From a virus: DNA of 26,899 nucleotides. How positions within the stretch are numbered: the stretch's first letter is position 1; the number at the start of each line of letters is the position of its first letter. Under the pieces are notes generated by a model. That model worked only from the letters and a program-made list of their open reading frames with translations. It was not told the origin of the DNA and did no database searches. The stretch is taken from the IMG/VR virus record IMGVR_UViG_3300032020_001002, positions 1-26,899 of that record. One strand, written 5' to 3'. The translations under genes were made by a program, and so were the position numbers. Below are positions 1 to 26,899 of the stretch, in pieces.

Positions 1-435
1 CTGTTTATCAAGCGGGACGGAAGCAAACTGACGCCTGAAGCCTGGAAAAGTCCTTTCAGAGAACGGTTACAGCGTCACGGCGTCTACAAAGGTCCGTACA
101 CGGTGATCTTTCATATGTTTAGAAAAATCTTTGAGTCAGAGGCCAGTCCACCAGACCGCGGCATCAGCAAGGATTATGTACGGTTCATGATGGGCCATGC
201 TGTCGACGACGTCAATGGCGACCAGCTTGATATTCCCGGCGGTACGTATGATCAGGCTCCATTCACGCATCCAGATGCGGTTGAGCGAGAATACGCTAAG
301 CTGGAGCCTTACCTTAACATTTATAGCGAGAGGCCAGGTGAAGGTGCAGCTCCCGAGATCAGTGAAGAGGACATGGAGGCACTGAAGGAATTGCTTGTGA
401 AGATCAAGCAAGGCAAAGTCAAGATCGAGTCCTAG
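1..435 (+). CDS. Tyrosine recombinase (integrase), C-terminal part
   Basis: The reading frame is open from base 1, so the gene is cut by the window edge and only the last 144 residues are present. These contain the catalytic core of a tyrosine site-specific recombinase: an HxxR box (HMFR, local residues 38-41) and a downstream MGH (local H66). They are followed by YDQAPF and EREYAKLEPYLNIYS, a tail typical of archaeal integrases. The nucleophile is probably the Tyr in TYDQ (local 83) or the one in REYAK (local 98); I cannot decide between them. The first catalytic Arg lies before the window. The protein would integrate or excise the viral genome at a host attachment site. Its stop abuts the end of a convergent gene, so it is transcribed separately from the leftward pair. 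Confidence 0.85.
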   Translation: MFIKRDGSKLTPEAWKSPFRERLQRHGVYKGPYTVIFHMFRKIFESEASPPDRGISKDYVRFMMGHAVDDVNGDQLDIPGGTYDQAPFTHPDAVEREYAKLEPYLNIYSERPGEGAAPEISEEDMEALKELLVKIKQGKVKIES

Positions 436-786
436 TTAATGTGGAATGCGATTATAGATGGCGACTTGCGCCTCTTCAACGTCGTCGAATTTGAAGACTA
501 AATCCTGAGGCGTTGCGCCATCTTGGATTGTGAGAACTGTTAGGACTTGCTCTTTCTTCCATAAGGCTCCGATAACGCCGAGAAGTATTACGCGGCCTGC
601 ACTCATTTTTTCCCTTGTTGTGTTCTCAATCTTCTTGATGTTCCCATAGGGCACGCTCAGACGTAGTTCAGGGATTTCCAGACGTGCCTGAGACAGTTTG
701 ACTTTCACGCCCCTTTTTTTGGGGAAGGCAGCGTGGCCGCCAAGGTATTCGGCTTTGAACTCAGTTTTTTCTTTTTTCCCAAACAA
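436..786 (-). CDS. Small PH-like domain protein, function unknown
   Basis: This 116-residue protein begins at TTG (784-786 read on the minus strand). A GAGGAG SD lies about 14 bases upstream, which is long, so the start is uncertain. The sequence is mostly beta-strand-like (VKVKLSQARLEIPELRLSVPY, broken by short turns) and ends with FKFDDVEEAQVAIYN, a likely C-terminal helix. That pattern resembles bacterial/archaeal PH-like or GRAM-like domains that begin proteins of unknown role. A short hydrophobic patch (VILLGVIGALW) may be a core strand or a weak membrane contact. It lies directly downstream of the leftward RHH gene with a 21-base gap and is probably co-transcribed with it. I infer a lysogeny-associated accessory role from position only. 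Confidence 0.6.
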   Translation of the reverse strand: MFGKKEKTEFKAEYLGGHAAFPKKRGVKVKLSQARLEIPELRLSVPYGNIKKIENTTREKMSAGRVILLGVIGALWKKEQVLTVLTIQDGATPQDLVFKFDDVEEAQVAIYNRIPH

Positions 787-807
787 GGTAATCTTGTCAT
801 CTCCTCT

Positions 808-1200
808 CTAGATGTCTGGAAGCTTCCAGCCTTCCTTGCGTTTCTTTCGAATCACTTCTTGAATTTCATCTTTTGAAATTGCGAATTGTATGTGTTTGCA
901 GTCATCTTTCTCACAATGAAGACATCTGATTCCACCAGGTTTAAACTGGACTTGAAGGCCTGCACGAAGGTCCGGATCCCAAATTAAGACGCCATTCACA
1001 TTTAGGTTCAGATGCCACATGGTCCTCGGCGGGCCTTTCAAATCTTTCTCGTTTTGATTGTAGTACCAAGAGATGAGTGCTCGGATTACTTCGGTATCAT
1101 TTTCTAAGCCTAAAAACGCCTTTATTCGCGTGAATCTGTCTGCAGGTTCTCCTTTTAGCTGAATGTTAAGTCTTAATGCGTTATCGTCTTTTATGGACAT
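808..1200 (-). CDS. RHH DNA-binding protein with C-terminal zinc knuckle (putative repressor)
   Basis: This 130-residue protein starts at ATG (1198-1200, minus strand). Residues about 9-48 form a ribbon-helix-helix: a strand LRLNIQLKG, then helices with NDTEVIRALISWYY. The middle is strand-rich. The C-terminal part has C-x2-C-x4-C-x-H (CLHCEKDDCKH), which looks like a small zinc site resembling a shortened SWIM or knuckle motif. The RHH part is clearly paralogous to the gene starting at 1313 on the other strand: both share a GE(P/I)A(D/E)RFT(R/K)IK block and N(D/N)TEVIR. A divergent position, extra sensor-like domain and leftward operon suggest a repressor that keeps the rightward genes silent. 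The repressor role is inference. Confidence 0.75.
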   Translation of the reverse strand: MSIKDDNALRLNIQLKGEPADRFTRIKAFLGLENDTEVIRALISWYYNQNEKDLKGPPRTMWHLNLNVNGVLIWDPDLRAGLQVQFKPGGIRCLHCEKDDCKHIQFAISKDEIQEVIRKKRKEGWKLPDI

Positions 1201-1312
1201 TTTGACACAATTTATGTATAAACAGGTTTTGCCTATTAAGTATTGTTCTCACAGAGAGTTCAAAACAAAGCTTATATGTAAATACATAAGATATGGATAA
1301 AAAGGCGATTGT
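1201..1312. promoter_or_regulatory. Divergent promoter/operator region between two RHH genes
   Basis: This A/T-rich spacer separates two opposed RHH genes. Bases 1275-1280 (TATGTA) and 1283-1288 (TACATA) form a perfect inverted repeat with a two-base AA spacer. It overlaps a TATA-like CTTATATG (1271-1278) that would place the rightward start near 1300, just before ATG 1313. A second TATGTATA occurs at 1213-1220, next to the leftward start codon. CTTAATAG read on the minus strand (near 1233-1240) is a candidate TATA box for the leftward gene. RHH dimers bind short palindromes of this kind, so these are likely operators. Binding has not been shown. Confidence 0.6.
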
Positions 1313-1477
1313 ATGGAAACTGGAGAAAAAATCGTAAAGATAAACTGTCTACTGCACGGAGAAATTGCTGAGAGATTTACCAAAATCAAGGAACTTAAGG
1401 GCCTAGCGAATAACACTGAGGTTATTCGGCTACTGATTAGCGAGTTCTATGCCGCATTCTTGAAGGGGAACTCTTGA
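1313..1477 (+). CDS. Ribbon-helix-helix DNA-binding protein (54 aa)
   Basis: This is a compact 54-residue protein made of little more than one RHH unit: strand IVKINCLLHG, helix EIAERFTKIKELKG, turn LANNT, helix EVIRLLISEFYAAF. It matches the N-terminal domain of the protein at 808-1200 residue for residue at many positions, so one arose from the other by duplication. It lacks the zinc extension. It opens the long rightward transcript, directly behind the palindrome at 1275-1288. That arrangement fits a Cro-like or early activator/autorepressor role, which is inference. ATG 1313 is the only sensible start in this frame. The stop overlaps the next start (1477). Confidence 0.75.
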   Translation: METGEKIVKINCLLHGEIAERFTKIKELKGLANNTEVIRLLISEFYAAFLKGNS

Positions 1478-1566
1478 TGTCAAAATCTAGCGTTGTTCAT
1501 GATTTGGCTCTTGCGGTGCGGAAACTCCTCAAAGAGTCAAGGAATCAAAATCGTAAGGAGGCTTAG
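1477..1566 (+). CDS. Putative 29-residue peptide
   Basis: An ATG at 1477 overlaps the last base of the preceding RHH gene and opens a 29-codon frame (MSKSSVVHDLALAVRKLL, then a basic tail ending in RKEA). The peptide is predicted to be one amphipathic, basic helix. Its stop lies between the SD of the next gene (1555-1561) and that gene's TTG. The tight start-stop coupling on both sides favours translation, but the frame is short and I recognise no family. It may only carry ribosomes to the next gene. Confidence 0.4.
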   Translation: MSKSSVVHDLALAVRKLLKESRNQNRKEA

Positions 1567-1570
1567 TTCC

Positions 1571-1774
1571 TTGGCATGGTCTCGTGACTTCAAGGTCACT
1601 GAGAAGGGGTTGAAGGGCAAGAAGAAGACGCCAACTCTAGTTCTTGGATCTGGTGATGGCGAGAAGCTTGTCCTGAAGTTTGATGTCGTAAGCCAGCTAG
1701 ACCAGTTCGAACTTGATGCCGAGTTTACCGTTAAAATTGGAAAGGGGGCTCAGACGAAGCTTGACCGCTCTTGA
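1571..1774 (+). CDS. Small beta-rich protein of unknown function
   Basis: I choose TTG 1571 because a full SD (AAGGAGG, 1555-1561) ends nine bases before it. A longer frame from ATG 1493 has no SD and would overlap the preceding peptide. The 67-residue product is lysine-rich in the middle (LKGKKKT) and strand-rich (TLVLGSG, EKLVLKFDVV, AEFTVKIGKG). This pattern could be a small barrel or another nucleic-acid-binding fold. No family was recognised. It overlaps the start of the next gene by 14 bases, as expected of an early-gene cassette. Confidence 0.55.
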   Translation: MAWSRDFKVTEKGLKGKKKTPTLVLGSGDGEKLVLKFDVVSQLDQFELDAEFTVKIGKGAQTKLDRS

Positions 1775-1997
1775 AGTCCGAACTCACAGAAACTTAGGCA
1801 ACGACGCGGTTGAATGCGCCAAGTTTTTGATGGAGCGGAAGCTGTTCAACTGGGTTGACAGCGAAATGAGGGAGTTAATCGAGAAAGTGAGACTCGGCAA
1901 GATCCCGTTTAAGGAGGCTGCGACTCGTGGCAAAATCTTGTTTGCATGCTACAAATGTTGTAGACGCGGGATCCCAAAGTTGTTAGAAGAGGCTTGA
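1761..1997 (+). CDS. Small helical protein of unknown function
   Basis: The most likely start is TTG 1761, inside the end of the previous gene and behind a G-rich stretch (1744-1748); an upstream ATG at 1713 has no SD. The 78-residue product is helical (ECAKFLMERKLFNWV, SEMRELIEKVRLGK) and ends with CYKCCRRG, a Cys cluster that is too short for a classical ribbon but could join a metal site. Its stop is followed after one base by the next ATG, which argues for translational coupling with the nuclease-like gene. No function is assigned. Confidence 0.55.
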   Translation: MTALEVRTHRNLGNDAVECAKFLMERKLFNWVDSEMRELIEKVRLGKIPFKEAATRGKILFACYKCCRRGIPKLLEEA

Positions 1998-1998
1998 A

Positions 1999-2991
1999 AT
2001 GAGCGGTAAACTTCAGTTGCCCAGCGATTTTGCAAAGAAAATCCAAGAGATCCTTAACCTCAAAGCCGAAGGCTTAGAGCTCCTGTTTGATTTTGAGGAG
2101 AGCAAAGAAGGCTATTTCATCGCCAAGTTGAAGCCGAAGCAGTGGCTGAGTGAATTGCAGTTTAAGGCAATGTGCGCTTTAGCGCGTGATCTAGGTGGAG
2201 AGTACATAAAAGGGCAGAAAGCATTCCAGGTTCCAGGGCCTTACGCTAAGCCACCGAAACCTGTAGAGAGCGCTAGCGGCGTTACGCCAGACGTTGTAGC
2301 ACTAGACAAAACCAAACCACCAGAATTTGGAGATTTAGTTTTTATCGGATGGAATCAGATAAAGGGAATGATCGTAGAAAAAGAGAACGTTGACGAATTA
2401 GTAAAAGGATGTTTTGAAAGATTCAAGATTTGGCCTCTATTTTTGCCTCTTGAAAACGGAAAATTCGCTGTTGTAGGCTTCAGTGATTTACGACGTTGGG
2501 AGTCATGGTGTAATCCAGCGATACGGAACCAACTTGTTCTGTGTTCCGATGGCACAAAAGCTTTCTACAATTCGACAGAGCATCTGACTGCAAAAGAAAC
2601 AGAATACACGCGAAGAAGAATCCTTGAAAAGATATTGCAACGAAACATTATTTCAAAACTATGCTTAGAAGGATGGCAAGTTGAGGAAAATGTCAGTCTA
2701 AAAATTGGAAGGGCAGACATCAAAGCTTCCAAAGGAAACGAGGTTATGCTTGTTGAAGTTAAACCAACATCGAGTTTAAATTCAATAGAGCATGCTCTGG
2801 GACAACTTCTCTTTTACAAGGAACAAATATCTAACGGTAAAGTTAGGCTCGCCATTGCATTGCCTGATTTTCCAGATAATGTCTGTCAAGAAATTCTAGC
2901 AAAATGGAACATTGAGATAATTGTCTCTCTGCCAGAAAGTCAAGTCTCAAAAGATAATGAGAGGGCTGATCAATGGAAGAATTTGAGATAG
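1999..2991 (+). CDS. PD-(D/E)XK nuclease-like protein
   Basis: This 330-residue protein has a restriction-endonuclease-like C-terminal domain. D240 lies in GRADIKAS, E253-x-K255 in LVEVKP, and Q269 in the helix ALGQLLFYKEQI, which matches the order D...ExK...Q of this superfamily. Residues 281-310 (KVRLAIALPD, then IEIIVSL) give the closing strands. The N-terminal 80 residues form a separate alpha/beta unit (FDFEESKEGYFIAKLKPKQWL) joined by a proline-rich linker at 80-107. A middle part (110-190) is unassigned. Its end overlaps the ParB-like gene by 19 bases, suggesting that the two act together. Possible jobs are resolution or processing of viral DNA, or attack on competing DNA. Substrate and role are unknown. 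Confidence 0.65.
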   Translation: MSGKLQLPSDFAKKIQEILNLKAEGLELLFDFEESKEGYFIAKLKPKQWLSELQFKAMCALARDLGGEYIKGQKAFQVPGPYAKPPKPVESASGVTPDVVALDKTKPPEFGDLVFIGWNQIKGMIVEKENVDELVKGCFERFKIWPLFLPLENGKFAVVGFSDLRRWESWCNPAIRNQLVLCSDGTKAFYNSTEHLTAKETEYTRRRILEKILQRNIISKLCLEGWQVEENVSLKIGRADIKASKGNEVMLVEVKPTSSLNSIEHALGQLLFYKEQISNGKVRLAIALPDFPDNVCQEILAKWNIEIIVSLPESQVSKDNERADQWKNLR

Positions 2992-3749
2992 ATCAAGAAC
3001 TTGTTGAGGAACTGAAAGAAAGCAAAAAGAAATTCGGTGCGTTAAGCCCGGTTATTCTTGACGCTTTTGGAAATATTGTAGAAGGCCATCATAGGAAGCG
3101 AGCTGACGCACGATGGCCACAGATTGTTTACAAAGAGATCCGAACTGAGGAGGATCGAATCCTGTATGCTATCGCTTTTAATTGGCATCGGAGAGAGAAG
3201 AGTGAAGCATGGAAGAAGAAGCAACTTAGTTGGCTTGCGAAACAAGGCTATACGATAGACCAGATCGTGGAGAAAACAGGACTTAACAGGAGAACCGTGT
3301 ATCGGTATCTTCCTTCGGAATTGAAGGGGCCTGAACCGTCTCAGTTTGCTGGAAGCCATACCGCTAGTGACAGCCTGTCACTGAATCTGAAACCTCAAGA
3401 TATGACTGTTGGCAAGGCCCGTGAGCTTCTCGATACGCCCGCTGGGCAAGAGGTGTTGGAAAACGCTGTCAAAGAAAGGCTTGCAGAGGGGCATGGTCAA
3501 AAGGTGACTGGAAGTGAAGAAGGACCTTCATTTGCTGACGAGATCAGGACAAGGGAAGGCGAAAGCGAATCTGAAAAGGGCCCTATCACAAATGTTGAAC
3601 CCTCAACTCAGAAGCCTAAACCGCCGGAGGCTTTGCTTACGGGGTTCGAATGGACTTGCCCCGAATGCGGCGAGAAATACATCATCAACCACATCGACTA
3701 TCCTGGCGGTGGCATATGTAAACACGCTTTGGAGGCCTGCGGTCGGTGA
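2973..3749 (+). CDS. ParB-like protein with HTH and C-terminal zinc site
   Basis: This 258-residue protein opens with a ParB/Srx-like half domain: SPVILDAFGNIVEGHHRKRADA (residues 25-46, broken here by turns) has the G-H-x-R-x-x-A signature seen in ParB N-domains. Residues about 94-112 (TIDQIVEKTGLNRRTVYRYL) are a helix-turn-helix. A disordered charged stretch (120-220) follows, then a zinc site (C229, C232, C249, H251). The usual ParB arginine box is shortened, so CTP binding is uncertain. ParB-like proteins of plasmids and viruses bind centromere-like repeats or regulate genes. No ParA partner is seen in the window, although the HerA ATPase downstream could serve as a motor. It starts inside the nuclease gene and ends overlapping the next start (GTGA at 3746). 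Confidence 0.7.
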   Translation: MEEFEIDQELVEELKESKKKFGALSPVILDAFGNIVEGHHRKRADARWPQIVYKEIRTEEDRILYAIAFNWHRREKSEAWKKKQLSWLAKQGYTIDQIVEKTGLNRRTVYRYLPSELKGPEPSQFAGSHTASDSLSLNLKPQDMTVGKARELLDTPAGQEVLENAVKERLAEGHGQKVTGSEEGPSFADEIRTREGESESEKGPITNVEPSTQKPKPPEALLTGFEWTCPECGEKYIINHIDYPGGGICKHALEACGR

Positions 3750-4069
3750 GTCTCAGGTACCTCTACCGGAAGATCCCGCAGACCAGACGAATATGCAGCT
3801 ACTACCGCTGCCCTCACAAGATGATTCTTCGTAACATTGACATCGACAAAAACGGACGCATCTACCATCATGGTTGTTTGATGGATGCGAAGGATGAACA
3901 GTTTCAGTGCCCAGAATGTTGGAGCAGGTTTGACGCGACAGAAGCCAGTTTCGAAGAAGTTCAATCAAGCTATAACGACGAATTTAAGGAACGTTTGAAG
4001 CCTGTCTGCCCGCATTGTGGAAGTCACCAAGTCAAAGTTCTCAGTCAAAAGAGCGTGATCTATGCATGA
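3746..4069 (+). CDS. Zinc-binding protein with two Cys/His clusters
   Basis: This 107-residue protein starts at GTG 3746 in a four-base overlap with the ParB-like gene. Two metal sites are visible. The first uses C17, C22, H41/H42 and C44. The second is a CxxC pair (CPEC, 55-58) matched with another (CPHC, 88-91), a standard zinc ribbon. The remaining sequence is polar and basic. Such small multi-ribbon proteins are common in archaeal viruses and usually bind nucleic acid or bridge protein complexes. The exact role is unknown. Its stop overlaps the start of the next gene (ATGA). Confidence 0.65.
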   Translation: MSLRYLYRKIPQTRRICSYYRCPHKMILRNIDIDKNGRIYHHGCLMDAKDEQFQCPECWSRFDATEASFEEVQSSYNDEFKERLKPVCPHCGSHQVKVLSQKSVIYA

Positions 4070-4230
4070 ACTTCTTTTACATGTCTTTCTACTGGTGCAC
4101 AAAGAAACAGCATAAAGTTCCACACGGCCAGGAAGTCAGGGGGAGAGCAGGCCAGCTTCTCTGTCCACTTGACGGTTATCCATTGCGGACTAAGCCGCGG
4201 GCATATGGGAAAAGGAGGAAGAAAAAGTAG
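4066..4230 (+). CDS. Basic mini zinc-finger-like protein (54 aa)
   Basis: ATG 4066 overlaps the previous stop as ATGA, which sets the start. The 54-residue product has a Cys/His group (YWCTKKQHKVPHG) and a second Cys (LLCPLDG), and ends in a very basic tail (YGKRRKKK). One Cys pair is incomplete, so full zinc binding may need a dimer or His ligands. The basic tail suggests DNA or RNA contact. It belongs to a run of four overlapping small genes that are probably translated in succession. No family is named. Confidence 0.55.
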   Translation: MNFFYMSFYWCTKKQHKVPHGQEVRGRAGQLLCPLDGYPLRTKPRAYGKRRKKK

Positions 4231-4388
4231 TGAAAAAAGAGAGTAGGACCGTGAATGTGAGTCCTCAGTTTGTTTGGTGTAGTGACTGTGGTACAGTTTC
4301 AGAAACTATGGTTCTCGAGAGAAAAAGGGGCAAGATTTCTTGTCTTTGCGTTGTCTGTGGAAGCAGCAACATAGGTGGCGGCTACTGA
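4230..4388 (+). CDS. Zinc-ribbon microprotein (52 aa)
   Basis: GTG 4230 uses the last base of the preceding TAG and has an excellent SD (AAAGGAGG near 4211-4218). The 52-residue product is a classical four-Cys ribbon: C17-x2-C20, then C38-x-C40-x2-C43, so one Cys is spare. Nothing lies outside the ribbon except a short N-terminal extension. It is too small to be an enzyme and is likely a nucleic-acid or protein adaptor. The gene is too short for ordinary length cut-offs and would be missed easily. Confidence 0.6.
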   Translation: MKKESRTVNVSPQFVWCSDCGTVSETMVLERKRGKISCLCVVCGSSNIGGGY

Positions 4389-4398
4389 AAAGGGGTGT

Positions 4399-4524
4399 GT
4401 GAAAGTTTGGGTTGCTCTTGTACTTCTCCTTTCTCCTTTGGGATTCTGGGAGCCGTTTCTAGGGCAGCTCAAACCACAAGAACCCCAACGGAGGGCCCTT
4501 CTTGAAGCTGCGGCTTTCTTCTGA
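4399..4524 (+). CDS. Putative 41-residue membrane peptide
   Basis: A GTG at 4399 follows a purine-rich SD (AAAAGGGG, 4388-4395) and opens a 41-codon frame. Its N terminus (MKVWVALVLLLSPLGFW) looks like a signal anchor, followed by a charged tail (KPQEPQRRALLEAA). It overlaps the start of the HerA-like gene by 23 bases. A competing frame from GTG 4395 gives a Cys/Ser/Thr-rich peptide with no recognisable features. I prefer the membrane peptide but am not sure that either is made. Confidence 0.35.
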   Translation: MKVWVALVLLLSPLGFWEPFLGQLKPQEPQRRALLEAAAFF

Positions 4525-6019
4525 TTTTGCAGTCGACACGGACGATTACAAGCGTGAGGGCCTACGGATTAGTATATTAGCGATGAGTGGCCACGGCAAG
4601 AGCAACGCCGCTGCTGATCTTGTTGAAGACGTCTTGGACAATCACGCGCAAGTAATCATTATCGAGCCTATTCCTGAATGGCACACTTTGAAGGCCAAGT
4701 ACAATAATGTCGTTGTTATCGGAGGGCCCTACCAGGATCTCCCGCTCGAGCCGGGTTTCGCGCATGAATATGTCCTAGCGGCCCTCGAGAAGGGCATTAG
4801 CCTTGTCGTAAATGTCAGTGATATTGAAGATGATGTGGAGCAGCTCCGCTTTGTCAGCAGTTTCTTGTGGAATCTTTATCGCCTCGAGCAGAAGTACCGG
4901 CGTGTTCTCTTCCTGGTCTTGGAGGAAGCGGATATCTGGGCTCCTCAAATGTGGGATCAAGTTAGCAAGCAAAGCCTCTCTCGAGTCAGTTTGATTGCTA
5001 AGCACGGCCGTAAAATCGGCATCTTCCCAATTCTAGTCAGCCAGCGGCCAGCGGATCTCCACAAGAGTCCATTAAGCCAGTGTAATATCAATCTCTTCGG
5101 CAAGTTCACAAGCCCCGCAGATCTGGACCCGAAGACGGGCCTCATGTTCTTGGTGAAAAAGCAGCACCTCGAGATCACTGAACAGCAGATTATGCAGTTG
5201 CCTACGGGCTCGTTTATAGTCGCGCATAAGGGCGGCGTCGACGCTGTTGCGGTACGCAAGCGGCTTTGTCCTCACGGAGCCGACACACCGTTGATTGAGC
5301 CTAAGCCTTTCACAGCTGACTTATCACGGGCCCTAGGAGGCCTCCAGGAAGCGATCGCTAAGGCTGTGGCCGCCAAAAAAGATGAAGAGTCAATAATAAA
5401 GCGCCTCGAGCGCCAGGTTCAGGATCTCAAAAAGCAGAATGAACAGCTCCAGGAGAAGGCGAACATTAAGCTTTCAGTGAAAGAAATAATGGAAGGTCCT
5501 TCTCAGGACCCGGGTTCAGATCCCGGCGGGTTAGCCAAACTGAAGGAAGCGAATGCGGGCCTCTTAGAGCAGTTAAAAAAACTAGATAGTGATAAGGCCC
5601 GTTTGGAGAAGGAGCTCGAGGCTTTTGTAAAGTTGAAAGAGGCCCTTGGAGAACTGTTGCCGGTGCGTAACGCACCAGAACTAGGTGTCATGACACCTAA
5701 TAGTTCAGTTGGTTTGCAACGTGTTCTTACCGTTGTGGATCTCGAGGAAATCGAGAAGCAACTTCCGAAGGAAAGGTCAGACACGGTTATAGGCAAAATT
5801 CTCACGTTAGCTAAGGAAGGGTTCTTTTCAAACTGGAAAAGTCTAAGCGAAGTGCAAGGTCGCATTGACGAGTTGGCATGGGGCCCTGTATCGCCGCAGG
5901 CTGTGACTGGCGCGCTTGGTGAGCTCACAAAAGATGGCGTTTTAGGGATGAGGCATACGGACCGTAACCGCTGGAAGCTGGCGCCGGATGTGGTTTTCGA
6001 AGGCAAAAAGGAGAGCTGA
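4502..6019 (+). CDS. HerA/VirB4-type ATPase with coiled coil and winged helix
   Basis: This 505-residue protein starts at TTG 4502 behind GGAGG. Residues 1-280 form a P-loop ATPase. Walker A is MSGHGKSN (28-35). Walker B is VLFLVLEEA (135-143) with tandem acids. SQRPADL (180-186) is the conserved Gln/Arg segment of the HerA-FtsK clade. Residues about 290-385 are a long coiled coil, interrupted by a Gly/Pro loop. Residues about 425-500 look like a winged helix (TVIGKILTLAKEGFF, VTGALGELTKDGVL). HerA-type enzymes are hexameric DNA translocases. The N-terminal HAS barrel of cellular HerA is largely missing. With the ParB-like gene nearby, I infer DNA partition, segregation or processing. Head packaging is less likely because a full terminase is present. 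Eight CTCGAG sites in this one gene are unusual. Confidence 0.8.
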   Translation: MKLRLSSDFAVDTDDYKREGLRISILAMSGHGKSNAAADLVEDVLDNHAQVIIIEPIPEWHTLKAKYNNVVVIGGPYQDLPLEPGFAHEYVLAALEKGISLVVNVSDIEDDVEQLRFVSSFLWNLYRLEQKYRRVLFLVLEEADIWAPQMWDQVSKQSLSRVSLIAKHGRKIGIFPILVSQRPADLHKSPLSQCNINLFGKFTSPADLDPKTGLMFLVKKQHLEITEQQIMQLPTGSFIVAHKGGVDAVAVRKRLCPHGADTPLIEPKPFTADLSRALGGLQEAIAKAVAAKKDEESIIKRLERQVQDLKKQNEQLQEKANIKLSVKEIMEGPSQDPGSDPGGLAKLKEANAGLLEQLKKLDSDKARLEKELEAFVKLKEALGELLPVRNAPELGVMTPNSSVGLQRVLTVVDLEEIEKQLPKERSDTVIGKILTLAKEGFFSNWKSLSEVQGRIDELAWGPVSPQAVTGALGELTKDGVLGMRHTDRNRWKLAPDVVFEGKKES

Positions 6020-6022
6020 ATC

Positions 6023-6403
6023 TTGAAGACTTTGGCCCTCGATTTGGACGGTAAATATGGTTTGAGCAATTTCATGGACCGCATCTGGATTCTAAAATAT
6101 CTAGGCATCAAAGTTCTTAAGGTTCGCATATTCCACACGACAAACGGGTTTCATGCGAAAATTGTCTGCGACAATGAGATCGAGAATTTCAAAGCCATTC
6201 TGATTCAGGTTCTCTTGGGTGACGATTACCGGCGCGGCCTAGCGAATTTACTGAAGGTTGAGCGTGGCTGCAAGGACTGGAATGTCCTCTTCAAGCAGAA
6301 GTGGAAAATGGACAAGCTAGGGTCTGAGGTCCAAGTCAGCAAAGAGGCCTATGATAAGGATCTAAGCGGTAAAGTTCTACGGGCGATACAGCTCGGAGAG
6401 TGA
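6023..6403 (+). CDS. Conserved-looking protein of unknown function (126 aa)
   Basis: TTG 6023 follows AAAAGGAGAG (6006-6015), so the start is well supported. The product is alpha/beta: strands KVLKVRIFHTT and FHAKIVCD, then a helix with a DDYRRGLANLL motif and a NVLFKQKW segment. The DDxxR plus NVLFxxK pattern looks conserved rather than random, and I have an impression of similar small proteins in archaeal viruses, but I cannot name a family. It lies between the ATPase and radical-SAM genes with gaps of 3 and 6 bases, so it is certainly in the same operon. Confidence 0.6.
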   Translation: MKTLALDLDGKYGLSNFMDRIWILKYLGIKVLKVRIFHTTNGFHAKIVCDNEIENFKAILIQVLLGDDYRRGLANLLKVERGCKDWNVLFKQKWKMDKLGSEVQVSKEAYDKDLSGKVLRAIQLGE

Positions 6404-6409
6404 TCTGGG

Positions 6410-7195
6410 ATGCCTATTCATTTCTTGGCTGCCGGTTATGTTGATCGTAAGACTCTCTTGAATCGCAGTAAGGTGGAGTGGACGGACTATAATTGTAACC
6501 ATTACTTTGGCTGCCGACATAACTGCAAATACTGTTATGCGAGAAGACTTTCACATAAGGACGAATCTGAGTGGATCCGAGTTTACGTTTGCAGGAACGC
6601 TCTTGAGCTAGCTGTGAGAGAGATCCGCGCTCTTCCTAGAGGTTCCAGGATAATGGTCAGCAGCATGACTGACCCGTACCAGTACATCGAAGAGGATGAG
6701 CAGGTTACTAGGATGCTTATTCCGGTCTTGGCTTCCAGACCTGATATCACTGTTATTTTGATCACGAAATCTGACCGTGTTAGAAGAGACTTCAACCTGA
6801 TCAGCGAGTTTCCGAACGTGCATTTATGCATGACCATTACGAGCCTTAAGGATCTGCCTGACCTGGAGCCTGACTCTCCAGGTAATATGAGACGGATTGA
6901 ATGTCTACGCGACGCCGATGCTCGTGGCATTTACACTATCGCAAGTATTGAGCCTTGGATTCCAAAGGTGACGAATCCTTGGCAGATTCTCCAGTTGATT
7001 CATCCTTTTGTAACGGAAGTTTTCATTGGAAGCTACAACTGGCATTATCGCCGCGGCTCGGAACCCGAAAAGGATGCTGTCTCTGAATACCGTGCGATCC
7101 TGCCTCATGTAACGAAGTTTCTTGAAGACCGTATGATAAAATATACAGTAAAGAAAGAGCTCCGAGAACTCGTAGACCGGCAACTCCTAACCTAG
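6410..7195 (+). CDS. Radical SAM protein (SPL/DUF5131-like)
   Basis: This 261-residue protein carries the C-x3-C-x2-C cluster motif CRHNCKYC (C35, C39, C42), which binds the [4Fe-4S] centre used to cleave S-adenosylmethionine. The lead-in KVEWTDYNCNHYFG resembles the start of phage Gp37/Gp68 (DUF5131) and spore-photoproduct-lyase-like proteins. Barrel strands follow: RIMVSSMTDPY (GxxxxDP-like), ITVILITKSD, VHLCMTITSL and YTIASIEPW. The chain is complete for a short barrel without an auxiliary cluster domain. The substrate cannot be read from sequence. DNA or RNA base modification or repair is a reasonable guess for a virus, and no obvious partner enzyme is adjacent. Confidence 0.75.
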   Translation: MPIHFLAAGYVDRKTLLNRSKVEWTDYNCNHYFGCRHNCKYCYARRLSHKDESEWIRVYVCRNALELAVREIRALPRGSRIMVSSMTDPYQYIEEDEQVTRMLIPVLASRPDITVILITKSDRVRRDFNLISEFPNVHLCMTITSLKDLPDLEPDSPGNMRRIECLRDADARGIYTIASIEPWIPKVTNPWQILQLIHPFVTEVFIGSYNWHYRRGSEPEKDAVSEYRAILPHVTKFLEDRMIKYTVKKELRELVDRQLLT

Positions 7196-7205
7196 GTGAT
7201 TCTCA

Positions 7206-7418
7206 ATGACAGTTCAAACATCTCCTTTTCATGAAGACTTTCGAAAGATCACAGAGGAAATTCAACGACTTCAAAACATGATTGAAGAAAACAAGAAAAC
7301 TGTTCATAACCTTCATCAAAGGAACAGTCAGCTTCGAGGAACAATAGTACAGTTGAAAGAGAAACGGAAATACCTTGTTTTCGGAATAGAGCACGTTAAG
7401 TTACCGAGGTCTAGGTGA
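7206..7418 (+). CDS. Small coiled-coil protein (70 aa)
   Basis: ATG 7206 follows AGGTGA (7194-7199). Residues about 10-55 give a heptad pattern (FRKITEEIQRLQNMIEENKK and onward to LRGTIVQLKEKRKYLV), consistent with a parallel coiled coil. The C terminus is short and basic. Its size and content suggest an oligomerisation adaptor, not an enzyme. It closes the first rightward gene block, since a pyrimidine-rich gap follows. Confidence 0.55.
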   Translation: MTVQTSPFHEDFRKITEEIQRLQNMIEENKKTVHNLHQRNSQLRGTIVQLKEKRKYLVFGIEHVKLPRSR

Positions 7419-7521
7419 CTTCTTTTGGCTACTGGAATAGAGAATAATTTCTTTCTTTCTCTCTCTGGACTGTATCTACATAGGTACCTAGGATTTACGG
7501 GTGAGGATGGGAGATAGGGGT
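7419..7521 (+). promoter_or_regulatory. Gap with pyrimidine tract, TATA-like box and TAGGTACCTA palindrome
   Basis: This gap contains a run of T and C (7448-7466) that could act as an archaeal U-rich terminator for the upstream block. AATAATTT at 7443-7450 is a possible TATA box for the next gene. A perfect ten-base palindrome, TAGGTACCTA, sits at 7481-7490, where an operator would lie. GGGAG at 7509-7513 is the preferred SD for ATG 7522. Confidence 0.35.
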
Positions 7522-7938
7522 ATGGGAGGTAAATATTTTCAGGAACATCGAGTCATGTTATGCCTTGATAAAGAACTATACGTAGCTTTCATCCGGTTGC
7601 AAGCAGATAAAACTCTCGGCCGCAGCTACGCAGGACTCTTGCCCTTCATAGAAGGCCTTTATCATATGGGCTACTTGGATCGTGAAGTCTACGAAAAACA
7701 CGTGAAGAAGTACAGCGACAAACTCGTCGGCAAAAAACAGTTAACGCTCGCAGAAACCATGGAGATGGAGAAGAACATTCAACTTGCAAGATTCTTCAAA
7801 GCCGTAGCAGAACAGTGGGAAACTCTCAGACCTGAACAGCAGGCAGCACACTTGAAAAGGGCTCTAGCCGCTAGAAGCAAAGTTTCGCAAGCCGAACTCA
7901 TCATTCAACTCGCAAACAAAGACAGACCTGAGAGGTAG
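7522..7938 (+). CDS. RHH-like helical protein of unknown function
   Basis: I favour ATG 7522, with GGGAG eight bases upstream. GTG 7501 and ATG 7507 are in frame and would add up to seven residues. The N-terminal half reads like a ribbon-helix-helix unit: strand HRVMLCLDKE, helix LYVAFIRLQADKTL, turn GRSYAG, helix LLPFIEGLYHMG. The rest is a long basic helical region (ETMEMEKNIQLARFFKAVAE and onward). A DNA-binding regulator is plausible, but the match to RHH is by pattern only. It starts the second small-gene group after a likely promoter gap. Confidence 0.55.
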   Translation: MGGKYFQEHRVMLCLDKELYVAFIRLQADKTLGRSYAGLLPFIEGLYHMGYLDREVYEKHVKKYSDKLVGKKQLTLAETMEMEKNIQLARFFKAVAEQWETLRPEQQAAHLKRALAARSKVSQAELIIQLANKDRPER

Positions 7939-7944
7939 GTTGAA

Positions 7945-8094
7945 ATGAATTTTTCGTCTCTTGAAACATGCTGGCGATGTGGGAAGCCTTGTAACCCCGT
8001 GTTGTATGCGTACTCGAAGCGGAACCAGAAGAATCTTCCAATATGTGAAAAGTGTGCTGGGCCTTGGCTGGAATCTGGGAGAATGCCGAAATGA
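7945..8094 (+). CDS. Zinc-finger microprotein (49 aa)
   Basis: ATG 7945 has an AGAGGTAGG SD immediately upstream. The 49-residue product has C9-x2-C12, C16, and C34-x2-C37, which make a treble-clef or ribbon-type zinc site. Almost nothing lies outside it. It lies six bases after the RHH-like gene and overlaps the next start as ATGA. It is likely a nucleic-acid or protein adaptor, with no named family. Confidence 0.55.
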   Translation: MNFSSLETCWRCGKPCNPVLYAYSKRNQKNLPICEKCAGPWLESGRMPK

Positions 8095-8213
8095 ACGTCT
8101 ATTTCACAGTGACTCATGTAGTCTGGATAACCCTTCAACGTATGATGTTTACACATAGACAGAACAAAACGTTTGAGATAAATGGAACAGTGTTTTGTCA
8201 AGGTAGAACATAA
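8091..8213 (+). CDS. Putative 40-residue peptide
   Basis: ATG 8091 overlaps the preceding stop (ATGA). The frame encodes 40 residues with a hydrophobic N-terminal part (VYFTVTHVVWITLQRMMF) and a polar tail. No family was recognised. The coupling supports translation, but length and content alone do not prove it. Confidence 0.35.
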   Translation: MNVYFTVTHVVWITLQRMMFTHRQNKTFEINGTVFCQGRT

Positions 8214-8230
8214 AATATGAGGTAGAAAAT

Positions 8231-8470
8231 ATGCCTGTTCGTAAACCTAAGTTTCAACGGAAGATAGGTTTCAGTGAACGCGAAAGACAAATCTTGGAAG
8301 CTTTAATGATGTATCATAGCGTGAGAAGTGCAGCAAGAGTTTTGCATATTAAAGAAGCCACAATTAGAAGCACGGTTTTTCGAATCCGCATTCGCTACGA
8401 CCGTGCCGCTCTCTACATTGAGGAATATCACAAGTACAAGAAAGAGATGCCTCTCAGGAAATATCTTTGA
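8231..8470 (+). CDS. Small HTH regulator (LuxR/sigma region 4-like)
   Basis: This 79-residue protein starts at ATG 8231 behind GAGGTAG (8219-8225). Residues about 14-55 form a helix-turn-helix of the LuxR/sigma-region-4 kind: FSERERQILEAL, then SVRSAARVLHI, then KEATIRSTVFRIR. The FSxREre-ILE opening is the familiar start of such domains. There is no sensor domain, so it is probably a transcription regulator that works alone or as a dimer. It lies just before the late-gene promoter area, which fits a middle-to-late switch. That is inference from position. Confidence 0.65.
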   Translation: MPVRKPKFQRKIGFSERERQILEALMMYHSVRSAARVLHIKEATIRSTVFRIRIRYDRAALYIEEYHKYKKEMPLRKYL

Positions 8471-8510
8471 ATGAATCTTGGAGAAACGAATGAAGATAAG
8501 GTAGAGAGTA

Positions 8511-8822
8511 ATGAGAGCGGCAATAATAAGAACTGATGAACATTTTGAAAGATTCACTGAGATTGCCCTTAGTTTCAAAAAAAAGGGGTGGCGCGTCATT
8601 GAACTCTACAAATACGCAAAAGGTAAGAAGTTTTGTATGCGCGAGATTAGACTTTTCGTAGGCGAAGACCAGAATGTTGTCTATCTTCCTGATGAAGTTG
8701 GAGAGAAGATTCGCAAGAAACGCAGATTCTCCGCGACTTTTTTGACAGAATTGTTTGATAGAACAGAGGCACAGGTGAAAATCGACGTTTGTAGAGCTGC
8801 TCGTAAAGCCAGGAAAACTTGA
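8511..8822 (+). CDS. Protein of unknown function (103 aa)
   Basis: The frame starts at ATG 8511 with AAGG some nine bases upstream. The product is alpha/beta and basic: IIRTDEHFERFTEIALSFKK, GWRVIELYKY, CMREIRLFVG, VVYLPDEVGEKIRKKRRF. Its C-terminal part (FLTELFDRTEAQVKIDVCRA) may be a helical pair. No family was recognised. It is the last gene before the long gap that precedes the terminase. T-rich sequence at 8840-8880 downstream may end its transcript. Confidence 0.5.
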   Translation: MRAAIIRTDEHFERFTEIALSFKKKGWRVIELYKYAKGKKFCMREIRLFVGEDQNVVYLPDEVGEKIRKKRRFSATFLTELFDRTEAQVKIDVCRAARKARKT

Positions 8823-8887
8823 ATAGCCCTGAGAATCGGCCATTTTAAGCTTCTTTTCATGATTGTGCCTTTTCTCTTTGACAGAAG

Positions 8888-8899
8888 TTTTTTAAATCT
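8888..8899 (+). promoter_or_regulatory. Candidate late promoter (TATA-like box)
   Basis: TTTTTTAAATCT lies about 345 bases before the putative small terminase. It fits an archaeal TATA box, with the start site expected near 8915-8922. A purine-rich AGAAG stretch just upstream could serve as the BRE. This is the first good promoter candidate after the early/middle block and before the morphogenesis genes. It would give a long leader containing the structured region at 9012-9195. Confidence 0.45.
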
Positions 8900-9011
8900 G
8901 ATCAGCCTTTAGTTGTTGTAACTACGGAACTGAGCCAAGTTTCGATTTTGCCGCCTCTGAGTGGTGTTATCGGTGATTTTTTATGGTTCACAAGAGAAGT
9001 AGTGCTAGTTT

Positions 9012-9195
9012 GCAGAGACGTCGACTGCGAAGTCTGGTTTTTGCTACAAGCTTTCATGACGTCTACCGCTGTGAAACTGTCTCTCGGACTTGCCGGAGAG
9101 ATCTCTTAGCCTTCATATCTGGACCTGTCGACGTCGGGACCGTTCCAAACGTGGACCATGGAGAGGTCCTTGTCGACAGTAGGGGTTGTGGAACC
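9012..9195. other. Dense inverted-repeat region before terminase (candidate packaging site or leader RNA)
   Basis: About 180 bases without a convincing gene hold several inverted repeats. GCAG/CTGC lies at 9012-9028. TCTCTC/GAGAGA is at 9080-9085 and 9096-9101, with GG/CC above a five-base loop. AGAGATCTCT (9097-9106) shares one arm of that stem and would compete with it. CTGTCGAC/GTCGACAG (9125-9132 and 9172-9179) encloses GGACC/GGTCC (9153-9157 and 9165-9169, seven-base loop). GTTCCA/TGGAAC (9142-9147 and 9189-9194) crosses this stem and would make a pseudoknot. GTCGAC occurs three times (9020, 9127, 9172). The position next to the terminase suits a cos/pac site, while the sense strand could fold as a leader RNA. 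Which of these holds is unknown. Confidence 0.45.
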
Positions 9196-9233
9196 TTTCA
9201 GAAAGCGTGAGAAAATAGGCGGGTACGTCAATT

Positions 9234-9635
9234 TTGCGAGGTAAAAAGGGCTTTAAAATTGTAGTAGCCCGTCGAATTTCTCAGTTACGCCAAGCTCTTC
9301 GGACTGATACTGATCGGTTGCGGAGGAAAGCGATTGGGCGCTTGGAGGAATTGTTTGATCTTGCAAGTGATTTTGCGAAAGGAAGGATGAAATGGCAGAC
9401 AGACGGTTGCAAGGCCGTGCCTATCACGATTAAGCAGCGGCAGATGTGGGCTCGGATCGCTGCATATATTGCGCAGATCATGAACACGATTGCAAACGGG
9501 ATTGATGAACGCCAAATCGACAAGGACTTAACTGAGTTGGCAAGGCTTGTGAATGAAGCAAAGTCAAAAAGCCAAGCTACGGGAACTCCAGAAGAAGTTC
9601 GAAAGGAAGAAGGGGCTCCCGAGCCTTCCAAATGA
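9234..9635 (+). CDS. Putative terminase small subunit
   Basis: This 133-residue helical, basic protein begins at TTG 9234 (a GGCGGG stretch upstream is a weak SD). Helices include ARRISQLRQALRTDTDRL, AIGRLEELFDLASDFAKG and MWARIAAYIAQIMNTIA. The C-terminal end is charged and disordered. I assign it from its position: it lies directly before the large terminase and overlaps it by 83 bases, where small subunits almost always lie. The sequence itself has no HTH that I can name. Small subunits recognise viral DNA and load the motor. A generic helical DNA-binding protein cannot be excluded. Confidence 0.5.
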   Translation: MRGKKGFKIVVARRISQLRQALRTDTDRLRRKAIGRLEELFDLASDFAKGRMKWQTDGCKAVPITIKQRQMWARIAAYIAQIMNTIANGIDERQIDKDLTELARLVNEAKSKSQATGTPEEVRKEEGAPEPSK

Positions 9636-11010
9636 CAAGGTCCAATTTTTTGAAGAGATCCTGCATATCACGCCTTATCCTTATCAGAGTAGCTTCCTGA
9701 AAGATGCGGCTCCACTGAAAGTTCTGCGGTGGCCGCGGCGGGCCGGTAAGACGCTTATCATGTCTGGTGATGACCTCTACTCTGCTATGCGTTATCCCAA
9801 CTCGAAGATCATCATCACAATGCCCAAGCACCAGCAGATCAAGGAGATATACTTTGCAGCTTTCCATGAACATTTGGCACGGATTGATCGCAAGATCTAT
9901 GATGCTTATATTGAATGTGAGTTACAAACGATAATACGCACAACGAATGGATCGGTTCTTTTAGCTGAGACACCTGAGCCTTTCACGATCCGTGGTCACG
10001 GTCCTAGAAAGATAAGTATTGATGAAATGAATTTCATCCGCGAAGACGAAGATCTCTGGCTTAGCGCTTTGTTGCCGATGACTCTTACTCAGAGAGTAGA
10101 CATCAACGTTTCAAGTACGCCGTGGAACAAGAACAGTGTTTACTACAAGATGTGTTATGACAAGAGTTTCAAGATTTTCAGCGGTAACATCTATGAGAAG
10201 GATCCTCCGCGATACTTCCTGACTTGGAGAGAAGTTCAGAACCCAAATGGACCTTTAGACCCGCACCAAGTTGAAGTGATGAGAGAGCAATACGCTGGAG
10301 ACCCTTGGCGTTGGAAACGTGAAATGGAAAGCAGCTTCGTCGACGACGAAACTGCCTTTCTCCCGAGTAGCCTGCTAATCAAGTGTCAAAACGAAGAGCT
10401 CGAGTTCGCCAAGTTCGAGGATGCTCTTCAAGGAGACTTCTTTATAGGTTGGGATTTGGGGAGGGAGAGAGATCACAGTGCCGTTGCGATCGTCCAGAAG
10501 GATTCTGATATTGCCAGGCTTGTGCACTGCAAACAGTTTCCGCTCGGTACGCCCTATGTTACTGTGATGGCTTACATAAAATCGATTTGTGACAGATGGC
10601 GAATCATCAGAGCTCTATACTATGACCATACTGGTACGAAGGGAATGGATGAAGAAATAAGGAAAGTCGGTTTTCCCGGTCTAGTCGGCATCGACTTTAC
10701 TCAGAGCACCAAGCACAGTATGGCTATAGTTTTGAAGCAGGCGATGATGAGTAGCCGAGAAAGTGATAAAGCCCTCTCCGTTGAAGATGCGAGGAGACGG
10801 TTTGAATTACCTTTCGATCAGGACGTGCAAGCTGAACTCAATGTTGTGCAGTGGGAACAGTCGCCTGGAAGCGAGCTGTACACGTTCAGCCATCCTGAAG
10901 GGTCACATGACGATAGATTCTGGGCTATCGCCCTTGCTGTCTATGCTGCAGTTAAGCAGCCTGTCACGAGGGGCCTTGTTGATTTCGGCGCCGTTGGTGA
11001 AAGATCTTGA
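9553..11010 (+). CDS. terL: Terminase large subunit (packaging motor)
   Basis: This 485-residue protein has a full two-domain terminase. The ATPase has Walker A WPRRAGKT (60-67), Walker B ISIDE (154-158) and the coupling motif SST (187-189). The RNase-H-like nuclease has D301 in GWDLGRERDHS, D359 in YYDHTG and D453/D454 in GSHDDRF. It pumps DNA into the prohead and cuts it. ATG 9553 lies inside the preceding gene with AAGG seven bases upstream, and no other in-frame start is better. Its end overlaps the portal start by four bases. This is one of the firmest assignments in the window. Confidence 0.95.
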   Translation: MKQSQKAKLRELQKKFERKKGLPSLPNDKVQFFEEILHITPYPYQSSFLKDAAPLKVLRWPRRAGKTLIMSGDDLYSAMRYPNSKIIITMPKHQQIKEIYFAAFHEHLARIDRKIYDAYIECELQTIIRTTNGSVLLAETPEPFTIRGHGPRKISIDEMNFIREDEDLWLSALLPMTLTQRVDINVSSTPWNKNSVYYKMCYDKSFKIFSGNIYEKDPPRYFLTWREVQNPNGPLDPHQVEVMREQYAGDPWRWKREMESSFVDDETAFLPSSLLIKCQNEELEFAKFEDALQGDFFIGWDLGRERDHSAVAIVQKDSDIARLVHCKQFPLGTPYVTVMAYIKSICDRWRIIRALYYDHTGTKGMDEEIRKVGFPGLVGIDFTQSTKHSMAIVLKQAMMSSRESDKALSVEDARRRFELPFDQDVQAELNVVQWEQSPGSELYTFSHPEGSHDDRFWAIALAVYAAVKQPVTRGLVDFGAVGERS

Positions 11011-12389
11011 AGTGGCCTTGGAAAAAGAAACCTGAACCTGAGAAGCCTAAGCCTTTGGGGCTTGTTGCTGTTGAAGGGAAAACTAGCGGTGCTTACTTAG
11101 TCGCCAGCACAGAGTCCCAGGGCGTCGTATCCGAGTCGAGGATCCGGGGGAGACTTCACGCTGCTAAGCTCATTGAGGCAACTGTGAACCCGGCTACAGC
11201 TGTCAAAGTCTCTGTCAGCACAGTCAGCGGCGTCAAGTATCCTGATGATTTCAATGATTTTCAGGACTATCTCGATGCGTACTATTACATTCCGTACGTG
11301 GCTCGCGCGGTCGATATCAAACAGTTCATGATTTGGCAGATGGGCTACGATCTTGAATGTGAAGATGACAAGAGCAAGCAAGCAGTCACAGATCTGTTGA
11401 CTGAGATCGAAGCTGATACAGTTATCCGTGATGGCTGTCTCTTCGGGCTGATTTTTGGCAACATGTACTGGGAGCTGCAAGATGGCCCGAAGTTACGGGC
11501 TTTGAACCCGATGAAAATGGGCAAGAAAGTGGATTCGAAGCAGCAAGTGACTGAATATCGGTACGAACCTGAATTTGGGAACGTTGAGCACTTCAAGCCG
11601 GATCAGATTTTGGATCTCAAATTTAATAATGAGCCCTGGGCCCTTTTCGGCGTCGGTTGCTTGCGCAGGATTCTGCCAACTGTTAAGGCCTTGCTCTTCA
11701 TGGAGGAAAAGCTTCCGTGGATCGCTAGACGTCGGGCCGATCCGCTCTTGGCCGTACAGATAGGTAGCAAAGATAATGTTGTTGACAAGGATACTTTTGA
11801 CAGAACGAAGAATGGCATAATCAACCGCAAGCCTGGCGAAGACATCTTTCACGATGGAATCTTGGCGATTCAAGAGGTTTATCAGAGTGCGAGTGTTGGC
11901 GGTCGGCAGACGGTTGAGCCCATTCTTGCTCATTTCTCGCGTAACTTAGTTGCGGGCCTCGGCGTTCCTGAACCAGCTCTGGGCTTCGGCGGAACATCAA
12001 CAATGGCTACCGCGGAATACCAAGAAAGAATACTTGAGGCTGAGATTCATGCTTGCCAGAGGGCCCTAAAACGGCTTCATGAATCTGTGATCTTCCCGCT
12101 AGCTGAAACTTCGAAACCTGTGAAGCTTATTTGGCGGCCTCTGAAAGAAGAGGACAAAAAGGCTCTTAGCGAGGTGTTGCAGGGCGAGATTGAGCATGCT
12201 ATTGTTTCGCCTGACTGGGCTAGGCAGCGGCTTGGATATCCAGAGGATGCTGGGAAAGGCGTTGTGATCGATAGTCGCTTTGTGCCGACAGGTTTTGCAG
12301 AGTCAGCGGGTGAAGAGCGTAAGAAGCGGATGAAACTTTATGATAAGCTCGCAAAAGATCTCGATCGTAAAAACGGTTCTGCTTCTTGA
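11007..12389 (+). CDS. Portal protein
   Basis: This 460-residue protein starts at TTG 11007, overlapping the terminase stop. The sequence follows the portal plan: an N-terminal wing (YYYIPYVARAVDIKQFMIWQ), a beta-rich stem/crown lead-in (RALNPMKMGKKVD, TEYRYEPEFG, ILDLKFN), then the stem helix region and GLGVPEPALGFGG followed by TATAEYQERILEAEIHA, similar to phage portals of the SPP1/HK97 type. Twelve copies would form the ring at the capsid vertex through which DNA enters and leaves. Its place between the terminase and the head morphogenesis genes agrees. Confidence 0.9.
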   Translation: MKWPWKKKPEPEKPKPLGLVAVEGKTSGAYLVASTESQGVVSESRIRGRLHAAKLIEATVNPATAVKVSVSTVSGVKYPDDFNDFQDYLDAYYYIPYVARAVDIKQFMIWQMGYDLECEDDKSKQAVTDLLTEIEADTVIRDGCLFGLIFGNMYWELQDGPKLRALNPMKMGKKVDSKQQVTEYRYEPEFGNVEHFKPDQILDLKFNNEPWALFGVGCLRRILPTVKALLFMEEKLPWIARRRADPLLAVQIGSKDNVVDKDTFDRTKNGIINRKPGEDIFHDGILAIQEVYQSASVGGRQTVEPILAHFSRNLVAGLGVPEPALGFGGTSTMATAEYQERILEAEIHACQRALKRLHESVIFPLAETSKPVKLIWRPLKEEDKKALSEVLQGEIEHAIVSPDWARQRLGYPEDAGKGVVIDSRFVPTGFAESAGEERKKRMKLYDKLAKDLDRKNGSAS

Positions 12390-12393
12390 TTTG

Positions 12394-12603
12394 ATGTCGG
12401 AGTCGAAGCTTAGCTTCATGTACGTAGCTATCACAGACGATAAGACTTGCGACTTGTGCATGCGACATGACCTGCAGATAATGTCGGATGAGGATGCAGA
12501 AAGGGCCTTTCCATACTTGTTGAAGGGGCCTAACGATTTGGTTTGGTATCCAAATTTGCATAAAAATTGCAGGTGTTTACTCGTTCTTCTTGGTGGTATG
12601 TGA
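12394..12603 (+). CDS. Stand-alone MuF-type head morphogenesis zinc domain
   Basis: This 69-residue protein starts at ATG 12394, four bases after the portal stop. It has the C-terminal signature of phage Mu gpF / SPP1 gp7 minor head proteins: TCDLC (C19, C22), then PNLHKNCRC (H56, C59, C61). In most phages this motif ends a protein of 250 residues or more; here it exists by itself. MuF proteins sit near the portal inside the head and may leave with the DNA. I see no separate N-terminal part nearby, and the portal C terminus does not look like one. No SD is evident, so coupling to the portal stop is likely. Confidence 0.65.
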   Translation: MSESKLSFMYVAITDDKTCDLCMRHDLQIMSDEDAERAFPYLLKGPNDLVWYPNLHKNCRCLLVLLGGM

Positions 12604-14114
12604 TGCCGAGACATAGTGACTTTCAGAAAATCTATGATGCTTTCATGTGGCGTTACTGCGACAACCACTTGGAATGCGACACTGGAAAAAGTTACTATTA
12701 TGCTTGGCTGAACAAAATGGGGCTTGACGATTCGAAAGCATATCAGAGGCCTCAAGAAAAGTTCAGTTGGACCGTGCCTTATCTGCAATTTCTCAGAGAA
12801 GATGGACAAGCCAAATACTTCAAAGTTGAAGCCTTGTTTCCCCTTACAAGCATGAATAACAACGTGTACACAGAAGATGAGCTCACTAGAGGCGCGAGAT
12901 CTCTTGTCGGGAAAACTGTGAACTGGAACCACACAAAGGACATCGCGCTAGGCGTCTCCATTTTCGATGCAGATTATGAAGATGACTGTGTCGAGTCTAT
13001 TTTGAGAGTGCAGAAAGATAGTAAGGCCCTTGATTTGATTGAGAAGGGCGAAGTTATCCATGTGAGTATTGAGGCTGACTGTCTCAGGGGCTCGGAGCTG
13101 ACGCCCGAAGGGTGGACTTGTAAGGGGCTTGTTTTCACGGGACTCGCGTTGCTCACGAAAGAGGAGTTGCCAGGAGTCCCTCTTACTCGCATTATGCCAG
13201 TTGAGAAGCTGGTTGAAAGTTTCACTGTTGAAGAAGTGAACAAAATGGAAAATGACAAAGAAAAGGGAAAGGACCCGAAAACTGAGAACAAAGATCAGCA
13301 ACCCGGACAAAATGTTGTGGTACCACAGAAGAATCCAGAAGTAGCCGAATATAACAAATCGCCAGAAGATACGGCATGGGATTTCGACGGAAGCAAGTAT
13401 GACATTGATCAGTTGCGCTTTGCTTGTGCAGTTGTTACAGGGCCTTCAGGTGAAGATGGCAAGTATGTGAAAGAAGACTGTCATTTGCCTCATCATTTGC
13501 CTGGAGACGGGAAGACGCATGGTGGAACGCTTGTCTGGCGTGGGGTGGCCGCTGCAGGTGCAGTTCTTATGGGCGGTAGAGGCGGAGTCAAGATTAGTGC
13601 TGAAGACCAGGCGAAAGCTAAGACTCATTTGGAGAAACATTATGGTGAGTTTGAAAAGAAGGCTCCTTGGCAAGAAGAAAGCTCAGGCATAAAGGCCCTA
13701 CATGAGCAAGTCATGTATAAATGTCCCAAATGCGGATCTGTCTTCAGTTACTATGAGTGGCAAGGTAATAATTGGCACTGTAGAAATCCTGACTGTAACA
13801 TCGAAGTCGAGCCTCCTGAACCGATAGTCCTGTCTCCCCGTCAAGCATCCTTCGCTATAAGTGTAGAGACTATTCCTCAACTTGAAGCTAAAGTTAAGGG
13901 CCTCACAGAGCAGCTTGAGGAGATGAAGAAGCCGAAGCCAGAGCCTCAGCCAGTTGCAAACCAGGGCCCTAAGGAACCGTGCAAGTGCGTACTTACGAAG
14001 GAAGGTTTCTGGGCTCGTTTTCACGAGTTGCGTGGCCAAGGCTTCTCGAAGTCTGAGGCTTTCCGTGTTGTGAGCCTCGAAGTCATTGAAGCATCTCAGA
14101 AGAAATCAAGTTAG
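12603..14114 (+). CDS. Composite prohead protease/scaffold with zinc ribbon
   Basis: The start is ATG 12603, overlapping the preceding stop; an upstream in-frame ATG at 12567 lacks support. In the 503 residues I see four parts. Residues 60-210 resemble a prohead maturation protease, with candidate catalytic H110 (NWNHTKD) and S155 (VIHVSIEA). Residues 255-352 carry a domain often found beside phage capsid proteases (CHLPHH, WRGVAAAGAVLMGGRGG, AKAKTHLEKHYGE). Residues 374-398 are a zinc ribbon (CPKC...CRNPDC). Residues 423-503 form a coiled-coil and Pro-rich scaffold-like tail with a KCVLTKEGFW segment. It would build and then cleave the prohead. The catalytic assignment is tentative. Confidence 0.75.
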   Translation: MPRHSDFQKIYDAFMWRYCDNHLECDTGKSYYYAWLNKMGLDDSKAYQRPQEKFSWTVPYLQFLREDGQAKYFKVEALFPLTSMNNNVYTEDELTRGARSLVGKTVNWNHTKDIALGVSIFDADYEDDCVESILRVQKDSKALDLIEKGEVIHVSIEADCLRGSELTPEGWTCKGLVFTGLALLTKEELPGVPLTRIMPVEKLVESFTVEEVNKMENDKEKGKDPKTENKDQQPGQNVVVPQKNPEVAEYNKSPEDTAWDFDGSKYDIDQLRFACAVVTGPSGEDGKYVKEDCHLPHHLPGDGKTHGGTLVWRGVAAAGAVLMGGRGGVKISAEDQAKAKTHLEKHYGEFEKKAPWQEESSGIKALHEQVMYKCPKCGSVFSYYEWQGNNWHCRNPDCNIEVEPPEPIVLSPRQASFAISVETIPQLEAKVKGLTEQLEEMKKPKPEPQPVANQGPKEPCKCVLTKEGFWARFHELRGQGFSKSEAFRVVSLEVIEASQKKSS

Positions 14115-14140
14115 TCCTTAGTTCTCAGTTTGCGGTAGGT

Positions 14141-14188
14141 TAACCCTCCGACTCTTCCCGGTTGACCTGGGAAGCGAAATGCGGGTTA
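14141..14188 (+). other. Nested hairpin in the leader of the major capsid gene
   Basis: In the 96-base gap before the capsid gene, TAACCC (14141-14146) pairs with GGGTTA (14183-14188). Inside it, CTTCCCGG (14154-14161) pairs with CC plus GGGAAG (14166-14167 and 14169-14174), with loop TTGA and one bulged T. The structure ends nine bases before the SD AAAAGGAG (14197-14204). It could be a terminator/antiterminator, an RNA-stability element raising capsid expression, or a processing site. No long T-run follows, which is against a simple terminator. Confidence 0.55.
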
Positions 14189-14210
14189 TAAACTGAAAAG
14201 GAGAATAATT

Positions 14211-15317
14211 ATGGCTCAAGTTGTAGAAGCGAAACCGCCAACGGCTCAAGTAGTAGAAATGAAAGAGCCGACGACAAATGAATTACTGAGCAAGCTTCTA
14301 ACGGAGTTCCAGAGTTTTGCGAAAAGCAAGGACGAGCACGTTCCGCTGCAAGAGGCAGATGTAAACGCTTTCGGTAGGTTCAGCGTGCACGAATTGTACG
14401 CGATTGCGAAGAGGCGAAAGGCTGCTGAAAGCCTCAAAATGTTTTATGAGAGCGACCAGGCCCTTTTGACTTTGAAAGAGCTTTTGACAGGAACATCAAG
14501 CATTACATTGCCAAACCTTGTCCAAGCAAAAGCCCTATTAGAACTGGCAAACTGGGCGGATCTCCGTGAAATCTGCATGATTGCGCCGGCTCCTAAGGGC
14601 GCAGGAAAAACTATTGACACCCAGATCATAACTCAGCCAGCTTTCAGCGAATGGACGGAAGGTTCGGCTTTGGCAGCTGCGGATCCAACGTTGACGAAGC
14701 GAACAGTCACGTTGAAAGAGTTTGGAAAAGTAACCCAGATCAGCGATCTGCTCGCAAACACCAGTGCAATAAACTTCGTGGATCAGATGGGTCAAGTACA
14801 TGGCGCCTGCGTTCGCCAGGGCATCTTCCAGTACGTTGCCGTTGCTTTAAGCGCTACGGCAGGTAACACGATTTCAGCGGCTTCAAGCAGCACATTGACT
14901 TTTGCTGATGTTAGAAACGCGATCAAGTTGATTGCAACTGACGGATTCCAGCCTGACTTCATCGTGACAAGTCCATCGAACATGTGGACCGCATTCAATA
15001 CTTCAGATGCTATGACACAGTTCTATGGTGCACTGAACGATTTGTTCAAGCCAGGCCTTGGCAAAGGTCCTATGGCTCTCGGATTGACTTGGTATCCTGA
15101 CCCATACTGGGACACATTATTCCCGGCTGCACAGAAGAAACTAGCATACCTTGGATGTAAGGGACTTAGCTCGATCTGGGCTGCCCACCAAACAGAGCCA
15201 ATCGTTGAATTGTATCGTGTCCCGACTGAACTCTCAAGCTACATCATCACACACATGGCAGGTGGAGCGGCTGGCGGAATCGCAAACAGCATCAGTGCAA
15301 TAACGTACCAAAGCTAA
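14211..15317 (+). CDS. Major capsid protein (HK97-type fold)
   Basis: This 368-residue protein starts at ATG 14211 with AAAAGGAG seven bases upstream, the best SD in the structural block. Residues 1-100 are charged and helical, like a scaffolding or delta domain that the protease would remove; residues 2-21 contain a tandem near-duplication (AQVVEAKPPT, AQVVEMKEPT). From about 105 the sequence follows HK97-type shells: an N-arm, an E-loop-like region, P-domain helices (TFADVRNAIKLIATDG), then PDFIVTSPSNMWTAF and a C-terminal A-domain with VELYRVPTEL. The upstream protease, the strong SD and its own leader and terminator structures all fit the most abundant virion protein. Confidence 0.85.
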   Translation: MAQVVEAKPPTAQVVEMKEPTTNELLSKLLTEFQSFAKSKDEHVPLQEADVNAFGRFSVHELYAIAKRRKAAESLKMFYESDQALLTLKELLTGTSSITLPNLVQAKALLELANWADLREICMIAPAPKGAGKTIDTQIITQPAFSEWTEGSALAAADPTLTKRTVTLKEFGKVTQISDLLANTSAINFVDQMGQVHGACVRQGIFQYVAVALSATAGNTISAASSSTLTFADVRNAIKLIATDGFQPDFIVTSPSNMWTAFNTSDAMTQFYGALNDLFKPGLGKGPMALGLTWYPDPYWDTLFPAAQKKLAYLGCKGLSSIWAAHQTEPIVELYRVPTELSSYIITHMAGGAAGGIANSISAITYQS

Positions 15318-15319
15318 GT

Positions 15320-15366
15320 TGGTTGACTAACCAGGACCGATCGGTCCTATTCCCTCCCATTTTCTT
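15320..15366 (+). terminator. Palindromic hairpins and T-rich tract after the capsid gene
   Basis: Immediately after the capsid stop lie two stem-loops: TGGTT/AACCA with loop GACT (15320-15333), and the perfect 16-base palindrome AGGACCGATCGGTCCT (15333-15348). A T-rich stretch follows (15349-15366). This arrangement could terminate or attenuate transcription so that capsid mRNA outnumbers downstream messages, or protect a processed 3' end. Confidence 0.5.
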
Positions 15367-15379
15367 TAGGAATTTCACG

Positions 15380-15766
15380 ATGATTGATTTAACAAAAGCA
15401 TCACCTGCAGATCTGGTCTGTCTCGCTCATGGGTTGACGCCCGTTTTGAAATTGACGCCTTACATGAATTTGGCCGTTGATGAAAAAGGCGTTAGCTACA
15501 AGGTCCTGTCTCTTCCAGATCATAAGGGCGTAAAGAGGGGACGCTTCAGCCCGAAATGCACGAATTTCTGTGGTTACAGTTTGATGCGGCCACACTTCAC
15601 GTGCAGTTGTTGCGGTTGGCGCATGCTCAAAGAGGGGAAACGGAAACCTGTTGAGCCGTGTACGCCTTACATCCTCTACATCATGCACAGCCGGAATCAT
15701 CGGCGACTGAAAGATTGGTTGCTCAAAAAGTGGCTTAGTGTCGCCGAATATCTTGCTAACCGATGA
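15380..15766 (+). CDS. Zinc-binding protein of unknown function (128 aa)
   Basis: ATG 15380 is chosen over the longer frame from 15323, which would run through the palindrome. The N-terminal half has ASPADLVCLAHGLTPVLKL and strands KVLSLPD and GRFSPKC. The middle is Cys-rich (KCTNFCGYSLM, then TCSCCGW), a likely zinc site built from C-x3-C and C-x-C-C. The C-terminal part is a basic helix (HRRLKDWLLKKWLSVAEYL). No family was recognised. It interrupts the usual capsid-to-connector order, so it may be a minor head protein or a late regulator. Confidence 0.5.
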   Translation: MIDLTKASPADLVCLAHGLTPVLKLTPYMNLAVDEKGVSYKVLSLPDHKGVKRGRFSPKCTNFCGYSLMRPHFTCSCCGWRMLKEGKRKPVEPCTPYILYIMHSRNHRRLKDWLLKKWLSVAEYLANR

Positions 15767-15772
15767 ATCTTG

Positions 15773-16183
15773 ATGTGGAAACGTATGAACCGAAAAATAG
15801 TGATACCAATCTTCGCTTTTCTCGTAATGTTAGCGATGGTTTCATCAGCTTTTGCGGTCGATTGCTCAGGACCGGAACTGTGTCCGCCGCCAAAAGAAAT
15901 CAGATTCAAAGTTACCGTGATCTTATGCGGAACAGTGCATAGAGGATATCTAAAGACGTTCTGCTTTGAGTGCCGTCCAACTTCAGTGATTATGCAAATA
16001 AGCTCAGGAGCATTCAAAGAAATTTTGCAGTTCTGGGGGACCGATACATTCTGTGCGCCTTTCAGCGACGTCAAGTATGTTCAGGTTCGCTACGGAAGAG
16101 GCAAATACTATACTGCAAGTCACTCGCTTTCAATCGGCGTTCAAGGCTTAGATTCCATAACGGTTATTCTAAAAACCCGTTAA
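15773..16183 (+). CDS. Secreted protein with signal peptide
   Basis: Starts at TTG 15770, ATG 15773 or ATG 15785 are possible; all keep the signal peptide. The N terminus reads MNRK, then IVIPIFAFLVMLAMVSS, then AFA before VDCSG, a classical Sec signal with a cleavage-like site. The mature part of about 105 residues has six cysteines (two in DCSGPELCPP) and beta-rich sequence (FKVTVILCG, DVKYVQVRYG, SITVILKTR), suggesting a small disulphide-stabilised domain. A secreted protein inside a virion structural block is unusual. It could act at the host surface, for superinfection exclusion or release, but this is inference. Confidence 0.6.
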   Translation: MWKRMNRKIVIPIFAFLVMLAMVSSAFAVDCSGPELCPPPKEIRFKVTVILCGTVHRGYLKTFCFECRPTSVIMQISSGAFKEILQFWGTDTFCAPFSDVKYVQVRYGRGKYYTASHSLSIGVQGLDSITVILKTR

Positions 16184-16198
16184 GATCCACATTTCATA

Positions 16199-16288
16199 GT
16201 CGCAAAATTCAATGCTCTTGGATTTGGGTCTCTTCAACGGGGTTTCTGTTTGAAGAACACTAAATTCCGGTGTTTCTTGGTCGCAAAA
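16199..16288. repeat. GTCGCAAAA direct repeats bracketing an intergenic segment
   Basis: GTCGCAAAA occurs at 16199-16207 and again at 16280-16288; with the following bases, 13 of 16 positions match. The interval between holds the hairpin listed at 16230-16257. This could be a small duplication or the footprint of an inserted segment. Confidence 0.4.
16230..16257 (+). repeat. Hairpin repeat, copy A
   Basis: TCTTCAA (16231-16237) and TTGAAGA (16250-16256) form a seven-base stem with a 12-base loop whose right part is GTTTCTGT. A near-identical hairpin with the same orientation and loop lies at 26870-26896. Copy A begins 48 bases after the stop of the secreted-protein gene. A transcription end, RNA-processing site or recombination site are all possible. 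Confidence 0.6.
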
Positions 16289-16311
16289 AATAATGAGGAG
16301 TTGATGAAAAA

Positions 16312-16854
16312 ATGCAAAAAATAGTAGATTCAGTGACTTTGCGTGCAGTCTGGCAACTTCTGAAGTGGAAAGATTCTGATGGTCGTGTAAGTGCTTTTCT
16401 GCAGAACGGTGGAAGCATTGAAGAGGCTAGGAAACTGTTCGGTGAACCTTTCGGCGTTGAAGAGATGAAGGGAAATCTAGCGTTGAATGAGGGGCTGCAA
16501 GAGCTCATCGACATTATTTGCGCTATTGGCAGTCCGACGAAGTGGGATAACACGAATGCAAGACTCGGCGTTGGAGACAGTAATACGGCTGCTGCAGCGA
16601 CGCAAACAGGTTTGCAGGCAGCGACAAACAAGACTTTCAAGGCGATGGACGCGACGTACCCGCAGAAGTCGAATCAGACTGTTGAGTGGCGGTCAACTTT
16701 CGCGTCTGCTGATGCGAACTATCCTTGGGAAGAATACACGATTGTCAATGCAGCTGACGATACTGGCAAGAACTTGAACCGCAAAGTTGAAAGCAAGGGC
16801 ACGAAGGTATCGGGCGAATCGTGGACGTTGTCGCTAAAGATAACATTCAGCTAA
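16312..16854 (+). CDS. Phage structural protein, decoration/fibre-associated family
   Basis: This 180-residue protein starts at ATG 16312 with GAGGAG at 16294-16299. The C-terminal two thirds contains ARLGVGDSNTAAAATQTGLQ, AATNKTFKAMDATYP, WRSTFASADANYPWEEYTI and LNRKVESKGTK. That string of motifs is familiar from many tailed phages, where the protein is an uncharacterised virion component near fibre genes. The N-terminal 60 residues are more variable and helical. It lies directly before the repeat fibre gene, so it may form the fibre base or decorate the capsid. Confidence 0.6.
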   Translation: MQKIVDSVTLRAVWQLLKWKDSDGRVSAFLQNGGSIEEARKLFGEPFGVEEMKGNLALNEGLQELIDIICAIGSPTKWDNTNARLGVGDSNTAAAATQTGLQAATNKTFKAMDATYPQKSNQTVEWRSTFASADANYPWEEYTIVNAADDTGKNLNRKVESKGTKVSGESWTLSLKITFS

Positions 16855-16867
16855 ATCTGATGATCTA

Positions 16868-18316
16868 ATGCCTTCATTATACGAATACTACAACACGGGA
16901 GACGACTACACCTCTACAGCAATACATAGTATTTTTTGGTGGGCTCAAACATTCACCGTGGGAGCTGAGCCACACACAGTCACGTCTGTTAAGCTGAAAC
17001 TACTTCGTGCAGGTAATCCAGGCACGATTACTGTCAGCATTAGAGCCTCGGACGGTAGCGGTCATCCAACAGGCGGTGACTTGACAAGCGGTACGACAGA
17101 TGGGAATACGTTGCCTACTGGCTCACCCTATGAGTGGCGTGAAATCTCATTAACGGAATACGCGTTGCAGGCGAACACTAAATACGCGATCGTCGTCAGG
17201 GCTCTCAACGGAAACTCGTCTAACAGTTTGAAATGGCGTGCGGATTCCTCTGCACCAGCATATATTGATGGATGTTGCGAAACGAGCTCTGATAGTGGAA
17301 GCTCGTGGACGTCATACACTGGCCTTGACATGATGTTTGAAGTGTGGGGCAACGCAACAGGGGGACCTACTATGGTTTATGTCACAGATTCAATCACCTT
17401 GACCGACTCGAAACTCGTTGACAAAACTCTCTTGCTCGTGGCTGATGCTATCGGACTTACAGATTCACAACTTGTCAACAAAAACATCACAATTACCGAT
17501 CTGATCTCGCTCTTGGATGGGGTTCTCCGAAACAAATCAATAACCATTGAAGACGGAATAGGTTTAAGCGATGCTCTTCTCCGACATAAAACGCTCACAA
17601 TCACGGATACGATCACGCTTGACGACGTCGCCGAACTCGTCACGGGCATAGTAAAATATGTGACAGATTCCATCGGACTGACAGATCAAACTCTTGTCAA
17701 CAAGAACTTAATAGTTCAAGACGTCATTGCTGCGTTGGATGAAGTTTTCCGTCATCGACCACAAATATTGGTCTCAGACGCGATCACGCTTACCGAGGTT
17801 TTGACGCTTGGAAAACTCTGCAACATTGTTGATAGCATAAGCGTGTCAGACACAGTCTTGACTAACAAAAACCTCAACGTCACGGACACGATCGGACTGA
17901 CAGATTCAGACCTCGTAAACAAATCTTTAGTGATAACAGACGCGGTTTCGCTGTTAGATGCCATTCTACGCCATAAAACAGTGACTATCACCGACGCCGT
18001 GACATTAGCTGATGCTTTACTCACAGACAAACAGCTCCAAGTTCTAGACGCTGTAAGTCTCGCAGAGGCTCTTTCCCTCAACAAAACGATCCTAATTGCG
18101 GATAGCGTTTCTCTCTCCGAACAAGTACTGAGAAATAAAACCGTAGAAATCAACGACGTAATAGGCCTCTTGGACACGGCTGTTCTAGTTACCGCGTGGC
18201 CAAGCGCAGTTCTGGTTCTCAACCTTAAAACTCGTAAACTCCAAATCATCATCCGAGAGCGTGGACAAGAACTGCAGGTAGGTAAACGTAAGATGGAGCT
18301 CAAATTCAATGAGTAG
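16868..18316 (+). CDS. Repeat-rich fibre protein with N-terminal jelly-roll domain
   Basis: This 482-residue protein has three parts. Residues 1-165 look like a beta-sandwich of carbohydrate-binding or anchor type (AQTFTVG, VKLKLLRAGNPGTITVSIRA, YALQANTKYAIVVRA, MMFEVWGNA). Residues about 172-440 are some 15 repeats of 18 residues with the pattern (T)D-x-(I/V)-x-L-x-(D/E)-x-x-L-x-x-K-x-(L/V)-x-(I/V). The repeat Asp falls at 174, 193, 211, 229, 247, 267, 285, 304, 322, 340, 358, 376, 394, 412 and 430. The end is basic and strand-rich (LQIIIRERGQELQVGKRKM). This looks like a trimeric or solenoid shaft with a binding head. Its place among head genes suggests a head fibre, though a tail fibre is possible. 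Confidence 0.7.
   Translation: MPSLYEYYNTGDDYTSTAIHSIFWWAQTFTVGAEPHTVTSVKLKLLRAGNPGTITVSIRASDGSGHPTGGDLTSGTTDGNTLPTGSPYEWREISLTEYALQANTKYAIVVRALNGNSSNSLKWRADSSAPAYIDGCCETSSDSGSSWTSYTGLDMMFEVWGNATGGPTMVYVTDSITLTDSKLVDKTLLLVADAIGLTDSQLVNKNITITDLISLLDGVLRNKSITIEDGIGLSDALLRHKTLTITDTITLDDVAELVTGIVKYVTDSIGLTDQTLVNKNLIVQDVIAALDEVFRHRPQILVSDAITLTEVLTLGKLCNIVDSISVSDTVLTNKNLNVTDTIGLTDSDLVNKSLVITDAVSLLDAILRHKTVTITDAVTLADALLTDKQLQVLDAVSLAEALSLNKTILIADSVSLSEQVLRNKTVEINDVIGLLDTAVLVTAWPSAVLVLNLKTRKLQIIIRERGQELQVGKRKMELKFNE
17378..18190 (+). repeat. About fifteen imperfect 54-base repeats (18 codons each)
   Basis: The coding repeats of the fibre shaft run through this interval. Spacing between repeat Asp codons is 18 codons in most cases, with single units of 19 or 20. 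The DNA copies have diverged, so selection has kept the protein pattern, not the bases. Unit-number change between strains would be the expected mode of length variation. Confidence 0.75.
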
Positions 18317-18611
18317 TGAAAGCCTAAAAATCGTTGTGATTAGGGGCAGCACGATTCGCGTCGAGAACGTGATTAAGGATTTTGACGGGGCCCTTCTGGA
18401 TCCGGATAGTCATATAATCAAGTTGCTGAAGGCTGATGGGATACAGCAAGGAACGGATTATACGGGCCCAACGAAAACGGCTGTAGGCAACTATTATCAG
18501 GACATGGCCATCCCTGCAGATGGCACGGCTGGGGAATGGACGGTTGAGTGGAAAGTTACCAAGAGCTCGAAAGATAGCATTGAGAGAGTTCAGTTCAAGG
18601 TTGTGACCTAG
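18309..18611 (+). CDS. Small beta-rich structural protein (100 aa)
   Basis: ATG 18309 overlaps the end of the fibre gene by eight bases. The sequence alternates strands typical of an Ig-like or small beta-sandwich fold: LKIVVIRGSTIRVENVIK, SHIIKLLKADG, GNYYQDMAIPAD, AGEWTVEWKVTK, VQFKVVT. The pattern resembles BppU-type or Ig-like add-on domains of phage structural proteins. It probably attaches to the fibre or capsid. No named family. Confidence 0.5.
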   Translation: MSSESLKIVVIRGSTIRVENVIKDFDGALLDPDSHIIKLLKADGIQQGTDYTGPTKTAVGNYYQDMAIPADGTAGEWTVEWKVTKSSKDSIERVQFKVVT

Positions 18612-18613
18612 AA

Positions 18614-19231
18614 ATGGTTACTTACATCAGTGCTCATGACGTCAAGATGTTTGCGCGGGTAAGTTACGCAGATCTGGAGTTCAAGAGCGACAGCGATTTT
18701 GAAGCGTGGATTGCAGACGCAATAATTCCCTTGGCACAGGGCATCATCGAGAAATACTGTAATGTGCCTGTAGGCTTTTTTGAAGCTGGCGGAATTTCGT
18801 TCACAAATCAGCTTCTCGATTACCGCTATCCATGGATTAATTTGCAGTATTACCCTATTGTCACACTTTCAAAGGTTGAGTATAACAGTCAGGGCTACGG
18901 CATAACGCCGACGTGGGTTGAAGTCACTGAGCCAGATTACATCGTGAAGAAAGATTCCGGGCAGCTGATGCTTGTTTCACACGTACCCGCAATTCCAGAG
19001 CAAAGCGTCCGAGTTACGTACAAAGCCGGGTACTGGGCAACTCCAGAGGCGATCAAGCATGTCTGCATCCAACTCTGCAGTAATTTCTTACATGAAATTC
19101 TTCAGCGAAAAATAAGCCCTGTCATGCGCGTTGACGACTGGAACCTGAAGCTCATAGTTCCTAACGCCTTTACGCGAGAGCTCCAAGTCATATTGGCGCC
19201 TTTCATGAGGAAAAGTGTCGCGGTCGGCTAG
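18614..19231 (+). CDS. Head-tail connector (gp6/adaptor-like)
   Basis: This 205-residue protein matches the plan of head-tail adaptors (HK97 gp6, SPP1 gp15): an N-terminal helix group (DFEAWIADAIIPLAQGIIEKY), a beta region (YYPIVTLSKVEYN, YIVKKDSGQLMLV), VRVTYKAGYWATP, and C-terminal helices (IKHVCIQLCSNFLHEILQR). The VTYxAGY-x-T-P-E-x-(I/V)K string is a recurrent signature. It would bind below the portal as a ring. The following gp10-like and terminator genes confirm the connector module. Confidence 0.8.
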   Translation: MVTYISAHDVKMFARVSYADLEFKSDSDFEAWIADAIIPLAQGIIEKYCNVPVGFFEAGGISFTNQLLDYRYPWINLQYYPIVTLSKVEYNSQGYGITPTWVEVTEPDYIVKKDSGQLMLVSHVPAIPEQSVRVTYKAGYWATPEAIKHVCIQLCSNFLHEILQRKISPVMRVDDWNLKLIVPNAFTRELQVILAPFMRKSVAVG

Positions 19232-19234
19232 GCT

Positions 19235-19669
19235 TTGAGTCTAGAAGTTACGGTGCAGCAGCGCGGCATAGATCTCAGGATTCTCGCTGATAAGTTTCAA
19301 GGCCCGATTCCTGAAAAGTTGGTTAGAAGGCTCGCAGATTATGCGTATGCAGGGATGAAAGCCAAGGCTCCTGTGAAAACAGGTCGCCTTCTCGGTAGCA
19401 TTGAGAAACGAGTTTCAGGGTCCCAGGCGAAAGTCGGGCCTACTGTCCCCTATGCGATCTACGTTGAATATGGGACGAGGCCACATGATATAAGGCCCGT
19501 TTTCGCAAGTGTCCTGGCGTTTGAAGTTGCTGGCCGAATGGTTTTCACGCCGATCGTGCATCACCCTGGAACGAGACCTCAACCCTTTGTTGCGGAAGCT
19601 GCTGGAGAAGCTCGGAGAAGGATTCCAGAGTTCTGGGAGAAATCGGTTAAAGAAGTTGTTGGCGAATGA
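19235..19669 (+). CDS. HK97 gp10-like tail completion protein
   Basis: TTG 19235 opens 144 residues with the gp10 signature: KAKAPVKTGRLLGSIEKRV, then PYAIYVEYGTRPHDIRP, then HPGTRPQPFVAEAAGEARRR. The motif (A/S)PVxTGxLxxSI with Y-x-x-(Y/F)VE-x-GT is found in a widespread siphovirus family that acts in head-tail joining or tail completion. It lies directly between the adaptor and the terminator-like gene, the classical order. The stop overlaps the next start by four bases. Confidence 0.85.
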   Translation: MSLEVTVQQRGIDLRILADKFQGPIPEKLVRRLADYAYAGMKAKAPVKTGRLLGSIEKRVSGSQAKVGPTVPYAIYVEYGTRPHDIRPVFASVLAFEVAGRMVFTPIVHHPGTRPQPFVAEAAGEARRRIPEFWEKSVKEVVGE

Positions 19670-20088
19670 CAAACTTTAACGATTCTTACAAGGCAATCTT
19701 CGACCAAGTGAAAACATATCTCGAAGCAGTTTCAAGCATCAAGGCCGTAGTCCTTGGGGAACAGTTCAAGGTCACTGAACTTCCCTTGGCCGTAGTCATT
19801 CCTGAGCCTACTGAGATCAGCCAAGGGGCCTTTGGCAAGCTACTCGAGTGCAGGATCACTTTCTCAGTTACCTTGATAATCCGAGAAACTGAGCCGGCTA
19901 ATTTGTTCACTGAGATCATGGCCATTATGGGAGATACGATTGACAAGATCCTCTCCGACCGAACTCTCAATGGCACAGTCAAAGATTGCATCCCAACTTT
20001 TTTCAGTCCCTACGAAATCCGAACTCAAGGTAAGCTTTATTACGGTGGTGTGGTTCGTTTCGAGGCTCTTCTCCTGTTTACACCTTAA
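19666..20088 (+). CDS. Tail terminator-like protein
   Basis: This 140-residue alpha/beta protein starts at ATG 19666. Helix YKAIFDQVKTYLEAVSS, strand LPLAVVIPEPTE, strands CRITFSVTLIIRE, helix LFTEIMAIMGDTIDKILS and YYGGVVRFEALLLFTP follow the fold order of tail terminator/completion proteins (lambda gpU, SPP1 gp17, DUF3168-like). Such proteins cap the tail tube and join it to the head. Position between gp10-like and tail tube genes supports this. Direct sequence identity is weak. Confidence 0.65.
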   Translation: MTNFNDSYKAIFDQVKTYLEAVSSIKAVVLGEQFKVTELPLAVVIPEPTEISQGAFGKLLECRITFSVTLIIRETEPANLFTEIMAIMGDTIDKILSDRTLNGTVKDCIPTFFSPYEIRTQGKLYYGGVVRFEALLLFTP

Positions 20089-20104
20089 CCTTAAGCTTCA
20101 TTTG

Positions 20105-20644
20105 TTGAAGAAGTTTGTGAATCTCTGTTTCAGGGCCCTAGACAAGTTTCTGCCTGAGACGAGAGACGAAATCGGCGATATTACTGCAACGTTGCAGTAT
20201 CCATATTACCCGCAGACAAAGATACTCAACCATGTCTTTCAAGAGCTCTTTCATGTTTACGCCCTAGAGGTCTATTGCGGCCGCTTCGATGATATCTCCT
20301 ACCAGACTCTCAGAGGCCTGAAGGACCGAAACTTTCAACATTTCCTTTCCGCAACACGAAAAATCTTGCTCTTCATTGGCGAGAATGATCGTTATTACCG
20401 GGCTTGGATCGGCCTTGCCTTCATCCTTGCGAACCGAGAATATGTACAGGTCCTAGACACATTAACTCGAGAAGAGTTCTTTAGAAGTTACCTCGAGCAG
20501 TGGGAGCTCAAGTTTTCCTCCATACCCGAATCGCATTTTCAACGTTACAAGTCTGAGTTTCTTGACATGATGTTGGCTAGTCATTTGCCTAACTTGTTGC
20601 GAGAGACAATTCCCAAGCGGAGTTGTCCGCAAAGCAAGAGGTGA
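20105..20644 (+). CDS. Helical protein of unknown function between terminator and tail tube
   Basis: A long frame covers 19940-20644, but its first part lies over the terminator gene. TTG 20102 or 20105 is the likely start, although no SD is visible, so the start is uncertain. The 179-residue product is helical and aromatic (TKILNHVFQELFHVYALEVY, FQHFLSATRKILLFIGEND, EEFFRSYLEQWELKF). It resembles no connector or tail protein I know. The gene order makes it a candidate tail component or chaperone special to this virus group. Confidence 0.5.
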   Translation: MKKFVNLCFRALDKFLPETRDEIGDITATLQYPYYPQTKILNHVFQELFHVYALEVYCGRFDDISYQTLRGLKDRNFQHFLSATRKILLFIGENDRYYRAWIGLAFILANREYVQVLDTLTREEFFRSYLEQWELKFSSIPESHFQRYKSEFLDMMLASHLPNLLRETIPKRSCPQSKR

Positions 20645-20653
20645 AAATGAGAA

Positions 20654-21052
20654 ATGGTTAACACAGCACCTGTTCTAGGTCGCAATGGTAGCATCATCAT
20701 CAACAGCGTAGAAGCTGGCTACGTGAAAGGCTGCTCTTTTGATTTGGACGCGGATGTGATCAAGGACTACAAGTTTACAAGTGATAGGCCAGCGGTGCTT
20801 GAAAGTGGGAACAAGAGTTTCAAGTTCAGGTTTGACAAGATGTTCATTGACACAACCTATGCAGCTCTTGTTCTCGCTGGCACGAAGATAACGATACTTC
20901 TTAGCCCTGCAAACACTACGCCTACTGGCCAGCCGAAATATACGTTGTCAAACGCGATTATCTTCCATCACGGCTTCAGGGACGAGCAGGATGGCATTGT
21001 GATCGAGGACGGGTCGGGCGAAGCAGCAGACTTGTCGATCGGAACTTGGTAG
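20654..21052 (+). CDS. Major tail (tube) protein
   Basis: This 132-residue protein starts at ATG 20654 behind an AAGAGGTG stretch. It reads as a small tube protein: GRNGSIIINSVEAGYVKGCSF (the first strands with a turn), DADVIKDYKFTSDRPAVL, FKFRFDKMFIDTTYAALVLAG, TITLL-type strands and SNAIIFHHGF. It is short, without an Ig-like add-on. It is followed at once by the paired tail chaperone frames and the tape measure, the standard order. No sheath gene lies nearby, so a non-contractile tail is expected. Confidence 0.75.
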   Translation: MVNTAPVLGRNGSIIINSVEAGYVKGCSFDLDADVIKDYKFTSDRPAVLESGNKSFKFRFDKMFIDTTYAALVLAGTKITILLSPANTTPTGQPKYTLSNAIIFHHGFRDEQDGIVIEDGSGEAADLSIGTW

Positions 21053-21053
21053 T

Positions 21054-21452
21054 ATGTCTAAGACTCCCGCTGAAAAAGGAAGAGAACTCTTCGAGAAGGA
21101 AGAGAAAGAAGAGCGCAAAGCAGGAAAGAAGTTCAATCCGAAGCTTCTAGCGGCAGAGACAAGCAAGATTCACAAAGTCATCGATAAAGAAGAGGGTGAA
21201 ATTCTGTATTATCCGTTGCGAGTTGAAGATCTCGATGAGATAGATACAGGTACATCTAATCAAGAGCGGAGTCGTCTTATACTTTTCAAGAGTTTAAGCC
21301 GGGCCTATCCGGACCTCACCTGTGAGGAAGTCAAGAAGTGGCCACTGGTGAAAGCCACTAGGATCCTGCAGTTGATTGCGAAGGCTGAGGGTTTTTTGCA
21401 ACTTCAGACGACGTCCTTGCTTGGGTCAAAAAGAACGAAGACGCGCAGCTGA
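21054..21452 (+). CDS. Tail assembly chaperone, short form (gpG-like)
   Basis: This 132-residue frame starts at ATG 21054, two bases after the tail tube stop. It is acidic/basic and helical (KGRELFEKEEKEERKAGKKF; ERSRLILFKSLSRAYPDLT; VKATRILQLIAKAEG). Position and content match gpG-like chaperones, which coat the tape measure during tail assembly and are absent from the finished tail. The last 20 codons beyond the slippery site look unstructured and basic, as expected if the biologically important product is partly the shifted one. Confidence 0.75.
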   Translation: MSKTPAEKGRELFEKEEKEERKAGKKFNPKLLAAETSKIHKVIDKEEGEILYYPLRVEDLDEIDTGTSNQERSRLILFKSLSRAYPDLTCEEVKKWPLVKATRILQLIAKAEGFLQLQTTSLLGSKRTKTRS

Positions 21453-21580
21453 TCGGTCTTGTTGCTCACGAGTTCGGCTACACCCTTGAGTACATATTTT
21501 CGTTGTCGCCTTTTCAATTCAGCTTTCTCGTCGAATGGCTTGCCTGGTTCAACAGTGAGATCTCCAAGAGGAGAAGATAA
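21054..21580 (+). CDS. Tail assembly chaperone, frameshifted long form (gpG-T-like)
   Basis: A -1 shift at the slippery site gives a product of about 175 residues: the first 114 codons of the frame from 21054, then about 61 codons of the -1 frame ending at TAA 21578-21580. The added part (DDVLAWVKKNEDAQLIGLVA, EFGYTLEYIFSLSPF, FLVEWLAWFNSEISK) is a good protein-like helical sequence with no start codon of its own. The -1 frame opens only at 21389, directly after a TGA (21386-21388). The stop overlaps the tape measure ATG. This reproduces the lambda G/G-T arrangement. Confidence 0.8.
21389..21398 (+). promoter_or_regulatory. -1 ribosomal frameshift slippery site
   Basis: The bases are GGGTTTTTTG. 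In the zero frame the codons are GGT TTT TTG. Both G-GGT-TTT (21389-21395) and T-TTT-TTG (21392-21398) fit the X-XXY-YYZ rule for tandem tRNA slippage. The site lies immediately after the last stop of the -1 frame. I see no strong downstream stem-loop. Confidence 0.8.
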
Positions 21581-23049
21581 TGGTTGGCACTGACATTGAG
21601 GTAAATATCAAGGCGATCGATAACGCAAGCGCGACTATGCGTGACGTCGGTGTAAGCTCGAAAGATCTTGCCCTCGCATTTAACAACGTTGCAACAAGCG
21701 CCTTCGGCTACTACAATATGATCGACAACGTTCTCGACCGACAGGTATCTGTTGACAGAGCGAATCTTCAGGTCAAAAAAAGCCTACAAGGCGTGGATGA
21801 TGCTCAAGAAGCCTACAACAAAACCGTTGAAAAATTCGGCATCAACAGCGATCAAGCAAAAGATGCTCAAACCCGTCTGAACTTGGCAACGGAAACTTAC
21901 CAAGTGAATTGTGAACGGGCCGATATGCTTCAAGGGAATCTGAATGAAACCATTATGCGTAGCGCTCTTCAAGCGATCCCAACCACTATTACAGCGATCA
22001 GCTCCATTGCCATGATAACAACAAACTGGACCGCGGCCACACAAGGCGTCAGTTCCGCGTTACTTTTCCTTCAAGCGAACCCCTTGGTCCTTGTGGCTGT
22101 AGGGGTCGCGGCACTGGTTGCGGGCTTGATTTACCTTTATACCACATGTGAACCTGTTCGGAACGCTTTAAACACGATCGGATCCGTCCTCGGAGGGGCC
22201 GTGATGGCCGCTGTCAACGGGGTTATTCAAGCTGTGACATGGCTCTGGAACAATGTTCTAGTGCCTTTGGGTCAGTTTATCGTCGGTTCTTTTGTGGCTG
22301 CCTGGAACGGTATTTCAGGTTTCTGGAACGGCGTCGTTGTGCCCACAGTGAACGCGGTCCGTGAAGGTATCTCGTGGCTTTGGAACAATGTTCTGGCGCC
22401 CCTCGCAAACTTCCTTATTGGAACTTTCCTCCGCAACTGGCAGATGATGTGTGCCGGTATAGGATGGGCCTATGATAGTATTGTTAAGCCAATCCTTGAG
22501 GCTTTTGGCGGAGTTGTAACTTGGCTCGGAGAGAACGTTTTCGGTCCTGCAGTACGAGTGATGTCGGCGGTTTGGGAAGCCTTCTGTGGAGCGTTTGCAT
22601 GGTTCTACAATAACGTTGTCAAACCCGTGATCGATGCTATTGCCGCGGCTTTCGGCTGGATTTCCGGTATCTTCACTGAGGGTGAGGCCAGGCCTCCCGA
22701 AGAGGCAGGTGGGGCCCGTGAACGGATGCCTGAAGAAAGTTACAAGCCAAGCCCTGAAGAGCGAGAACCGGGTGGCCACTGGCAGCATGGAGCGATAATT
22801 ACTAGGCCGACTTTCGGTTTAGTCGGTGAAGGAGGACCCGAAGCGATCATTCCACTTAACAAATATGGGCTAGGGCCTTCTATTTCGGTCATGGGCCCTC
22901 TTGTGGTCGTTGAGGGTTCTGCTGATCGTGCGACTGCTGAGTATGCTGCTAGAATCGTTCTCGAGGGGTTAAAAACAGTGATTATAGAGCCGACAAGCGG
23001 GGGCGCCCTAGCAACTCAAAAACGCATTAGGCGTGGAGCTGTTCTCTAA
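21580..23049 (+). CDS. Tape measure protein
   Basis: This 489-residue protein starts at ATG 21580, overlapping the chaperone stop. The N-terminal 120 residues are helical and coiled (QVKKSLQGVDDAQEAYNKTV). Residues about 150-195 are strongly hydrophobic (ANPLVLVAVGVAALVAGLIY). Residues 215-370 carry Trp-rich near-repeats of the type WLWNNVL(V/A)PL, typical of tape measures. The C-terminal 90 residues hold a GxVGEGGPEAIIPL motif found at the end of many tape measures. It sets tail length and is ejected with DNA. At about 1.5 angstrom per residue the tail would be near 70 nm. Confidence 0.9.
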   Translation: MVGTDIEVNIKAIDNASATMRDVGVSSKDLALAFNNVATSAFGYYNMIDNVLDRQVSVDRANLQVKKSLQGVDDAQEAYNKTVEKFGINSDQAKDAQTRLNLATETYQVNCERADMLQGNLNETIMRSALQAIPTTITAISSIAMITTNWTAATQGVSSALLFLQANPLVLVAVGVAALVAGLIYLYTTCEPVRNALNTIGSVLGGAVMAAVNGVIQAVTWLWNNVLVPLGQFIVGSFVAAWNGISGFWNGVVVPTVNAVREGISWLWNNVLAPLANFLIGTFLRNWQMMCAGIGWAYDSIVKPILEAFGGVVTWLGENVFGPAVRVMSAVWEAFCGAFAWFYNNVVKPVIDAIAAAFGWISGIFTEGEARPPEEAGGARERMPEESYKPSPEEREPGGHWQHGAIITRPTFGLVGEGGPEAIIPLNKYGLGPSISVMGPLVVVEGSADRATAEYAARIVLEGLKTVIIEPTSGGALATQKRIRRGAVL

Positions 23050-24074
23050 TGGTTTTGCTGACTGAAACGGAAAGGTCAATACTTCTCGAGAAGAATCTGA
23101 TCAATGATCCGACACAATATTCAATTACAACTCAACCTAGCCTAGTGACGATTCATGATTACGGTAACATAACACTTGCTGAAGCAGGTCTTGTTATTTT
23201 CAAGTATACATTAAGGAAAGCGACAGGCAACGATGTTGACAAGTGTTATGCCCGTTTTGAAATCGGTGGAATACCAATTCACGGGGCAGAGATACATATT
23301 CTTAACACTGACTTCGTTTTTGGCGGGTTATGTTGGCTTGCCGCTGGAACCTATGATGTGTTAGTTAAGGGCTGCACACCAACAGGAGTCACTCTTTATC
23401 TTAAACAGTTTCAAATCGGCTTCGTCAAATTCAATGATTCTGTAGGGCATGCTTTAGCTGCATATTCAAGTGGGATCGCTAAGACTGTTCCAGCGCGCGC
23501 TACTCCTGCAGGTCCATTGAAACAAGCAGTTTATGCAGTGATGGTCGAAGCTTACACGGCCGGAGCTGTCACATATTTTGAAGATGCCGGAGAAACTTTG
23601 ACGAATGGTGTGGGCATCACGGTTGACGGTGTCCGCGTGAATTGGAGTACGAAACAGCACGATGTTGACGGCAAGCAGGCAGCTCACGGAAAATGCTTCT
23701 ATCCTGCTTCTACAGCGGAAAGTCACACGATCACCATTGTGAAGGAAAATGCGAGTACAACTGTCAACATCACGGTCTGTGCTTGCCCTTGGATCCTGGG
23801 AGGGCCCGTGCATAATCCAGTTGCGTTCTCGTTTTCTCAAGGGTCCACGGTTTACATGACGCTTGAACCCTTGTTCGTGGATGAGTCCAAGTTTGCTGGA
23901 GTCGGGAAAGTTCGGGGAGTAAGCTATGGCACAGCAACGGACTATTATGGTAGTTCTTCAGCGACAGGGATTATCGAATATAGTTATACATTCGAGACTG
24001 TGAATCAGGACATGGGTTTTGCGTGTTCAGGTGTCGGCGGCTGCATCACAAACGTCGGGGTCGATATGCGATGA
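23049..24074 (+). CDS. Distal tail structural protein of unknown type
   Basis: ATG 23049 shares a base with the tape measure stop. The 341-residue product is beta-rich with about eight cysteines. The N-terminal third reads SLVTIHDYGNITLAEAGLVI and LCWLAAGTYDVLVKGC, like a sandwich domain. The middle has GPLKQAVYAVMVEAYTAGAV and YFEDAGETLTNGVGITVDG. The C-terminal part is Gly/Ser/Cys-rich (GFACSGVGGCITNVGVDM). By gene order it should be a distal-tail, tail-tip or adhesin-related protein. No clear Dit or Tal motif is visible. Confidence 0.5.
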   Translation: MVLLTETERSILLEKNLINDPTQYSITTQPSLVTIHDYGNITLAEAGLVIFKYTLRKATGNDVDKCYARFEIGGIPIHGAEIHILNTDFVFGGLCWLAAGTYDVLVKGCTPTGVTLYLKQFQIGFVKFNDSVGHALAAYSSGIAKTVPARATPAGPLKQAVYAVMVEAYTAGAVTYFEDAGETLTNGVGITVDGVRVNWSTKQHDVDGKQAAHGKCFYPASTAESHTITIVKENASTTVNITVCACPWILGGPVHNPVAFSFSQGSTVYMTLEPLFVDESKFAGVGKVRGVSYGTATDYYGSSSATGIIEYSYTFETVNQDMGFACSGVGGCITNVGVDMR

Positions 24075-25288
24075 TAAAAACGCTCCCGAAAGAGGTTTTG
24101 GATCTTTTCCCAATGTGGGAGTACCAGTGTCCAAAATGCCAAACATATGTCGAGCCTAACGTTCTTCACTGCCCGAAATGCCTGGCACCGTTTGATGCTT
24201 TGTCTTGGAGGGTCCCGCCTCGCTTTCTCCGTAACCATGAGGCCATGAGTAAGTATGCGCATGAAGTTCTCGCGCCAAAATTAAGAACGAAGCAACGAGA
24301 GTTGCTCTTCCGATATTTCACCACGATTTGGAGTGAAGGATGGGAGACTGGTGATTTTAGCAACTGCACAGGCACGGCGACTGATGGCAACGGGTTCACC
24401 CCAGTTGTTGAAACTGCTAATCCTCATCATGGGACCTACAATTGTAAGTGTGCTAAACCCGCAGGGGGATACGGAACTTCTGCAGTCTACAAAAATTTTG
24501 CTGCTGCAGACGTTGCTTACTCTCAGTTTTATGTGAAGCTTTCTGCGATGCCGCCAACCGGAGAACAGGTGAGTCTCTGTCAGGTTCGCAATGACTGGCC
24601 TAATTCAAACTTTGCACAAATTTATAATGATGCTGGCAGCTTGAAATGGCGGCTTGGAGTCAGGATAGCGGGCGTTGAACATTTTGTTTCTGAAGCTTCC
24701 GCGAGTAACCCGACCATAGATACTTGGTACTGCGTTAAAGTTTTGCGAGACGTGACAAGTAGCATTGGGAAATTATGGGTAGATGCAGTTCTGAAAGCGA
24801 CTGACACTGGATACACATACAGTGGCACAAATTATTACCTGTTTATTCACGTGTCAACAAATAGTTACGGAGTAACCGGATATTTTGACTGTGTTGTTGT
24901 CGCTGACACGGACATAGACCCCGAAGTTAGCGAAGGAGTCAAACTTGATGGGAAGACCCTCAATGTCCTCAGTTTCGGGGAAGACGCGCGTGCTGTCATG
25001 TCTCAATGGGATGCTTGGGTAGACGGAGCCTACAAGCGCAAAGTCAAAGTTCTAGGCATAAGTCGATCGTGGATGTTGGACTGTGTTGAAAATGACGTAG
25101 GATGGACGAACAGCCAAGCAAAGAGCTTCCAGGAGACAGCTGCAGCCGGGTTCACGGTTACTTTTTCGATCACCAGTGAAGTCCGCGTCATCAACACTAC
25201 TGTTTACATTATTGATGTCGGGATTCAAGTGGCAGACCTCGCGGGCAAGAACGTTCGCCATTTCACGTTAACTCTACAGGAAACGTAA
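24071..25288 (+). CDS. Tail protein with zinc ribbon and LamG-like domain
   Basis: ATG 24071 overlaps the previous stop (ATGA); a longer frame from 24023 is not supported. In the 405 residues, C20/C23 and C34/C37 (CPKC, CPKC) make an N-terminal zinc ribbon. Residues about 85-285 resemble a concanavalin/LamG-type sandwich (SEGWETGDFSNCTGT, HGTYNCKC, SQFYVKLSAMPP, WYCVKVLRDVTS, GKLWVDAVLK, GYFDCVVVADT), a fold used for sugar binding. The last 110 residues (GKTLNVLSFGEDARAVMSQW onward) look like a distal-tail or baseplate-type domain. A receptor-binding or tail-tip role is likely. Confidence 0.6.
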   Translation: MIKTLPKEVLDLFPMWEYQCPKCQTYVEPNVLHCPKCLAPFDALSWRVPPRFLRNHEAMSKYAHEVLAPKLRTKQRELLFRYFTTIWSEGWETGDFSNCTGTATDGNGFTPVVETANPHHGTYNCKCAKPAGGYGTSAVYKNFAAADVAYSQFYVKLSAMPPTGEQVSLCQVRNDWPNSNFAQIYNDAGSLKWRLGVRIAGVEHFVSEASASNPTIDTWYCVKVLRDVTSSIGKLWVDAVLKATDTGYTYSGTNYYLFIHVSTNSYGVTGYFDCVVVADTDIDPEVSEGVKLDGKTLNVLSFGEDARAVMSQWDAWVDGAYKRKVKVLGISRSWMLDCVENDVGWTNSQAKSFQETAAAGFTVTFSITSEVRVINTTVYIIDVGIQVADLAGKNVRHFTLTLQET

Positions 25289-25302
25289 GGTGATATGAAG
25301 TT

Positions 25303-25746
25303 TTGAAGCGAAAAGGAGGTCGACAAAGTGACGAGAAAGATGAGATTTGGCAGGATGTAATTGTAGCGAATCCAAAGCATCTTAACAACCGGGTTAAACT
25401 TCACTTTCTCGTAGACACCGGTTCGTCTGGGTGCGCAATTCCTGTAGAAGTAGCTAAAAAACTCAAGTTAGAATGTGTTGGGGAAGGCGAAATAATACTT
25501 GCAAACGGCACGCGGATTCATGCGAAAATTGCCTATTTGTATATGAAAATCGATGACGAACATGTTTTCACGCTTGTGAGTTATGATGGATGTGAAAAAG
25601 CGTTACTTGGTTTCGATGTTATGCATCTCTTAGGGTTGCAGATTGATACGGGGAAAAAGGAGGTATTGAAACCAATGAGGCGTTTTAGCCTTAGAAATCT
25701 GATTTTTAGTAAAGGTTGGATTTCAAGTAGGAGAGGGAGACGGTGA
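25303..25746 (+). CDS. Retropepsin-like aspartic protease
   Basis: This 147-residue protein has one aspartic protease half: FLVDTGSSGCAIP (D38-T-G at 38-40) and, later, ALLGFDVMHLLGL (100-112), the second hallmark of clan AA peptidases. Strands between (EIILANGTRIHAKIAYLYM) complete the fold. As in retroviral enzymes, the active form would be a homodimer. The C terminus is a basic extension. TTG 25303 has AAGGTGA ten bases upstream. A stronger SD-like AAAAGGAGGT lies inside the frame (25311-25320) without a usable start after it, so the start deserves care. It stands just after the tail genes; virion maturation, processing of the membrane proteins or host-surface cleavage are possible. Confidence 0.75.
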   Translation: MKRKGGRQSDEKDEIWQDVIVANPKHLNNRVKLHFLVDTGSSGCAIPVEVAKKLKLECVGEGEIILANGTRIHAKIAYLYMKIDDEHVFTLVSYDGCEKALLGFDVMHLLGLQIDTGKKEVLKPMRRFSLRNLIFSKGWISSRRGRR

Positions 25747-25994
25747 CTGATTGGGTTAGAAGAGCCCTTACGCGAAGATCTGAGAGTAAAGGTCCTAGAA
25801 AAATCCAGGTTGAACCTGAGCCGAATCCGAAGCTTGTTTTGCTTGTTAAGTTTTCGATCTATATGACTGGGGCCTTGGTGGCTCTTGAAGTCGCGCACCT
25901 AGCTTTTCTGGGCTCTTGGAACAGTGAGGTCTTCGCGGGGATCTCGGGCCTCATCGGCACAGTTACCGGTGTACTGATCGGTCGCCACATCTAA
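25743..25994 (+). CDS. Small two-helix membrane protein (holin-like size)
   Basis: GTG 25743 overlaps the protease stop by four bases (GTGA) and follows AGGAGAGGGAG. The N-terminal 27 residues are basic (RRALTRRSESKGPRK). Two membrane helices follow: VLLVKFSIYMTGALVALEVA and VFAGISGLIGTVTGVLIG. Size, charge and late position are like holins, but archaeal viruses often use other exit routes, so the holin label is only a suggestion. Confidence 0.55.
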   Translation: MTDWVRRALTRRSESKGPRKIQVEPEPNPKLVLLVKFSIYMTGALVALEVAHLAFLGSWNSEVFAGISGLIGTVTGVLIGRHI

Positions 25995-26050
25995 TGTTAA
26001 TGTATTCTTTTTCATGCTCAGTCCGAGAATCTGGGGGGAGGTGAGTTGAA

Positions 26051-26485
26051 CTGAACAGAAAAGTGTTTACGTTTGCGGTTATCCTGGCTTTGGTAGTCCT
26101 AGTTGTGGCTGTTCCTGTCTTGGCCCAGACTCCAGAGGAGACGCCTCCTGCAGTGCAGTATGAATGGATGTATGGTGTTTGGACGGGAGCGAAAGCCACG
26201 CCGATCGCAATACTTGTGGCTCTAGTGACATGTTTAGCGGGCTATTTGAGCAAGACTCCAACTGAAGAGTTCAAAGTTGAAAATTTGCTGTTCACGGCTA
26301 TCATCAGCTTCGTGATCGGTTTCTTAACGTTGTACGCTGGCTGGACTTATGAAATGGTGCAGACATGGCTTGCAAACGGTTTCTTGACATGGTACATTTG
26401 GAAAGTCGCTGTGATAATCGCAAAAAAGTTGAATTTGGCAAGACAGGTAAGTCAACCGGTAGCTCCCGGGCCTCCAAAAGCGTAG
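26051..26485 (+). CDS. Membrane protein with signal peptide, probable CTG start
   Basis: An SD (GGAGGTGA, 26037-26044) lies six bases before CTG 26051, which gives MNRKVFTFAVILALVVLVVA: a proper signal peptide with a basic n-region. GTG 26063, the first standard start, would lose those charges and lie 18 bases from the SD. The 144-residue product continues with PEETPPAVQYEW, two or three membrane helices (PIAILVALVTCLAGYL, FTAIISFVIGFLTLYAGW, TWYIWKVAVIIAKKL) and a Pro-rich end. Its function is unknown. It may be part of an exit, injection or envelope-remodelling module. Confidence 0.6.
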   Translation: MNRKVFTFAVILALVVLVVAVPVLAQTPEETPPAVQYEWMYGVWTGAKATPIAILVALVTCLAGYLSKTPTEEFKVENLLFTAIISFVIGFLTLYAGWTYEMVQTWLANGFLTWYIWKVAVIIAKKLNLARQVSQPVAPGPPKA

Positions 26486-26523
26486 AACATAGTTCTAGAA
26501 GATTGTTCTATCCCTTTTTTCTT
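26483..26523 (+). terminator. Putative transcription terminator
   Basis: TAGAACA (26483-26489) pairs with TGTTCTA (26504-26510), and a T-run (26515-26520 plus further T) follows. The stem begins at the stop codon of the membrane protein. Archaeal termination needs mainly the T-run, which is present. Confidence 0.5.
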
Positions 26524-26567
26524 ACGATTGATCGATCATCCAAGATCTAGAGGTGAGTAAAATAGAG

Positions 26568-26831
26568 ATGCGGAAACACTTTTACAACGTCTTTGCTTTA
26601 ATCGCAACTACAGTTATAGGTATCTGCCTTTATGGTTGGTCTGTTTGGCAACACGACATCATCTGCGCTCCCCGTATTGGAGACTTTTACACTGGTATCT
26701 TCGAGTTCTTTACCGGCATTCGGACCAGCGTCGGATTTGCCTATAACATCACGCTTCTTATGCAAACTGTTGGCATTGCTATTTTAGCTATTGGCATTTT
26801 CCTTTCAGTGTGGTTCTGGGGCGAAGATTGA
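26568..26831 (+). CDS. Small two-helix membrane protein (87 aa)
   Basis: ATG 26568 is preferred, with GAGGTGAG (26550-26557) about ten bases upstream; a GTG at 26553 lies inside that SD. The protein has a short basic N terminus (MRKHF), helix NVFALIATTVIGICLYGW, an external loop with one Cys (IICAPRIGDF), a second amphipathic aromatic stretch (IFEFFTGIRTS) and helix LMQTVGIAILAIGIFLSVWF. It follows a probable terminator, so it may have its own message. Its function is unknown. Confidence 0.55.
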   Translation: MRKHFYNVFALIATTVIGICLYGWSVWQHDIICAPRIGDFYTGIFEFFTGIRTSVGFAYNITLLMQTVGIAILAIGIFLSVWFWGED

Positions 26832-26869
26832 TGCCCAACTACATCGAGAAGCCAGTTCTCCCATAGGTC

Positions 26870-26896
26870 CTCTTCAACGAGTTTCTGTTTGAAGAG
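26870..26896 (+). repeat. Hairpin repeat, copy B
   Basis: CTCTTCAA (26870-26877) pairs perfectly with TTGAAGAG (26889-26896) over an 11-base loop ending in GTTTCTGT. It matches copy A at 16230-16257 in stem, loop and orientation, with only a few differences, and the stem here is one pair longer. It begins about 40 bases after the stop at 26831 and reaches the window edge, so what follows is not visible. Confidence 0.6.
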
Positions 26897-26899
26897 CAT

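Follow-up and report, generated by a model that had tools for sequence, protein, structure and literature searches.

The slippery site of phage lambda is G-GGA-AAG. That tail chaperone genes of phages use frameshifting is classical knowledge, the gpG/gpGT pair of lambda being the described example (Xu, Hendrix and Duda 2004, as summarised in PMC5009743). In archaeal viruses, a -1 frameshift has been proposed for HVTV-1, HCTV-1, HCTV-2, and HCTV-5 (PMC8211752) and for Hardycor1, at the heptamer G-GGA-AAT (PMC7911831), and the HF1 group may use a +1 shift (PMC7230728); these haloarchaeal virus frameshifts have been graded as likely, not as demonstrated (PMC8211752, PMC7911831). The fucA1 gene of Saccharolobus (Sulfolobus) solfataricus undergoes a -1 shift at A-AAA-AAT, at about 10% in vitro (PMC8211752), and a 2021 review of archaeal recoding includes, besides a handful of viruses of halophiles, a single -1 case that had been studied by experiment (PMC8211752). 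Fuxivirus, Kunpengvirus, and the Bathyarchaeia proviruses, as presented in the main texts of PMC10848311 and PMC11705971, share their host class and virus class with the locus reported here. We found no mention of a chaperone or a frameshift in the main text of PMC10848311 on Bathyarchaeia viruses, and none of a frameshift in that of PMC11705971 on archaeal proviruses, where a tail assembly chaperone is listed in passing.

Our study analysed a 26,899-base virus record (IMGVR_UViG_3300032020_001002, positions 1 to 26,899), hereafter the window, and identified in it what is very probably a programmed -1 ribosomal frameshift. It would affect the tail assembly chaperone gene of a tailed virus that infects Bathyarchaeia or related Thermoproteota. 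The -1 frameshift of tail chaperones is already known or proposed in phages and haloarchaeal viruses, and the loci described here would extend it, with strong comparative support, to another archaeal phylum. The likeness to HVTV-1, HCTV-1, HCTV-2, HCTV-5, and Hardycor1 lies in an archaeal host and a proposed -1 shift in the corresponding pair of genes, which precedes the tape measure gene; Hardycor1, however, belongs to a halophile and has G-GGA-AAT, whereas the loci described here have T-based sites and Thermoproteota hosts and show conservation across all 87. In contrast to lambda, to which no sequence homology was detected, the YYY triplet is always T. As in fucA1, a Thermoproteota ribosome would shift by -1 on a homopolymeric heptamer, here deduced from sequence, but fucA1 is a cellular enzyme gene with a proposed stem-loop and rare codons, and it is full length without a shift in most relatives. 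The relevant features of the window are as follows.

9553 to 11010, plus strand: terminase large subunit (genomic context).
11007 to 12389, plus strand: portal protein (genomic context; query for finding relatives).
20654 to 21052, plus strand: probable tail tube protein directly upstream of the pair; weak match to PF18906 Phage_tube_2 (E 0.015), syntenic in relatives.
21054 to 21452, plus strand: zero-frame ORF, putative gpG-like tail assembly chaperone of 132 amino acids; weak Phage_TAC_7 matches in relatives and a 2OB9 fold match.
21389 to 21395, plus strand: first in-phase heptamer, G-GGT-TTT; sole heptamer in one clade of relatives.
21392 to 21398, plus strand: second in-phase heptamer, T-TTT-TTG, the conserved putative slippery site; TTTTTTN in 75 of 84 loci, with an invariant Phe.
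21389 to 21580, plus strand: -1 frame, putative gpT-like extension contributing 60 residues after the shift; conserved domain with no initiation codon near its start.
21580 to 23049, plus strand: tail length tape measure protein directly downstream; PHROG tape-measure families, E down to 7.8e-16.

The zero frame runs from the ATG at 21054 to the TGA at 21450-21452 (132 codons), and the -1 frame is closed by a TGA at 21386-21388 and open from 21389 to the TAA at 21578-21580, which overlaps the tape measure ATG at 21580 (TAATG). Immediately after the closing TGA, at 21389-21398, lies GGGTTTTTTG, read in the zero frame as GAG GGT TTT TTG CAA and containing two overlapping X-XXY-YYZ heptamers, G-GGT-TTT and T-TTT-TTG, both in phase with the zero frame. 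The original prediction had given these frame boundaries, the zero-frame stop, and a rule satisfied twice in the correct frame, and our re-reading of the sequence reproduced each of them exactly. Its fusion of about 175 residues also agrees with a shift at T-TTT-TTG, which would join 115 residues to 60 (175 in total); the slippage itself, its efficiency on archaeal ribosomes, and the roles of the proteins are what we infer. In the proposed mechanism, most ribosomes would read the zero frame and produce the 132-residue gpG-like protein, and a minority would slip back by one base, with their P-site and A-site tRNAs on T-TTT-TTG or G-GGT-TTT, to produce a 175-residue gpGT-like fusion. If the lambda pair is a guide, the G part would bind to the tape measure protein, with the extension serving to recruit tail tube subunits.

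The window encodes terminase, portal, capsid, head-tail connector, and tape measure proteins, and two small overlapping ORFs occupy the interval between the tape measure gene and the tail tube gene, the latter a weak but syntenic call (E 0.015). This order of tube, overlapping pair, and tape measure is the arrangement of a tail assembly chaperone cassette. Pfam and PHROG scans of the window's own proteins returned no chaperone family, and no useful match came from profile searching among solved structures; two relatives match Phage_TAC_7 at 18.1 and 21.6 bits, with a curated cut-off of 25. The G protein alone was modelled with AlphaFold at moderate confidence (pLDDT 72). A fold search of this model against the PDB had a best E of 0.72, with the HK97 tail assembly chaperone 2OB9 second at a weak E of 1.0; in a viral library the best E was 5e-3, and tail assembly chaperones accounted for several of the named matches, at weak E values of 0.02 to 0.3, the halophage ChaoS9 protein among them. 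Synteny together with these weak profile and fold matches suggests that the upstream protein is a tail assembly chaperone, and the matches are supportive rather than proof.

As a single query, the fusion protein had no match in viral contigs or phage records. Relatives were found instead through the portal protein (29 viral contigs) and through an alignment of the extension (76 loci). The extension profile was then searched in all reading frames, blind to the slippery site, which gave 72 distinct viral loci including the window; 12 further loci were found in the class Bathyarchaeia, in 6 of 257 genomes, and a wider phylum search added three genomes outside the Bathyarchaeia class list with one locus each, two of them identical in the region. 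The complete set thus comprises 87 loci (the window, 71 other viral contigs, 12 Bathyarchaeia proviral loci, and 3 from other Thermoproteota), and 52 remain after the removal of near-copies. An archaeal host, as originally claimed, is supported because homologous proviruses sit in Bathyarchaeia genomes, and it is through its relationship to them that the window would be assigned to an archaeal virus. A portal relative with 60% identity is present in a Bathyarchaeota MAG, and a single contig of 2,202,057 bases (G053:C1) contains two homologous proviral tail modules. Its 16S gene is archaeal (1511 bits, best in its clan), and the module flanks are housekeeping-like, with proteins resembling carbamoyl phosphate synthase and PEP carboxylase as read by eye from their N-termini. 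The similar proviral head-tail modules of this contig, at about 783-802 kb and 1357-1375 kb (L127-L131), both carry the terminase after the tail genes.

The strongest evidence comes from the conservation of the arrangement. In every one of the 87 loci, a long ORF precedes the extension, which is in the -1 frame relative to it. The overlap of the two, 22 to 199 bases long and bounded on either side by a real stop codon, contains an in-frame X-XXY-YYZ heptamer. Dinucleotide shuffling of each overlap predicts such a heptamer in 7.0 of the 52 non-redundant loci, and it is observed in all 52; for the window alone, 11.5% of the shuffles contain one. The -1 geometry and heptamer in 87 of 87 loci, set against about 7 of 52 by shuffling, support programmed -1 frameshifting. 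It should be considered that the locus counts are non-independent through shared ancestry, although the upstream proteins diverge to about 20% identity. The first 84 loci carry TTTTTTN (75), GGGTTTT (7), CCCTTTT (1), or AAATTTT (1), and the three loci from other Thermoproteota carry C-CCT-TTC or A-AAT-TTC, with the YYY side always T-based in sites that range from T6-T7 runs to T3-T4 only. At the codon level, NNT-TTT is present at the site in 52 of 52 representatives, whereas Phe elsewhere in the same genes is encoded by TTC 112 times versus TTT 77 times and other codons end in T in only 20% of cases. The slippery site is therefore kept without synonymous change across these divergent homologues, and the one residue of the upstream protein that never varies in the 52-row alignment is F114, for which the site's TTT codon codes. 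The extension is itself a conserved protein domain, with Q20, Q43, and L47 invariant. The original prediction had named homologues that lose the slippery bases while keeping both frames as evidence against it, and there are none among the 87. Loci L111 and L114 (G001:C23) represent a provirus in Bathyarchaeota PFL2 in which A-AAT-TTT replaces the T6 site with the -1 geometry unchanged.

In-frame heptamers occur elsewhere in the window's genes 12 times in about 6,850 codons, or about 1 per 570 codons. Among these, a second in-frame GGGTTTT is located at 24014-24020, close to where a distal tail gene ends, and its -1 frame is open into the next ORF. We rejected it as a second frameshift site, given that relatives do not conserve it, so that it is probably due to chance; since conservation is missing despite the open -1 frame, it serves as an internal negative control.

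Two overlapping heptamers, as in the window, arise where a homopolymer triplet precedes the T run, which is the case in 12 of 48 T6 representatives (the window and 11 others). GGGTTTT is the sole heptamer in a clade of seven viruses (L043, L049, L051, L053, L055, L105, and L106), which in a tree of fusion proteins form one group with a support of 87/89, sister to viruses with GGGTTTTTTA and nested in the larger set with T6 sites. This is most simply explained by inheritance of the double site and a later loss of its T6 part. The sister position of the GGGTTTT-only clade to viruses with a double heptamer makes it probable that both heptamers work, and the heptamers replace one another over evolution. 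On this tree the window may use either heptamer, and a tuning of efficiency by the pair, as originally suggested, is a conjecture that goes beyond it. With mammalian ribosomes, G-GGU-UUU is among the most shift-prone heptamers, and U-UUU-UUA is the HIV site (PMC5009743).

Other explanations of the fused frame were weighed against the programmed frameshift. The one that survives best, although we consider it very unlikely, is transcriptional slippage, in which RNA polymerase would add a base at the T6-T7 run and a share of the mRNAs would carry the fused frame. Runs of six or seven T at most sites are compatible with it, but the bacterial runs cited for such slippage consist of 9 A or T (PMC5009743), and the sites with only T4 or T3 (GGGTTTT, CCCTTTT, AAATTTT, CCCTTTC, and AAATTTC) keep the -1 fusion geometry. 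In these short-T sites, moreover, a homopolymer triplet always comes before the T's, as expected for tandem tRNA slippage but not for slippage by the polymerase, which is therefore unlikely. Even less probable is that the pair represents two independent genes, with the downstream frame translated from its own start and coupled by termination and reinitiation. Many tail genes of the window are closely packed, and beyond this nothing speaks specifically for such coupling. The -1 frame of the window has no ATG, GTG, or TTG near its start; in 81 of 84 loci, the stretch of the downstream frame between its opening and the 11th codon after the site is free of ATG and GTG, and none of the 84 has either codon at the site itself. 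In 18 loci the -1 frame opens just 3 bases upstream of the heptamer. A separate start, which the original prediction had also named as evidence against a shift, is thus excluded in practice in the window and nearly all relatives, and under independent translation the conservation of the heptamer would be needless. Finally, a chance heptamer, or a sequencing or assembly error that splits one gene, is hardly credible: homopolymers are error prone and chance heptamers do occur at the rate given above, but many assemblies contributed to the 87 loci, all of which show the identical -1 break in the same position, even where there is no T6 run, and between real stops at each end of overlaps of 22 to 199 bases.

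Programmed -1 frameshifting, by tandem slippage of the P-site and A-site tRNAs, remains our preferred reading. A stimulatory element, which commonly accompanies such sites but is not indispensable, did not emerge, and this speaks against the reading. In the 60 bases downstream of the site, RNA structure in the 52 loci, pseudoknots aside, was unremarkable, with a mean z of 0.18 and 0 of 52 below -2. An internal Shine-Dalgarno signal is weak at best, the upstream pairing with the anti-SD in the 52 loci being little above that of control windows. We consider it somewhat more probable than not that, in tailed viruses of Bathyarchaeia and other Thermoproteota, tail chaperone synthesis depends on a -1 shift at heptamers with an invariable U in the YYY triplet, that no recognisable stimulator is involved, and that overlapping double heptamers act as evolutionary bridges between slippery sites. 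If this is true, these loci would surpass in breadth every other conserved frameshifting set reported from archaea in the literature compared here. Archaeal recoding rests on few cases, to which the 87 loci add conserved and directly testable -1 sites, with natural variants on offer (TTTTTTN, GGGTTTT, CCCTTTT, AAATTTT, CCCTTTC, and AAATTTC). They also suggest an annotation rule for archaeal tailed viruses, namely to fuse two ORFs that would otherwise be called separate or missed.

Other ORFs of the window were also recorded. The ORF at 25303-25746 encodes a retropepsin-like aspartyl protease domain with a DTGSS motif (PF13975, E 7.8e-9) in what would be an archaeal tailed virus, and a relative is present in another locus (L030, at 4718-5071). 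Between the capsid and head-tail connector genes, the ORF at 16868-18316 contains many copies of a motif of about 20 residues of the type VxDxIxLxDxxLxNKxL, and a relative of this repeat protein was found in locus L025. The ORF at 6410-7195 encodes a Radical SAM / DUF5131 protein (PF07505, E 1e-9; PF04055, E 1.8e-8).
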